Below are positions 1 to 60,215 of a DNA stretch of 60,215 nt, piece after piece (the stretch's first letter is position 1; every line of letters begins with the position of its first letter). This stretch comes from Pseudomonadota bacterium (GTDB taxonomy: Bacteria > Bdellovibrionota > FAC87 > UBA2466): NCBI GenBank assembly GCA_009927165.1, contig RFNO01000025.1:1-60215 (forward strand), written 5' to 3'. Below the pieces are notes generated by a model. It was given only the letters and a program-made list of their open reading frames with translations, was not told the origin of the DNA and ran no database searches. The translations under genes were made by a program, and so were the position numbers.

Positions 1-6
1 TTAGAA

Positions 7-1884
7 TCAAAGTGGCAAAAACACGGAAAACTCGGAACCTTCCCCAGGACTGCTTTTCACTTCAATTCTTCCCCCATGGGCATTTACGATATATCGACAA
101 ATAAAAAGGCCTAACCCAAGCCCGCGAGCTTGGAACCCTTCTCTGACGCGTGTAAACCGTTCAAAAATTTTCCTATGCATTTCTGTAGGAATACCAATCC
201 CTTCATCGCGCACTGATAACCGAACATATTTTTCCCGCTCTAGTACTTCAAGACTGATATGAACGGGTTTTCCTTCGCCGTATTTGATCGCATTTGAAAT
301 CAAGTTTGTAATCACTTGATCGATTTTGAGAGGATCCCAAGCTCCAATCACTGGTTTTTTTCGATTCCAGTTTAACTGAATTCCCTTGTTTTCGAGTTCT
401 GATTGAAACCGATTACAAATCTCATCCACTCTCAGGGACAAGTCACAAGTTACTTTCTCAATCGGCATGTTCCCCATTCTTATTTGAGTGGTATCCAGCA
501 ACTGATTTAGTAACTGAGACAAACGAATAATTTGGGTCTTACAAAAAACAACCGTTTTTAGGGTGTCTGATGTTGGAGTCATGTGAGTTTGCACTTGTCG
601 CTCTAACAACTGAATTTGGAGCTGAAGTGAAGTGAGTGGGGTTTTTAGTTCATGAGAAGCTATTGAAATAAAATCATCCCTCGTTAGCACTGCTTCCTTT
701 ATCTCTTCGTGTAATTGAGCTTTATTGATGGCACTGCTAGCAACTCGAGCAAACTCTGAAATAAGTCTCACTTGTCTTTCATTCCAAGTTCGGTCGGCCC
801 CTATGGCAAAAAGGAATACCCCCATGAGTTTTTCCCGATTGAAAATTGGGTAAAGAACTGCTGTTTTAAACCCTAACGTATTTGAATCCGGCAAATCAAC
901 TGTCTGTGGTTCACCATTGGATAAAATTCCCAAATCAAAGGAAGTTAATAATTGGGCATAGTTCTGACGAACACCTAAGCTAGGCTCCTGAGATTCACCC
1001 TTATTAATTAGAAATAAATCAGAAATATGTTGAGGGTCGTTATTTTCAAAAGAGATGGCGATTCCCCAATCAACTAATTTAGGAATTATGTACGAACAAG
1101 ACACCGACAATATATCTCGAGTATCCAAAGTACTATTCAAAGCAGTAGCGGCGTCTTTTAAAAATTTTTGGTCCTCCATTTGAATCATCTCGGCCTCGAT
1201 GTCAGTACTTGTTCCAAACCACAAAATGACATTTTGGTTTTTATCTTTTACAGGGGTGGCTCGATAAAGAAATCTTCTGTACTGACCATCTCGACCTTTG
1301 ACTGGAAATTGCATTTCATACGCTTGGCCGGTCTCGAGCGCTAATTTCCAACGATCATAGACTACTTGAAAAAACTCAGGATGATGAACATGTTTCCAGT
1401 AAATTCCCAAATGCCCTTTATGAGAACTTACGGGAGAGCTACCAGTATATCGGTACCAAGCATCGTTATACCAGAGGGGTTGGCCGTCGCCTGACGCTAC
1501 AGAAACTAGCTCTGGAATAGAATTGGCCAAAAGTCTGAACTGCTCTTCGCTTTGAGCTGTTTGCATTTCAGAAAGCTCAAGAGCAGTAGCCAGCAGCTCG
1601 AGCAAGTACCTCGCTAACCAAGCCATCACCGAACCTAAAAGAAAAACTCCAAAAAGAAGTACCCATTGAACCTTTTCATTTTGGGTTGATAACCAGATAA
1701 AAAGCAATAGGATAAAGGCAATCAGAACAGGGATAAAAATTGTTATTCTCACGAGGGCCTTAAAAGTCCGCTGCTCACGCACTCTCGGATAACTGGTTTC
1801 AACGAATTTAAAAAAACTGGGGTTGTTTTTTTTAGCCTCTAGTACCTCTTTTTCTCGCCGAATGCTTGGAAAAGTGAACGGCAT
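7..1884 (-). CDS. Membrane-bound PAS-GAF sensor histidine kinase
   Basis: The 625-residue protein should sense a signal and phosphorylate a response regulator. Two hydrophobic segments near residues 45-65 and 73-92 anchor it in the inner membrane. They are followed by a PAS domain (about 115-230), a GAF-like domain (about 245-390), a HisKA domain with H-box SHELKTPL (His near 411), and a HATPase_c domain with N-box NLISNAIKYG and G-boxes DEGIGIP and GLGLGLF. The start is supported by AAGG a few bases upstream. No response regulator lies next to it in the window, so its partner is unknown and it looks like an orphan. The kinase class is certain; the signal cannot be read from the sequence. Confidence 0.93.
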   Translation of the reverse strand: MPFTFPSIRREKEVLEAKKNNPSFFKFVETSYPRVREQRTFKALVRITIFIPVLIAFILLLFIWLSTQNEKVQWVLLFGVFLLGSVMAWLARYLLELLATALELSEMQTAQSEEQFRLLANSIPELVSVASGDGQPLWYNDAWYRYTGSSPVSSHKGHLGIYWKHVHHPEFFQVVYDRWKLALETGQAYEMQFPVKGRDGQYRRFLYRATPVKDKNQNVILWFGTSTDIEAEMIQMEDQKFLKDAATALNSTLDTRDILSVSCSYIIPKLVDWGIAISFENNDPQHISDLFLINKGESQEPSLGVRQNYAQLLTSFDLGILSNGEPQTVDLPDSNTLGFKTAVLYPIFNREKLMGVFLFAIGADRTWNERQVRLISEFARVASSAINKAQLHEEIKEAVLTRDDFISIASHELKTPLTSLQLQIQLLERQVQTHMTPTSDTLKTVVFCKTQIIRLSQLLNQLLDTTQIRMGNMPIEKVTCDLSLRVDEICNRFQSELENKGIQLNWNRKKPVIGAWDPLKIDQVITNLISNAIKYGEGKPVHISLEVLEREKYVRLSVRDEGIGIPTEMHRKIFERFTRVREGFQARGLGLGLFICRYIVNAHGGRIEVKSSPGEGSEFSVFLPL

Positions 1885-2157
1885 GTTGACCTTGCGCCTT
1901 TTTAGTTACCTTGTTGAGGTGCTAGAAACATACCAAGTACTGATTTTTATGAGTGCTCAAAGATCCTTAATCGGTAGGGCCACTAGGAGCATACACAGCG
2001 TTCATGTTAAATCTGAATACAGTAGCCTGAATGCTCTTCAACATTGTCAATGCTACAGCCACAGGAAGGGTTAAAAATTTTTTACACAAAAGTGTTTAGG
2101 ACTTAGCTTCTTTAGAGTAAATTTTTATCTATTCTTAATTTTGGTTTTGGGGGAATC
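1885..2157. other. Divergent intergenic region
   Basis: This spacer separates the histidine kinase from the secreted protease and must hold both promoters. I found no clear -35/-10 pair. A small hairpin (ACAC, loop AAAA, GTGT) lies near 2083-2096 in an A/T-rich stretch. A short plus-strand frame crosses the region but has no family resemblance and overlaps the kinase N-terminus, so I do not call it a gene. Confidence 0.4.
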
Positions 2158-3018
2158 ATGAAAAGACTCATCTTTGGACTTATTCTAACTCTGTTTTCAA
2201 GCAACTTGTTTGCGCTTCCGTTGCCGGGCGCCGGGAAAGTTGAAGCGTTGATAGCCCGTGGACTCCCCCCCTCTCTTAGCTCGAATTATGATTTTGAGGG
2301 AATCGTAGCTTTATCGAATTGCTCGGGAAGTCTTGTTCGATTTGAAGACTCTCGGGACACTGACTTAGCTATGGTACTCACCAACGGTCACTGTTTTGAA
2401 GGAGGCCTTTTGCAACCCGGAAAAGTTCTTGTGAATACAAAGTCCAATCGAAGTTTTACACTACTCAGTAAAACAGCTAGTCCCCTGGGAAAGGTAAAAG
2501 CTCAAAAGGTACTCTATGCAACCATGACCAAGACGGATATGGCACTTTATCAGTTGGAACTCAACTACGCTCAGATTCTTACTCAGTTTAATATCGCCCC
2601 TCTCACCTTGGCGTCTGATTACGCTGAAAAAGCAACAGACATTGAAATTCTTTCAGGCTATTGGAAGCGAGGCTACTCGTGTAGACATGACGGACTCGTT
2701 TTCCAAATGAAAGAGGGGGATTGGCTATGGGAAGACTCCATTCGTTATAGCCAACCGGGTTGTGAAACTATTCCGGGAACTTCTGGTTCACCTATTATTG
2801 CTAAAGGAACCAAAGTAGTAATCGGAGTCAATAATACGGGCAATGAAAATGGAGAAAAGTGCACCCAAAATAATCCTTGTGAGATAGACCAAGAAGGAAA
2901 AATCACTTACCAGAAGGGGCTTAATTATGGCCAACAAACCTCTTGGATTTACGGCTGTATGGATGCCAGCCATAAGATTGATTTAGCACTTCCGACCTGT
3001 AGATTGCCGCGGGAGTAA
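2158..3018 (+). CDS. Secreted trypsin-like (S1 family) serine protease
   Basis: This 286-residue protein is probably an exported endopeptidase. A signal peptide covers about residues 1-19 (cleavage after LFA). The chymotrypsin-fold triad is visible in order: H78 in LTNGHC, D127 in KTDMAL, and S209 in PGTSGSP. The GTSGSP form resembles bacterial V8/glutamyl-type enzymes more than digestive trypsins. Several cysteines (around 202 and in the C-terminal 60 residues) suggest disulfides. A GGGGGAA ribosome site precedes the ATG. Its stop lies six bases from the stop of the convergent next gene. The substrate is unknown; a nutritional or envelope role is possible. Confidence 0.9.
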   Translation: MKRLIFGLILTLFSSNLFALPLPGAGKVEALIARGLPPSLSSNYDFEGIVALSNCSGSLVRFEDSRDTDLAMVLTNGHCFEGGLLQPGKVLVNTKSNRSFTLLSKTASPLGKVKAQKVLYATMTKTDMALYQLELNYAQILTQFNIAPLTLASDYAEKATDIEILSGYWKRGYSCRHDGLVFQMKEGDWLWEDSIRYSQPGCETIPGTSGSPIIAKGTKVVIGVNNTGNENGEKCTQNNPCEIDQEGKITYQKGLNYGQQTSWIYGCMDASHKIDLALPTCRLPRE

Positions 3019-3024
3019 GAAGGA

Positions 3025-3561
3025 TTAAAAGCCTAAGGTGAATGCACTGTAAATTTGATGATTCAGTACTCGCTGGTCAATTACAGCCGAATAGACCAAC
3101 TGAACCCCTCGCAGAAAATTTGAGGAATTATCGAAGTTGTAGCCAATGGCTGCTCGTGCGAGCGGCAACCAGTTGGCAGAACCTCTACCATTCCAGAATT
3201 GAGCTCCCGCTCCTAGTTCGCCCGTGATCTGTTTAGCCCCCGACGATCTCTCCACGAGGGTCAGAGCAAAATCCCCGATAGTAAACGATTGATCAGAAAA
3301 AATTTTCTGGTTGATTGCCCCTAAATAAAATTTGAGCCAGTTGAGATTGCCCAGTGATACCATCGGTGTCCAATGAACTACAAAATTCCCTGGCCTTTCA
3401 CCATTTTGTCCAAAGAAAAGGCCCCCCCCAACATCAAACACAGTCAGTGTTGAGGCTCTTTCCGGATAAACAAAAGAAGCTGGCCGACGCGAGTTTTCAG
3501 TTGACCATAAATTCAAACTGAACAGGCAGCTCAACGTAAGAATTCCGCGCCAAAATATCAT
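3025..3561 (-). CDS. Small exported protein, probable outer-membrane beta-barrel
   Basis: I do not recognise a family for this 178-residue protein. It starts with a hydrophobic signal-like segment (residues 1-20). The rest is rich in alternating polar/aromatic stretches with many glycines and ends in Phe (AFTLGF), the usual C-terminal signal for BAM-assembled barrels. The size would suit a barrel of about eight strands. It is transcribed in the same direction as the small Cys-rich gene upstream (95-base gap), but cotranscription is uncertain. The envelope location is inferred from the signal peptide and the terminal aromatic residue only. Confidence 0.6.
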   Translation of the reverse strand: MIFWRGILTLSCLFSLNLWSTENSRRPASFVYPERASTLTVFDVGGGLFFGQNGERPGNFVVHWTPMVSLGNLNWLKFYLGAINQKIFSDQSFTIGDFALTLVERSSGAKQITGELGAGAQFWNGRGSANWLPLARAAIGYNFDNSSNFLRGVQLVYSAVIDQRVLNHQIYSAFTLGF

Positions 3562-3656
3562 GAAAGTATTTCGACATTTTCCAGGGATTTCTTAAGGCGG
3601 CAGAGCAACGCCGCGTCAGCGCCAAGAATTTTGAGCTAGTTTTTTTAAACTAAAAT

Positions 3657-3959
3657 CTAGCGAGGAAGAGCAATGCAATGCACTTCTTCATCGTCCAAAG
3701 ACTTCCAATCCAATCCCTGGGAACAAGCTTTCTTTCGAAGAGTGTTCATAGCTGCGCAGGCGTTGTATCCCTTTGCGAGTAAGGGTTTTTTAGTCACAAC
3801 TCCACCAACCGAAAGCGCAACACAGTAGCTAGGCGAATAAAGTTGAATGCACATATCTTGCCCTACTCCCTGACAACTCTCTTTAGCTGAAGCAGTCTGA
3901 GAGAAAAATGCACCGGCAATCGCAAAACCAATCCCCAAAATCCAAAACAGTTTTTTCAT
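3657..3959 (-). CDS. Small exported cysteine-rich protein
   Basis: The protein has 100 residues when started at the ATG at 3959, chosen because the signal peptide MKKLFWILGI... begins there and a GGGGTG ribosome site lies just upstream. A start seven codons earlier is possible. Cleavage is expected after TASA (residue 25). The mature part is only about 75 residues and has six cysteines (29, 37, 46, 68, 79, 95), an even number that suggests three disulfides in the periplasm or outside the cell. I recognise no family. The gene stands alone between a YceI gene transcribed away from it and the gene ending at 3025. Confidence 0.6.
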   Translation of the reverse strand: MKKLFWILGIGFAIAGAFFSQTASAKESCQGVGQDMCIQLYSPSYCVALSVGGVVTKKPLLAKGYNACAAMNTLRKKACSQGLDWKSLDDEEVHCIALPR

Positions 3960-4040
3960 AGTTTCACCCCGTAGACACAAGATACTGGAAGACTGCGTCA
4001 GTAATTTGGAGGGAATAAGAAAAAATCGGCATAATTTCGT

Positions 4041-4068
4041 TTGAGTGACTTTAAAAGAGCGATAAAAT
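4041..4068 (+). promoter_or_regulatory. Candidate sigma-70 promoter for the YceI gene
   Basis: TTGAGT at 4041-4046 and TAAAAT at 4063-4068 are separated by 16 bases. They lie 37 bases before the YceI start codon, which has a good ribosome site (AAGGAG). It was identified by eye from consensus only. Confidence 0.5.
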
Positions 4069-4105
4069 TAAGCCTTGTTTCTTTACTTAATCCAAGGAGA
4101 ACTAC

Positions 4106-4699
4106 ATGAATTTATTAACTTTTTTAGCATTCTTATTGGTGCTGCCTTGCTGGGCCAGCACGTGGGAAATTGATGACAGCCACACAGCTGCAAAATTTAA
4201 AATTAAGCACCTCATGGTTTCTAATGTCTATGGACAAATTACGGGTGCCAAAGGAACGTTAGACATTGACGACAAAGATCCCTCGAAAACCAGTGGAACT
4301 ATCACTCTGGATGTCTCTACGATTAATACGAACAACGAAAAACGAGATGCCCACTTAAAAGACGCCGACTTCTTTGAAGTGACCAAACATCCCACCATTT
4401 CTTTTTCCATTAAAAAATTATCCAAATCAAAAAATGGGAAATATCTCATGGAAGGTGATCTCACGATAAAAGGGGTAACGAAACCTGTCGTATTAAAAGA
4501 GGTTGAACTGACTCCGACTGTTAAAGATCCTTGGGGTGGCACTCGTCGTGGATTATCGGGTATCACCACAATCGATCGAAAAGATTTCGGTCTTACTTGG
4601 AATAAAACTTTAGATGGTGGCGGAGTGGTGGTTGGAGAAAAAGTAGATGTAGAAATTGCAGCTGAACTTAAAGCTAAGTCGGAAAACGCAAAAAACTAA
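4106..4699 (+). CDS. YceI family periplasmic protein
   Basis: The 197-residue protein matches the YceI-like family, a lipocalin-like barrel that binds polyisoprenoid or other hydrophobic ligands in the periplasm. A signal peptide covers residues 1-17 (cleavage after CWA). Family hallmarks are DDSHTAAKFKIKHLMVSNVYG near the N-terminus, the KRDAHLKDADFF segment, the HPTISF strand and the GLTWNK segment near the C-terminus. AAGGAG lies about seven bases before the ATG. The gene overlaps the convergent mtaB by four bases at its 3' end. The exact ligand is unknown. Confidence 0.9.
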   Translation: MNLLTFLAFLLVLPCWASTWEIDDSHTAAKFKIKHLMVSNVYGQITGAKGTLDIDDKDPSKTSGTITLDVSTINTNNEKRDAHLKDADFFEVTKHPTISFSIKKLSKSKNGKYLMEGDLTIKGVTKPVVLKEVELTPTVKDPWGGTRRGLSGITTIDRKDFGLTWNKTLDGGGVVVGEKVDVEIAAELKAKSENAKN

Positions 4700-6018
4700 T
4701 GAAGTGAACTGACAGGGGCGGTGCTATTTTCTAACAATGGCACCGTCCAAATTTTTTCATCTGATACTTTATCAAGTTTCAAACGTGTTACCAGTTTCGT
4801 AGATCCTTCAGGAGCGAGAGTGAGTGTGGGAATGTAGTTTTCGGTGTGCCCCTGCCAAACTGAATTTTCACCTTTGGCTGGTTTCTCAAAAACAACCTCT
4901 TTATCTTTTCCTAGCTGAGATTCTAAAAATCTCTGGTAACGTTTTTGGCTTATCTCTCGAAGGATTTGTGAGCGTTCGGCAATTACTTTTTCAGGAACTA
5001 CTGGTTTCAAAGATGCAGCGACCGTGCCTCGACGCGCCGAAAATGAAAACACATGCAATTTTGTCCAATCGGACTTTTCTAAAAGATCAACTGTGTCCCG
5101 AAATTCAGCTTCTCCCTCTCCAGGGAAACCAACAATTACATCCACTCCAATAAAAGTATCGGGATTAGCGAGAATCAATTTCGCAGTCACATCGGTAAAC
5201 TCATGGGCTTTGTAGAGTCGCCGCATCTTACGTAAAATCTCGTCATTTCCACTCTGAAGAGCAATATGAAAATGGGGGCACAGGCGACTTTCTGCAGTTA
5301 AAAGCTCAATCAAATTATCCGGTATCTCAAACGGATCTAAGGTACTCACACGTACTCTGGGTCCATTTGGAACGCTAAAAATTTTCTCAAGTAACTTGGC
5401 GAGATCGGTTCCGTGGTCCCAGCCGTAATGAGCAAGATGAATGCCGGTCAAAACAATCTCGCGAAAGCCTTGTCGATTAGCTTCCGTTACTTGTTTCAAC
5501 ACGAGATCTGGGCTTAAACTCCGGCTTCTCCCTCGAGCCTCAGGAATGATACAAAAGCTACACTTATAATTGCATCCATCTTGAATCTTGATAGTTGCAC
5601 GAGCGTTTCGAGAACCTGGAAAATACTCGGGCAAAAATCCTCTTGCTTCTTCTACATGATCTTTTTTCCAAGTTTTTGTCCTGAAAGCTTCCTCAAAATA
5701 ATCAAGTGTCTTAAATTTATTTGCAGTTCCGATTAAAAAATCAACTTCGGGAAGTTTTAATAACTCTTCACGGCCTACTTGGGCATAACAACCCACCAAA
5801 GCCACGAGAGCGCCCTGATTCTGTCTTTTAAATCGACTAGCTTGGTGGCGGGCATCTCTGTCGGCGTTTTCAGTTACAGTGCAAGTATTGATGACATAGG
5901 CATCAGCTGCTTCATTTTCTTCTACGGGGGTAAAGCCACGTCGAACGGCCTCCAAGTAGAGCGAATCAGTATCATTTCTGTTTGCTTTGCAGCCAAAAGT
6001 TTTAAATGCAATTCTCAT
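4696..6018 (-). CDS. mtaB: tRNA t6A37 methylthiotransferase MtaB
   Basis: This 440-residue radical-SAM enzyme converts t6A at tRNA position 37 to ms2t6A. The N-terminal MTTase domain supplies three cluster cysteines (C10, C46, C77). The radical-SAM motif is C149-x3-C153-x2-C156, and a TRAM-like RNA-binding domain occupies the C-terminal 70 or so residues. The opening MRIAFKTFGCKANRNDT is typical of MtaB rather than MiaB or RimO. Its start overlaps the mnmA stop by four bases (ATGA), so it forms an operon with two other tRNA sulfur genes. MtaB and RimO are close relatives; MtaB is the better match. Confidence 0.92.
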   Translation of the reverse strand: MRIAFKTFGCKANRNDTDSLYLEAVRRGFTPVEENEAADAYVINTCTVTENADRDARHQASRFKRQNQGALVALVGCYAQVGREELLKLPEVDFLIGTANKFKTLDYFEEAFRTKTWKKDHVEEARGFLPEYFPGSRNARATIKIQDGCNYKCSFCIIPEARGRSRSLSPDLVLKQVTEANRQGFREIVLTGIHLAHYGWDHGTDLAKLLEKIFSVPNGPRVRVSTLDPFEIPDNLIELLTAESRLCPHFHIALQSGNDEILRKMRRLYKAHEFTDVTAKLILANPDTFIGVDVIVGFPGEGEAEFRDTVDLLEKSDWTKLHVFSFSARRGTVAASLKPVVPEKVIAERSQILREISQKRYQRFLESQLGKDKEVVFEKPAKGENSVWQGHTENYIPTLTLAPEGSTKLVTRLKLDKVSDEKIWTVPLLENSTAPVSSLH

Positions 6019-7136
6019 TGGATAGATAAGTCCTCAATCCATCCCCCGCCCACCACTTTTTCACCTTCGTAAAAAACCATAGCTTGGCCAGGAGTAATAG
6101 CTCTTTGAGGAATTTCAAATTTCACTTCTAGCTTTCCGTCTGCTGTGGGAAAAATTTCTACTGGGCTTTCTTTGGCGCGATATCTTATTTTGGCGTTTAC
6201 TTTTTTAGTGCCTAAAATAGGTTCATTTATCCAGTTCACGCGACTAACCAACGCAGACTTTCTAAAAAGATTTTGCTCTGGCCCAACAACCACTTCATTT
6301 GTTTTCCCCCTGAGAGCTAAAACAAAGAGGGGTTCTTTTCCATGAACGCCGATGCCCTTTCGCTGTCCGATTGTAAACTGATGCAATCCTCCATGATTAC
6401 CCAGAATGTTTCCATCAGGATCGACAATATTTCCTGGCTTTAACAGCTCTTTTGGAACTTCATCTTCGATAAATTCCCGGTAACTTTTTGCCTGAACAAA
6501 ACAGATTTCCTGGCTGTCCGGTTTGTTGGCCACTAAAAGACCATATTTGATAGCAAGTTCCCGTACAGTTTTTTTCTCAAAGCCCCCAATTGGGAAAAGG
6601 GTTTTTGCAAGATCCTTTTGCTTCATCGCAAACAGAAAATAGGATTGATCTTTATCGTTGTCTCCCCCCTTAAATAATTCGACTTCATCGGTTTCCGAAT
6701 TGATCTGGACAGTCGCATAATGCCCAGTTGCTAAATAATCAGCTCCCAAATCTAAGGCCCAATCCATGAGCTGGCGAAACTTTACTTTTTCATTACAGCG
6801 AATGCAGGGGTTGGGGGTGCGGCCGTTCAAATACTCCTGAATGAAATCATCGACAACTGCTCCCCGAAACTCTTCTTCCATGTTGTTTACGTAAAAGGGA
6901 ATTTCAAGTTTCTCTGCCACTCTTCGGGCATCCATAATGTCGCTCAAAGAACAACAAGTTCCGAATTCGTTCTCTATCTTTTCGGCCATATCGTGCAACT
7001 GAAGAGAAATACCGATCACTTCGTGTCCTTGCTCTTTCAGCCAACCTGCGGTGACAGAGCTGTCCACTCCTCCGCTCATGGCAACCACAATACGAGAAGG
7101 TTTATTTGGAACAAAATTAGGAATCGTAGAAATCAT
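6015..7136 (-). CDS. mnmA: tRNA-specific 2-thiouridylase MnmA
   Basis: MnmA adds sulfur to U34 of Lys, Glu and Gln tRNAs using ATP and a persulfide. The PP-loop MSGGVDSS lies at residues 20-27. The catalytic cysteines are C111 (NPCIRCN) and C212 (SQEICFV), matching the pair known in E. coli MnmA. The length of 373 residues is normal. It begins one base after the cysteine desulfurase stop and overlaps mtaB by four bases. This places the sulfur donor, the thiouridylase and a methylthiotransferase in one transcript. The function is certain. Confidence 0.96.
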   Translation of the reverse strand: MISTIPNFVPNKPSRIVVAMSGGVDSSVTAGWLKEQGHEVIGISLQLHDMAEKIENEFGTCCSLSDIMDARRVAEKLEIPFYVNNMEEEFRGAVVDDFIQEYLNGRTPNPCIRCNEKVKFRQLMDWALDLGADYLATGHYATVQINSETDEVELFKGGDNDKDQSYFLFAMKQKDLAKTLFPIGGFEKKTVRELAIKYGLLVANKPDSQEICFVQAKSYREFIEDEVPKELLKPGNIVDPDGNILGNHGGLHQFTIGQRKGIGVHGKEPLFVLALRGKTNEVVVGPEQNLFRKSALVSRVNWINEPILGTKKVNAKIRYRAKESPVEIFPTADGKLEVKFEIPQRAITPGQAMVFYEGEKVVGGGWIEDLSIQ

Positions 7137-7137
7137 T

Positions 7138-8277
7138 TTACTGCCGTCTTCGCTCTCGAATTCGATTCACATGCCTTATCACAACCTCAAGAACTCTGTC
7201 GACGTCGTCTCTCGAAGTCGTTTTTCCCCAGGAAATTCGTAGGCACTCTTTAGCCTCGGTTCTACTGAGCCCCATGGCTAATAAAACATGGCTCGGAGCC
7301 AAGGAGCCCGATGAGCAGGCTGAACCCGCCGAAACACTCACCCCTTCTAAGTCCAGAGCCCCCAACAGCACTTCTGATGGAATTCCCGAAAAACGAATGC
7401 TAGTCGTATTGGGGATTCTCTCAACATCTGCTCCATTGAGAGTTACCTCGGATAAAGTCTCTAGAAGTTGCTTTTCAAAGTAGTCTCTGAGCTCACGAAT
7501 TCGCATTCGGTCCTGTTGGTTAGGAAAATCAGTACAAGCACCGCCAAACCCCAGAATTCCAAGCGTATTTTCAGTTCCCCCTCTTCGCTTGATTTCCTGA
7601 GTACCCCCGTAATGAGTGGCAACGAGCTGGGTTCCTCGTCTTACCAAAAGAGCACCTATTCCTTTTGGACCGCCAATCTTGTGCGCAGTAATCGAAATTA
7701 AATCGCAATCATTCCAACTTTCAGAATCCAGCTTTCCAAAACTTTGAACAGCATCCGTATGAATCGTTATTCCTCTCTCCCGACAAAACCGAGAAATCTC
7801 CCGAATCGGAAAAATTACGCCCGTTTCGTTGTTGGCTGCCATGATAGACACTAGGGTCGGCCTAAATTCATCCACATGCTGCTTAAAAGTTTCCAATGAA
7901 AAAACACCATTTTTTTGAACGGGCAGATAATCAACAGGGACTCCCAGATTCTCCAAAAGCCGGGCAGTATCTCGAATTGAAGAATGTTCGACCGCAGAAG
8001 TGAGTAGGCGCAACCGAGAGGGCCCTAGAAAATAGGTCCCCATCAGGGCCAACGTGTTGGCTTCGCTTCCCCCCGAAGTAAAGACTACTTCCAGCGGAGA
8101 GACCCCCGCCTTTTGAGCCACCAAATCCCTGCTTTTACTAATAATTTCAGATGCTTGTCTTCCATCCCAATGACTAGATGAGGGATTTCCCCAAAGCTCG
8201 ATAGCTTTGGCCATCCCAGTTTGAGCCCCGGCAGAAAGGGGTGATGTCGCATTAAAATCAGCAAAAACACGATTCAT
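7138..8277 (-). CDS. Cysteine desulfurase (NifS/IscS family)
   Basis: This PLP enzyme removes sulfur from cysteine and passes it on as a persulfide. Visible residues are H97 (EHSS), the Schiff-base lysine K200 (TAHKIGGPKG) and the catalytic C321 in SAGSACSSGS. The length of 379 residues suits the group I (NifS/IscS) type. Next to mnmA it most likely supplies sulfur for tRNA thiolation. No iscU, iscA or regulator is adjacent, so a role in general Fe-S assembly is possible but not shown here. There is no ribosome site before the ATG. Confidence 0.93.
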   Translation of the reverse strand: MNRVFADFNATSPLSAGAQTGMAKAIELWGNPSSSHWDGRQASEIISKSRDLVAQKAGVSPLEVVFTSGGSEANTLALMGTYFLGPSRLRLLTSAVEHSSIRDTARLLENLGVPVDYLPVQKNGVFSLETFKQHVDEFRPTLVSIMAANNETGVIFPIREISRFCRERGITIHTDAVQSFGKLDSESWNDCDLISITAHKIGGPKGIGALLVRRGTQLVATHYGGTQEIKRRGGTENTLGILGFGGACTDFPNQQDRMRIRELRDYFEKQLLETLSEVTLNGADVERIPNTTSIRFSGIPSEVLLGALDLEGVSVSAGSACSSGSLAPSHVLLAMGLSRTEAKECLRISWGKTTSRDDVDRVLEVVIRHVNRIRERRRQ

Positions 8278-8281
8278 GACG

Positions 8282-8315
8282 CAGCTAATCTAACTGAATT
8301 TTTGGTTCATGGCTA
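8282..8315 (-). promoter_or_regulatory. Candidate promoter for the desulfurase-mnmA-mtaB operon
   Basis: On the minus strand, TAGCCA (8310-8315) and TAGATT (8287-8292) are 17 bases apart. Only nine bases separate the -10-like hexamer from the ATG at 8277, which would give an almost leaderless mRNA. This agrees with the missing ribosome site. The hexamers match the consensus at only four of six positions each. Confidence 0.35.
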
Positions 8316-8318
8316 GCC

Positions 8319-8347
8319 TAGACCCAACGCATCTTTCGGGCTAGTGT
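8319..8347 (+). promoter_or_regulatory. Candidate promoter for ntrYX-ispG-proS
   Basis: TAGACC (8319-8324) and TAGTGT (8342-8347) have a 17-base spacer and lie nine bases before the ntrY ATG, which lacks a ribosome site. The -35-like element is only three bases from that of the divergent desulfurase promoter, and both touch the palindrome GGCTAGCC. The match is moderate, so this is a suggestion. Confidence 0.3.
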
Positions 8348-8356
8348 GGGACCCTT

Positions 8357-10600
8357 ATGGGCAAACTGCAAAAAGCAGAAACCCGACGGCGAAAACGAGA
8401 AAGAACCGTAGGGTTGGTTATTTTCTGTCTCTTGGTGGCTTTCATAGCCACTGAGGTCCACTTACTTCGTTTGTCGTCCAAACTGCCCTTCGTCAATAGC
8501 ATCTTTTTCTTTGGCCTGATGAACTTGAATCTTTTGCTCATCATGGTCCTTTTGTTTCTCGTCTTTCGAAACGTCATCAAGCTAATTTTAGATGAGCGTC
8601 GGGGAAAAATTGGATCTCGGCTAAAGACTCGACTCGTTTTTTGCTTTACCCTTTTTGCGATTATTCCGACCATTCTGCTTTTTTCTATTTCCGCTTTTTA
8701 TATTAAGAGCAGTTTCGATAAGTGGTTTAATTTGCGTGTTGGGGAAACGCTCCAGCGTAGCATCGACGTCGTAAAAAACTATTATGAAAACACAGAAGCG
8801 TCTGCCTCTCACTTCGCCAAAAAAATTGCTTCACAATTAAATCAATGGCCCCGACAGGAAAGTGTCCTGATTCAAAAACTGGATTCATTAAGAAGGGAAT
8901 ACGGACTGGATGCGGTGGAGTATTATCGAGAACCCCTCACTCCCAGAGTGATTGTTGCTGCGAAGGAGAAACAAAATCTTATTCCTGCTGTGGCTACCGA
9001 TACTCTCGTGGATAGCTTCAAGGGAACCAATCAATGTCGGGTTTTAGGACTCGGAACAGGTGAATTAATTCGCTGTAGCGAATATCTCGGTGCCTATCGT
9101 GGCGTGCTTTTTGTAGATTATTTTATCCCGTTCAGTCTTGCTTCTCAGCTTTCAGAGATTAATGTCACTTACCAAGACTTCAAGAGTGACAACCCTCTCA
9201 ATTACCCAATCAAATCTACTTACTTTGCCATTCTATCGATGGTGACGCTTCTGATTCTTTTCACCGCTTCTTGGACTGGGTTTTACGTTGCCCGAAGACT
9301 TACGGGACCCATCGAAAGCTTAGTGCGAGGAACAGCTGCGGTAGCTAGTGGAAATTTGGACTACAACATCTCAGCTTCAGGTTCTGACGAACTCTCAAAA
9401 TTGGTTGATTCATTTAATCAGATGGTAAAACAACTCAAAGGGAACAAAAATGAAATTGAGCTTTCTCATCGCTCTCTTCGTCAAATGACCGATGAGTCCA
9501 ATCATCGTCGACGTTATATTGAAGTACTGATTGAAAGTGTCGACTCGGGAGTGGTTTCGATAGATGAGTCGGGAAATATTTCGATGGTTAATTCTGCAGC
9601 CACCGCCCTGCTTGGTGTGTCTGCAGACAAACTCATCGGGAAGCCTTATTGGGAAATGATTCCGCAAGCCCAACAAGAAGATTATCGGGATTTGCTTCTC
9701 TCCGTCTATCAAACTTCAAAGCCGGTAAAACGTGAAATCCAAATTCTGAACAGAGAAAAGGAATGGATTACGCTCCTCGTTACTTTGTCTGTGCTTCGCG
9801 ATGAAGACAAACAGCCTTTGGGAGTTGTGGCTGTATTCGCAAACGTAAGTGAAATCCAAAAAATGGAACGAATGATGGCATGGCGAGAGGTTGCAAAAAG
9901 AATTGCTCATGAGATCAAAAATCCTCTCACGCCTATTCAGCTTTCAGTTCAGAGACTCAGACGGCGCTACTTAGATAAGATTGAAGACGATGGAACCTTT
10001 GATAAAAGCACCCAAATGATCCTCAATGAAGTTGAATCTCTAAAAAATCTCGTGGGTGAATTTTCAAGCTTTGCTCGACTCCCGGAAATAAAACAGGGAC
10101 ATGAAAGCCTGAACGAAATAACTGTGGAAGCTGTCGGTTTATTCCGCGCCGCTCATGAAGGAGTGCATTTCGAACTCAACTTGGATGACTCATTGGGCGT
10201 TATGAAACTTGATAGAAGCCAAATGAAACGAGCTCTTATCAACCTATTCGACAATGCGATTTCTGCAATGGATGGAAAAGGGACTATTACTGTTACTACC
10301 GCCCATAACGTTACCAATGGAAGGATTAATTTATCAGTGAGTGACACCGGTTGTGGGATCGCCGAGGAAGTATTTACGCAACTTTTTGAACCGTATTTTT
10401 CTACGAAACAGGGTGGGACAGGTTTGGGATTGGCTATCGTTCATCGAATCATTACCGATCATGGGGGTTTTATACGGGTACTCGCGAACAAGCCTCACGG
10501 CACACAGTTTCTTATTGAGTTTCCGGAAAGCTTGCTTCTCGCTAAAGAACGGCTAGCGACGTCAGTTTTTAGTAGAGGGGAGTCAACACAATGGTCTTGA
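8357..10600 (+). CDS. ntrY: NtrY-type sensor histidine kinase
   Basis: The 747-residue inner-membrane kinase pairs with the NtrX-like regulator encoded next. Hydrophobic segments lie near residues 18-38, 45-72, 92-116 and 290-310, leaving a periplasmic region between the last two. A HAMP domain (about 310-362), a PAS domain (about 380-490), a HisKA domain with H518 in AHEIKNPLTP, and a HATPase_c domain (NLFDNAISAM, DTGCGI, GTGLGLAIV) follow. This order is that of NtrY, known for nitrogen or redox sensing. It overlaps the regulator gene by ten bases. The signal sensed here is unknown. Confidence 0.9.
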   Translation: MGKLQKAETRRRKRERTVGLVIFCLLVAFIATEVHLLRLSSKLPFVNSIFFFGLMNLNLLLIMVLLFLVFRNVIKLILDERRGKIGSRLKTRLVFCFTLFAIIPTILLFSISAFYIKSSFDKWFNLRVGETLQRSIDVVKNYYENTEASASHFAKKIASQLNQWPRQESVLIQKLDSLRREYGLDAVEYYREPLTPRVIVAAKEKQNLIPAVATDTLVDSFKGTNQCRVLGLGTGELIRCSEYLGAYRGVLFVDYFIPFSLASQLSEINVTYQDFKSDNPLNYPIKSTYFAILSMVTLLILFTASWTGFYVARRLTGPIESLVRGTAAVASGNLDYNISASGSDELSKLVDSFNQMVKQLKGNKNEIELSHRSLRQMTDESNHRRRYIEVLIESVDSGVVSIDESGNISMVNSAATALLGVSADKLIGKPYWEMIPQAQQEDYRDLLLSVYQTSKPVKREIQILNREKEWITLLVTLSVLRDEDKQPLGVVAVFANVSEIQKMERMMAWREVAKRIAHEIKNPLTPIQLSVQRLRRRYLDKIEDDGTFDKSTQMILNEVESLKNLVGEFSSFARLPEIKQGHESLNEITVEAVGLFRAAHEGVHFELNLDDSLGVMKLDRSQMKRALINLFDNAISAMDGKGTITVTTAHNVTNGRINLSVSDTGCGIAEEVFTQLFEPYFSTKQGGTGLGLAIVHRIITDHGGFIRVLANKPHGTQFLIEFPESLLLAKERLATSVFSRGESTQWS

Positions 10601-11952
10601 GAAAGGTTCTTCTTATTGATGATGAACAGAATATTCTGGACTCGCTGCGGGGGGTACTTGAAGATGAGAAGTTTATCGTTGATACAGCCCGCAATGGAGC
10701 TCAGGGCATACAGAAGCTCCGCAAATTTCAACCCGATGTGGTTCTTCTGGATATCTGGATGCCAGGTGACGACGGTTTAGGGGTGCTAGAAAAAATTAAG
10801 AAAGCATTCCCCAAACAAGTGGTCATCATGATGTCAGGTCACGGAACTGTAGAAACGGCGGTCAAGGCAATTAAACTTGGCGCTTTTGATTTCATCGAAA
10901 AACCCATTCACTTTGATAAGCTTCTGGTACTGCTTCAACATGCGTTTGAGATGCGAGATCTGAAAGAAGAAAATCAAATTCTACGAGACGCTATCCAGGA
11001 AGATGAAGAACTTATTGGAAAAAGCCCTCTCATGGTTCGGCTCAAACAACTCATTCAAGTAACAGCTCCTTCCAACGGCTGGGTAATGATTCGAGGGGAA
11101 AACGGGACCGGCAAAGAATTGGTAGCACGCACCCTCCATCGAGAAAGTCCCAGATCAAAACATCGCTTTGTGGCTGTTAATTGTGCTGCAATTCCGGACG
11201 AACTGATTGAAAGTGAGCTTTTCGGTCACGAAAAGGGGAGTTTCACAGGCGCCCACGAGAGAAAAATTGGTAAATTTGAACTCGCAAATGGCGGAACCCT
11301 TTTCCTCGACGAAGTAGGAGACATGGGTCACAAAATGCAAGCGAAAATTCTTCGGGCGCTCGAGGAATGTGTGATTCAGCGAGTTGGCGGTCAAGACAAT
11401 ATTGAACTGGATTTGCGAGTAATTTGCGCGACCAACAAAGACCTAAAAAAAGAAATCCAGTTGGGCAATTTTCGTGAAGACCTGTTTTACAGATTGAATG
11501 TGATTCCTTTGTTTGTTCCTTCTTTGAGGGAACGGAGAGAGGACGTTCCCCTTTTAGTTCAGCATTTCGTCAACATTTTCTCAGCAGGGAAGAACATACA
11601 ACTTGGTTCCGGTGCTCATCGAGCACTCATGAGTTACCCTTGGCCGGGTAATGTTCGAGAGCTCAAGAATTGGGTTGAACGCGCTTGCATCCTTTCCGGT
11701 GGAGATGTGATAGATTGTTCTGATTTGGAAGGGGCGGAACTGGCATCTGAGCAAGATGCGTTTGACAACGAAGACCGCACTCTCAGGGAAGCTCGGGCCA
11801 ACTTTGAAAAACAATTTATTTTAAAGGTTCTTGCAGAAAATGGCGGAAACATTTCCAAAACCGCTTTAGTGATTGGGGTTGAAAGAAGCCATCTTCATAA
11901 AAAGATAAAAAGTTATGGAATCGAAATTTCAGATAGTGGAGGAACCCAATGA
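10591..11952 (+). CDS. ntrX: NtrX-type sigma-54-dependent response regulator
   Basis: This 453-residue transcription activator has a receiver domain with acidic pocket D10-D11-E12 and phosphoacceptor D54. Its AAA+ domain has Walker A GENGTGKE (169-176), the sigma-54 contact loop as GSFTGA (216-221), and Walker B GTLFLDE. A Fis-type helix-turn-helix lies near residues 415-445. The second position of the usual GAFTGA loop is Ser here. Coupling to ntrY identifies it as NtrX rather than NtrC. It overlaps ispG by four bases (ATGA), tying the regulator to isoprenoid and tRNA-synthetase genes. Confidence 0.9.
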   Translation: MVLRKVLLIDDEQNILDSLRGVLEDEKFIVDTARNGAQGIQKLRKFQPDVVLLDIWMPGDDGLGVLEKIKKAFPKQVVIMMSGHGTVETAVKAIKLGAFDFIEKPIHFDKLLVLLQHAFEMRDLKEENQILRDAIQEDEELIGKSPLMVRLKQLIQVTAPSNGWVMIRGENGTGKELVARTLHRESPRSKHRFVAVNCAAIPDELIESELFGHEKGSFTGAHERKIGKFELANGGTLFLDEVGDMGHKMQAKILRALEECVIQRVGGQDNIELDLRVICATNKDLKKEIQLGNFREDLFYRLNVIPLFVPSLRERREDVPLLVQHFVNIFSAGKNIQLGSGAHRALMSYPWPGNVRELKNWVERACILSGGDVIDCSDLEGAELASEQDAFDNEDRTLREARANFEKQFILKVLAENGGNISKTALVIGVERSHLHKKIKSYGIEISDSGGTQ

Positions 11953-13025
11953 GTCTCAATCTTTTAGAAGGTGAAATCCAGCGACGGAGAACACGGGAAA
12001 TTACAGTTGGAAAATTGAAACTAGGTGGCTCGAATCCCATTCGAGTTCAGTCAATGACCACACCAAAAACTGAGGATGTGCCTGAAGTTTTAAAACAGAT
12101 TAAAGACCTAGTAACGGCCGGATGCGAAATTGTTAGAGTGACTGTTAACGATCAACGTGCAGCAGATGCTCTCCCTGATATTTTAAGAAACGTCACTATA
12201 CCAGTAGTTGCTGACATTCACTTCGATTATAAGATGGCCCTTGAATCGTTAAAACACGGCGTAGATTGCGTCCGAATCAATCCAGGAAATATTGGAGCAG
12301 AGTGGAAGACCATCGAAGTCATTAAAGCTGCCAAAGATGCGGGAAAGGCTTTGCGAATTGGGGTAAATGCTGGCTCACTCGAAAAGCCTCTTCTGAAAAA
12401 ATATGGGCATCCGGTTTCGGAGGCACTTGTAGAAAGCGCCCTCAACGCCATTGCATTGGTTGAGAATCAGGACTTCTACAACTTTAAGGTATCGATCAAA
12501 TCATCAAATGTGATCAATAATTACCGTGCATATGCCTTGTTGTCGGAGAAGACTGAAGCCCCCCTTCATTTAGGAGTAACGGAAGCAGGGACCAAAACAT
12601 ACGGTTCGATTAAGTCAGCTGTTGGGATAGGTTCGTTGTTACTGTCGGGTATAGGTGACACCATTCGCGTTTCCTTAAGTTGCGACCCAGTAGATGAAGT
12701 CAAAGCAGGGGTCTATATTCTAAAAAGCCTCGGTTTAAAAACTGATATGCCGGAGATCATTGCCTGCCCCAGCTGCGGTCGAGCTGACATTGACGTCTAT
12801 CGATTGGCCGAAGAAGTAGAACGGAGAGCTTTGGGCCTTGGAAAGAACATTAAAATTGCCGTTATGGGTTGTGTGGTCAATGGCCCAGGGGAATCTATGG
12901 AAGCAGATATTGGAATCGCAGGTGGAAAAGGAGAGGGGCTAGTATACAAAAAGGGCAAACCGATTGGTAAAGTTCCCGAGTCCCAGATGTTGGACTTTCT
13001 AATGAGTGAAATTGAGAGGATGTAA
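11949..13025 (+). CDS. ispG: 4-hydroxy-3-methylbut-2-enyl diphosphate synthase IspG
   Basis: IspG (GcpE) carries out the reductive ring-opening of MEcPP to HMBPP in the MEP pathway. The [4Fe-4S] ligands C273, C276 (CPSCGR) and C308 (GCVVNGPGE) are present, as are the TIM-barrel segments VRVTVND and VADIHFDYK. At 358 residues it is the short bacterial form, without the insert of plant and chlamydial enzymes. It lies between ntrX (4-base overlap) and proS (5-base gap), so it is probably cotranscribed with both. Other MEP/isoprenoid genes (dxs, ispA) are about 20 kb away. Confidence 0.96.
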   Translation: MSLNLLEGEIQRRRTREITVGKLKLGGSNPIRVQSMTTPKTEDVPEVLKQIKDLVTAGCEIVRVTVNDQRAADALPDILRNVTIPVVADIHFDYKMALESLKHGVDCVRINPGNIGAEWKTIEVIKAAKDAGKALRIGVNAGSLEKPLLKKYGHPVSEALVESALNAIALVENQDFYNFKVSIKSSNVINNYRAYALLSEKTEAPLHLGVTEAGTKTYGSIKSAVGIGSLLLSGIGDTIRVSLSCDPVDEVKAGVYILKSLGLKTDMPEIIACPSCGRADIDVYRLAEEVERRALGLGKNIKIAVMGCVVNGPGESMEADIGIAGGKGEGLVYKKGKPIGKVPESQMLDFLMSEIERM

Positions 13026-13030
13026 AGCAA

Positions 13031-14458
13031 ATGGCAGATCGAATTACTCCAAGAAAAGAAGATTTTTCACAGTGGTATGCAGACATCATTCAGCACGCCA
13101 AGCTGGCTGATCAGGCTCCTGTTCGAGGTTGCTTAGTTCTTAGGCCCAATGGCTATGCTCTGTGGGAAGTTGTTCAAGGAGAACTCAATAAGAAATTCAA
13201 AGAAACTGGACATCAAAATGCCTATTTTCCCATGTTCATTCCGGAAAGTTTCCTGAACTTAGAAAAGGACCACGTAGAAGGCTTTGCGCCTCAATGTGCA
13301 GTAGTAACGCATGGAGGGGGTAAAAAGCTTGAAGAAGCATTAATTATCAGACCCACTTCGGAAACAATTATCAACAGCATGTACTCAAAATGGGTGAAGA
13401 GCTACCGAGATTTGCCTGTTTTGATTAATCAGTGGGCGAATGTATGTCGTTGGGAAATGCGCACTCGGCCTTTTTTAAGAACAATGGAATTTCTTTGGCA
13501 AGAAGGACACACTTGTCACGAAACGGAAGATGAGGCCCGAAAAGAAACGTTAAAAATGCTCGATATCTATTTAGGGTTTGTCAGAGATGTCTTTGCGATT
13601 CCTGTGATCCCTGGCCGAAAAACCGAAAGTGAAAAATTTGCTGGCGCAGAAGAAACTTATTGCCTCGAAGCTATGATGCAAGACAAGAAGGCCCTTCAAG
13701 CAGCTACTTCTCATTATTTTGGACAAAGATTTGCCAAAGTGTTTGATATTAAGTTTCAAGATAGAAACAGCCAAATGCAGTACGTTTATCAAACGAGCTG
13801 GGGAATTAGCTGGAGAATTCTAGGTGCCCTTATCATGACTCACTCTGATGATCAGGGATTGGTGCTTCCGCCGAAAGCGGCTCCCATTCCCGTTGTCATC
13901 GTTCCGATTCTGCAAAAAAACAAAGACAACTCAGAAGTTCTAAATGTATGCAATAAAATGAAGGAAGAACTCATGCCTCATCATCGAGTCCTCCTTGATG
14001 ATCGCCTTGAGCACAGTCCGGGGTACAAATTTAATGAGTATGAGTTGACCGGAATTCCGCTGAGAATTGAAGTTGGCCCGCGGGATTTAGCCAATGGTAT
14101 TTGCGTTCTTGCCCGAAGAGATGGAAAAAAGTCTCAAGTTAAACTGAGCGAGTTGATTGTTCGAGTTAATGAAGAGCTATCTGACCTTCAAAAATCACTT
14201 TACAACGCAGCCTACGAAAGATTGAAAAATAATACTCACCTTGAGAATTCATTTTCGACTTTTAAGGAAAAAATTGAAAGCGAATCCGGTTTTTATCAGC
14301 TTCATTGGTGTGGAAGCCGAGCCTGCGAAGACAAAGTTAAAGACGAAACCAAAGCAACTATTCGTTGTATTCCTTTTGCACAAATTCGTGAAACTGGGAA
14401 ATGTATCGTTTGTGAAAAAGAGTCTACCGGCAGAGTTATTTTCGCAAAAAATTACTGA
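13031..14458 (+). CDS. proS: Prolyl-tRNA synthetase, type 3 (archaeal/eukaryotic-like)
   Basis: The enzyme charges tRNA-Pro. At 475 residues it lacks the editing insertion of the long E. coli-type ProRS. It has the C-terminal extension with zinc-type cysteines (WCGSRAC, TIRCIPF, CIVCEK) and ends in a Tyr, features of the eukaryotic/archaeal-type enzyme. Class II motifs are visible in the RPTSETI and WEMRTRPFLRTMEFLWQEGH segments, with TSWGISWRILGALIM further on. No posttransfer editing domain is present, so Ala-tRNA-Pro clearance would need a separate factor. It is the last gene of the ntrYX-ispG run. Confidence 0.95.
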   Translation: MADRITPRKEDFSQWYADIIQHAKLADQAPVRGCLVLRPNGYALWEVVQGELNKKFKETGHQNAYFPMFIPESFLNLEKDHVEGFAPQCAVVTHGGGKKLEEALIIRPTSETIINSMYSKWVKSYRDLPVLINQWANVCRWEMRTRPFLRTMEFLWQEGHTCHETEDEARKETLKMLDIYLGFVRDVFAIPVIPGRKTESEKFAGAEETYCLEAMMQDKKALQAATSHYFGQRFAKVFDIKFQDRNSQMQYVYQTSWGISWRILGALIMTHSDDQGLVLPPKAAPIPVVIVPILQKNKDNSEVLNVCNKMKEELMPHHRVLLDDRLEHSPGYKFNEYELTGIPLRIEVGPRDLANGICVLARRDGKKSQVKLSELIVRVNEELSDLQKSLYNAAYERLKNNTHLENSFSTFKEKIESESGFYQLHWCGSRACEDKVKDETKATIRCIPFAQIRETGKCIVCEKESTGRVIFAKNY

Positions 14459-14503
14459 CGCACCTGGCTCACGAGCTAACCAAAGCGCTGGTATCCTAGT
14501 TAC

Positions 14504-15175
14504 ATGCAGAATTTTTTTTGTGGTATCTTTTTGGGCCTTTTATTGGTTTCTTCATCGGCTTCTTTTTCTCACGCCGCATCAACCGATGCTCAGGTCGAAT
14601 CAGAAGATGCCGCGCCGCCCAGCATTGACTTCGGTAATCCAGACACACTCATCGACCCGATTGAGGGTTCCAAGAATAAGCACTTTGTTCGAAGAGCTAT
14701 ACTTTCCTCAATGGCTAAAAATACAAGCCGATTTGAATTTCAGCGTCCCTACATCAATCACTTGATGGGCTTTAGTGCCATTCTTCAGAGAACAACTTTT
14801 CAAAAATACGTCACTGGGGTTCAGGGGCTAAGCGTTGGCTATATTACTGAGAGCGGACATGGGTTTGAGACAGGATTCGAACTTGCATCAATTAGTAATA
14901 TTTTTGCTGGTTATCGGTATATTTACAGACCAGAAACCTTCAGTCTCTGGCCGTTTGCTGGTGCTGGGCTCGGCACCGAAGTAACAGGAATTCGATTTTC
15001 TGAGCCCCCGAATCAGAATGAGAATTATGAAGGAGTGCGCCAAATGGCTTTTGCAACTTTGGGGTTCTTGGTTCCTCTAGTGGACATTGGAATTAAAGCA
15101 GAGGCTCGCTTCAATTTTTATGGAACTGATCGATTAGTACTTTCCACTGGGCTAGGTGTGATTTTCTTTCTCTAG
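14504..15175 (+). CDS. Exported protein, probable outer-membrane beta-barrel
   Basis: I recognise no family for this 223-residue protein. A signal peptide (about 1-24, cleavage after SHA) is followed by a short acidic linker and then alternating beta-like segments rich in Gly and aromatics (YVTGVQGLSVGY, FAGYRYIYR, WPFAGAGLGTEV). It ends GVIFFL, suggestive of a barrel C-terminus. The ATG has no ribosome site, and TATCCT lies six bases upstream. It converges on another predicted barrel protein with only three bases between the stops. Confidence 0.6.
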   Translation: MQNFFCGIFLGLLLVSSSASFSHAASTDAQVESEDAAPPSIDFGNPDTLIDPIEGSKNKHFVRRAILSSMAKNTSRFEFQRPYINHLMGFSAILQRTTFQKYVTGVQGLSVGYITESGHGFETGFELASISNIFAGYRYIYRPETFSLWPFAGAGLGTEVTGIRFSEPPNQNENYEGVRQMAFATLGFLVPLVDIGIKAEARFNFYGTDRLVLSTGLGVIFFL

Positions 15176-15178
15176 AAC

Positions 15179-16321
15179 TTAAAAGAAAATATGTAATCCA
15201 GGCACAATGGTATAAACCCGACTTACTCCATCCAGACCGAGATAAGCTCGACTCTCTAACTTCAAGTACACATCAGATATCGGAAATAAAACCGAAATGC
15301 TGGAAACAACGTAATACTTCCTACCCGTAATATCGTTTGATTGATCCCAATCAAAAGTGTGCCGATTCGAAAGAACTCCCAATCCAACTCCTGTCATGAA
15401 TCGAAATGCCTTTTCCCTATCATGGAAGGAATACTTTAAGGATCCCACTGCAAAGTTGTAAGCACAAATATCAGCGGCAGCTTCTACAAACCAATTATCG
15501 TAGAAATTGTAACCCAACTCTAAGGAGATAAGATTCGAATTCCAAAGTTTACCAGTTACTCCTTGAGTGAGCGCCGATCCCCAGTTTATGGATGCATACA
15601 AGTTGGAGTTGGCTTCACGATTAATCATTTCTACAGCCTGATAGCTGGCAATCACCCGCGGAATTTTCCTCTTCAAAATGGGAGGAGAGTCATCGCGAGG
15701 CAAATCATAAAATTGTTCACTGATATACCGGTATAAAGTTCGGCGCATCGATAGACGTGCATAGTGCTCGGCCATGGGGACGGATAGATTAAATTGAGTT
15801 CCCTCTGCAAAACCTTCGCTTTGTGCATAAACTTGGTGGGGCGTTCTTTTGTCGTAAAGATACATGTCAATGCTATTGGGTAGAACCACACTGACAACTA
15901 AAATATCAGCTCTAGTAACCGCCATCGCAATTCTTAATTTTTCTAGTGATACACTTTTCAGTTTGTAATCCGCCAATTTGACTTTCAGTTCAGGCGCAAA
16001 AACTTTTAAAAAATCTTCAACAACGGAACTTACTGGAGAGAGGTCTTTCATTCCCACAAAATCAATGGGCGGTAATGTCTGAACATCCAGCCAATTACCG
16101 TCTTTGTTTTTCAGTTTATTGACCAGCGTATTTTTTGCTTGTTCGCGTAGTTGATTTATATTTTGGCGTTTTACTTCTTGGGGATCTTGGGGCACTTGAG
16201 TTTCTGTCTCTGTTTCAGCAAACGAAGAAACACAGGACAAAACAAGCAAACAGAAAATCAGACATTCTTTGAATGCTTTATTTAAACAACCTATGTGTGC
16301 TGAAATGCTCATTGATCTCAT
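15179..16321 (-). CDS. Exported protein with C-terminal beta-barrel-like region
   Basis: The open frame reaches 16378 (399 codons). Starts at 16321 or 16312 put the basic and hydrophobic parts of the signal peptide (cleavage after SSFA) in a normal position, so I use 16321. After a Gln/Glu-rich linker comes a mixed domain with a segment on the putative substrate or lipoprotein side, then from roughly residue 270 of the long form many Gly/aromatic strands (ASINWGSALTQ, LELGYNFYDNWF, MTGVGLGVL). It ends in LHIFF, a typical barrel terminus. The family is unknown. Confidence 0.6.
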   Translation of the reverse strand: MRSMSISAHIGCLNKAFKECLIFCLLVLSCVSSFAETETETQVPQDPQEVKRQNINQLREQAKNTLVNKLKNKDGNWLDVQTLPPIDFVGMKDLSPVSSVVEDFLKVFAPELKVKLADYKLKSVSLEKLRIAMAVTRADILVVSVVLPNSIDMYLYDKRTPHQVYAQSEGFAEGTQFNLSVPMAEHYARLSMRRTLYRYISEQFYDLPRDDSPPILKRKIPRVIASYQAVEMINREANSNLYASINWGSALTQGVTGKLWNSNLISLELGYNFYDNWFVEAAADICAYNFAVGSLKYSFHDREKAFRFMTGVGLGVLSNRHTFDWDQSNDITGRKYYVVSSISVLFPISDVYLKLESRAYLGLDGVSRVYTIVPGLHIFF

Positions 16322-16405
16322 TAAGTTTTCGGAATTTTTTGGGATCTTCTTGATGGGAAGGCTTCTTCTTTTTGCCATTTCTGTGCTACGCTGCGTTCTA
16401 AAGCC

Positions 16406-17083
16406 ATGAATGAAACGCAGTCCACAATATTTGATTTTTCCAAAAAGTCGCTAGCGGAATTACGCGACGCATCAAGTGGCTATTTAATCTCTGAAAAAAC
16501 AGTGCCGGTATTCAAAAACGAAAAGGTCTATCGCTCGTTCTGGGGAGGACGATGTGCGTTAGCTCATCTTCTAAAACAAAACAACCTAACGCTTCGAATT
16601 AGCCCAAATGAGTGCCATGGTTTCTTGGAACTGGTTTCAAAAGAAGGAGTTTGTTCTTCAAATTGGTTTTGCAGTATTTCTCATACGGATTCCATTGCGG
16701 TGGCAGCACTTTCCCCCCAACCGGTAGGGATTGATATCGAACCATTGGAAAGGTCTGTAGATAAAGTCGTTTCACGAATAGCTTCAGCGACCGAACTGAA
16801 AGAGTTTCAACAGTCTCTTTTTCCCATGAAAAAAACGATCTCCAACCCCCATCTTCTCATCTGGACTGGAAAAGAAGCATTCTCAAAAGCAGTGGGTTTA
16901 GGAATGAAAAAGGGACTCGAGGACTTTCGAATACATTGGGCTAATGAACTTCCATTCAAGGGAAGCACTGAATTTAAAAGCCCACATTTTTTAAGAGAAC
17001 CAACACTCAATTTTATCATTCACAATGAATTTTTAATCGGCCTGTGTTGTGAGAAAGACTCAAGCTCCTTCTACTTTGGGTAA
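16406..17083 (+). CDS. 4'-phosphopantetheinyl transferase superfamily protein
   Basis: The 225-residue protein should move phosphopantetheine from CoA to a carrier-protein serine. The hallmarks are visible: SISHTDS (H93), GIDIEP with metal ligands D110 and E112, and WTGKEAFSKA (W153, K156, E157). The length and motif spacing fit the Sfp/EntD-type monomer rather than the shorter AcpS. No polyketide, peptide-synthase or carrier-protein gene is near, so its target is unknown and could be the fatty-acid ACP. Its 3' end overlaps the convergent membrane-protein gene by 24 bases. Confidence 0.88.
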   Translation: MNETQSTIFDFSKKSLAELRDASSGYLISEKTVPVFKNEKVYRSFWGGRCALAHLLKQNNLTLRISPNECHGFLELVSKEGVCSSNWFCSISHTDSIAVAALSPQPVGIDIEPLERSVDKVVSRIASATELKEFQQSLFPMKKTISNPHLLIWTGKEAFSKAVGLGMKKGLEDFRIHWANELPFKGSTEFKSPHFLREPTLNFIIHNEFLIGLCCEKDSSSFYFG

Positions 17084-17533
17084 TCGCGAGGAATTCTGTA
17101 CCGAAGTGTTCTCTTCTTTGGAGATAGGACTCGTATTGGAGATAGGTATGATTTCGGCTTTGGGTTTGGCTTCTTTATTGATTTCAATCAAATTGACCAG
17201 AGTGAGCGAGAGCCCCATAACAAGGCCAACTCCTAAAAATGCAATTCCCATCCAAGTAACATGAGAAAATCCACTATTGGCTTCCCATAGAAGTACCCCA
17301 CCGAGAACTGCATTGAGTCCTCCCCAACCTACTCTCATCAACTTAACGCTTTTATCTTTCGTAAAACTCAAAATAAGAAGACAAAACGGGAGCGCCCATA
17401 ACTCCGTTACTTGAGACCACAAAGCACTCGAACCCACTGGATTTTCCGTTAACAAGCCTAAGTAAGATGGATGGACCGCATAAAGGCTTACATTCATAGC
17501 CAAATTCACTAACAAAAGAAGCACACTTTTCAT
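17060..17533 (-). CDS. Small membrane protein, function unknown
   Basis: The protein has 157 residues from the ATG at 17533, preferred over a GTG four codons earlier because AAAAAGGTG lies about nine bases upstream. Four hydrophobic segments are visible: residues 1-20, about 35-55, 65-80 and 90-112. They are followed by a hydrophilic, Lys/Ser/Glu-rich cytoplasmic-type tail of about 40 residues. I recognise no family. It overlaps the phosphopantetheinyl transferase gene tail to tail by 24 bases, so the two mRNAs are complementary at their ends. Confidence 0.55.
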   Translation of the reverse strand: MKSVLLLLVNLAMNVSLYAVHPSYLGLLTENPVGSSALWSQVTELWALPFCLLILSFTKDKSVKLMRVGWGGLNAVLGGVLLWEANSGFSHVTWMGIAFLGVGLVMGLSLTLVNLIEINKEAKPKAEIIPISNTSPISKEENTSVQNSSRLPKVEGA

Positions 17534-17596
17534 GTTATTTAGCACCTTTTTGGGATTATCTTTGTTCTTATCGACCTTTTTTAATGAGATATTTAC

Positions 17597-17725
17597 TCTC
17601 CTGACTGCCAGTGATAGTTGTTAGGGGCTTAACCTGCAGTCTGTGGGGTAATACCCCGTGGTAAAGACGTGGGCAGGATAGCAAAAAGGGTCTCGGCAGT
17701 GGTTTTTTGGGATGACTGAACCCCT
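17597..17725 (+). ncRNA. Possible structured RNA leader upstream of the RNase E/G gene
   Basis: Nested complementary segments occur in this noncoding stretch: ACTGCC (17604-17609) with GGCAGT (17695-17700), CCTGC (17633-17637) with GCAGG (17673-17677), GTCT (17639-17642) with AGAC (17665-17668), and GGGGT (17645-17649) with ACCCC (17653-17657). AGGGG (17623-17627) could also pair with CCCCT (17721-17725), giving a pseudoknot. RNase E genes are known to be autoregulated through their 5' UTR in E. coli. I match it to no known riboswitch or sRNA family. The strand is assumed, and it could be chance or a small RNA of its own. Confidence 0.35.
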
Positions 17726-17758
17726 CGTAGCTATTTAATTTTTTTGAGATTTCCATTC

Positions 17759-20260
17759 ATGAGCAAACAAATATTAGTCAATTCTAATCACTATGAAACA
17801 CGAGTTGCCCTCTTAGAAGACGGCGAGATCAAACAACTTCACATTGAGCGCGAAGAAGATAAAAACGTAGTTGGAAACGTTTACCTTGGAGTGGTCAAGC
17901 GCGTGTTGCCGGGGATGCAAGCGGCTTTCCTTGAGCTCGGACTCGAACGAACAGCTTTTTTGTATGTGGATGATATCATTGATGAGCCTTTCGGAAGTGA
18001 TGTAGACGTGCTCGACGAAGAGGAAGGTTCCGAAGACGAAGATACTTCCTATGCGGACGAGGACGATGAACGATTACCCCAACAAAGTGACTCGGATACT
18101 GATGCCTCCGGTGCTGAGAAACAAGTATCTTCCGAAACCGTTGAAGCCGCCGAAACTTCTGATGAAGAAGAAAATGAAGCTTTAATCATTGAAGAAGATA
18201 ATTCCGCAGCTCCCATTTTTGTTGCCCCCCAACTACCAACAGAGGATAGCGACGAAGATGAGGAAGACGAGGACGATTATGAAGAATCCGTTGAGCGCCC
18301 TGAAAATGAACCTGACTTCGAGCTTACTGACACTGAAGCTGAAGAACCGGAACCCGTAAAAGCTTCAACCGAAGAATTAGCTCCTGCGACTAATCCAGAT
18401 TCTGAAGCAGCCGAAGCTCCTGCCTTTGAGCCCATACCAGAGGAGATTCGACAAAAAGAATTATTAACCGAAACTCCTGAGCAGCAGATTGATGCTCATG
18501 AAGAGGATGAAGGACCTCAGCCAGGTAATGAAAGAGTTCCTTCCGAAAATCGTGGAAATCAGGGTCGGGAACGAACCTCCGGAAGAAGTGGCCGCGGCGA
18601 CTACCGAGATCATCGGCGAGGCCGAGGAAACTATCGAAATGACCGGTCTGTAAGAGGCGGAGACCGTTCAGGGAATAGAGACCGACAAGATTACCGCGAC
18701 AATCGCGAACCTCGACAGGACCGACAAGATTACCGCGACAATCGCGAACCTCGACAGGACCGACAAGATTACCGCGGCAATCGCGAACCTCGACAGGACC
18801 GACAAGATTACCGCAGCAATCGCGAACCTCGACAGGACCGGCAAGATTACCGCGGCAATCGCGAACCCAGACGAGATCGGCTAGACCAGACGGAAGGACG
18901 CGAAAATCGAAATGACCGACAAGACAATCGCGGCGGCGGCCGCGGCCCTCGTCGTCAACGATATGAAGCTCGAGAAGGACGATCCTCACGTCAACGCCCT
19001 CGTTATGGAAATAGAAACAATCGACGACGAGGATTCAGTCGAAGAAGGCGCGGGACTGCAAACATTCAAGACCTACTAAAAGAAGGTCAGGAAATTTTGG
19101 TCCAAGTTGCAAAGGCTCCGATTGGAACCAAAGGTGCTCGGCTTACTACTCATATCAGTTTGCCAGGACGAAACTTGGTATTAATGCCGACTGTAAAACA
19201 CTTGGGAATATCTCGAAGAATCCAAAGTGATCGAGAGCGGAGACGGCTCCGAGATATTTTCACAAAACGACTACGCGTTAAAAGTGTTGGATTTATCATC
19301 AGAACGGTAGCGGAAGGAAAAACTTTCAGAGAGCTTAAAGCCGATGCGGATTATTTGATCCGGACTTGGCAGCAAATCAAAAAAGATTCTTCTCAAAAGC
19401 GAGCTCCTGCTTTAATTCACGAAGACCTATCATTAACTTACCGGGCAGTGCGTGATTTCTTCACTGAGGAAGTAGACTCTCTGGTTATTGACAATGCTGA
19501 AGATCACGATGGGATACAGAATTTTATCGGCGAATTCATGCCTCAACTCAAAAACCGGGTGAAACTTTTCAGGGGACCATCTCAGCTTTTTGAACACTAC
19601 GGTGTTGAAGCTGAAATTTCGCGAGCGCTCAGTAAGAAAGTGTGGCTAAAGTCTGGCGGGTACTTGCTCATCGACCAGTCAGAAGCTTTAACTGCGATTG
19701 ATGTGAATACCGGCCGCTACGTGGGCTCCAAGAGTTTAGAAGAAACTATTCTGCGAACTAACTTGGAAGCTGTTAAGGAAATTGCTTATCAACTCAGAAT
19801 TAGAAATGTAGGGGGAATTATCATTATCGATTTGATCGATATGGAATCTGCCTCCAATCGAGAAAAAGTTTTCAATGCTCTTCAAGAGGCACTTTCTGGG
19901 GATAAATCTAAAACAAACATCCTTAAAATCTCTGAGTTGGGTCTTGTTGAAATGACTCGAAAACGTACTCATGAAGATTTGATCCGTTACTTAACAGAAA
20001 GTTGCCCTTCCTGTGATGGACGTGGGTATACGAAAAGCCGCAGAACAGTAGCTTTTGAGATTTTCCGAGAAATCGAAAAAGAGGCGATTTCAAACACCAA
20101 AAACATTGTTGTTTTTGCAGCGCCTGGAGTAGTGAGTCTCTTGGCTAAAGAGGAAAGCCGCCACGTCGGCCTGCTGGAACAACGATTTGGAAAAAGCATT
20201 ATCATTAAGCCCGATACTGCCTTCCATACAGAACAGTTTGAAGTATTTGGTAAGCACTGA
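17759..20260 (+). CDS. rng: Ribonuclease E/G with a large insert in the S1 domain
   Basis: This 833-residue endoribonuclease acts in mRNA decay and rRNA/tRNA maturation. I start it at MSKQILVN (17759), where family similarity begins; a TTG five codons upstream is less likely. The S1 domain begins at residue 1 and runs to about FLYVDDI (near 75). It is interrupted by about 355 residues and resumes at ILVQVAKAPIGTKGARLTTH (after about 434). The insert is acidic to about 260, then Arg/Asp/Gly/Asn-rich. The catalytic domain has the metal aspartates in AIDVNTGR and IIIIDLIDM and a zinc-link CPSCDGRG. There is no C-terminal scaffold. Rne and Rng cannot be told apart by name here. Confidence 0.93.
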   Translation: MSKQILVNSNHYETRVALLEDGEIKQLHIEREEDKNVVGNVYLGVVKRVLPGMQAAFLELGLERTAFLYVDDIIDEPFGSDVDVLDEEEGSEDEDTSYADEDDERLPQQSDSDTDASGAEKQVSSETVEAAETSDEEENEALIIEEDNSAAPIFVAPQLPTEDSDEDEEDEDDYEESVERPENEPDFELTDTEAEEPEPVKASTEELAPATNPDSEAAEAPAFEPIPEEIRQKELLTETPEQQIDAHEEDEGPQPGNERVPSENRGNQGRERTSGRSGRGDYRDHRRGRGNYRNDRSVRGGDRSGNRDRQDYRDNREPRQDRQDYRDNREPRQDRQDYRGNREPRQDRQDYRSNREPRQDRQDYRGNREPRRDRLDQTEGRENRNDRQDNRGGGRGPRRQRYEAREGRSSRQRPRYGNRNNRRRGFSRRRRGTANIQDLLKEGQEILVQVAKAPIGTKGARLTTHISLPGRNLVLMPTVKHLGISRRIQSDRERRRLRDIFTKRLRVKSVGFIIRTVAEGKTFRELKADADYLIRTWQQIKKDSSQKRAPALIHEDLSLTYRAVRDFFTEEVDSLVIDNAEDHDGIQNFIGEFMPQLKNRVKLFRGPSQLFEHYGVEAEISRALSKKVWLKSGGYLLIDQSEALTAIDVNTGRYVGSKSLEETILRTNLEAVKEIAYQLRIRNVGGIIIIDLIDMESASNREKVFNALQEALSGDKSKTNILKISELGLVEMTRKRTHEDLIRYLTESCPSCDGRGYTKSRRTVAFEIFREIEKEAISNTKNIVVFAAPGVVSLLAKEESRHVGLLEQRFGKSIIIKPDTAFHTEQFEVFGKH
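18682..18876 (+). repeat. Five tandem 39-bp repeats in the RNase E/G insert
   Basis: Five units of 39 bases start at 18682, 18721, 18760, 18799 and 18838. Each encodes 13 residues of the pattern RQDRQDYRxNREP, where x is D, D, G, S or G. The DNA copies are nearly identical, with the last diverging at its 3' end. That points to recent expansion by slippage or unequal recombination. Flanking sequence has looser versions of the same Arg/Asp pattern. Confidence 0.93.
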
Positions 20261-20341
20261 TAATTACTGCCTTTTTTTTATCTCATTGAAAGCTTCCCTC
20301 GATCGTGTTAGACACGTCGCATTATTTTCAGGGGAGCGTTT

Positions 20342-20836
20342 ATGGTTCGCTTTGTTTCTTACTTGGGTTTCCTAGTTTTATCGATGAGTGTGATTGGTCA
20401 TGCAAGCACTCATGTTTATTCCGTAGAAGAGTTCATCCACGTAAAATTCGTTGGGACCGATGCGAGCACGCTACTTCGATCCCTCAACCTTCCCCTAGAG
20501 CAAGGAAGTTCGGGTCCAGGAAAAGTTTTTCAAACTACAGATCGAAGCGTTGAACTTTATTGTTTCAAAAGACACTACAACGTTGAACCTTATGCTTGTG
20601 AAGTGCAGTTCGACTTAAGAGGTTTTTCTAATACAACAGTCATTAAGAACCATCGTAAAGGTCTTGAAGTTAAGATCGTTGAAAGCGAAAGCAATAATCG
20701 TCTTTATCAAGCTCTAGAGGTTGAAGGGTCACTCGAAAATGGAAACGCTCCTAAACTTTTTCAAACTCAAGACCAGAAATTTCGTCTCGATTGCTCACAA
20801 AATAAGGAATGTTCATTCTTAATTGATCTCAATTAA
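20342..20836 (+). CDS. Small exported protein of unknown function
   Basis: This 164-residue protein has a signal peptide (about 1-21, cleavage after GHA) and a mature domain with two pairs of cysteines (ELYCFKRH/YACEVQ and LDCSQNKECSF), which suggests disulfides. The segment around each Cys pair looks alike (KVFQTTDRSVELYC and KLFQTQDQKFRLDC), so the protein may be two copies of one short beta module. GGGGAG precedes the ATG. It overlaps the convergent purF by eight bases. I recognise no family. Confidence 0.6.
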   Translation: MVRFVSYLGFLVLSMSVIGHASTHVYSVEEFIHVKFVGTDASTLLRSLNLPLEQGSSGPGKVFQTTDRSVELYCFKRHYNVEPYACEVQFDLRGFSNTTVIKNHRKGLEVKIVESESNNRLYQALEVEGSLENGNAPKLFQTQDQKFRLDCSQNKECSFLIDLN

Positions 20837-22187
20837 GACTGTCTGTCGGATAATTACCTGAAAAACAGGCATGGCAGAAGCCTGTCCCTGCGCTGCTGCC
20901 ACAGGTTTCTAAGAGTCCCTGCAAACTCAAAAATCCAAGAGAATCGGCACCAATTAATTCCTTCATTTGTTCAATCGTACTCCGAGACGCTAAGAGCTCT
21001 TTAGAAGTCGGGGTATCGATCCCGTAGAAACAAGGATGCATCGTGGGAGGTGCCGAAATTCTAAGATGAACTTCTTTCGCCCCAGACTCTCTGAGATGTT
21101 GAATGAGTTTCTTGGAAGTAGTTCCCCTCACCAAACTATCATCTACAACGACGATCTTCTTATCTCTCAGGAATCCACTGAGCGGATTCAACTTAAGTTT
21201 CACTCCAAAATTCCTAATAGATTGCGACGGTTCGATAAATGTACGTCCAATATAATGACTTCTAATAATTCCCATTTCAAAAGGAATTCCCGACTCCTCA
21301 CTAAAGCCAATACTTGCGTAAACTCCAGAATCGGGTACCGGAATGACCATATCCATTCCTGAAGCAGGTTGTTCTTGAGCTAATCTTTTTCCCAGCGCTT
21401 TTCTTGTCTCATAGACCCCCGCCCCGAACACCACGCTATCGGGTCTGGCGAAATAAATATGCTCAAAAACACACTTCTTTTGTTCATACTGTCGAAAGGG
21501 ATACTGAGAGATAAGTTCCGCTGGACGATCATGAGGAACAATAATCATCTCCCCAGGATCTACCTCTCTTTCGTACTTCGCCCCAATCAGATCGAAAGCC
21601 GTCGTCTCACTAGCAAAAACGGGTTTTCCATTTAGATTTCCCAAGACTAACGGTCGAAATCCATAAGGATCTCTTACGGCGATCAAATATTGCTGATCCA
21701 TCACTAACAAAGAATAAGCACCTTCCAACTGCTTCAGTGAAGCTACTAAAGCTTTCACTAGATCTGATTCACCGGAACGAGCCATCAAGTGAACGATAAC
21801 TTCAGTATCAGCTGATGATTGAAAGATCGAACCCATCTGCTCGAGTTTTTTTGCTAATGGTTTGGCGTTAACCAAATTACCGTTATGAACCACTCCTATC
21901 CACCCCAGGGAAGTCCGCAATACTATCGGCTGTAGGTTCTCAGCGGCATTGCCTCCAGCAGTCGAATATCTAGTGTGTCCAATGGCCGATGTACCTGGCA
22001 ACTGAGCAAGAGTAGCGCTTGAAAAAACTTCAGATACTAATCCCAGTTTTTTAAACAAGAAGTTCCTGCTTCCCAGCGTGGAAACAATCCCGGCTCCTTC
22101 CTGTCCTCTATGTTGAAGAGCGTGAAGACCCAAATAAGTAATGTTGCTGGCTTCCGAATTTCCTGAAATTCCAAAAATTGCACACAT
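20829..22187 (-). CDS. purF: Amidophosphoribosyltransferase PurF
   Basis: PurF makes phosphoribosylamine from PRPP and glutamine, the first committed step of purine synthesis. The class II amidotransferase cysteine is C2, directly after the start Met. The PRPP-binding loop VVVDDSLVRGTTS lies in the C-terminal phosphoribosyltransferase domain. No N-terminal propeptide is present. The C-terminal region keeps Cys residues (YGIDTPT segment, CGSSAGTGFCHACF) that suggest the Fe-S-containing Bacillus-type enzyme. It is the last gene of the minus-strand purine operon, 16 bases after purL, and overlaps the convergent exported-protein gene by eight bases. Confidence 0.96.
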   Translation of the reverse strand: MCAIFGISGNSEASNITYLGLHALQHRGQEGAGIVSTLGSRNFLFKKLGLVSEVFSSATLAQLPGTSAIGHTRYSTAGGNAAENLQPIVLRTSLGWIGVVHNGNLVNAKPLAKKLEQMGSIFQSSADTEVIVHLMARSGESDLVKALVASLKQLEGAYSLLVMDQQYLIAVRDPYGFRPLVLGNLNGKPVFASETTAFDLIGAKYEREVDPGEMIIVPHDRPAELISQYPFRQYEQKKCVFEHIYFARPDSVVFGAGVYETRKALGKRLAQEQPASGMDMVIPVPDSGVYASIGFSEESGIPFEMGIIRSHYIGRTFIEPSQSIRNFGVKLKLNPLSGFLRDKKIVVVDDSLVRGTTSKKLIQHLRESGAKEVHLRISAPPTMHPCFYGIDTPTSKELLASRSTIEQMKELIGADSLGFLSLQGLLETCGSSAGTGFCHACFSGNYPTDSLN

Positions 22188-22203
22188 CTTCAGTTGCCCC
22201 TTA

Positions 22204-24444
22204 CTAGAAAAAACATCTCCAACGATTGTTCCAACTTTCTTTGAGATGGGCCATTTGTTTTTCCAACACCTTGGCTCCTCCCTGCTTCAAGACAAAAGTT
22301 CCTTTATCATTCACGATTCCGATGGGTGTAAATTTAACTCCAGCTTGGTTGGCCAACATTTCCACTTCTGTTGCTTCTGCTGAATCGAATCCCAAAACAA
22401 TTCGAGGAATAGATTCTCCAAAAAGAAATCCGTCCACATCAGTTTCTTGGGGAATCGAAATCTCCGCCCCGATACAATCGAAACGGGAAAAGAAAGCCAT
22501 CTCCAAAACCGAGTGAATTAAACCTCCATCGGAAATGTCGTGGCAGGAATAGTCAAATCGCTTACTTCTTAATTTGGACAAAAAATTAAGCATACGAATT
22601 ATTGATTTGAGATCTGTTTCTTCGGGTTGGCCGCAATCGCGTTGGAGCCACTGGCTACAAAAAAGGCTTCCCCCAAGTCCCCCCTCGGGTGAACCAATAA
22701 GCGCAAGTTCAAGAGCAGTGCTGTGGAATTGGGTGTGGGCGAGTTTGGATCGCCCTTCTGATATTCCCACCATACCGATCATAGGCGATGGGTAGATGGG
22801 TTTTCCATCCGTTTCATTATAAAAACTGACATTTCCGGAAATAACCGGAAGCCCCAAAGCCTCACATGCCAAAGAAATGCCTTCGATTGTTTCGGAAAAT
22901 TGCCACATGACTTCTGGATTCTCTGGACTAGCGAAATTGAGACAATCTGTGATTCCAATGGGATCAACTCCCTTTAGAGCTAAATTAATTGCAGCTTCGG
23001 CAACCGCCCTTTTTCCGCCCTCTAAGGGCCACAACCATGTTACTCGTGGATTTCCATCAACTGTCATCGCAATTCGCATTGGTTTTTCAGGAATATCCCT
23101 TAGCCTCAAAACTGCAGCATCATCAAAGGTTCCCCCCTCAGTTCGGTTCCCTACCATCGAATCAAATTGCTCAACCAGAGAAGTGGGGTTTGCAAAGTTG
23201 AAAGCTTCCATATGTCTATCGAATTTGCTCTCAATGGAACCTGAGAGGAGCCGATTTCTATCGATAAACCAACGCTGTTTTAGATCGCTGGGAGCCATCA
23301 TTGTCCTCTCAGCTCGGGGAGGCTCTGTGACAACTTCGACAGGAAGGTCCACAACCTGCTTCCCGTCCTTACTCATTCGAACGGAATGTCCGACCGTAAC
23401 CACACCAATTTGCTCGGCATGCAAGTCCCACTTTGCGTAAATATCCTGAACTCGACTCAATTTTTCCGGAGTACAAACCAGAAGCATTCTCTCTTGAGAT
23501 TCAGACAACAGAAGCTCGTAAGCAGACATTGATTTTTCACGAGTGGGAACTTTATCGAGATCGATTTCCAAACCCGTGTTGGCTCTTGCGGCCATTTCAA
23601 AACTTGAGGAAGTCAAGCCGGCTGCACCCATATCCTGTATACCCACGATGAGGCCAGCTCGCATTACTTCTAAGGTAGCTTCAAGAACTAATTTCTCAGT
23701 AAAAGGATCTCCTACTTGAACCGTTGGTCTTTCCAATTCTTCATCGCTGGAAAATTCCTTTGAAGACATGGTGGCTCCATGGACACCATCTCTACCAGTT
23801 TTTGCTCCCGCATAGACTAAGCAGTTGCCAATACCCGAGGCATATCCTTTAAAAATCTCGTCTTTTTTTACTATGCCAAGTGCAAATGCATTCACCAGTG
23901 GATTTTGGTTATAACAAGCGTGAAAAAAGGTCTGTCCGGCAACAGTGGGAACTCCTACTGAATTCCCATAGTCGCCAATGCCCTTCACTACTCCCTTGAC
24001 CAAGGATGCTGTTTTGTCATTTTTAGGACTACCAAAACATAGGCTGTCCATGAGAGCAATGGGCCTAGCACCCATAGTAAAGATATCTCTTAAAATTCCT
24101 CCTACTCCAGTAGCAGCTCCCTGATGGGGCTCAATGAAGGAGGGATGATTATGGCTTTCCATTTTAAAAGCAACTGCCCAACCACCTCCGATATCCAAAA
24201 TACCGGCATTTTCTCCTGGCCCCTGCAACACGCGTTTTCCTTGAGTGGGAAATCGTTTTAAGTACTTCCGACTCGACTTATAGCTACAATGCTCACTGAA
24301 CATGGCAGAGAAAATACCCAGCTCGGCAAAGTTTGGCTTCCTTCCGAGCTTTTTTTCTATCCACTCAAATTCCTCGCCGGAAAGTCCCAAACCCTTCGCC
24401 ATTTGGGAAGTCGAAACTTGAAGGTCAGGTACCAGATGGCTCAT
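22204..24444 (-). CDS. purL: FGAM synthase subunit PurL (small form)
   Basis: PurL is the ATP-dependent synthetase subunit that turns FGAR into FGAM. At 746 residues it is the small form that needs PurQ (glutaminase) and PurS, unlike the large fused PurL of enterobacteria. Family segments include the N-terminal [30 protein letters not shown], and the paired AIRS-like ATP-binding domains. It overlaps purQ by four bases (ATGA) and is followed by purF. Function and complex follow from family knowledge and neighbours. Confidence 0.96.
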
Positions 24445-25106
24445 TTTCGCTCCCTAAGAATGGCCCCTATTGCATTCCATATTTTAAGCCCGTCGTGACT
24501 TCTCAAATCTGATGCTCGCTCCGGATGGGGCATCATTCCGCAAACATTCTTTCCGCGATTAGTGATTCCAGCAATTTGTTGGGTGCTTCCATTTATGTTT
24601 TCTTTATATCGAAAAAGAATTTGGCCTTTTTCCTCCAGCTCTTGGCACTGTGGTGGCTCGATCACATACCTACCCTCTCCGTGAGCAACGGGTAGAGAAA
24701 GAAAAGTCCCTTGGGTTAAAGGTTGGGTCCAAGGATTAGAGCTAGCAATTTCAAGAACAACGTCTCTACAAACAAAACCGTAACTTTGATTTTTAACTAG
24801 TGCTCCAGGAAGAAGACCAGCTTCACAAAGTATTTGAAACCCGTTACAGATCCCTAGAACCAACCCACCTTTTTCGGCATATTCTTTGACAGCCGCCATG
24901 ATTGGAGAAACAGCGGCCATTGCACCCGTTCTCAAGTAATCCCCATAAGAAAAACCACCTGGCAAAACAATGAGATCAAGTTCCGGTGGTAGGTAACTCT
25001 CTTTATGCCAAATTGATTGAACTTCAAAACCAGCACTTTTTTCCAAAGAATATCGGCAGTCATCGTCGCAATTAGATCCCGGAAAAGTAATGACTCCCGC
25101 TTTCAT
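24441..25106 (-). CDS. purQ: FGAM synthase glutaminase subunit PurQ
   Basis: PurQ releases ammonia from glutamine for PurL. The class I amidotransferase nucleophile is C87 in GICNGFQ, and the His/Glu pair lies in MMPHPERAS near the C-terminus. The 221-residue length is normal. It overlaps purS and purL by four bases each, which fits fixed-ratio translation of the PurLQS complex. Confidence 0.96.
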
Positions 25107-25348
25107 TTCTCTAAAAGCTCCACTCGATAAGATTCAATGACTGGATTCACTAAAAGTTTTTCGCACATTTTCGCGACATCTTTTCTAGCTTCTTCTGGCA
25201 ATTGATGATCAAGAATCAGATCGATCACTTTTCCCATCCGAACTTCTTTTACTTTTGAAAATCCTAAGCGTTGCAATGACGATGCAACTGTGCTTCCTTG
25301 GGGGTCCAGGACTGATTCTTTAAAAAAAATGTGAACTCTCGCTTTCAT
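25103..25348 (-). CDS. purS: FGAM synthase subunit PurS
   Basis: This 81-residue protein bridges PurL and PurQ in the split FGAM synthase. It has the typical PurS pattern: an N-terminal strand with KESVLDPQGST, then VKEVRMGKVIDL, then a C-terminal CEKLLVNPVIESYRVE. It overlaps purC and purQ by four bases each. Without purS the small PurL would not be expected to work, so its presence confirms the split enzyme. Confidence 0.95.
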   Translation of the reverse strand: MKARVHIFFKESVLDPQGSTVASSLQRLGFSKVKEVRMGKVIDLILDHQLPEEARKDVAKMCEKLLVNPVIESYRVELLEK

Positions 25349-26076
25349 AATTGGCTTTCGAAATAATGGTTAAGGCGAACAGCAACTTCACGATAGGTTT
25401 CATCTACTTTACCCAGATCAAAGCGGAATCGATCCTTATCCATCGACTCGCCCGTTACGGTATCCCACAAACGACATCCATCAAGGGTAATTTCATCGGC
25501 AAGAAGCAACTCGCCTCGGTGAGTTCTTCCAAACTCCAACTTGAAATCAACTAGAAACAGTCCGATTTTCTCGAAACATGGTCCTAACATTTTGTTAACT
25601 GTTAATGCCGTATTTTTCATAAAATTGAGCTCAGAAGAAGTCGCCCACTGAAAATATTCGATATGTCCTTCGCTGATGAGTGGATCTCCCAGCGAATCAT
25701 TTTTGAAAAAATATTCCACTAATGGTTTTTTAAAAGGAGTACCCTTTTCGAGTCCTAGACGCTTGCAGATACTGCCCGCAGCTTTATTCCTCACAACGAC
25801 TTCAACGGGGATAATTTTCAGTTTTTTAACCAGCATTTCCCGATCAGAAATACGATTAACAAAATGGGAATGGACACCGTGCTTTTCTAAATAACGAAAA
25901 ATCTGAGAACTAATTTGATTGTTCAATACACCCTTATTGAGGATAGTCCCTTTTTTCTGCGCATTAAAAGCAGTGGCATCGTCTTTAAAATATTGTATTG
26001 CGAGATCTTCGTGATCTGTCTCAAAAATAATTTTAGATTTTCCGTCGTAGAGGGGAGATTTTCGTTCAATCTTCAT
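25345..26076 (-). CDS. purC: SAICAR synthetase PurC
   Basis: PurC joins CAIR to aspartate with ATP, giving SAICAR. Family segments are LYDGKSKIIFET near the N-terminus, VEVVVRNKAAGS in the middle and LVDFKLEFGRT with LADEITLD further on. I use the ATG at 26076, giving MKIERKSPLYDG (243 residues); a TTG two codons upstream is less likely. The gene overlaps the purB 3' end by about 11 bases and purS by four. Confidence 0.95.
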   Translation of the reverse strand: MKIERKSPLYDGKSKIIFETDHEDLAIQYFKDDATAFNAQKKGTILNKGVLNNQISSQIFRYLEKHGVHSHFVNRISDREMLVKKLKIIPVEVVVRNKAAGSICKRLGLEKGTPFKKPLVEYFFKNDSLGDPLISEGHIEYFQWATSSELNFMKNTALTVNKMLGPCFEKIGLFLVDFKLEFGRTHRGELLLADEITLDGCRLWDTVTGESMDKDRFRFDLGKVDETYREVAVRLNHYFESQL

Positions 26077-27367
26077 TCCCAAGGACTTTCCCGTACAAGT
26101 AGTCGAGATGTTTTAAAGTGCTTTCCGTACTGAAAAGCTTGTCTACGTCTACTTGTGGGAGAACTTTAGCTACTTTGGAATCAGCTTTCAATAGCTCTTG
26201 AAATGAAACTTTCTCATCCAACGCTCGTAACGCATTGCTCTGCACTATTTGGTAGGCTTCATCGCGGGCTAAACCCTTTTCAATCAATTTAAGTAATACA
26301 TTTTGAGAATAAATAACGCCGGAAAGGAGGTTTAGGTTTTCAGCCATTCGGTCGGGAAAAATCTCCAAATGAGTTAATAAATCATTCAATCTCCATAACA
26401 TATAGTGAACTAAAATATTGGCGTCAGGCCCGATTACTCTCTCAACCGAAGAATGGCTGATATCTCGCTCATGCCACAGAGCACAATTCTCCATAGCAGG
26501 AATCACCATACTTCTCAGCAATCTTGCAAGTCCGGTAAGATTTTCGGCACTGATAGGATTTCGCTTATGAGGCATTGCTGAAGAACCCTTTTGGCCTGCA
26601 CTAAACCCTTCCCTGACTTCGCCCACTTCCGTTCTCTGAAGATGCCTGAGCTCAACTGCAATCGATTCAACCGAGGAAGCCAATAAAGCAATCGCTGAAA
26701 CATAGGCAGCAAACCGGTCTCGAGCAATCACTTGAGTGGAGAGAGAATCGGGTTTTAGCCCTAGTTTCTGACAAACAAACTGCTCTACTTCTGGCGGGAT
26801 ATGAGCATAATTTCCAACGGCTCCCGAAATCTTCCCCACCGCAACTTCAGTCCGCGCATTTTCTAATCGTGTTAAAGCACGCTTAAGGCTGTCGTGCCAA
26901 AGTAGCCACTTCATTCCCATGGTCATCGGCTCGGCATGAATCCCATGGGTCCTACCCATCATTAATACTTTTTTGTCGGATTGAGCGCGCTTTCGGGTAG
27001 TCGCCAAACATTCTTTGAGGTTGTTAATAATCAAGTCGGCGGATTTGGTAAGGCGAAATGCAAAGGCCGTATCGACAACATCACTTGAAGTGAGACCCAT
27101 GTGAACAAAGCGACCCGACTCACCGATAGCACGCTGGACCTCAGACACAAAAGCCGCAACGTCGTGTTTGGTCTTCTTTTCGAGTTCTTGGACCGCTTTG
27201 AGGTCGAATCCAGCCCGTTCGCGAATATGCTTCATATCCGAGGCTGGAATTTTGCCTAGCTTTGCCCATCCTTCGCACGCAAGGACCTCAATATCCAACC
27301 ATGTTCGGTACTGAGATTCTTCCGACCACAAATGGCTCATTTCTGGTCGGCTGTAACGTTCTATCAC
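26066..27367 (-). CDS. purB: Adenylosuccinate lyase PurB
   Basis: PurB splits SAICAR to AICAR and adenylosuccinate to AMP. The 433-residue length and the fumarase-superfamily signature GSSAMPHKRNP identify it. The catalytic His regions are MGRTHGIHAEP and the TSSDVVDT segment. The start is GTG, overlapping the stop of the upstream exported-protein gene as GTGA. It thus appears to be translated by coupling from a gene of unknown function, which is unusual for a purine enzyme. Confidence 0.96.
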   Translation of the reverse strand: MIERYSRPEMSHLWSEESQYRTWLDIEVLACEGWAKLGKIPASDMKHIRERAGFDLKAVQELEKKTKHDVAAFVSEVQRAIGESGRFVHMGLTSSDVVDTAFAFRLTKSADLIINNLKECLATTRKRAQSDKKVLMMGRTHGIHAEPMTMGMKWLLWHDSLKRALTRLENARTEVAVGKISGAVGNYAHIPPEVEQFVCQKLGLKPDSLSTQVIARDRFAAYVSAIALLASSVESIAVELRHLQRTEVGEVREGFSAGQKGSSAMPHKRNPISAENLTGLARLLRSMVIPAMENCALWHERDISHSSVERVIGPDANILVHYMLWRLNDLLTHLEIFPDRMAENLNLLSGVIYSQNVLLKLIEKGLARDEAYQIVQSNALRALDEKVSFQELLKADSKVAKVLPQVDVDKLFSTESTLKHLDYLYGKVLGNED

Positions 27368-28332
27368 TTGGCCTCCTCGAGGCTTTCGTCCGTTATGGCA
27401 AAAAGAGCTTCCAACAAAGTCTTCCTTGCAAAACTATCTGCAAGAGACAATGAAATTCCGAAATCAGCAGCTGTGTAATAACGGAAGTAACCTTCCGTGT
27501 TTAAGTACCATAAACCCTGAACTTCGGGAATGTTTCGGGCAAAAGTAGCTGTCTTTTTGCCTCCGGCAGTCACATCGTAAATTTTATCAGGATAACTAAA
27601 TCCTTCAGGCAATTTCGCTTGATTGAACCGAATGATCGTTTCCTCGACTCCGTTTTCAGCTCGTTTTTCAATATCATTTTTAATGTAATAACTAAAAGAT
27701 GCCGTCAAACCGGCAAATGAAGGCCCCCTCACACTGAGAAAAATATAAAAAGAGGGATCGTCAACTGGACCGGCGGGCAATATTTTTCCATTGGCCGGAT
27801 CCACGCGATCAAATTTCAAGATAGAAGGTATTCCATTATCCGTTTTTGTGTATCGGGCATTGTTAAGCATTCTAGCAGCGGCCTTATCATAAACAGCCCG
27901 AATTTGCGTCTGTGACAAACCTAAAGCCGGTAAGTAACAGGAACCATCGGCTATATACCAACGTTGTGTCCCAGCCGGAGCATAAACTGTTCTATGCTCA
28001 ATGGGCCTCGTAGCACACTCACCACACTCTTCCAATTTTGTGAGAACAGCATCACGTGCCTGGTTCACGACGCGCTCTTGGCTATCCAAATCTACTGCTT
28101 TGGCTTGACCTTTTTGCATAGTAACCAGCTTGTTCTTTTCGTCGCGATGCTTTTTCCTCAGATCCGAAAGCTTAAGCGCACATTCCTGATTGCCTAAACG
28201 TCCTTGAAAGAATTCAGAAGCTGATTTTCCGGTCGTAAGCGAAATATCAACTTCGGCCTTCGGAATTTCGGGTCGTTCGGCCGCTACAATTGCCAACGAA
28301 AACAGCAAACTCGTCATTGTGATTTTTTTCAT
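27364..28332 (-). CDS. Exported protein of unknown function, coupled to purB
   Basis: The 322-residue protein has a short signal peptide (about 1-18). Its N-terminal third is helical and charged, with a possible coiled coil near residues 55-100. Then come a CGEC pair near 102-105 and a mixed beta-rich region with many aromatics (WYIADGSCYLP, FYIFLSVRGPSFAG, YFRYYTAADFG). Four cysteines (near 51, 102, 105 and 131) may form disulfides. I recognise no family. Its start overlaps the upstream lipoprotein stop (ATGA), and its stop overlaps the purB start (GTGA). It therefore sits inside the purine operon. Confidence 0.7.
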   Translation of the reverse strand: MKKITMTSLLFSLAIVAAERPEIPKAEVDISLTTGKSASEFFQGRLGNQECALKLSDLRKKHRDEKNKLVTMQKGQAKAVDLDSQERVVNQARDAVLTKLEECGECATRPIEHRTVYAPAGTQRWYIADGSCYLPALGLSQTQIRAVYDKAAARMLNNARYTKTDNGIPSILKFDRVDPANGKILPAGPVDDPSFYIFLSVRGPSFAGLTASFSYYIKNDIEKRAENGVEETIIRFNQAKLPEGFSYPDKIYDVTAGGKKTATFARNIPEVQGLWYLNTEGYFRYYTAADFGISLSLADSFARKTLLEALFAITDESLEEAK

Positions 28333-30851
28333 TTCGCTTCTCCTTGTTTTAAAATCAAGTTAATGAGGTTAAGTATCGATTTTAATTCTCCAGAACGATC
28401 CAGATTAATTAATACCATTGAAATTTCCTTCATTCGTTCGTTTTCAATCTTCCCCAACAATCTGAGTCCTTCATCTAACACTCTACGGTCAGATAGTTTT
28501 AAGACTTCCTCAACGAGCTCTCTGACAGGAGGAGGGTTGGCGGAGCTACTTAAAAGGCTTTGCAAACTCTCGACTCCCCCTTGATCGTTAAACTGAATAA
28601 GCCATTTTCGTTCCGGCTCGGTGAGAGCCTCTTCCGGCGGAATTACGTTCCAGCCCGTAGTCCCTACCCAATCAAGAAGGGATTTTGCAGCGTCTAACTT
28701 ACTTTTCTCAAAAAATGATGAAATCCATTTTAAGTGCAACTCGAATCCGTACTGGTTTTCCAGGTTGGCTCCCAAAACATTCCTGAAAAGCACGGAGAGA
28801 TAATTCTGTTGGGCATCACTCAACTCGGAAAGACTTGCAATAAACTGGACTAGCCCATCCCCATTTTGAAGAATGGAAACTATTCCTGGATAAACACTCT
28901 CAGCGCTATCATTAACTTTTAACAAACCTAAAACGGTAAATCGGGAGATTGCCTCTCCGAAACCATCGATTTGCTGCTTATTTAAGTTCCTAAGGACAGC
29001 ATGGTACAAATCGAAAAGAGTAGGTTTTCCTTTCTCACCCTGGTCAACAAGTTCAATTATGCTCAGTTTGGATAAAACTTGATTTACCCATTCGGCAGCT
29101 TCTGGGTCAGATTGAAACAGTCCAACAATTAACCTGCGATCTTCGGGCTCCAACTGACCTAATTTCAATTCCTGAAAGAGGAAATGTTTAAAAGTTTTCC
29201 AGTCCTCTGGTCGTAATGAAGAGAGGATTCCGTGCACGCTCGAAAGCATATTGGGGATAGTTTTCAGAGATTCCAGGCTCAGTAGGCTATCAGAGCCCGA
29301 CTGTGTGAAATGATAAATGGTAGCTACCAAAAATGGGGAAACATCTGAAAACGGTCTGACACTGTTGGCACTAGCCAACACTTCAGAAAAAGCTTTTCGC
29401 AAATTAATGGGTTCAGAAAATTCGACTTGGTAATCGGTTTTGCCGAAATCAGGTTGAGTCAACAGGTGTTCGAGTCGAGAAACAACTGTTGTCAAACCTA
29501 GCGACATCAAATCTTTTTTTACGAGACCGGAAATCGTTTTTTTGTCATCGGATGCAGTAAGTGAAAATTTAAAGTCTCTATCTGACAAAGGCAGAGACCA
29601 AAGCTTATCTCGAAACTCATTTTCCGATAATTTTTCAAGTTGAGAACGCTGAGAACGGGCAACAGTCTCTAACCATTCCGTGAGCAAAAGTGCGTTTAAC
29701 TGAAGAGGAAGACGATAAGACCCGCTATCGCTCAGGGATTCAGCTCTTCTGGGGTCTGTAATTTTTTGGAGCCCAGAGAAGATAATGGCATAAAGTCGAT
29801 GAAACTGGAGGTTAGGATCTGAAGTGGCATTTTCTCTTGGAAGGGACAACCAAAAGTTTTTATCTAGTGCTTCTCCATCCTCTGGATTCAAAAGGACTTT
29901 GAGAACAATTTCGGAAAGTGCCGACACAAAAATCGGGTCCCACTTTAAGCTGAGTGTTTGAACTAAGTCGGGGTTTGTACGCAGACCTTCCTGCAAAGCA
30001 GAAACAATTGGCTTCGATGGCCGGTTCATCAACTCAACGAGATCCAAAGCTTCAGCAAGATGGCTCGTTTTGCCAGTTTCATCGGAGTTGGCGCGCAGCT
30101 TACTGAGCTCAGACATTTGAAGGGCAAGACGAGAAAACGCCTCAACGCCAAATCTTTTCCGAAGATCAACAGCTGCTTTCATCACGGCGGGAACAACATC
30201 TGAATTCAAAGCCATAATTCCCATCTCAGAAAGAATGGATCGACTTTCTGGGTTCGTTAGAATCGTCTTAAGGTCTTGGGCAAGGGCTGGCTTATTTATT
30301 TTAATTTCTGAGTTTTTAGCGACGTAATTTGTTTCACTTTGAATAAGCTGGGGTAAAACCTTTGTGAGAAAAACCGGGTCTAGAATCTGTATATCTCGCT
30401 TGAGTACAGCATAAAGGCTGTCATCGGACAAAAGGTCTGAAAAAGCTAAATCCAAGCTCGGATAGGTTTTCAACAGACTTACCCATTGGGTTGTCCATTT
30501 CTGAAAACCCTTTTTCTTAATTCGCTCATTTAAAAGGTGAATCAGTCCTTGGTTTGTTTGAGCGTCTTCGTAGACCCAACGATTAAGAAATGATGCCCAA
30601 GCTTCCACTTGTGAATCACTAAGATTCTGAATCCAAGGAAGAAGTGAATTGAAATCCCCTTTCTCATTTAGCACTGAAAATAACTGGCGGAGATCAGCGG
30701 CAGTGAGTTTTGAACGGAGAAGAATCCTATCCACTGAGAGAGGTGCCGGACCTGGCAGAAGCGGCTTCTCCAGTTTATTCCCACATCCTGAAAGCAGCGA
30801 GAGACTGGTCGCTAAGCTAAGAAATAGACCTATGACTCTGTATTGAAACAC
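28329..30851 (-). CDS. Large helical lipoprotein of unknown function
   Basis: This 840-residue protein has a type II signal peptide with lipobox LLSGC (C23), so it is probably a membrane lipoprotein facing the periplasm. The rest is rich in Leu and Ser and appears almost entirely alpha-helical, with many short helices resembling a solenoid; I cannot confirm HEAT or TPR repeats by eye. The start is GTG, and no other start precedes the lipobox. It is the first gene of the unit leading into purB-purC-purS-purQ-purL-purF. I recognise no family. Confidence 0.72.
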   Translation of the reverse strand: MFQYRVIGLFLSLATSLSLLSGCGNKLEKPLLPGPAPLSVDRILLRSKLTAADLRQLFSVLNEKGDFNSLLPWIQNLSDSQVEAWASFLNRWVYEDAQTNQGLIHLLNERIKKKGFQKWTTQWVSLLKTYPSLDLAFSDLLSDDSLYAVLKRDIQILDPVFLTKVLPQLIQSETNYVAKNSEIKINKPALAQDLKTILTNPESRSILSEMGIMALNSDVVPAVMKAAVDLRKRFGVEAFSRLALQMSELSKLRANSDETGKTSHLAEALDLVELMNRPSKPIVSALQEGLRTNPDLVQTLSLKWDPIFVSALSEIVLKVLLNPEDGEALDKNFWLSLPRENATSDPNLQFHRLYAIIFSGLQKITDPRRAESLSDSGSYRLPLQLNALLLTEWLETVARSQRSQLEKLSENEFRDKLWSLPLSDRDFKFSLTASDDKKTISGLVKKDLMSLGLTTVVSRLEHLLTQPDFGKTDYQVEFSEPINLRKAFSEVLASANSVRPFSDVSPFLVATIYHFTQSGSDSLLSLESLKTIPNMLSSVHGILSSLRPEDWKTFKHFLFQELKLGQLEPEDRRLIVGLFQSDPEAAEWVNQVLSKLSIIELVDQGEKGKPTLFDLYHAVLRNLNKQQIDGFGEAISRFTVLGLLKVNDSAESVYPGIVSILQNGDGLVQFIASLSELSDAQQNYLSVLFRNVLGANLENQYGFELHLKWISSFFEKSKLDAAKSLLDWVGTTGWNVIPPEEALTEPERKWLIQFNDQGGVESLQSLLSSSANPPPVRELVEEVLKLSDRRVLDEGLRLLGKIENERMKEISMVLINLDRSGELKSILNLINLILKQGEAK

Positions 30852-30857
30852 GGGCAG

Positions 30858-30886
30858 AATTTACCCGTTTTGATGCGTTGAGTCAA
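30858..30886 (-). promoter_or_regulatory. Strong candidate promoter of the lipoprotein-purine operon
   Basis: On the minus strand TTGACT (30881-30886) and TAAATT (30858-30863) have an exact 17-base spacer. The GTG start codon lies only six bases after the -10 hexamer, so transcription would begin at or next to it and the message would be leaderless. ACGGG and CCCGT around the -10 region can pair. No PurR-type palindrome or purine riboswitch is seen here. Confidence 0.55.
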
Positions 30887-30912
30887 TACTCAGCAAATTC
30901 TGAATAAGTTAT

Positions 30913-31884
30913 TTAATTTATTACGTTTTTAATTATTTTGGAAGCGGCCGCAGAACCGGCAAAAATAGCTGTTCGCTTTTTGGAAAAATCTAGCGGATTA
31001 CTTTTCAACTCAATGGGCACTGTAAGAACGTCTTGCAATTCTTCCCGTAAACTACGCCTCATCAACGCCAAATAGGACATTCTGAACAAAGCAGATCCCG
31101 TCTCTTTTTTGGGGACTCGGTAATATTCTAGGTAATCAGGATACATATTGACTGCCACAACGTGAGTGGCGCCTCTTTTTTTTCCTTCTCCGATATCTAA
31201 AGCCTTCAAACCCAAGTTCCTTATGGCGGACTCTTCCATTTCGGGAAAAGGTCGGTACAGTCCTGGTACTGCCATGGTTCTCAACAACGGGTCACGCCAA
31301 TCACCCGAATCAAAAACACCGTCGCCCCCAAGCTCTGAATTTTGAGCCGCAATAATTACCGGAACTCTGAGATCCCTCAGATCTTTGAATTTCAGAGAAT
31401 TTTCAATCATGGGGGAAATTTTTCCCATTTCGCCTTTAGCGGATATTGCACAAGCTTTTGAGAAATCTTTTTCTTGGAGCCTCATCGCAAACCACTCCAA
31501 ATCATGCACAGACTTAAAAAATCCATAACCGATTGCAAACAGGGCTGGCCACCCTGTAGCCACAATCGCATCTACTTTAATGCCCTCTTCTTTAAACCGC
31601 TTTAATAATCCCACAGTCGCAAAACTGCTGACTCCCGCTCCTCCTAGAACCAAAGTAATGGCTTGAGCGCGAACTTCAGTTTTTTCCGATGCGGTTGCCG
31701 TAGCTCCGGGTGTAACTGGAAATTCAAGTTGATTCTCAGATTGGTTTTCCACTTTGGTAGAGTTCTGATTTTCCAATTTTTCAAACTGCGAAAAATCAGG
31801 TCGCTTTCTTCCCATCACACAGCCAGGAAGAAGCAAGAGAATCAAAAGCCAACCGAGCCAAAATTTAGTCGATTCGATTTTCAT
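30913..31884 (-). CDS. Patatin-like lipoprotein lacking catalytic residues
   Basis: This 323-residue protein has lipobox LLPGC (C22), a Gln/Asn/Glu-rich linker and a patatin-like fold start (ITLVLGGAGVSSFATVG, residues 77-92; then KVDAIVATGWPAL). In active patatins the elbow is GxSxG and the Asp lies in DGG/A. Here the elbow reads ATGWPA, so the serine is replaced by Gly111, and the Asp segment reads IRNLG. It is probably not a lipase and may be a binding or scaffold protein. It overlaps tlyA by 20 bases and is the last gene of the xseB-ispA-dxs-tlyA run. Confidence 0.7.
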   Translation of the reverse strand: MKIESTKFWLGWLLILLLLPGCVMGRKRPDFSQFEKLENQNSTKVENQSENQLEFPVTPGATATASEKTEVRAQAITLVLGGAGVSSFATVGLLKRFKEEGIKVDAIVATGWPALFAIGYGFFKSVHDLEWFAMRLQEKDFSKACAISAKGEMGKISPMIENSLKFKDLRDLRVPVIIAAQNSELGGDGVFDSGDWRDPLLRTMAVPGLYRPFPEMEESAIRNLGLKALDIGEGKKRGATHVVAVNMYPDYLEYYRVPKKETGSALFRMSYLALMRRSLREELQDVLTVPIELKSNPLDFSKKRTAIFAGSAAASKIIKNVIN

Positions 31885-32623
31885 AAAAAATTAAGTACTC
31901 TACATTACCACTTTTTTTGCCAGCGATGGGAGAACTTTCGGGGCCTCCGCATTTTGTTAATTTCAAATCTACCATCCACTGGTTAAATCCTCTCAGAGCC
32001 TGCTGAACTGCTTCCAGGTTTTTCACTTTGCCACCCTTTTGCAATTGCTCTGGTGCCAATTCAAACTGCGGCTTGAAAAGAAGAATCCAATAACGGATTT
32101 TGGGGAAGTTACGATGAATGGGTTCAATAATTTTTCGTAATGATATAAAAGAAACATCAATGACAACTAAGTCGATTGAAGTGCCTTCTTTCCCCAGACT
32201 CTCCGAAGTTAAGTAGCGAGCATTGGTTTTCTCTAGGTTCGTTACTTGCGGATGGTTTCGCAACTCCACGTCTAGCTGACCGTAGCCGACATCAACTGCA
32301 ATCACATGTTTAGCGCCATTTTTGAGTAAACAATGAGTAAATCCTCCGGTTGAGGCTCCAATATCAAGACAAGTCCTGCCGGAAACCGAAATCCGAAATT
32401 CATCAAGAGCAAATTGAAGTTTGTGCCCTGCCCGGCTTTTAAAAGGCAAAGACCGGGACCTGACTTCCAAGACAAGGTCCTCAGGATAAAGAGTGCCCGG
32501 TTTTTCTAAACGTAAATTATTGGGTCCAAACACTTCACCCGCCAAGATTAAAGAAGCAGCTTTTTGGGGACTCTCGCAAATTCCCCTTTCGACTAAAAGT
32601 AAGTCGAGTCTTTTTTTGGCCAT
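31865..32623 (-). CDS. tlyA: TlyA family rRNA 2'-O-methyltransferase
   Basis: The 252-residue protein has an N-terminal S4 RNA-binding domain (about 1-60, beginning KKRLDLLLVERG) and a FtsJ-like SAM methyltransferase domain with LDIGASTGGFT (about 93-103). Relatives methylate 16S and 23S rRNA riboses; some are described as hemolysins, probably secondarily. It lies between dxs (2-base gap) and the patatin-like gene (20-base overlap), the dxs-tlyA order being common in bacteria. The exact rRNA position is not decided by sequence. Confidence 0.9.
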   Translation of the reverse strand: MAKKRLDLLLVERGICESPQKAASLILAGEVFGPNNLRLEKPGTLYPEDLVLEVRSRSLPFKSRAGHKLQFALDEFRISVSGRTCLDIGASTGGFTHCLLKNGAKHVIAVDVGYGQLDVELRNHPQVTNLEKTNARYLTSESLGKEGTSIDLVVIDVSFISLRKIIEPIHRNFPKIRYWILLFKPQFELAPEQLQKGGKVKNLEAVQQALRGFNQWMVDLKLTKCGGPESSPIAGKKSGNVEYLIFYENRID

Positions 32624-32625
32624 TG

Positions 32626-34584
32626 CTAATTAAGAACCAAAGAATTCTCGGTACTCTTCAGCCGAGTTGTTGGTGACCGTGTTAATCCCAATTCCTCTAA
32701 TTTTAGAATGGTCTTTGAAGTTACAGTTTGCGGAACTAATCCAGTGAGCTTCCTCTGGACTTGAGGACTTGCGTGATCGATGAAAGCGTCAGGTAACCCA
32801 AGAATTAGGGCGGGAAGGTTTAACCCTCGACTGTGCATGAGCTCGAGAATGGAGCTGCCAAATCCACCGCACACTGTGTTTTCTTCCACAGTCACCACTA
32901 ATTTCGAACGTTCGCACCATTCTAATATGAGTTTTTCATCCAAAGGTTTAACAAAGCGAGCATTGATACTTGCGGTTTTATAACCTTGAGCCTGCAACAA
33001 AGCTTGCGCTTCCAAAACGGTTTGAACTGCATATCCAATACCGATCAAAAGCACATCAACTGCACTTGCATCTGCTTTTAAAACTTCTCCTTTTCCCAAG
33101 GGGAGTGTCGTGAGCTCTTTATCCATCGGTACACCAACGACTTCACCTCGTGGATATCGAAAGGCAATGGGGCCACCTTGATATTGCACAGCTGTTTTAA
33201 CCATGTGTTGAAGTTCGTTCTCGTCTTTTGGAGCCATAATGACGAAATTAGGAATGGCCCTTAAATAACTTAAATCGAAAGCTCCTTGATGAGTAACGCC
33301 ATCCGCTCCGACAAGACCAGCCCTATCCATCGCAAATACAACCGGCAAATTTTGAATCCCAACATCGTGTATGCACTGATCGAAAGCTCTCTGAAGAAAC
33401 GTAGAGTAAATAGCAGCTACTGGCCTAAAACCTTCAGTGGCTAAGCCAGCCGCAAAAAGAACCGCATGCCCTTCTGCAATGCCAACATCGTAAGTCCGTT
33501 TTGGAAACTCTTTTTGAAACTTAGAAATACCTGTACCGCTCGGCATGGCAGCTGTGATTGCCACAATGCGAGGATCTTCTTTGGCTAAACGAACTAAAGT
33601 ATCGGCAAAAACATCTTGATAGTTTGCTTTTTTAGGACCGGAAGGTTTGATTCCTTCTTCAATCTCAAAAGGAGTTACCCCATGATATTTGAGTGAATTT
33701 TCTTCAGCAAGCTTATAACCTTTGCCCTTTTTGGTAAGCACATGAACTAAATAAGGCCCTTCTTTCGGACTCTCACTTTTCACAAACGAGAAAGCTTCAA
33801 CTAGGGCATTCACATCATGTCCATCAATGGGCCCCATATATCTGAAGCCCAAGCACTCAAAAAGAATCCCAGGAGTGAAGAAGTTCTTCATACTCTTTCG
33901 CAAGCGAGAAGCAACTCCTGTAATGGGCATTCCACAATGCTCCATAGCATCCATTAAGCCTTTCAATTCTTTTCGAAGCCGATTGTAACCTGGATGGACA
34001 AGCGCATGATTCACAAAGCGATTCAAAGCACCCACGTTAGGATCAATCGCCATATCGTTGTCATTGAGAATAACTACCAAATTTTTTGCTGGGATATGTC
34101 CCGCATTGTTCAAAGCTTCGAAGGCTAGTCCCCCAGTCATGGAGCCGTCACCAATGATAGCGACAGCGAAATGAGGAAGTCCCCCCAGCTTCATTCCTTC
34201 TGCAATACCCAGAGCAGCCGAAATGGAAGTGCTAGCGTGCCCAGCTCCAAAATGATCATACTCACTTTCCGCTCGGCTGGTAAAACCACTCAAGCCTTCG
34301 TACTGCCGAATGGTATGAAATCTGTTTTTTCGACCCGTCAAAATTTTATGGGGATACGCTTGATGCCCCACATCCCACACCAACTTGTCTTTAGGAGTTT
34401 CAAAAGCGTAGTGAAGTGCAACGGAAAGTTCGACAGTTCCCAAGTTGGAAGAAAAGTGTCCGCCTTTTTTCGATATTACTTCCAAAATTAGGTCTCGGAC
34501 TTCTTTACAAAGAGGCTGTAACTCACCCACTTTCAGTTGCCGAAGGTCTTCGGGTAAATTGATTTTATCCAGTCGTTTTCCCAT
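32626..34584 (-). CDS. dxs: 1-deoxy-D-xylulose-5-phosphate synthase Dxs
   Basis: Dxs condenses pyruvate and glyceraldehyde 3-phosphate, the entry to the MEP pathway. The 652-residue protein shows the TPP motif GDGSMTGGLAFEALNNAG, the N-terminal histidine segment VGHQAYPHKILTGR, the catalytic-Glu transketolase region (YDVGIAEGHAV), and the C-terminal transketolase domain. Its ATG overlaps the ispA stop (TAATG). The C-terminal 20 residues are rich in Thr/Ser/Lys and not typical, but do not affect the call. Confidence 0.97.
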   Translation of the reverse strand: MGKRLDKINLPEDLRQLKVGELQPLCKEVRDLILEVISKKGGHFSSNLGTVELSVALHYAFETPKDKLVWDVGHQAYPHKILTGRKNRFHTIRQYEGLSGFTSRAESEYDHFGAGHASTSISAALGIAEGMKLGGLPHFAVAIIGDGSMTGGLAFEALNNAGHIPAKNLVVILNDNDMAIDPNVGALNRFVNHALVHPGYNRLRKELKGLMDAMEHCGMPITGVASRLRKSMKNFFTPGILFECLGFRYMGPIDGHDVNALVEAFSFVKSESPKEGPYLVHVLTKKGKGYKLAEENSLKYHGVTPFEIEEGIKPSGPKKANYQDVFADTLVRLAKEDPRIVAITAAMPSGTGISKFQKEFPKRTYDVGIAEGHAVLFAAGLATEGFRPVAAIYSTFLQRAFDQCIHDVGIQNLPVVFAMDRAGLVGADGVTHQGAFDLSYLRAIPNFVIMAPKDENELQHMVKTAVQYQGGPIAFRYPRGEVVGVPMDKELTTLPLGKGEVLKADASAVDVLLIGIGYAVQTVLEAQALLQAQGYKTASINARFVKPLDEKLILEWCERSKLVVTVEENTVCGGFGSSILELMHSRGLNLPALILGLPDAFIDHASPQVQRKLTGLVPQTVTSKTILKLEELGLTRSPTTRLKSTENSLVLN

Positions 34585-35474
34585 TAATGTTTCCTGTTGC
34601 GAATGAACTCAGCAATATCCACAAGATGAGAGGATTTGTCACCCAAAGCCTGAGCACAAGTATTGGCAGTATCAATCAGATTGTTGAGAAGGTCTTGCAT
34701 TTCCGCTCGATTCATCAGCTCACTATAGGCTGGACGGGCCTTTTTTCGTGGTCCCCGCGAATAACGGTTGCTGGATTCAGCATCTAAAATATCGTCTGAA
34801 ATTTGAAATGCGAGTCCTAGAGCTGCTCCGTAACGCTTTAATAATGCAGATTTTTTTTCTTCTAACCCACACAGTCTGGCGGGTAGGAGAACTGAAGCAA
34901 CGATCATAGCCCCTGTTTTATGAATATGGATAAACTCCACTTCAGGAAGATTGAATTGGGTTTGCTCTAAAGTAACATCGATGAACTGTCCGCCTACCAA
35001 TCCTCTCACCCCAGCAGCAGAAACCAAAAGTTCAAAAGCAGAAAGAATGTGTTTAGGAGAAAATAAGGTACTTTCCTGAAGCCGAGCCAGTTGTCCAAAA
35101 GCCTCAGTCAGGAGCGCATCTCCCGTAAGGATTGCCACTGCTTCTCCAAATTTTTTGTGATTAGAGGGCTTGCCCCGTCGAGTATCATCATCATCTAACG
35201 CCGGAAGATCGTCATGAATCAGCGAATAAGTGTGGATATATTCAACCGCAAGAGCGGCCGGCAAAACATCCTCTGCTTGAAACCCCAAGCACTCCGCGCT
35301 CGCTAAAGTCAGGAGCGGACGAAATCGTTTTCCTCCGCCAGACAAACTGTAACTCATTGCTTCCACAAGCGGAGCAAATCGAAGCGAGGCAGTTTTTTGA
35401 TATTGCACCAAACTTTCTCCAATCGCTGCTTCAATGAGAGCGACACGAGACGCGGAATAAGACTGAAAATTCAA
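34584..35474 (-). CDS. ispA: Farnesyl/geranyl-type polyprenyl diphosphate synthase
   Basis: This 296-residue trans-prenyltransferase condenses IPP with allylic diphosphates. The first Asp-rich motif is DDLPALDDDD and the second QISDDILD. Bacterial IspA-type proteins have this length and the GGKRFRP N-terminal segment (GGGKRFRPLL near residue 50). The start is TTG, supported by a GGAG site eight bases upstream. Chain length (C15 or C20) cannot be fixed by eye. It lies downstream of xseB and next to dxs, the common xseB-ispA-dxs order. Confidence 0.94.
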   Translation of the reverse strand: MNFQSYSASRVALIEAAIGESLVQYQKTASLRFAPLVEAMSYSLSGGGKRFRPLLTLASAECLGFQAEDVLPAALAVEYIHTYSLIHDDLPALDDDDTRRGKPSNHKKFGEAVAILTGDALLTEAFGQLARLQESTLFSPKHILSAFELLVSAAGVRGLVGGQFIDVTLEQTQFNLPEVEFIHIHKTGAMIVASVLLPARLCGLEEKKSALLKRYGAALGLAFQISDDILDAESSNRYSRGPRKKARPAYSELMNRAEMQDLLNNLIDTANTCAQALGDKSSHLVDIAEFIRNRKH

Positions 35475-35524
35475 CGGACTATCTCCTCAAAAGAGGGTAA
35501 AGATAGAAAGTGGCCTTAGACGTG

Positions 35525-35776
35525 TCAACCAGGATTGTGACTTTGCGCATCAAATGGAGCAGTTTTAATTTCCCCGTCCCCGGTTTGCATCAATAGCTCA
35601 ACTTTTCTTTCTACTTCTTCTAATTGCCGCAAACATTCTCGAGAAAGAGCGACTCCTTTTTCAAAAGACTTGAGCTGGGTTTCTAGTGGAATTTCGCCAG
35701 CTTCTAATTCCCCCACAATTTTTTCGAGTTCTTTTAAAGAGGTTTCAAACGAACTTTTTTCTTTGGAGTTGCTCAT
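35525..35776 (-). CDS. xseB: Exodeoxyribonuclease VII small subunit XseB
   Basis: XseB is the small helical subunit of exonuclease VII, which degrades single-stranded DNA with XseA. The segment FETSLKELEKIVGELEAGEIPLE, then SFEKGVALSRECLRQLE, is diagnostic. I use the ATG at 35776 (83 residues); a GTG three codons upstream is possible and neither has a strong ribosome site. The catalytic XseA is not in the window, though xseA often precedes xseB. Confidence 0.93.
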   Translation of the reverse strand: MSNSKEKSSFETSLKELEKIVGELEAGEIPLETQLKSFEKGVALSRECLRQLEEVERKVELLMQTGDGEIKTAPFDAQSHNPG

Positions 35777-35893
35777 AGGAGCCACACGATAGGGTAATCA
35801 ACTACTCACTGTCAATCACCGGACTAACTATTAGCAGTCCCCTTGCTTCTCGCTATTTCCCTAAATAATCTGAGCATTTGGCTTCTCTTTAAA

Positions 35894-35921
35894 TTGACAA
35901 TCCCCCCGTAAAATCGATAAT
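35894..35921 (+). promoter_or_regulatory. Near-consensus sigma-70 promoter of the liv operon
   Basis: TTGACA (35894-35899) is a perfect -35, 16 bases before GATAAT (35916-35921). The livK start lies about 50 bases further on with a GAGG ribosome site. No operator repeat is obvious. It is the clearest promoter in the window. Confidence 0.7.
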
Positions 35922-35973
35922 CCAGAAGTTATTTCATAAGAATTTTTGGGAAAGAAAGAAGAGGTCCCTTGAT

Positions 35974-37131
35974 ATGAAACACATCCCTTTTTTCGCTGGC
36001 CTGTTGTTTTTAATCGTTAATTCAAGCTGCATCAAAAAGAATGAACGAGCGGGTGTCCCTGCCGATGAAAACGAGATTGTTTTTGGCGAATACGGTTCCA
36101 TGACCGGTTCAGAAAGCACCTTTGGGACTTCCACTCATAAGGGAATCATGATGGCTGTAGAAGAAGCCAATAAAAAAGGTGGGGTAAAAGGAAAACAAAT
36201 TCGAGTTATTAGTTACGATACTCAAGGAAAGTCTGATGAAGCAGTAACCGTAGTCACTCGACTGATTACGCAAGATAAAGTTCATCTGGTTTTAGGTGAA
36301 GTAGCAAGTTCGCGTTCTATCGCTGCAGCTCCGGTGGCTCAACAGTACAAAGTGCCCATGATTAGCCCATCCAGCACTAACCCTAAAGTAACCCAGATTG
36401 GAGACTATATTTTTAGAGTGTGCTTTATTGACCCTTTTCAAGGTTCCGTTATGGCAAAATTTGCTATTAACAACCTCAATTTAAAAAAAGCAGCTATTTT
36501 TCGCGACATTAAGAGCGATTACAGCGTCGGCTTAGCCAATTTTTTTACTGAAGACTTTAAAAAGATGGGCGGACAAGTTGTGTTAGATGTTGCCTACTCC
36601 GGGGGCGATGTCGATTTCAAATCCCAGCTCACTAAAATAAAAGAAGGAAAGCCCGATATCATTTTTGTACCCGGTTACTACACTGAAGTAGGTATCATTG
36701 CTGTTCAGGCAAGAGAGCTGGGGCTTAAAGCCACTTTGTTGGGGGGTGACGGTTGGGATAGCGATAAATTAAGTGAAATTGGTCAAAGCGCAATTCTCGG
36801 TGCTTACTTCAGCAATCATTACTCAGCCGAAGATAAAAGTCCGATCGTTCAAAACTTTGTTACTCAGTACAAAGCGAAATACGGAGAAGTTCCAAATAGC
36901 CTTGCAGCTCAGGGATACGATGCTGCTTTGATTGCGATGGATGCCATCAATCGATCAGCTGATTTGAACCCCAAAAATCTCCGGGATGCGATTGCATCTA
37001 CGAAAAATTTTCAGGGAGTTACTGGAATCATCTCAATCAACGAAGACCGAAATGCTGTGAAACCTGCTGTTGTTCTCAAAGTTGAGGCAGGTTCAAAACA
37101 CACTTATGTGACGACCATCAATCCTGGGTAA
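35974..37131 (+). CDS. livK: Branched-chain amino-acid-type ABC transporter binding lipoprotein
   Basis: This 385-residue protein is a type I periplasmic binding protein. Lipobox VNSSC puts the lipidated Cys at 19, so it is tethered to a membrane rather than free. Family segments are the opening GEYGSMTGSESTFGTSTHKG, then VHLVLGEVASS, PMISPSSTNPKVT and the central IIFVPGYYTEVG. It is the first gene of a complete livKHMGF cluster. The family binds branched-chain amino acids, other amino acids, amides or urea, so the ligand is not settled. Confidence 0.92.
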   Translation: MKHIPFFAGLLFLIVNSSCIKKNERAGVPADENEIVFGEYGSMTGSESTFGTSTHKGIMMAVEEANKKGGVKGKQIRVISYDTQGKSDEAVTVVTRLITQDKVHLVLGEVASSRSIAAAPVAQQYKVPMISPSSTNPKVTQIGDYIFRVCFIDPFQGSVMAKFAINNLNLKKAAIFRDIKSDYSVGLANFFTEDFKKMGGQVVLDVAYSGGDVDFKSQLTKIKEGKPDIIFVPGYYTEVGIIAVQARELGLKATLLGGDGWDSDKLSEIGQSAILGAYFSNHYSAEDKSPIVQNFVTQYKAKYGEVPNSLAAQGYDAALIAMDAINRSADLNPKNLRDAIASTKNFQGVTGIISINEDRNAVKPAVVLKVEAGSKHTYVTTINPG

Positions 37132-37134
37132 TCG

Positions 37135-38040
37135 TTGGAAGCCTTTATACAAATTTTGATCAATGGATTATCGCAGGGTAGCGTCTACGCCCTCGTAGCG
37201 CTGGGGTACACAATGGTGTACGGCGTCCTCCAGTTCATCAACTTTGCTCACAGCGATATTTTCATGTTGGGGGCTTTCTGTGCCATTTTTTCTGTTCCGA
37301 TCTTGAAAAGTTATGGAATTACCAATCCCACTCTGCTCTTTGTATTTACCACCCTTGCTTCCATGCTTGCTTGTGTTGCGATTTCCTTAACTGTAGAACG
37401 AATTGCGTATCGTCCGCTTCGTAAAGCTCCTCGTTTAAACGTTCTGATTACGGCAATCGGAGTGTCGCTTTTTCTTCAGAACTTTGTTCAAGTGACTGTA
37501 GGCGCTGATCCTCGTTTTTTTCCCCGAGTGATTGAAACTCAATCCCTCCTTGGCGGGGAAGGTCTTGTAGTTACCAATATCCAGTTGATGGTCCTGGTAG
37601 TATCAGCTGTCTTGATGCTAGTTCTCAATTTCATTGTTCATCACACCAAATTGGGAACGGCCATGAGAGCTGTGAGTTATGATATCGAAATTGCTAATTT
37701 GATGGGTATTCCAACAGATGCAGTTATTTCTTTTACTTTTATTATCGGGTCAAGTTTGGCTGGGGCAGCTTCTATTCTCTACGGCTTGGCTTACTCAAAG
37801 ATTGAACCCTTGTTGGGCACTCTGATTGGTCTTAAAGCATTTGTTGCGGCAGTCTTTGGCGGCATCGGCAGCATCATGGGAGCCACTATTGGGGGAATCG
37901 TTCTTGGACTTGCCGAAGCTATTACCGTTTATTTTGGAGGCTCCACTTACCGAGATGCAATCGCTTTTGGAATTTTGATTTTGATTCTCTTAGTAAAACC
38001 AGCGGGCCTATTTGGGAGTACTCGAAGGGAAAAAGTGTGA
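37135..38040 (+). CDS. livH: ABC transporter permease LivH
   Basis: The 301-residue inner-membrane protein has eight or so hydrophobic helices and the LivH opening QILINGLSQGSVYALVALGYTMVYGVL. It pairs with LivM to form the channel. The start codon is TTG four bases after the livK stop, and the coding frame up to it fits the family N-terminus. Its stop overlaps the livM start (GTGA). Its ligand specificity depends on LivK. Confidence 0.95.
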   Translation: MEAFIQILINGLSQGSVYALVALGYTMVYGVLQFINFAHSDIFMLGAFCAIFSVPILKSYGITNPTLLFVFTTLASMLACVAISLTVERIAYRPLRKAPRLNVLITAIGVSLFLQNFVQVTVGADPRFFPRVIETQSLLGGEGLVVTNIQLMVLVVSAVLMLVLNFIVHHTKLGTAMRAVSYDIEIANLMGIPTDAVISFTFIIGSSLAGAASILYGLAYSKIEPLLGTLIGLKAFVAAVFGGIGSIMGATIGGIVLGLAEAITVYFGGSTYRDAIAFGILILILLVKPAGLFGSTRREKV

Positions 38041-39038
38041 AATACACTCAGTGGATCATTTTTGGATTAGTAATTGGCGCCATTTGGACCTTGGGATTCC
38101 TATTTGAAACTAATCTCAACCCTTACGTTGTTCGAGTCATTGTGAATTGTGGTATCGCTATGATTTTAGCGATGAGTTTGAATCTTGTTAATGGCTGTGC
38201 TGGACAATTTTCACTGGGACATGCCGGTTTCATGGGGGTGGGAGCTTACCTCAGTGCGGCTATCACAACACTCCTTCCAGTCGCTTTTCCTCAGCTCAGC
38301 TTTTTGAGAGAACCTCTCGGCATTGGAATTGCTGTCGTTGTCGGGGGATTTGGGGCTGGCATTGCAGGTTATTTGGTGGGGTTGCCCTCACTGAGATTAC
38401 GGGGAGATTACCTCGCTATCGTCACTTTGGGATTCGGAGAGATTATTCGAATTATTTTTCTCAATGTAGATGCAGTTGGTGGGCCCAGGGGGCTACCGGG
38501 TATTCCCCGCGAATCGACTTTTTTCTGGGTATATTTTTGGGCGTTTGTTACTTTCTTGTTTCTCTATCGGCTCATGAAATCCACTTACGGCCGAGCTATT
38601 CTTTCTATAAGAGAAAATGAAATCGCAGCTGAGTCGATGGGCATAAAAGTGTCTCACTATAAAGTAGTAGCTTTTGTCATCAGCTCCTTTTTTGCTGGAA
38701 TAGCAGGTGCGCTTTTCGCGCACTACCAAGGATTTATTGATCCAGCGACTTTCAATTTTAACCGCTCAGTTGATGTTGTGATCATGGTTGTTTTGGGAGG
38801 TATGGGTAGTCTCTCAGGTGCTTTGATTGGAGGAATTATTGTCAGTCTGTTGCCTGAATTACTCCGCATGATTCTTTTTACAATGGGAGGATTACCCGAT
38901 ACGTACCGAATGGTAATTTTTCCACTTATTTTAATCGTACTCATGTTGGTGAGACCTGTAGGGCTTCTGGGACACAAAGAAATTTGGGATTTTTTTCCTT
39001 CGTTCAAAAAGAAAAAAGGTGTCAAAGCCCATGGCTGA
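38037..39038 (+). CDS. livM: ABC transporter permease LivM
   Basis: The 333-residue permease has about ten hydrophobic helices. Family motifs are SLNLVNGCAGQFSLGHAGFMGVGAY and the EAA-like loop RENEIAAESMGI before the last helices. It starts with GTG, overlapping livH. Its end overlaps livG by eight bases if livG starts at the ATG. It belongs to one transcript with livK. Confidence 0.95.
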   Translation: MKYTQWIIFGLVIGAIWTLGFLFETNLNPYVVRVIVNCGIAMILAMSLNLVNGCAGQFSLGHAGFMGVGAYLSAAITTLLPVAFPQLSFLREPLGIGIAVVVGGFGAGIAGYLVGLPSLRLRGDYLAIVTLGFGEIIRIIFLNVDAVGGPRGLPGIPRESTFFWVYFWAFVTFLFLYRLMKSTYGRAILSIRENEIAAESMGIKVSHYKVVAFVISSFFAGIAGALFAHYQGFIDPATFNFNRSVDVVIMVVLGGMGSLSGALIGGIIVSLLPELLRMILFTMGGLPDTYRMVIFPLILIVLMLVRPVGLLGHKEIWDFFPSFKKKKGVKAHG

Positions 39039-39798
39039 ATTTACTTTTGAAGCTGCTGGATTGGGCATTTCGTTTGGCGGCTTGAAAGCCGTTTCTGGTT
39101 TTGGGTTAAAAATTCATCCGGAAGGTCTTTGCGGCCTAATAGGTCCTAACGGGGCTGGTAAGACTACTGTGTTTAATCTCATGACTGGTGTCTATAAGCC
39201 GGACCAGGGAACGATGACCCTGGGAGGACAATCGCTCATTGGTTTTGCACCGTACGAAATCGCGAAAGCTGGAATTGCGAGAACTTTTCAGAACATTCGT
39301 CTCATGGGTGACCTTTCCGTTCTAGATAATGTTCTTCTTTCTTATCATTTTAGAGAACCCTATCGTTATATTGATGCCATTCTCCATACTTCTCGTTTTC
39401 AAAAAAATGAAGCCGAATTGAAAGACAGAGCAGTGGAACTTCTGGAGCTGATGGGACTGGCCAACCGAAAAGATGATCAAGCAAAAAACCTTTCTTACGG
39501 AAATCAGAGACGACTGGAGATTGCTCGAGCCCTTGCTTTGCGCCCAAAATTACTTCTACTAGATGAACCTGCTGCAGGCTTAAACTCTAAGGAGAAAGTC
39601 GATTTGATGCATACAGTGAGCGACATACGTGATCGATTCAAAGTGGCTATTTTACTCATCGAACACGACATGAAGCTTGTTATGGGCATTTGTGAACGCA
39701 TTACTGTTTTGGACCACGGGGAAATTATCGCGGAGGGCACTGCGAAGGAAATTCAAGAGAACCCAAAAGTAATTGAAGCTTACTTGGGGGTCGAATGA
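39031..39798 (+). CDS. livG: ABC transporter ATP-binding protein LivG
   Basis: LivG powers the importer with LivF. Walker A is GPNGAGKTT, the signature is LSYGNQRR and Walker B is LLLLDEPAAG, with the LivG-specific ARTFQNIRLM Q-loop. I start at the ATG at 39031, which has AAAGGTG eight to ten bases upstream; a GTG four codons earlier lies within that site. The length of 255 residues is usual. It overlaps livF by four bases. Confidence 0.95.
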   Translation: MAEFTFEAAGLGISFGGLKAVSGFGLKIHPEGLCGLIGPNGAGKTTVFNLMTGVYKPDQGTMTLGGQSLIGFAPYEIAKAGIARTFQNIRLMGDLSVLDNVLLSYHFREPYRYIDAILHTSRFQKNEAELKDRAVELLELMGLANRKDDQAKNLSYGNQRRLEIARALALRPKLLLLDEPAAGLNSKEKVDLMHTVSDIRDRFKVAILLIEHDMKLVMGICERITVLDHGEIIAEGTAKEIQENPKVIEAYLGVE

Positions 39799-40490
39799 TT
39801 TTATCGGTTAAGAATCTGTCAGTAAATTATGGTGCGATTCGAGCAATCTCTAATATTTCCCTGGAAGTGAATAGTGGGGAAACAGTAGCTCTCATCGGAG
39901 CAAACGGCGCAGGGAAAACCACCATTCTTCGAACTATTTCTGGGCTCCTTCGAGGAACTGCTGGAGAAATACATTTTGATGGAATGGATATTTCGCAGAT
40001 GAAGCCCCACAAGATCGTTTCGGCTGGACTTTCTCATGTGCCAGAACGCAGAGGAATTTTCGCCAATTTAACGGTTCTAGAGAACCTTCAAATGGGTGGT
40101 TTTACTCAAAAGCTTAACGCTACAGATTTCGATGAAGTTTATTCTATTTTTCCAAGATTGCTCGAAAGAAGAAAACAACTTGCCGGAACTCTTTCGGGTG
40201 GTGAGCAGCAAATGTTGGCGATTTCTCGAGCATTACTTTCTCGACCAAAACTTATGTTGCTGGATGAGCCCTCATTAGGACTAGCTCCGCAAATCAACAA
40301 GTCTATTTTTGACACCATTCAAAAGATCAATAAGAAGGGAACAACTGTTTTGCTGGTTGAGCAAAACGCGTTTGCTGCTCTCAAAATCTCTCATCGGGCT
40401 TATGTATTAGAGACTGGCAATATCGTTCTCACAGATAAATCGGAAGCTCTACTTAAAAATGAATCAGTCAAAAAAGCTTATTTAGGCTGA
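39795..40490 (+). CDS. livF: ABC transporter ATP-binding protein LivF
   Basis: This second ATPase of the importer has Walker A GANGAGKTT, the signature LSGGEQQ and Walker B LMLLDEPSLG, with the LivF segment VPERRGIFANLTVLENL. The 231-residue length is normal. It completes the livKHMGF operon, whose genes all overlap or nearly touch. Its 3' end overlaps the convergent hydrolase gene by 13 bases. Confidence 0.95.
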   Translation: MILSVKNLSVNYGAIRAISNISLEVNSGETVALIGANGAGKTTILRTISGLLRGTAGEIHFDGMDISQMKPHKIVSAGLSHVPERRGIFANLTVLENLQMGGFTQKLNATDFDEVYSIFPRLLERRKQLAGTLSGGEQQMLAISRALLSRPKLMLLDEPSLGLAPQINKSIFDTIQKINKKGTTVLLVEQNAFAALKISHRAYVLETGNIVLTDKSEALLKNESVKKAYLG

Positions 40491-42400
40491 GGCCTTTCAA
40501 CTGGCTCTAACAACACTCTCTCAACTCGCTGAGTTTTGTTTTTATGGTCCAGCCTTATCGTTGCTTTAACACGCACTCCATCTAGTACGACTTCCCAGTT
40601 ATCCCCTGGCGAGAGAAAACCGTTTTGTCGATATGCCTCCTCGTAAGCTTTTTGTAAAAACCAAGATACGTCTGCAGGATCACTAGAATCGACTGCGGTC
40701 CAGGTTTTCCCCTCGTTATTTTTATAATCGTACGTAAAAGTTCGGAAGCCAGGAACAAGCTGCTCCTCTTTGACAATTTTTCCCTTTTCATCAGTATTTT
40801 TTTGAAACTCCGAGCTTAGCAGCGAACCGCCAAAGGGAGTGGTTTGAGCCTGTTCGCCCATAAGGGTACTCGATAAAATCGGGAGTCTGGGTTGATAGGG
40901 ATCCTCCGAGACTCCCCCTTTCTGGGAATTGCCATTCTCTTCGCGAAATCGCTTGAAATCGGCGAGTAGCTCGTTTGCGTTCCAGCCCCGTCTTTTAAAC
41001 TCATCTGAAGTTGCGGGCATATCTTTAAGTTCTTTGGCCAACCAATATTTTCGTTGATTATAATATTCCGGTTCGGTTTCCTTCATTTGAGAGAGAATCT
41101 CTCTCCACGTTTGGAATTCTAAAACTCTCCATTGCTCAAGAACTCGCTCAGCAGTCGCTTCGTCTTTGGACATGGTAGCTAGATTCTTTTCACCGATCCA
41201 ACTTCTGAAGACTGGGTTGTTGTCAGCCAATAAATTAAATTCAAGCCTTGCCGTCTTTTTGTTTTGTTCGGCTTGTTTGGAATATTCTAATCCTGCAAAA
41301 TCCATGAGAAGTCGGTTTAGAAGAGGCCCACCTCTTGGATCACGGGAATCGAAAATAAAATGACCAAAACCCTCTACAACATCAATTTGCGCATGGGGGA
41401 TTTTTTTTTGAGTCCATTCGATAGCTTCATTAAAAGTGTGCTCAGGAATTATCTGGAGTTTCTGAGTTAATCCACGGTTTCCTAACTGATTTGGATAGGG
41501 AGCTAAAGGCTTTACCATCTTCACTCCACGAGGAAGCGGCTGTCCCTCAACAGGAGGAGGCCACCATTCGTCTTTTGCGCCCACTACTAACTTGACACGA
41601 ACATCAGGAGAAATCCCACGCATATGCCAATCACTTTGCTCGGCCATCTTTCCAGCCCAGTCTCCCCCTGCTGGATTGTCCTCAACCTTTTCATTTCCCC
41701 CCAAAAACTCCATCCCCGGAGTGGTTACTTTTTCATACATCCACTCGTGAGATGGACTTTTTCCCCAAGCACCCGAAATAAGAAAGAGGCCTCCGCCTTT
41801 AAGATCCTTGGGAAACTGAGATGCATACTGAAGGGCAACTTCTGGTCCAAAACTGTGTCCTACTAGGTAAATTGGTTTTCCCGATTTTTTCACTGCGCCT
41901 ACTACTTGTTTCAACCATTTCATGAACTCGTCTTTGTTTTTTAGTCTTTCTTCCCCTCGATTAGAGGCATGAAATGGAAGATCGATGGCAACACCCGATA
42001 TCCCTTGTTGAGCTAAGTAGTTCATGTTGTGAATAAAGTTTCGACCACTCGACTTAGCGGTGCCAGAACCATGAAAGAAGAGGGCAACAGCCTTTGCATT
42101 CGGATCCACTAGAGGAATAGTTCCATCTGGACCTGGCTCGGAGGCCGAATGATAGAACGTTGTTTTCAAATCAGGATCCCAGCGTTTTACCAAAAGCCCT
42201 TCGGAAATGTGAATATCTCTTCCCTTAAGAAGGGCAACGGGATCCTGAGCTAATCGGTGTGCAGTTTTGAAAATACCCACCTGCTTCTGCAGGGTAATAC
42301 AGTCCGAAGATGAGGAGTCAGCCAGTGAAAGACTAGTATTAATGGTACCGAAAGCACAAAGAGCAAGTAATCCGCGTGCATTCTTAATGAAGAAGTTCAT
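40478..42400 (-). CDS. Exported alpha/beta hydrolase with a long C-terminal extension
   Basis: The 640-residue protein has a signal peptide (about 1-27). Its alpha/beta hydrolase domain has an oxyanion-type HGSG (110-113) and nucleophile elbow GHSFG (S183); the likely His is in GFGHFIFDSRDP near residue 350. The remaining 270 or so residues are Glu/Lys/Trp-rich and helical, then Ser/Gly-rich, and match no family I know. Esterase, lipase or peptidase activity is possible, and I cannot choose. A GAGGAAT ribosome site precedes the ATG. It overlaps livF tail to tail by 13 bases. Confidence 0.8.
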   Translation of the reverse strand: MNFFIKNARGLLALCAFGTINTSLSLADSSSSDCITLQKQVGIFKTAHRLAQDPVALLKGRDIHISEGLLVKRWDPDLKTTFYHSASEPGPDGTIPLVDPNAKAVALFFHGSGTAKSSGRNFIHNMNYLAQQGISGVAIDLPFHASNRGEERLKNKDEFMKWLKQVVGAVKKSGKPIYLVGHSFGPEVALQYASQFPKDLKGGGLFLISGAWGKSPSHEWMYEKVTTPGMEFLGGNEKVEDNPAGGDWAGKMAEQSDWHMRGISPDVRVKLVVGAKDEWWPPPVEGQPLPRGVKMVKPLAPYPNQLGNRGLTQKLQIIPEHTFNEAIEWTQKKIPHAQIDVVEGFGHFIFDSRDPRGGPLLNRLLMDFAGLEYSKQAEQNKKTARLEFNLLADNNPVFRSWIGEKNLATMSKDEATAERVLEQWRVLEFQTWREILSQMKETEPEYYNQRKYWLAKELKDMPATSDEFKRRGWNANELLADFKRFREENGNSQKGGVSEDPYQPRLPILSSTLMGEQAQTTPFGGSLLSSEFQKNTDEKGKIVKEEQLVPGFRTFTYDYKNNEGKTWTAVDSSDPADVSWFLQKAYEEAYRQNGFLSPGDNWEVVLDGVRVKATIRLDHKNKTQRVERVLLEPVERPQPK

Positions 42401-42478
42401 GTTAATTCCTCGAATACCTTTTCGGACTAATTCGAGTAACTCTTCACTGCACCATGAATCTTAAAATTGAGGGTTTCT

Positions 42479-42928
42479 TCACAATTGGGAGGGAGCAGTC
42501 AGACCGTGAATTAAAATCCGCTCCTCATCGCGAAAGAGGACTAAAATTTTTCCATTGTTTTTCACTTCTTCAACAATACCCACACCAAATTTTGAGTGAG
42601 AAATAACATCTCCAAGCTGAAACAATTCTTGAGTGCGATAAGTTTTAAGCGGCGTCTGTTTTTTTGCAGCTATTTTCTGTTCCCAATATTCGGAGTTTTT
42701 TACAAACGTGCGAGGAGCCCGTTCACGTTTGCCCCCTCCGGAACTAGCAGACTTTGGTTGGCTATCCCCGCTTAAACGATATTTGTGCTCACTTTTGCAG
42801 GTTTTGCAGATAACTTTTACTGGCTTTCCCGCCAAAATAGCCACAATAACATGTGCAAGATCCCGCTTGCACTTCCCGCAAAAGGCTAAAATATCCCCGC
42901 CTACTTTTACCGGACCATATAAATCCAT
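42479..42928 (-). CDS. Zinc-ribbon protein with a C-terminal PcrA/CarD-like beta domain
   Basis: The N-terminal half of this roughly 149-residue protein has a four-Cys ribbon (C20, C23, C44, C47 counted from a GTG three codons upstream; ATG at 42928 used here). A basic, Ser/Gly/Lys/Arg-rich linker follows. The C-terminal 50 residues (LGDVISHSKFGVGIVEEVKNN, then VLFRDEERILIHG) resemble the Tudor-like C-terminal domain of UvrD/PcrA and parts of CarD, which bind RNA polymerase. Nucleic-acid or polymerase binding is inferred. The gene stands alone. Confidence 0.7.
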   Translation of the reverse strand: MDLYGPVKVGGDILAFCGKCKRDLAHVIVAILAGKPVKVICKTCKSEHKYRLSGDSQPKSASSGGGKRERAPRTFVKNSEYWEQKIAAKKQTPLKTYRTQELFQLGDVISHSKFGVGIVEEVKNNGKILVLFRDEERILIHGLTAPSQL

Positions 42929-43003
42929 GGTTTTCACTCTCCAAACAATGATGTTATTCTATATCAAAGGGGCATTGAACAGGAGTTAAAATACCGACTC
43001 TTT

Positions 43004-43543
43004 ATGACTCTTAAGAACAAACTCTATATTATCGTTCCACTTGTTGCGAGTGTGATCCTAATTGTTGTTTTTTCTTTTTTAGCTTCTGATTTTAAAATTG
43101 TTGGCAAAGATCCCGGTGAAGAGAGGGGAGTTCCCGAAATTGATTTTCGGTTGCCCAATGGGCAAAACACCAGTCTTAAAAGTCTTAAAGGCACGCCCGT
43201 TTTGCTCAATTTTTGGGCAGCTTGGTGTGAACCCTGTTTAGATGAAATGCCCACACTTCGTTCATTGGAGAAGATTTACAAAAAGAGAGGACTCATAGTA
43301 CTTGCAATAAACATTGAAGATGTTTCAGCAGAAGAGTTAGAACCTAAACTTCAGGGGCTTAAACTTCCCGAAAACTTGATTTTTAATGTCAGTCGGTCAC
43401 AAATAGCAGCGTACAAGCTAGAAGGAATCCCCGTTACTATTCTGATTGATAAAAAAGGAGACATCAAAAAAGTATTTGAAGGCCCGAGGGACTGGGATTC
43501 TGCAGAAATGCTCCAACAATTGGACACACTTCTCAAAGATTAA
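43004..43543 (+). CDS. TlpA/ResA-like membrane-anchored thioredoxin
   Basis: This 179-residue protein has an N-terminal membrane anchor (about 8-27) and a periplasmic thioredoxin fold. The active site is WCEPC (C75, C78) in the NFWAAWCEPCLDEMP segment, and a cis-Pro lies in GIPVTILID. Such proteins reduce disulfides, for example in cytochrome c maturation or copper handling. No ccm genes are near, so the target is unknown. It is 57 bases upstream of the PAP2 gene. Confidence 0.9.
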   Translation: MTLKNKLYIIVPLVASVILIVVFSFLASDFKIVGKDPGEERGVPEIDFRLPNGQNTSLKSLKGTPVLLNFWAAWCEPCLDEMPTLRSLEKIYKKRGLIVLAINIEDVSAEELEPKLQGLKLPENLIFNVSRSQIAAYKLEGIPVTILIDKKGDIKKVFEGPRDWDSAEMLQQLDTLLKD

Positions 43544-43600
43544 TCTATAAATTCATGTACTTGAGTTGACTATCCTGCTTAAAGCTGATGAGATTTACCC

Positions 43601-44245
43601 ATGGATGCGAAAGAGTGTAGTTTAGGATACCGCTTTTCAATTTTGGCTCTCTTTGCAGTTGCTTACGGATTGCTTTACGTCATACCGAATTTTTTTTTCC
43701 AGAGTACGCCCAGTGAATTGCCCATGCTTTGGATTGATCGAGTCATTCCGCTGATTCCTTGGACTTTTATTATTTACACTTCGGATTACTTTATTTTCAT
43801 TATAGCTATTTTTATGTTCACTGAACGTCATCACTTCAATTCCTTCGCTCGGATGATGTTTGCGGTTCTGACAGTTTGTGGACTTTTCTTTTATAGTTAT
43901 CCCACCGTGTATCCCAGGCCTCCTTATGAACCGCAGTCGCATTGGCTCATTGGCTCCTTAATGGATTTTATTGCTATGGCCGACTCCCCTCGGAACTGTT
44001 TTCCCAGCATGCATGTGGGCCTCACCTCAGTTGCTACCTGGGCTATGCGCCCCAAAGGCCGAAAAATGGTCTTTTTATTTTCGGGCTGGTCTTTGGCTAT
44101 CTTTATTTCTACGCTCACTACGAAGCAGCATTACTTTTACGATATTTTAGGGGGATTAGTCGTTATGGCCGTAGTAGTGATGTTAGAGTCCCTTCTTTTC
44201 GTGAGAGCTAAAAGTAGCCTGATCACACCTTCCCGCCTGCCTTAA
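43601..44245 (+). CDS. PAP2 superfamily membrane phosphatase/phosphotransferase
   Basis: This 214-residue protein has about six hydrophobic segments and the PAP2 motifs C2 (PRNCFPSMH) and C3 (TKQHYFYDILGG). These forms are closest to the inositol-phosphotransferase-like branch, which acts on lipid or head-group phosphates in membranes. The substrate is unknown; undecaprenyl pyrophosphate or phospholipids are possible. It lies between a TlpA-like gene and nadC with no overlap. Confidence 0.8.
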   Translation: MDAKECSLGYRFSILALFAVAYGLLYVIPNFFFQSTPSELPMLWIDRVIPLIPWTFIIYTSDYFIFIIAIFMFTERHHFNSFARMMFAVLTVCGLFFYSYPTVYPRPPYEPQSHWLIGSLMDFIAMADSPRNCFPSMHVGLTSVATWAMRPKGRKMVFLFSGWSLAIFISTLTTKQHYFYDILGGLVVMAVVVMLESLLFVRAKSSLITPSRLP

Positions 44246-44293
44246 GTCCCCCTGATTGTAGAAATTCATGCTCTGTGTTACTCAAGGGCCATC

Positions 44294-45142
44294 ATGAGCC
44301 TTTTCACGCTTAAGACTTTGATTTTAGACGAATTGGAAACCGACCGTTTTCAGGATGATGTAACGGCTCAACTACTCGAAACGAAGCAATACACAAACGG
44401 GAAATCAATTGTAAGCACTCGAGAAGATGGGATTTTTTCCGGTGCGGCTATCGTTCAAGCTTTCCATGAAATTTTCCAAGGCACTTTGAGTCTGGACCTG
44501 AAGGTTCAAGAAAGCAGTCAAATTCATAAAGGACAAAGCCTCCTCATTTTAAAAGGCCCTTTAGGGACTCTACTTTCCGTTGAACGAACCCTGCTCAATT
44601 TTTTGGGCCATAGTTGCGGGATTGCCTCCTTAACCCGAAAGTTTGTAGATGCAGTCCAGCCCCATCCGACTCGGATTTTAGCAACTCGAAAAACTCTACC
44701 AGGATTGCGAGACCTTCAGTTAAACGCCGTTGTTGCCGGCGGGGGCTCCATCCATCGTAGGTCGCTCAGTGATGGAATCTTAATCAAAGATAACCACACT
44801 GCCCTCGAAAAAGCTGAAGTACTTTTAAAACGAGCACAAAGTTGCCATTCTCCCCTACACGGAACTGAGTTAGAAGTTCAGAATTTTTCGCTGCTTCAGT
44901 CAGTGCTGAAGCTAGAGCAGAGACCACAAATTATTATGTTGGATAATTTTTCTCAGACTGAACTCAAAGAAGCAGTTCGCCTCATCCGACAAAGCGACCC
45001 GTCCTGCAAAATCGAAGCGTCGGGTGGAGTTAATTTGAATACAGTATCGGAAATCGCTGCGGCTGGAGTTGATTTTATTAGTGTAGGCCGCTTAACTCAC
45101 TCTGCGGCGTCGCTTAATCTCACATTGGATTTTGAACTATGA
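44294..45142 (+). CDS. nadC: Quinolinate phosphoribosyltransferase NadC
   Basis: NadC converts quinolinate and PRPP to nicotinate mononucleotide. The 282-residue protein has segments RTLLNFLGHSCGIASLTRKFV, ATRKTLPGLRDLQ and IEASGGVNLNTVSEIAAAGVDFISVG, all typical. It starts the nadC-nadB-nadA operon and overlaps nadB by four bases (ATGA). The LKDNH-like segment IKDNHTAL is present. Confidence 0.96.
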   Translation: MSLFTLKTLILDELETDRFQDDVTAQLLETKQYTNGKSIVSTREDGIFSGAAIVQAFHEIFQGTLSLDLKVQESSQIHKGQSLLILKGPLGTLLSVERTLLNFLGHSCGIASLTRKFVDAVQPHPTRILATRKTLPGLRDLQLNAVVAGGGSIHRRSLSDGILIKDNHTALEKAEVLLKRAQSCHSPLHGTELEVQNFSLLQSVLKLEQRPQIIMLDNFSQTELKEAVRLIRQSDPSCKIEASGGVNLNTVSEIAAAGVDFISVGRLTHSAASLNLTLDFEL

Positions 45143-46731
45143 AAACCGCAACATCACGATTTCCTGTTTTAATTATTGGAAGTGGAATTGCGGGACTTTC
45201 CACTGCCATAGCTCTCGCGAATAAAGAAATAGATTCATTGATTATCACGGCAGCCCCTGCCCTACCTGAAACGAACACGGTCTACGCTCAGGGGGGGATC
45301 ATTTACCGAGGAGAAGACCCGTCTACGGATTCCTCGTTGTTGGAGCAAGACATTTTAAGGGCGGGTGCTTATGCCAATTACCTTCCAGCAGTAAAGCAAT
45401 TAGTGAATGAAGGACCTCGGTTAGTTGAGGAAATACTTCTCAAGAAAGTACATGTTCCGTTTGATAAGGAAGAAGGAGAAAACTCTTATCATCTCACTCG
45501 AGAAGGAGGACATTCCGCAACGCGTATTCTCCATCGCGCTGACGAATCCGGAAGAGCAATTGAAGAAGCTCTTTTGTCATACGCTAAAACACAAAAAAGA
45601 ATTCAGTTTCTTTCAGGAATCACCGCCGTTAATTTGCTGATGACTTCATTTCACTCAAAAGACTCGGGTAATAAACACGAAGAAGCTCGTTGCTTCGGTG
45701 CCTTTGTCTTTGATCAAAAGTCGGGAAAGACCGAGCCTCTATTTGCTCCGTACACGGTCATAGCAACGGGAGGAGTCGGGCAGCTTTTTCTTCACAGCAC
45801 CAATGGAAAATACTCCCGAGGAGATGGCATTGCTTTAGCTTATCGAGCGGGATGTCGCTTGGAAAACCTGGAATATATCCAGTTTCATCCGACCACTTTT
45901 TATCAAATTTCTGGTCCCCGATTTCTTATTTCTGAAAGTCTTAGAGGAGAAGGTGCGTACCTAGTTAATCAAGCGGGAGAGAGATTTTTAACAACTCGAC
46001 TCAAAGAATATCCAGTACCGGAACTGGCTCCTCGTGATCGCGTTGCTCAAGCCATTCACGAAGAGATGCTCTCGACAGGAGCTCCTTGCGTGTTTTTGGA
46101 TATCAGTCACAAACCCAAGAGCTGGATTAAGGAACGATTTCCCTTTATCTACAGTACTTGTTTGAAATACGGCGTGGACATGACGGAAGTGCCCATTCCG
46201 GTAGTTCCTGGAGCCCACTACCACTGTGGGGGAATCTGGACGGACCTTGAAGGCCGAACAACGGTTTCTCATCTATGGGCCGCAGGAGAAGTGGCTTGCA
46301 CTGGGCTTCATGGAGCAAACCGCTTAGCTAGCACTTCGCTCTTGGAAGGTCTTGTTTGGGGAACTCGAGCTGGAGAATCCATCGCCGACCAGCTAAGAAG
46401 TCAGGGTACGCCAAACATACCGGAAGTAGAGCCTTGGAAAAGTGAAAAAGCGACCGTAGACCCCTCTTTCTTATCTCAAGATTGGCTAACCCTGAAACAT
46501 ACTCTTTGGAATTATGTTGGTTTAGTAAAAACAGAACAACGACTGGAAAGAGCGCAGGGAATTTTGGCAGAACTCTCACGTGGGATAGATCGTTTCTATA
46601 GAAAAGCTGCGCTCAGTGATGAGTTGATTGGACTCAGGAATGCCTCTCTAGTGGCGCGACTGATTGTGGAGGCCAGCCAGCGGAACAAGCGATCTTTAGG
46701 TTGTTATTTGCGAGAGAACTTAGAAATCTGA
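45139..46731 (+). CDS. nadB: L-aspartate oxidase NadB
   Basis: This 530-residue flavoprotein oxidises aspartate to iminoaspartate for NadA. The FAD motif GSGIAGLSTAIALA lies near residues 13-26, and the ATGGVGQLF segment and the GAHYHCGGIWTD substrate region are visible. The HGANRLASTSLLEGLVWG C-terminal FAD motif follows. It starts in overlap with nadC and lies 12 bases before nadA. Function is certain. Confidence 0.96.
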   Translation: MKTATSRFPVLIIGSGIAGLSTAIALANKEIDSLIITAAPALPETNTVYAQGGIIYRGEDPSTDSSLLEQDILRAGAYANYLPAVKQLVNEGPRLVEEILLKKVHVPFDKEEGENSYHLTREGGHSATRILHRADESGRAIEEALLSYAKTQKRIQFLSGITAVNLLMTSFHSKDSGNKHEEARCFGAFVFDQKSGKTEPLFAPYTVIATGGVGQLFLHSTNGKYSRGDGIALAYRAGCRLENLEYIQFHPTTFYQISGPRFLISESLRGEGAYLVNQAGERFLTTRLKEYPVPELAPRDRVAQAIHEEMLSTGAPCVFLDISHKPKSWIKERFPFIYSTCLKYGVDMTEVPIPVVPGAHYHCGGIWTDLEGRTTVSHLWAAGEVACTGLHGANRLASTSLLEGLVWGTRAGESIADQLRSQGTPNIPEVEPWKSEKATVDPSFLSQDWLTLKHTLWNYVGLVKTEQRLERAQGILAELSRGIDRFYRKAALSDELIGLRNASLVARLIVEASQRNKRSLGCYLRENLEI

Positions 46732-46743
46732 TAAGAGAAAGTT

Positions 46744-47808
46744 ATGGATTTTGAGCAAATTAGACATCTAGAACAACTGCCGGAAGAGGAACTTGCGGAG
46801 AGGATTCTAAAGATCCGTAAGGAACAAGGAAAGAACGTCTGTCTTTTAGCCCACCTCTATCAAAGAAAGAAGATAACGGAACTGGCAGATTTTGTAGGGG
46901 ACTCCTACGGACTTTCCAAATCAGCAGCCCAATTTGAGGGCGGAAAGTACATTGTTTTTGCGGGAGTTCGTTTCATGGCAGAAAGTGCCCGGATTCTGGC
47001 TCGTCCCGAACAAGAAGTGCTGCATCCTGACCCAGAGGCCGGATGTCCCATGGCAGATATGGCTTCCCTTCCCCAAGTCCTGCAGGCCTGGGACTTTCTC
47101 AAGATTGGAAAAAAAACGACCCCAATAACTTATATGAATAGCACTGCTGATATCAAAGCATTCTGTGGGGAGAATGAAGGAACGATTTGCACGTCCAGCA
47201 ATGCACTGAAAACATTTGAGTGGGCTTTTAAAAAGTCAGATCGTGTTTTCTTCCTACCGGATGAACACTTGGGGAGAAATACTGCCCTCAAATTTGGAAT
47301 TTCCCCTGAAGACATTGCTATTTGGGATCCTGAAAAGGAAAACGGGGTAGATCCAGAATCTTACGGTGACGCTAAAGTGGTGCTTTGGCGTGGATATTGT
47401 CCAGTACACATGAAATTCACAGTAAGGGATATCGATCATGTACGAAAATTTTATCCCAAGGCCAAAATTATCGTACACCCCGAATGCACTTCAGATGTAG
47501 TGGAACGGGCTGATTACGTAGGAAGTACTGATTTTATTAGAACTTATGTAGCTAAAGAAACAAAGCCGGGGGACCAGATCTTTATTGGTACTGAAGTAAA
47601 TCTCATCCAGAACCTCAGTGCTCAATATCCTGACCGACTTATTTCAAAATTACACCGGTCCTTGTGTCTAACCATGTATCAAATCAACTTGGGCCGAATC
47701 CTGTACACACTGGAAAACCTGGATACCTTTGAACGAGTTGAAATTCCGGCTTCAGTACAATATCACGCTAAGGTCGCTCTAGAACGAATGTTGAGCCTCC
47801 AGGGATAA
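46744..47808 (+). CDS. nadA: Quinolinate synthase NadA
   Basis: NadA condenses iminoaspartate with DHAP. The cluster cysteines are seen at C149 (ICTSSNA), C248 (HPECTSD) and C308 (SLCLTMYQI), matching the three positions known in Thermotoga. The start segment LLAHLYQRKKITELADFVGDSYGLS is typical. The 354-residue length is normal. It is the last gene of nadCBA. No riboswitch or NiaR/NadR-type site is visible upstream of nadC. Confidence 0.96.
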   Translation: MDFEQIRHLEQLPEEELAERILKIRKEQGKNVCLLAHLYQRKKITELADFVGDSYGLSKSAAQFEGGKYIVFAGVRFMAESARILARPEQEVLHPDPEAGCPMADMASLPQVLQAWDFLKIGKKTTPITYMNSTADIKAFCGENEGTICTSSNALKTFEWAFKKSDRVFFLPDEHLGRNTALKFGISPEDIAIWDPEKENGVDPESYGDAKVVLWRGYCPVHMKFTVRDIDHVRKFYPKAKIIVHPECTSDVVERADYVGSTDFIRTYVAKETKPGDQIFIGTEVNLIQNLSAQYPDRLISKLHRSLCLTMYQINLGRILYTLENLDTFERVEIPASVQYHAKVALERMLSLQG

Positions 47809-47971
47809 GAGCTCCGGGCATGGGTAATCAAGTTTGGCCCTTAATAGTCGTTAACGCTTTCAAGATACTCTTCTCAACCAAATTCTTAAGTTTTTCGATT
47901 ATAATAAAGTAATCAGCAACGCCTTTTTTCCAAACCCTATTTGAGTAAGTTCAACCCAAGGAGGGGGAACT
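47809..47971 (+). promoter_or_regulatory. Spacer with a TATAAT element before the C1 protease
   Basis: TATAAT at 47900-47905 is a perfect -10 hexamer, but no good -35 lies 16-18 bases upstream. A strong AAGGAGG ribosome site (47958-47964) precedes the ATG of the papain-like protease at 47972. No terminator hairpin after nadA is obvious. Confidence 0.4.
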
Positions 47972-49267
47972 ATGAAATCTATTCTTCTTGTCGTCGCGTT
48001 CGGTTCACTAACCAGTCACGCAGCTCTTCCGGAAAAATTTGATTTAAGAAACACGGATGGAAAATCTTTTGTATCCTCTGTAAAAAATCAGAAAGGGGGT
48101 ACTTGCTGGACCCATGCTACGATGGCAGGTCTTGAGAGTAATCTGATGATGACCGGTGCTTGGTCCCAGGTTGAGACTCAAGCCCAACCCAATCTCGCTG
48201 AGTATCACTTGGATTGGTGGAATGGTTTTAATGACCACTGGAATCCCGACTCAGGTTCTGGGGGACTGACAGTGCACGAAGGTGGAGATTACCGAGTGGC
48301 AACTGCCGCTCTATCTCGAAAAGGGGCCATGAGAGACTCTGATGCTCAGAGTTATAAAAATCCTCCTCAACAGACTTCGCCCGATTATCACACTTACTAC
48401 GTGAGGGATGTCGAGTGGTTTGATGCTGGCCCAAATCTCGAGAATATCGATGGGATTAAAGAAGCCCTTATGAATCACGGGGCCATGGGGACAGCTCTGC
48501 ACTGGGCAAATTCATACTATGATTCCTACTCGAATACTTTTTATCAATCTCCCCAGAGTTCCAAAGATCCCAATCATGCAGTAGCAATCGTCGGCTGGGA
48601 TGACCAAAAACAAACAGAAGCCGCTAAACCGGGCGCTTGGCTCATCAAAAACAGCTGGGGACCCGATTGGGGTGACGATGGTTTTTTCTGGATTTCTTAT
48701 TACGACAAAGTTGCAGGTCATCATTCGGAGATGGGTGCGGTTTCCTTCAAAAACGTAGAGCTTCAAAAATACCAACACATTTATAGCCATGATACTCACG
48801 GCTGGAGAGACACTAAAGACAATGTCTTTGAAGCTTTTAACGCTTTTAAAGCAGAAGGAATCAGTGGTGGCCCAGAAACTCTTAGAGCGGTCAGTTTTTA
48901 TACCACTGAAGATCAGTCAGCTTACACTATTGATATTTTTGGATCATTCGAAAATGGGGAATTAAAACACATTCTGACTAGAAGTATGGGTTCTCAACCC
49001 AGAAAAGGGTTTCATACCGTCGATCTCGACTTTCCCATCTCACTTGAACCGGGACAAACATTCTATGTGGCCGTAACAGTCTCAAAAGGGGGACATGCTT
49101 TTGATAGAACATCTAATGTCCCTGTGCTGCTGGGATCGGAGGGCCGAATTACCGTTCCCTCGGTTGCCCACCCAGGAGAAAGTTTCTACAAACAAAATGG
49201 TCAGTGGGTAGACCTTACTACTTTTAATCCGAGTGCTAACTTCTGTATTAAAGCACTGACTAATTAA
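47972..49267 (+). CDS. Secreted papain-like (C1 family) cysteine protease
   Basis: The 431-residue protein has a signal peptide (about 1-17, after SHA). The C1 triad is C45 (QKGGTCWTHA), H202 (DPNHAVAIVGWD) and N227 (IKNSWGPDWGDDGF). The mature enzyme begins directly with EKFDLRNTDGKSFVSSVKNQ and has no inhibitory propeptide, as in other bacterial C1 proteins. Residues about 265-431 fit the lectin-like domain found C-terminal to such peptidases. It ends four bases into the convergent hutI. A secreted digestive or envelope role is likely, the substrate unknown. Confidence 0.92.
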   Translation: MKSILLVVAFGSLTSHAALPEKFDLRNTDGKSFVSSVKNQKGGTCWTHATMAGLESNLMMTGAWSQVETQAQPNLAEYHLDWWNGFNDHWNPDSGSGGLTVHEGGDYRVATAALSRKGAMRDSDAQSYKNPPQQTSPDYHTYYVRDVEWFDAGPNLENIDGIKEALMNHGAMGTALHWANSYYDSYSNTFYQSPQSSKDPNHAVAIVGWDDQKQTEAAKPGAWLIKNSWGPDWGDDGFFWISYYDKVAGHHSEMGAVSFKNVELQKYQHIYSHDTHGWRDTKDNVFEAFNAFKAEGISGGPETLRAVSFYTTEDQSAYTIDIFGSFENGELKHILTRSMGSQPRKGFHTVDLDFPISLEPGQTFYVAVTVSKGGHAFDRTSNVPVLLGSEGRITVPSVAHPGESFYKQNGQWVDLTTFNPSANFCIKALTN

Positions 49268-50487
49268 TCTAATTCACCAAAGCAGTAAGGAAGAACTTCA
49301 TAAGAAGTTTTCTGCAGATGACAAACGCGGAATTGCTTACCCTTTTCCAATGAGCCTAAAACCTTTTCTAGTCCCAATGCTGCAGCCGCATTGTAAGTAA
49401 CGGCAGCAATGGTCTCAGGGACCGTCATTTTCATTTGACTACAACCCAGCGTGGTCATCAAAGGTAAATTACGACTAGGGCAAGTACCTGGATTATAGTC
49501 CGTGGATAGTGCGATTCTAGCTCCGGCGTCGATTAACTTTCTTGCAGGTGCATACCCCATACCTGTGAACAAAGAAGCCCCCGGACACAACACTCCGACA
49601 GTTTCTGATTGAGCCAATTTATTTATATTGGCATCCGAAATACATTCCAGATGATCGATACTGGTCGCTCCCATTTCAACCCCCAAGCTCACTCCTCCTA
49701 GATCGTTGAATTGATCCGCGTGTAGCTTCAGTTTAAAACCGGCCGCTAAGGCAGCTTCGAGCATTTTCTGGGTTTGTTTAAAATCAAAAAAACCATCCTC
49801 AATGAAGCAATCAAAAAAGACAGCTAACTTGAGACGAGCAACTTCCTGAATCCACTCTTTGCAGATCACTTCAACATACTCATCAGTTCTGCCTTTGAAT
49901 TCAGGCGGAGTCATATGGGCAGGCATGAAAGTAGGAACCAAAAGAACGCTAGAGGATTCTTGGAGAGCTCGAACCGCTTCAAGCATTCGACACTCACTCT
50001 CCAGAGTAAGTCCGTATCCACTTTTTACTTCAACAGTGCCCACACCATATTTTTGGAATCGCTCAAGATCAGCTTGTGCTTGTTCTACCAAATTATACAG
50101 CGGTGTTTCTCGAGTAGACTTAAGAGTAGTGAGAATCCCACCTCCTTCTTTAGCAATTTCTTGGTAGGTTTTTCCCATTGCTCGAAGTGCGTAATCATGG
50201 TGTCGGTCCCCCGAATGAACCAAATGGGTGTGACATTCGATAAGTTCTGGCATCCACAACTCTCCGGATCCCGGATAAGCATTACTAATATCTCCATACT
50301 CGATAGGCATCTCATGGGAGGGTCCCACCCACTCGACGTCGTTTGTATCCGTGTTAACCACAACATTTGCGTTTTCAATTAAACCCAAGTCTTCTTTTTT
50401 AGGATGACGCCCACGCTTTTCCGCAACACCCTTAAGAGTAAGAACCTGGTCAATGTTATGATAAAGGACTAGATGATTGGTATTCAT
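49264..50487 (-). CDS. hutI: Imidazolonepropionase HutI
   Basis: HutI hydrolyses imidazolonepropionate to formiminoglutamate, the third step of histidine degradation. The 407-residue amidohydrolase has the metal motif [13 protein letters not shown], then KSGYGL, and KLHADQF further on. It overlaps hutU by four bases. HutG or HutF, needed to process formiminoglutamate, is not in this window. Confidence 0.96.
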
Positions 50488-52151
50488 AAACTCAACATGG
50501 GTATTTTTACTTTTCTTTCTCTCGCCACTTCTTTCGCTTTTTGATATCCAGCATCGACATGCCTGATGACTCCCATACCGGGGTCTGAAGTGAGCACTCT
50601 TCTCAATCTTCGATCAGCATCCTCTGTACCGTCAGCAAGAACAACCATTCCAGAATGAATAGAGTAACCGATACCCACTCCTCCGCCGTGATGCACAGAG
50701 ACCCAAGTGGCTCCATTGACTGAGTTAATTAAAGCATTGAGTATAGGCCAATCTGCGACTGCATCACTGCCATCTTTCATTGCTTCGGTTTCTCGGTTCG
50801 GAGAAGCGACACTGCCACAATCTAAGTGATCTCGACCAATAACAATGGGGGCTTTTACCTTTTTTTCCTTCACCAGTTGGTTGAATGCTAGTCCGGCCTT
50901 TTCTCTTTCCTGGTATCCGAGCCAGCAAATTCGAGCTGGAAGGCCTTGGAAATGAATTTTTTCTTTAGCCAAATTTAGCCATCGATGCAGTTCTTTCTTC
51001 TGTGGAAACAGATCCATGAGAACCCGATCCGTTGTATAGATGTCCTGAGGGTCACCGCTAAGAGCTACCCAGCGAAACGGACCCAATCCTTCGCAAAAAA
51101 GAGGCCTAATATATTCTGGGACAAAACCTGGTATTCTAAATGCATCTTTGACCCCTTGAGCTTCAGCGATAGCTCGAATGTTGTTGCCGTAATCAAAAGT
51201 AGGAATTCCCTTTTTTACGAATTCCAAAAGTCCTCTAACATGGTCTGCGATCGATGCCTTCGAACGTTTGATATACTCATCGGGATCAGCATTTCTTAAG
51301 TGATTAGATTCCTCAAGGCTTAAACCCGCTGGATAATATCCCGTAAGAGGATCATGGGCTGAAGTTTGATCGGTAACAAGATCAGGTAGAAACTTGCCAT
51401 GGGCAATTTTCGGAATAACTTCAGCGGCGTTGCCAACTAGCCCAATTGAAACAGGTTTTCCTTCAAGAATAGATTTCTCGATTTCATGGAGTGCTCGTCC
51501 CAGATCAGTCTCCATTTTGTCCAAATAACCTGTTTCCATTCGACGCTTAATTCGAGTGACATCTAATTCGATGGCAAGACAACTGGCCCCATTCATGGTG
51601 GCAGCCAAAGGCTGTGCTCCGCCCATTCCACCCAATCCGGCAGTTAAAACCCACTTGCCTGTGAGATCACCCCCAAAGTGCTTTTTTGCTGCAGCTGCGA
51701 AGGTTTCATAAGTTCCTTGAACAATTCCTTGGGTGCCAATGTAAATCCAGCTTCCGGCAGTCATCTGACCAAACATCATCAAGCCTTGCGCTTCGAGCTC
51801 TCGAAATTTTTCCCAGTTAGCCCAGTGAGGCACGAGCAGGGAATTAGCAATTAATACGCGAGGAGCATCCGAGTGGCTCTTAAAAATACCCACGGGTTTT
51901 CCGGACTGAACTAACAAAGTTTCATCATTTTCAAGATTCTGCAATGACTCAACAATTGCATCAAAACAATCCCAATTTCTGGCCGCTTTTCCGGAGCCGC
52001 CATAAACTACAAGATCCTCGGGACGTTCGGCCACATCAGGATCTAGATTGTTCATGAGCATCCTCAACACTGCTTCTTGCTGCCAACCTTTTGTGTGGAG
52101 TTCAGGGCCGCGAAAAGCCCGAATACTATGGTGGGGAACTTTTATTGCCAT
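50484..52151 (-). CDS. hutU: Urocanate hydratase HutU
   Basis: HutU hydrates urocanate using NAD+. The 555-residue length and the segments [13 protein letters not shown] and [18 protein letters not shown] (catalytic Cys region) are diagnostic. It overlaps hutH by ten bases and hutI by four. The order hutH-hutU-hutI is that of the classical pathway. Confidence 0.96.
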
Positions 52152-53662
52152 AGATTTTCCTTCTCACCTTGTTGGTAGATAGAACCCGACTCAATTAATT
52201 CTGAAACAGTTTGGATGTCTTTATGAAAGTAACGGTCTTTTTCAACACTCGAGACTTTCTCGCGAATCAATTTAAGAAGAAAAGCAGGACCTTTTCCAGG
52301 TTTTAGCGGCTTTCTCAAATCTAAAGCCTGACAAGCTGCTAAAGCTTCAATCGCAAGAACATGGGTAGTATTTTTCAATATCGTATTGGCTTTTCGAGCA
52401 GCAATGGGGCCCATGCTCACATGGTCCTCTTTTTCGTTCGAAGTCGGGATGGAATCAGTAGAAGCTGGATGAGTCAGGAGCTTATTTTCCGAAACCAAAG
52501 ACGCTGCTGCAACATGAGGGATCATAAATCCGCTGTTTACCCCCTCGTTTTTTACTAGAAATGCGGGCAATGAGCTAAATTGGGGGTCTATGAGTTTGGC
52601 AATTCTTCTCTCAGAAAGACTGGAAATTTCTGAAAGAGCCATCCCTAAAATATCAAGTGCAAACGCAACTGGTTGACCGTGAAAATTTCCTTGGGAAATA
52701 ATTTCTCCAGTATCACTATTCACTAAAGGATTATCAGTGGCTGCGTTCAATTCGATGCTCAATGTTTCTCTCACAAACCTCAAGAGTTCTCGACTCGCCC
52801 CATGGACTTGGGGAGCACATCGGAAGGAATAAGGATCTTGAACACGATCACATCCTTCATGGCTTTTCAAAATATCACTGCCCGACATAAAGTTTCGGAT
52901 TAATTCGGCAGTTCGCTTTTGACCGGGATACGGGCGAGTGTCTTGAACCCAAGCAGCAAAAGCCTTTCCGGTTCCCAAAATTCCATCCAAACTCGCTGAA
53001 GTTATTAAATCGGATAAATCGATGAGTTCCTCAGCTTTTAACAAACAAAGAGCTCCCAAAGCTGTCATTTGCTGAGTTCCATTGATGAGTGAAAGTCCCT
53101 CTTTGGGAGCTAGCTTCAATGGAGACAAACCAACTTTTTTAAGAGCGTCCAATCCCGGCATTCTGACTCCCTGAACGAACGCTTCTCCTTCTCCCAATAC
53201 AACTGCAGCCAAGTGAGCTAAAGGGGCCAAATCCCCACTAGCGCCTACGGAACCTTTGGAAGGGATTACGGGATGTACTCGTTGGTTAAGAAGAGATACC
53301 AAAAACTCAACGAGCTCCAGTCGAACCCCACTAAAACCTTTGGCCAATACATTAGTTCTCAATAAAAGTATGGCTCTGCTTTCGGTTTCAGTGTGTGGAT
53401 CTCCTAATCCGGAAGCATGACTTCTGATCAGATTAATTTGTAATTCTTCTAGTTGTGCAGCGGGAATGGTGACTTTGCTTAAAAAACCAAACCCCGTGTT
53501 AATACTGTAAACTTTTTCACCGCTTTTAACTGCTTTTTCAATAATGAGCCTCGAAGCTCTTATTTTTTTTATGGCTTGTTCTGAGAGACCAACTTTCTCG
53601 TTTCCAGAAACAATTTTCTTGAATTTCTCGAGGGTAAGACTATCGCCATCTAGATGAATCAT
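52142..53662 (-). CDS. hutH: Histidine ammonia-lyase HutH
   Basis: HutH deaminates histidine to urocanate. The Ala-Ser-Gly that forms the MIO cofactor lies at 141-143 in [14 protein letters not shown], and NTGFGF (residues 55-60) precedes it. The 506-residue length is normal. It begins three bases after the rpe stop region on the minus strand, so it appears to be read from the alaS-lptG-def-fmt-rpe side. No HutC-type repressor site is apparent. Confidence 0.96.
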
Positions 53663-53665
53663 GAC

Positions 53666-54331
53666 TCAACCTTTTTCTGCTGCTAATCGAAGTTTTTTAA
53701 TTTGGGTGGAATAATCTTTTTGAGAAAAAAGTCCCGTGCCAACTACAGCAATATCAACACCAGCACTTCTAATTTGGTTGATGTTTTCAACTTTTATTCC
53801 CCCATCCATTTGGATCTGAACATCAGTTCCTGAGAGATTTTTCTTCAACTCTTGCACCCGAGCTAACATTTCTGGAATAAATTTTTGTCCTCCAAAGCCA
53901 GGGTTCACACTCATCACCAAAATAAAGTCACAGTGTTTAACAATACTTTCCAAACAAAATATGGAGGTGCCCGGGTTAATAGCAACCCCGGCTTTCATCC
54001 CAAGTTCCCTAATCCGAGTGAGCGTCCTTTGGATGTGGGGACAAGCCTCCACATGAACTGATAGCCAATTACATCCTACTCGAGCAAACTCCTCTAGATA
54101 CTTGTCGGCCTCAGAAATCATCAAGTGGGCATCAAAAGGAAGTCGAGTATGTTTTCGAACACTTTCAAGGACAGGTAATCCAAAAGTGATATTCGGAACA
54201 AAGTGCCCATCCATGATGTCAAAATGAAGAACATCAGCACCAGCTTTCTCTAAAGCTATTACTTCATCTTTAAGGCAAGAAAGATCACTGGCTAACATGG
54301 ATGGGGCAATGAGAATATTTTTTGATTTCAT
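53666..54331 (-). CDS. rpe: Ribulose-phosphate 3-epimerase Rpe
   Basis: Rpe interconverts ribulose 5-phosphate and xylulose 5-phosphate. The 221-residue TIM barrel has the segments IAPSMLASDLSCL, HFDIMDGHFVPNITFG, DAHLMI and VMSVNPGFGGQKFIP. It lies three bases before hutH and 53 bases after fmt on the same strand. Function is certain. Confidence 0.96.
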   Translation of the reverse strand: MKSKNILIAPSMLASDLSCLKDEVIALEKAGADVLHFDIMDGHFVPNITFGLPVLESVRKHTRLPFDAHLMISEADKYLEEFARVGCNWLSVHVEACPHIQRTLTRIRELGMKAGVAINPGTSIFCLESIVKHCDFILVMSVNPGFGGQKFIPEMLARVQELKKNLSGTDVQIQMDGGIKVENINQIRSAGVDIAVVGTGLFSQKDYSTQIKKLRLAAEKG

Positions 54332-54384
54332 GAAAGTCCCCTTCCGTGTTTTCTAAAGGCTCCATCATTCATGACAGAGTAGGC

Positions 54385-55311
54385 TCAGTCAATCGAAGGC
54401 CATCGATACCCCATAAGAAACTCCTCAATTTTCAGGCGTTTCCGGCCTTCTTGTTGGATTTCAATAAGAGATAAGGCGTGGCCGTCCCCGCACTGGACCT
54501 CGACAAAGGTTTTACGGTCAGACCGAATCACCCCTACCTGACTGCCAGGCGTTCCAGGAACTACTTTTGCTTTGAAAATTCTTATCATTTCCCCATTCCA
54601 CGGGAATTGAGCCACCGGCCAGGGCTGCAAACCACGCACATAATTCTGCAAAACCCACGCAGGGAGCGACCAATCCAAATTTGCATCGCTTTTTTCCAGC
54701 TTTTTTGCGTAACTTGCGTCCTCTTCTACTTGTGGGGTGAATTGGGCTTTCCTGGATTCGACGAGCTTTAGGGCTTCCAAAAGAGCATCTGCACCCACCT
54801 CTGCTAGCCGGTTCAAAAGGTCTCCGGCAGTTTCATCCGGGGAAATGGCCACTTTCTTTTGAACCAAAATGTCCCCAGCATCTAATTTTTTTACAATTTT
54901 TTGTATGCTGATTCCGGTTTCCCTCTCACCTGCCATTATTGCTCGTTGAACAGGAGCTGCCCCCCGATACTTAGGCAGTAGAGAGGCATGAACATTCAAG
55001 CAACCTGATTTAGGGATCGTCAAAACCGTTTCTTTCAGTATTTGTCCAAATGCCACTACCAAAATCAAATCAGGATGAAATGTTTTTAAAACATCAGCAG
55101 TGCCAGGAGAGTTTATATCGAATGCTTCGATTACGCTGAGGTCCTGAGTTCTTGCATACCGCTCGACTTCAGAAGGCATCGTTTTCTGGCCACGCCCCTT
55201 GGGCTTAGCAACCTGAGTAACAACAAGAGCCGGCGGATACTCATTCTCGCAAAGCTTCTCTAAGATTCGAGCAGCAATGGCGGGCGTTCCCATGTAAATA
55301 TATTTCAGCAT
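54385..55311 (-). CDS. fmt: Methionyl-tRNA formyltransferase Fmt
   Basis: Fmt formylates initiator Met-tRNA. The 308-residue protein has the formyltransferase signature HASLLPKYRGAAPVQRAI with catalytic residues, preceded by PDLILVVAFGQIL, and a C-terminal tRNA-binding domain. It lies three bases after def on the same strand, the common def-fmt order. Confidence 0.96.
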   Translation of the reverse strand: MLKYIYMGTPAIAARILEKLCENEYPPALVVTQVAKPKGRGQKTMPSEVERYARTQDLSVIEAFDINSPGTADVLKTFHPDLILVVAFGQILKETVLTIPKSGCLNVHASLLPKYRGAAPVQRAIMAGERETGISIQKIVKKLDAGDILVQKKVAISPDETAGDLLNRLAEVGADALLEALKLVESRKAQFTPQVEEDASYAKKLEKSDANLDWSLPAWVLQNYVRGLQPWPVAQFPWNGEMIRIFKAKVVPGTPGSQVGVIRSDRKTFVEVQCGDGHALSLIEIQQEGRKRLKIEEFLMGYRWPSID

Positions 55312-55314
55312 GAA

Positions 55315-55815
55315 TTAAAGTGTTACTGCTCTTTCCAGTTTTTTCTTCAAAAGACGTCTTTTGAGAGCTGAGAGTTTTTCAATGAAAAGGGTCCCATCCA
55401 AATGATCATTCTCATGTTGTATAGCCACTGCTAGCAGGCCTTCAGCAACCATCCTATGAGACTCACCGTTACGATCTTGATAGGACACTGAAACACGTTC
55501 CTTTCTCACGACTTCTTCTGTTACCCCGGGAACGCTCAGACAACCTTCCTCAAAAACAATTTTTCCGTCTCCGGACTCAATCACAGGATTAATGAACTCA
55601 TAGAGTTTTGCAGGTTGATCTTCCATTGGCCCAAGATCAATTACAAACAATCTTAAACTCTCTCCCACTTGTGGCGCGGCCAATCCAATTCCGTTCGCTC
55701 CGTACATGGTTTCCGCCATTTGATCCAAAAGATGATGAAGCTTTTTATCGAATTTATCTACTTCACGAGCGACTTCTTTTAACTTTGGATCCGGATATTT
55801 CAGAATTTCCAACAT
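55315..55815 (-). CDS. def: Peptide deformylase Def
   Basis: Def removes the formyl group from nascent proteins. Motifs are GIGLAAPQVG, EEGCLSVPG (metal Cys) and QHENDHLDG (metal His pair and Glu). I start at the ATG at 55815 (MLEILKYPDPK, 166 residues). The longer frame upstream would run into lptG and adds 20 atypical residues. This start is only two bases from the lptG stop. Confidence 0.95.
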   Translation of the reverse strand: MLEILKYPDPKLKEVAREVDKFDKKLHHLLDQMAETMYGANGIGLAAPQVGESLRLFVIDLGPMEDQPAKLYEFINPVIESGDGKIVFEEGCLSVPGVTEEVVRKERVSVSYQDRNGESHRMVAEGLLAVAIQHENDHLDGTLFIEKLSALKRRLLKKKLERAVTL

Positions 55816-55817
55816 GA

Positions 55818-56891
55818 TTACCTTCTCATTATTTTTAATCCCGCAAAGGAAAGGAATAGCATATTCGGTAGCCAAGCCGCAACAAAGGCGGGAATCAGCC
55901 CACCTTTTCCGACGGAAATAGTCATACGAGACAGTATGAGGTAAATGAAGACTAACAGAAAGCTCAGAGCCACACCTTTCGCAGCTGATTGTGTCTTAAG
56001 TGGATTGAGAGAAAAAGCCAGCCCCAGAAGAACGAAAATGAGAGGGGAAAATACATGAGCTACGCGTTCATGATATGAAACTTTTTGCAATGTCGTATCC
56101 ACGCCATATCGCTGGCTTCTCTCGATAAAACGTCTCAAATCTCTTAAACGCATAGTAGTTTCCTCTACTTTGAGCGTTTTGTAATCGCTAGGTTTTTCTG
56201 GAATTACCCCTCGCATTTTAAAAAACAGATGACTTTCAGGAAATGGGTTATCGATCGGATAATCCACGACGATGCCATCTTCTAGCGTCCAATCCCCATC
56301 CTCGAACAGTGCTTTTTTTGCTTCAATTTTCTTCAGGATTTGGAAATCCGTTCCCAAAAAATAAACTTTGAGGTCGCGGAGGGTGTTGCTCTGTGAGTAA
56401 AAGGCTCCCACATTGTAAATCAACTGGTCGCTTCGATACCAAAAACTTGAAGGATTAGAATCTATCTGAATTGAACTGCTTTTATCGGGGCTTCCACCTT
56501 TCTCAAGAATTACCCTTTTTCCTTCAAATATGGGAATCAGCGGATCGAATATCAAAAATGCTAGTGTACTTAACGAAGCAACAACGGCCACGAAAGTGGA
56601 GATGAGTCGAATATTGCTCAGTCCAGCAGCATATAGGGCAAGAATTTCATTCTGTCGTGCCATATTGGAGACTACCAGCAGAGTAGCCATAAGAGCTGCA
56701 ACTGGAACAAATTGCTGGAGCGCTTGGGGAACTTTATAGGCATAAATTTCCATTGCCCGACTAAAAGAAGCCCCCGTACTCCAAAACTTTGAGAGAAAAT
56801 CGATGCCAACTGCTAGAGCAGAAATGCCCAAGAGAACAAGGAGAAAATAAATAACAAGCTCTCTGACGAGATATTTATCCAGGGTGTCCAT
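55818..56891 (-). CDS. LptF/LptG-family LPS export permease
   Basis: The 357-residue protein belongs to the YjgP/YjgQ permease family of the Lpt machine, which moves lipopolysaccharide from the inner to the outer membrane. It opens LDKYLVRELVIYFLLVLLGI, has about six hydrophobic helices and a periplasmic beta-rich domain in the middle. I cannot separate LptF from LptG. It lies between alaS (6-base gap) and def (2-base gap). LptB and the second permease are not in this window. Confidence 0.92.
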   Translation of the reverse strand: MDTLDKYLVRELVIYFLLVLLGISALAVGIDFLSKFWSTGASFSRAMEIYAYKVPQALQQFVPVAALMATLLVVSNMARQNEILALYAAGLSNIRLISTFVAVVASLSTLAFLIFDPLIPIFEGKRVILEKGGSPDKSSSIQIDSNPSSFWYRSDQLIYNVGAFYSQSNTLRDLKVYFLGTDFQILKKIEAKKALFEDGDWTLEDGIVVDYPIDNPFPESHLFFKMRGVIPEKPSDYKTLKVEETTMRLRDLRRFIERSQRYGVDTTLQKVSYHERVAHVFSPLIFVLLGLAFSLNPLKTQSAAKGVALSFLLVFIYLILSRMTISVGKGGLIPAFVAAWLPNMLFLSFAGLKIMRR

Positions 56892-56897
56892 GGAAAA

Positions 56898-59546
56898 CTA
56901 TTTTTGAGACTCCAACCAACTCCTCATCTTATTTAAGGCTGCAGGAACCCCTTCAGGATTGGTACCCCCTGCTTGTGCGAAATCAGGACGTCCGCCACCT
57001 TTTCCTCCAATTTCCCCAGCAAGATGTTGGATGATTTTTCCAGCATCGAAAATGCCTACCAAATCCTTGGTTAGACCTGCACAAAGTGAAACTTTTCCAT
57101 CGAGAGTACCCACAACTAAAATCACCGCCTTACTACTATTTTTATCTCTCAGCTGATCTACTAAACTTCGCAGTACTTTTGGATCTGTCTCCTCAACTTG
57201 TTGGATAACCAGTTTAACTCCCTGAATAACTTCGAAAGCATGAGCTGAATCGCTGCTTTGGCTTCCACTGCCTCTTAAGGATTTTATTTTTAATTGTTCG
57301 ACTTCTTTTTGGAGAGCCTTTAACTGTGCTCCAAAGCCATCTACTTTTTCCAAGACAGAACTTTCTTTAACGCCTAAACGATTTTCCAATTGGGAAAAAA
57401 GTGTTTCGCGCTGAGAAAGATAGTGAAAAGCTTTTTCAGAAGTCACAGCCTCGATTCTTCGGACTCCACTAGCAATCGAACTTTCACTAATAATTTTGAA
57501 ATATCCAATTTCAGATAGGTTACTGATGTGGGTTCCACCACATAATTCCACGCTAAATGGCTCTTCTCCATTTCCGATACGAACGACTCTCACTTGATTC
57601 CCATATTTTTCATCAAAAAAAGCAAGTGCCCCTTGTCCAATCGCGGAATCATAGCTCATTTCAGATACGGCAACTGGTAGTCCATGAAATACTTGCTGAT
57701 TTACTTCATTCTCGATTTGACGAAGCTCTTCATGAGAAATTGCTTTCGGATACGTAAAATCAAAACGAAGTCTTTCGGGTTCAACAAGTGATCCCGCCTG
57801 CTTTACTCTTTCTCCCAAGCGGCGTCTCAATGCCGCATGAAGCAAATGAGTTGCTGTATGGTTTCTCATGGTGAATTTTCTTAACGTGGGATCTACTTGA
57901 AGTTGATAAGTCTCATTAATAACCAAAGAACCACTTCTGACTTTGACCCGCAACACTGGCTGCTTTGCCACTTTGAAAGTTGTAAGAATCTCAGCTGAAT
58001 TTTTCCCGGTCTGTATCGTTCCCTTGTCTCCTACCTGACCGCCAGACTCAGCGTAGAAAGGAGTTTTGTCCAATACGACATATCCTTCTTTATCTAAATT
58101 CTTTATGGGCTTTCCTTCAGAATCAAAAAGCCCAATGAGATTGCCCAAACAATTTAGAGTTTCATAACCCACAAAATGAGATTTTAAGGACTTGGACTCA
58201 ATGACTTGAGCTATATTTTCCAACAGTATTTTGTCGTCGGAATTTTCTTTTCCGCTTTGGCTCCTCTGTTTAGCCATCAGACTTTCAAAGCCGGCATGAT
58301 CCACTTTAATCTGATGCTCAATGCAGATTACTTCTACAAGATCCAGCGGGAAGCCATAGGAGTCATAAAGAAGAAAAGCTGTTTCTCCTGGAAGCGTCTC
58401 TTTCCTCTGTTGAGAAACTTTTTTAAGGGCCTCTTCAAGAATACCCATTCCTCGATGAAGGGTTTCATGAAATCTCTCTTCTTCTTCTCTAAGAAGTGTT
58501 TGGATGATTTTCTGGTTTTCGACTATTTCAGGATAAAAAGTACCGAGGCTATCGGTCACCGCGGAGACCAATTCAAAAATAAATGGCTTTTCTTGGCCAA
58601 GTTTCTTGCCATACCTGATGGCCCGACGAAGGATTCTTCTTAAAACATACCCGCGGCCTTCATTACTGGGAATAACTCCATCTCCCATGAGAAAAGTACT
58701 AGACCGCAAATGATCGGAAATCACTCGCATTGCTACATCATCTTCAGCTTGCGCTCCATAAACTTTTCCTACTCTTTTCGCGATTTTTTGAAGAATAGGT
58801 TGAAAGAGATCGTTATCATAGTTGCTGTAGGCACCCTGCATGACAGCAGCTAATCTCTCTAATCCGGCACCCGTATCGACACTTGGCTTGGGAAGCGGAT
58901 TCATATTTCCATTGGAGTCACGATTGAACTGCATAAATACCAGGTTCCAGATTTCTAAGAATCTCTTCCCCGAAGCATCAGTTCCCGGAGAGTTGGCATT
59001 ACTGTATTTATCACCCCAATCGTAGTGAATTTCCGTGCAAGGACCGCAGGGGCCAGTATCGCCCATTGCCCAAAAATTATCTTTTTCACCTAATTTTTCG
59101 ATCCAATCTGGACGGACACCCTGCTTCTTCCAAATCTCGAGGGCCTCATCATCATCTTTGTAAACAGTGATTCGAAGTCGATCCTTTGGGATTTTTAATT
59201 CTTCAGTGAGAAACTTCCATGCAAAAGAAATCGCCTCTTCTTTGAAATAATCGCCAAACGAGAAGTTTCCCATCATCTCGAAAAATGTATGGTGTCTCGG
59301 TGTAAATCCAACATTCTCTAAATCATTGTGTTTTCCACCCGCACGAACGCATTTCTGGGCAGTGGTAGCTCTTCGATATCCCGGATTCACTACTCCTAAA
59401 AATACGTCCTTAAACTGCACCATCCCGGCATTAGTAAAAAGCAAAGTGGGATCTGCTGCAGGAATTAAACTAGAGCTTTTTACCCGCTCGTGGCCGTGAG
59501 ATTCAAAATATTTGAGGAATTTTTCTCGGATTTCTTTAGACTTCAT
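56898..59546 (-). CDS. alaS: Alanyl-tRNA synthetase AlaS
   Basis: AlaS charges tRNA-Ala and edits mischarged Ser/Gly. The 882-residue protein has the class II catalytic domain at the N-terminus, the editing metal motifs HTATHLLH and CGGTH, and the C-terminal C-Ala region with GGKGGGRPDFAQAGG. It starts a run alaS-lptG-def-fmt-rpe-hutHUI. The ATG has no ribosome site and a promoter-like element lies close by. Confidence 0.97.
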   Translation of the reverse strand: MKSKEIREKFLKYFESHGHERVKSSSLIPAADPTLLFTNAGMVQFKDVFLGVVNPGYRRATTAQKCVRAGGKHNDLENVGFTPRHHTFFEMMGNFSFGDYFKEEAISFAWKFLTEELKIPKDRLRITVYKDDDEALEIWKKQGVRPDWIEKLGEKDNFWAMGDTGPCGPCTEIHYDWGDKYSNANSPGTDASGKRFLEIWNLVFMQFNRDSNGNMNPLPKPSVDTGAGLERLAAVMQGAYSNYDNDLFQPILQKIAKRVGKVYGAQAEDDVAMRVISDHLRSSTFLMGDGVIPSNEGRGYVLRRILRRAIRYGKKLGQEKPFIFELVSAVTDSLGTFYPEIVENQKIIQTLLREEEERFHETLHRGMGILEEALKKVSQQRKETLPGETAFLLYDSYGFPLDLVEVICIEHQIKVDHAGFESLMAKQRSQSGKENSDDKILLENIAQVIESKSLKSHFVGYETLNCLGNLIGLFDSEGKPIKNLDKEGYVVLDKTPFYAESGGQVGDKGTIQTGKNSAEILTTFKVAKQPVLRVKVRSGSLVINETYQLQVDPTLRKFTMRNHTATHLLHAALRRRLGERVKQAGSLVEPERLRFDFTYPKAISHEELRQIENEVNQQVFHGLPVAVSEMSYDSAIGQGALAFFDEKYGNQVRVVRIGNGEEPFSVELCGGTHISNLSEIGYFKIISESSIASGVRRIEAVTSEKAFHYLSQRETLFSQLENRLGVKESSVLEKVDGFGAQLKALQKEVEQLKIKSLRGSGSQSSDSAHAFEVIQGVKLVIQQVEETDPKVLRSLVDQLRDKNSSKAVILVVGTLDGKVSLCAGLTKDLVGIFDAGKIIQHLAGEIGGKGGGRPDFAQAGGTNPEGVPAALNKMRSWLESQK

Positions 59547-59554
59547 GGTTCGTT

Positions 59555-59583
59555 AGTTTAACCTCAACTCGGTGAGTCGGCAA
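59555..59583 (-). promoter_or_regulatory. Candidate promoter of alaS
   Basis: On the minus strand TTGCCG (59578-59583) and TAAACT (59555-59560) are 17 bases apart. Eight bases separate the -10 from the ATG, which has no ribosome site, so a leaderless message is possible. The matches are four of six at each hexamer. Confidence 0.4.
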
Positions 59584-59636
59584 TGCGTTCAGTGTGTGGC
59601 GAACGAGGATTGACGCTTGTTGTTAGCCCGGTGACT

Positions 59637-59661
59637 GGCCCTGACTTTCCGTGTTCAGGCC
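59637..59661 (-). terminator. Hairpin at the end of the Fe-S protein gene
   Basis: GGCCTGA and TCAGGGCC (one extra base in the second arm) pair around a ten-base loop that begins at the stop codon. There is no T-run after it on the minus strand, so it may be a weak or Rho-assisted terminator or an mRNA-stabilising element. Confidence 0.35.
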
Positions 59662-60215
59662 GATCCTTCTAAGTTATTCGCTACAAGTTCCATGACATCC
59701 ATCACTTGAACTTTGTCTCCCAGTCCCTTTTCATTAACCCCACTGCTCAACATCACTCTACAAAACGGACAGGAAGTACCAATAACTTCGGGCTGTTTAT
59801 CAAGCGCTTGCTCAGTGCGCGCAATGTTCACTCGTTGATCTTTTTGCTCTTCCATCCACATTCTTCCGCCACCCGCTCCGCAACACATGGCTCCCTTTTT
59901 GTTTAAGTCCATCTCAACCGCACTATCACCATTTACTTTTTCAATGAGGTTTCGGGGTTGTTCGATCACATCATTGAAGCGAGCGTTATAACAAGAATCG
60001 TGATAAACAACCCGCTTGCTCATGTTTCCCTTCAGTTTAATCTTTTTGTCATTTGTAAGCTGATTTACAAAATCCGAAGCATTGTGAACTTCCCAATTTC
60101 CTCCCATTTCAGGATAGTCATTTTTAAGTGTATTGAAACAGTGAGGACAATTGGTAATGACTTTTTTAACTCCGTAACCATTTATTTTTTGAACCAAAGT
60201 CTCAGCCATTGATTG
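59655..60215 (-). CDS. CCG-domain Fe-S oxidoreductase, C-terminal part (cut by window edge)
   Basis: The gene runs off the right edge, so only its C-terminal 185 or so residues are present. The last part of the fragment has CPHCFNTLKNDYP, then DSCYNARF, CCGAGGG and CPFCRVML: the Cys-rich (CCG) domains of heterodisulfide reductase/GlpC-type proteins. These bind Fe-S clusters and shuttle electrons, often next to electron-transfer flavoprotein genes. The Met at 60209 is internal, not a start. Partner genes lie outside the window. Confidence 0.88.
   Translation of the reverse strand, partial: QSMAETLVQKINGYGVKKVITNCPHCFNTLKNDYPEMGGNWEVHNASDFVNQLTNDKKIKLKGNMSKRVVYHDSCYNARFNDVIEQPRNLIEKVNGDSAVEMDLNKKGAMCCGAGGGRMWMEEQKDQRVNIARTEQALDKQPEVIGTSCPFCRVMLSSGVNEKGLGDKVQVMDVMELVANNLEGSA

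Follow-up and report, generated by a model that had tools for sequence, protein, structure and literature searches.

What might the polymerase-docking domain of a repair helicase do in a small protein that has no helicase? The question is raised by a short gene in a Bdellovibrionota contig (RFNO01000025.1), of which the whole stretch of 60,215 nucleotides was analysed (hereafter the window). We describe the gene and the two halves of its product, and then weigh what its conserved residues and its neighbours suggest about its role.

The gene and its start

The ORF at 42479-42937 (reverse strand) was confirmed by ORF analysis of the sequence and, together with an alignment of relatives, bears out an earlier sequence-only reading of this DNA, which had described a zinc ribbon, a linker, and a Tudor-like domain in one protein. 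The GTG start of that reading (to 42937) appears to be three codons too long: the ATG at 42928 sits three codons inside it, and is likely the true start, since a GGAGAG sequence that overlaps the GTG codon lies 8 nt before this ATG, and since the first start at this place in two same-genus relatives (L001 and L005) is ATG. The features of the gene are:

42479..42928, reverse strand: gene of the zinc-ribbon/UvrD-type Tudor protein, 149 aa from the ATG at 42928 (ORF, relatives, ribosome-binding site)
42937..42942, reverse strand: GGAGAG, probable ribosome-binding site, 8 nt before the ATG (read by eye)
42779..42895, reverse strand: predicted zinc ribbon, residues 12-50, with C17, C20, C41, and C44 (alignment of relatives and 115 members)
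42641..42778, reverse strand: variable basic linker, residues 51-96, with the conserved aromatic W82 (alignment, 115 members)
42500..42628, reverse strand: predicted UvrD/PcrA-type Tudor-like domain, residues 101-143 (profile comparison, residue map, conservation, weak structure match)
within 42500..42628, reverse strand: H111, F114, R137, and L139, the putative polymerase-binding positions of the Tudor-like domain (residue map)

A Pfam and NCBIfam search of the window protein gave no model at its cut-off, and no SF1 helicase core was found by Pfam in its 149 residues.

Distribution of the family

A single-sequence search identified the family in 40 of 59 relatives, and a 21-sequence profile identified it in 249 of the 290 sampled genomes of the phylum (205 of the 222 that are at least 90% complete and at most 5% contaminated); the conservation in Bdellovibrionota that had been proposed as a check was thus found. 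Among 20 listed of the 41 genomes without a match, 14 belong to the bacterial families f3, f4, f5, f11, and f14, and the other six to f7, f8, f9, f10, and f12. For residue counts we used 115 non-redundant members, derived from 176 matching ORFs (116 distinct full-length sequences and the window protein, thinned at 97% identity); the full-length filter requires both ends of the domain pair, so the set consists of complete copies, with truncated or divergent ones outside it.

An exact short-pattern scan of genome contigs, which says little on other phyla, returned two loci (one in a Bdellovibrio metagenome assembly, the other in an uncultured Oligoflexia bacterium). We also considered a mobile origin and rejected it: there is no convincing relative in phage and plasmid records (best E-value 3), and none of 25 pattern matches in viral contigs was confirmed. 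A literature search by title and start of abstract, with subscription papers mostly outside its reach, found no description of the family. The kind of domain is already known; as far as these searches show, the architecture, its phylum-wide conservation, and the linkage to uvrC described below are undescribed.

The zinc ribbon and the linker

The two knuckles, C17-x2-C20 and C41-x2-C44, are invariant among 21 aligned relatives, and cysteine is found at the four positions in 114, 112, 115, and 114 of the 115 members, respectively (three members have glutamate in place of C20), which upholds the four-cysteine ribbon of the sequence-only reading and suggests that the N-terminal half binds zinc. 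No Pfam ribbon model reached its cut-off on the window protein (Zn_ribbon_TOP3B scored 18.5 bits, cut-off 27); the best E-value of any Pfam ribbon model among the 21 members was 7.3e-6, and Zn_ribbon_Elf1 matched one f27 member at 2.6e-4, below its cut-off. Structure prediction and fold search gave nothing usable for the ribbon. In two f7 members (L178 and L179), the first knuckle reads CTRE or CTKE rather than CxxC, which may abolish or alter zinc binding in these proteins.

The linker had been called basic. It is basic, and rich in serine, alanine, and glycine, in the window protein; elsewhere it is variable and ends in a conserved stretch. The position of W82 is aromatic in 113 of the 115 members (W in 87, Y in 19, F in seven), Y97 is kept in 112, and a low-confidence structure model places a helix at residues 79-87.

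A Tudor domain of the UvrD kind

Single Pfam models do not decide which Tudor-like domain the C-terminal half is: on the window protein, PcrA_UvrD_tudor (PF21196) scored 15.0 bits (cut-off 23.9) and CarD_TRCF_RID (PF02559) 14.9 bits (cut-off 23), and the UvrD of the same genome (L211 in G000) itself reaches only 13.5 bits with PF21196. Profile-profile comparison, the HHpred-type check that had been proposed, favours UvrD: the Tudor half matched UvrD Tudors with a probability of 97.6% (E 3e-12, 36 columns), versus 79.9% for CarD and 61.3% for Mfd; the Mfd and CarD profiles match each other at 96.5%. The UvrD-Tudor HMM matched 78 of the 115 members at E<1e-3, whereas the Mfd and CarD HMMs matched none at that threshold; in controls, the UvrD-Tudor HMM reported none of 115 reversed sequences, and none of 1150 shuffled ones at E<1e-3. 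These profile comparisons place the Tudor half with UvrD/PcrA and not with CarD/Mfd, so that of the earlier label "PcrA/CarD-like" we retain the first part, to which the polymerase-binding positions (below) also speak, and drop the second.

The family profile also picks seven long ORFs (748-783 aa) at E-values of 2e-5 to 3.5e-4; Pfam identifies those in G007 and G018 as UvrD helicases, and the remaining five are taken as UvrD by their size. Against the PDB, it matched the E. coli UvrD domain at E 0.08, which is weak alone. Two structure models were of low confidence (mean pLDDT 37 and 45); the second has strands at residues 108-111, 115-122, 127-132, and 135-140. The first four hits in a fold search with this low-confidence model were UvrD/PcrA Tudors (7egs, 5dma, 9dqs, and 7egt; Z from 6.1 to 5.5), with domains of PHF1, CarD, and NusG no more than one Z unit behind, a tie by the tool's own standard; because both structure predictions are of low confidence, we use this search as corroboration only.

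Other proteins of the phylum carry related domains. In a second kind (f6, f12, f18, f21, and f27), a Lys/Ala-rich, histone-H1-like N-terminal tail of about 57-300 aa precedes a distant version of the Tudor domain; its gene adjoins tex at each of the 12 loci examined (L195-L198, L200, L202, L203, and L205-L209). The UvrD-Tudor HMM scores this kind weakly (best E 0.011), so its place near the UvrD Tudors is not secured; the one such protein scanned (L197) had no Pfam or NCBIfam match. In an f9 genome (G057), a 184-aa protein (L214:2288-2842, reverse strand) joins the same Tudor domain to an N-terminal domain without a Pfam or NCBIfam match, and a 78-aa ORF (L214:6632-6868, forward strand) consists of the Tudor part alone.

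Putative polymerase-binding positions and the RpoB motif

Excerpts from Sanders et al. (2017; PMC5397179) report that the PcrA substitutions H681A, W684A, K712A, and L714A each severely reduce RNA polymerase binding by the domain. In alignments with 5DMA and with the UvrDs of E. coli and of the phylum, these positions correspond to H111, F114, R137, and L139 of the window protein (the mapping profile was built with UvrD sequences included, and its E-values therefore say nothing about relationship). Histidine, phenylalanine, and leucine are found at the first, second, and fourth positions in all 115 members, and the third is lysine in 77, arginine in 37, and histidine in one; the phenylalanine at the W684 position is shared with E. 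coli UvrD.

The docking site on RpoB is described, in excerpts from another paper (PMC8318588), as a helicase interaction motif with a TGE triad. We observed the TGE motif in all 19 RpoB sequences examined, including that of the window's own genome, and in 14 of them in the strict published form (the 19 come from 19 of 20 genomes; L295, the C-terminal half of an RpoB, was left out, and G014 had no rpoB match). The proposed docking of the family protein on RNA polymerase via this motif is well grounded by analogy. A UvrD with its own Tudor-like C-terminus (L211) is present in the window's genome, so the motif is necessary for, and not discriminating of, binding by the family protein.

The strict motif was found in none of 19 UvrB sequences (from 19 of 20 genomes; L275, an Mfd match, was left out). 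In six of them the hairpin keeps the TG but has N, M, Q, T, or R where the glutamate would stand; an STGE at residue 320 of one UvrB (L273) was not counted, since in our reading it aligns with the YSRH-TG of other UvrBs and not with the hairpin. The contrast between these UvrB loci (L256-L274, 0/19 for the strict motif) and the RpoB loci (L276-L294, 19/19 for TGE) may point to a different mode of contact between UvrD and UvrB in this phylum.

We also considered that the family protein replaces the Tudor domain of UvrD, an idea that arose because PF21196 had no match in nine of ten f1 genomes, including G000. We rejected it because the UvrD of G000 (L211) retains a Tudor-like C-terminus under the Pfam cut-off. 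The family protein might instead stand in for the missing Tudor of a second helicase of 666 aa (L212), whose gene is not linked to the family gene in the window's genome.

Gene neighbourhood

We compared 80 loci from 80 matching genomes of 16 families, chosen to cover a range of families and genera; the last 60 were added after uvrC and a helicase gene had been noticed in the first 20, and the family match held in all 80. Neighbour identities come mostly from BLAST clusters (E 1e-12, coverage over 50%), with a few tested individually. Negative intergenic gaps reflect start codons picked too early, and the ORF picker can miss genes (for example, the uvrB of G089, missed in L168, is nevertheless located there).

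The most widely shared neighbour is uvrC, found in 41 of the 80 loci and eight of the 16 families; it is always upstream and divergent, and in 38 loci it is the next gene, usually no more than about 110 bp away. The four of these 41 genes that were checked individually all encode UvrC (494-523 bits, cut-off 285). Between linked families, UvrC sequences (39 compared) share as little as 31% identity while the pair persists, indicating that the pairing is of long standing. Another 31 counts, spread over six families, concern loci with a uracil-DNA-glycosylase-like gene nearby (of four candidates tested, three reached the Pfam cut-off and one fell below it), and uvrB is near in ten loci of four families (ten rather than 11, since an f6 cluster member in L173, of 282 aa and 5.7 kb away, was left out). 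All ten f6 loci have a helicase gene immediately downstream, in the same orientation and 0-102 bp away; the one tested (in L173) is UvrD/Rep-like, scores below the equivalog cut-offs, and has no Tudor match.

At least one of these four repair-type neighbours is present in 52 of the 80 loci, where chance would give about 0.4 in 80 per gene (14-kb stretches, genomes near 3 Mb), a figure to be read with the loci being related by descent. The other 28 loci have none of the four: 13 in f1, one in f2, three each in f7, f10, and f12, one each in f15 and f26, and three in linked families. All 13 loci of f1, the window's own family, are thus without a repair-type neighbour; the window's neighbours of the gene are an alpha/beta hydrolase, a TlpA-kind redoxin, a PAP2 protein, quinolinate phosphoribosyltransferase (nadC), and a nadB-kind FAD protein. 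An RpoB tree (17 sequences, midpoint-rooted) joins f1, f15, f12, and f6, and places f9, f24, f20, f8, f16, and f13 outside; with the linked loci related by descent, uvrC may have become linked in a single old event and the f6 helicase in another.

Several other neighbours were observed. A Cys-rich protein of 70-80 aa is encoded between uvrC and the uracil-DNA-glycosylase-like gene in two loci (L104:9394-9606 and L170:9111-9353, both reverse strand); that of L104 scores 21.5 bits with Lar_restr_allev (cut-off 28.6), and that of L170 has no match. An uncharacterised protein of about 290-316 aa adjoins the gene in 13 loci of f6, f12, and f26 (for example L087, L102, L105, L172, L173, and L177; L173:7029-7904 has no Pfam match), and a fumarase-like gene is close by in 11 loci of the same three families.

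Proposed role and alternatives

Bacterial transcription-coupled repair is credited to Mfd and, more contentiously, to UvrD. The reading that we consider best, with a probability of roughly 50%, is that the family protein is a helicase-free adaptor, tethered to RNA polymerase and serving DNA repair. Its C-terminal UvrD-type Tudor domain would dock on the exposed TGE hairpin (the helicase interaction motif) of the polymerase beta subunit, much as the PcrA/UvrD Tudor domain does, while the zinc ribbon and basic linker would hold DNA or a repair partner near the polymerase, so that the adaptor could serve excision repair where DNA is transcribed. The excision-repair role is suggested by the genes linked to it in part of the phylum: uvrC, uvrB, the uracil-DNA-glycosylase-like gene, and, in f6, the UvrD/Rep-type helicase. 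The ribbon would contact DNA or a repair protein. The transcription- or repair-coupled factor of the sequence-only reading is thus favoured by the retained binding positions and the 52 loci near repair or helicase genes, and finds no echo in the 13 unlinked loci of f1. A more specific version, which we put forward tentatively and would not bet on, makes the protein one more factor, in addition to Mfd and UvrD, that couples transcription to repair, delivering UvrC (or, in one family, the UvrD/Rep-like helicase) to RNA polymerase via the TGE motif, with the histone-H1-like-tail kind as a parallel beside Tex.

The unlinked loci also fit a general transcription (elongation) factor, with the Tudor domain on the polymerase, the ribbon on DNA or nascent RNA, and the nearness of repair genes a matter of inherited gene order. 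The absence of repair neighbours from the window's family and six further families, and the position of the sister Tudor kind next to the transcription-associated gene tex in all 12 of its loci examined, point that way; two different repair-type linkages (uvrC in eight families, a UvrD/Rep-like helicase in f6) and a uvrC pair that outlasts divergence of UvrC to 31% identity do not, and we regard it as unlikely, if a serious contender. Rather lower we place a competitor of UvrD, a protein that occupies the RpoB motif, and keeps UvrD off or frees it for repair, without itself recruiting repair proteins. The family protein shares its binding positions with UvrD, and a Tudor-bearing UvrD is present in the same genome, and excerpts from PMC8318588 show that such competition is possible, since RNA polymerase and UvrB compete there for one Tudor site; competition alone, however, leaves the conserved zinc ribbon and the uvrC linkage unexplained.

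A further alternative gives the Tudor domain a different docking partner: UvrB, or some other repair protein, in place of RNA polymerase. A UvrB-bound UvrD Tudor (7egt) is among the best structural matches of the low-confidence model and uvrB is near in ten of 80 loci, yet the RpoB motif is present in 19 of 19 sequences and the strict motif in no UvrB; UvrB is thus disfavoured as the docking partner, and this reading is improbable. Membership in the CarD/CdnL- or Mfd-type polymerase-binding proteins is hardly credible, being disfavoured by the profile and HMM comparisons: CarD_TRCF_RID matches nine of 21 members (best E 0.0021), but the window protein lies below its cut-off, the Mfd and CarD HMMs match none of the 115 members (E<1e-3), only a few residues follow the Tudor domain, and the same genomes have other CarD_TRCF_RID proteins.

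Comparison with known systems

In the elongation complex of archaea and eukaryotes, Spt4/Spt5 and Elf1 bring a zinc ribbon and an SH3-like barrel to RNA polymerase; we draw this as an analogy only and claim no family relation, the ribbon and barrel there belonging to two proteins and here to one. DUF3553 (PF12073) is a short Tudor-like module that a relative with a Lys-rich N-terminus (L204) matches at E 0.018, below the cut-off; its model does not include a zinc ribbon, and the window protein has no DUF3553 match.

The RID of Mfd (TRCF) and the N-terminal domain of CarD/CdnL (PF02559) are likewise Tudor-like and polymerase-binding, and have some of the H-x-x-[FYH]-G-x-G signature in common with the family. 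In CarD/CdnL, a second, C-terminal DNA-binding domain follows the Tudor-like domain. The family has a clearly weaker profile match to these proteins than to UvrD, and neither the CarD C-terminal domain nor a translocase; the window protein ends eight residues after H141, with no second domain behind the Tudor.

Closest is the PcrA/UvrD Tudor domain (PF21196; PDB 5DMA, 7EGS, and 6YI2), with which the family has profile similarity and the four polymerase-binding positions in common. In contrast to PcrA/UvrD, the family protein has no helicase, is joined to a zinc ribbon, has a shorter final part and usually a shorter loop before the fourth strand, and, in the window, scores below the Pfam cut-off. 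These likenesses and differences suggest that the docking domain of UvrD is a reusable module, and the family offers a test of whether docking on the TGE motif of RpoB alone brings in repair.
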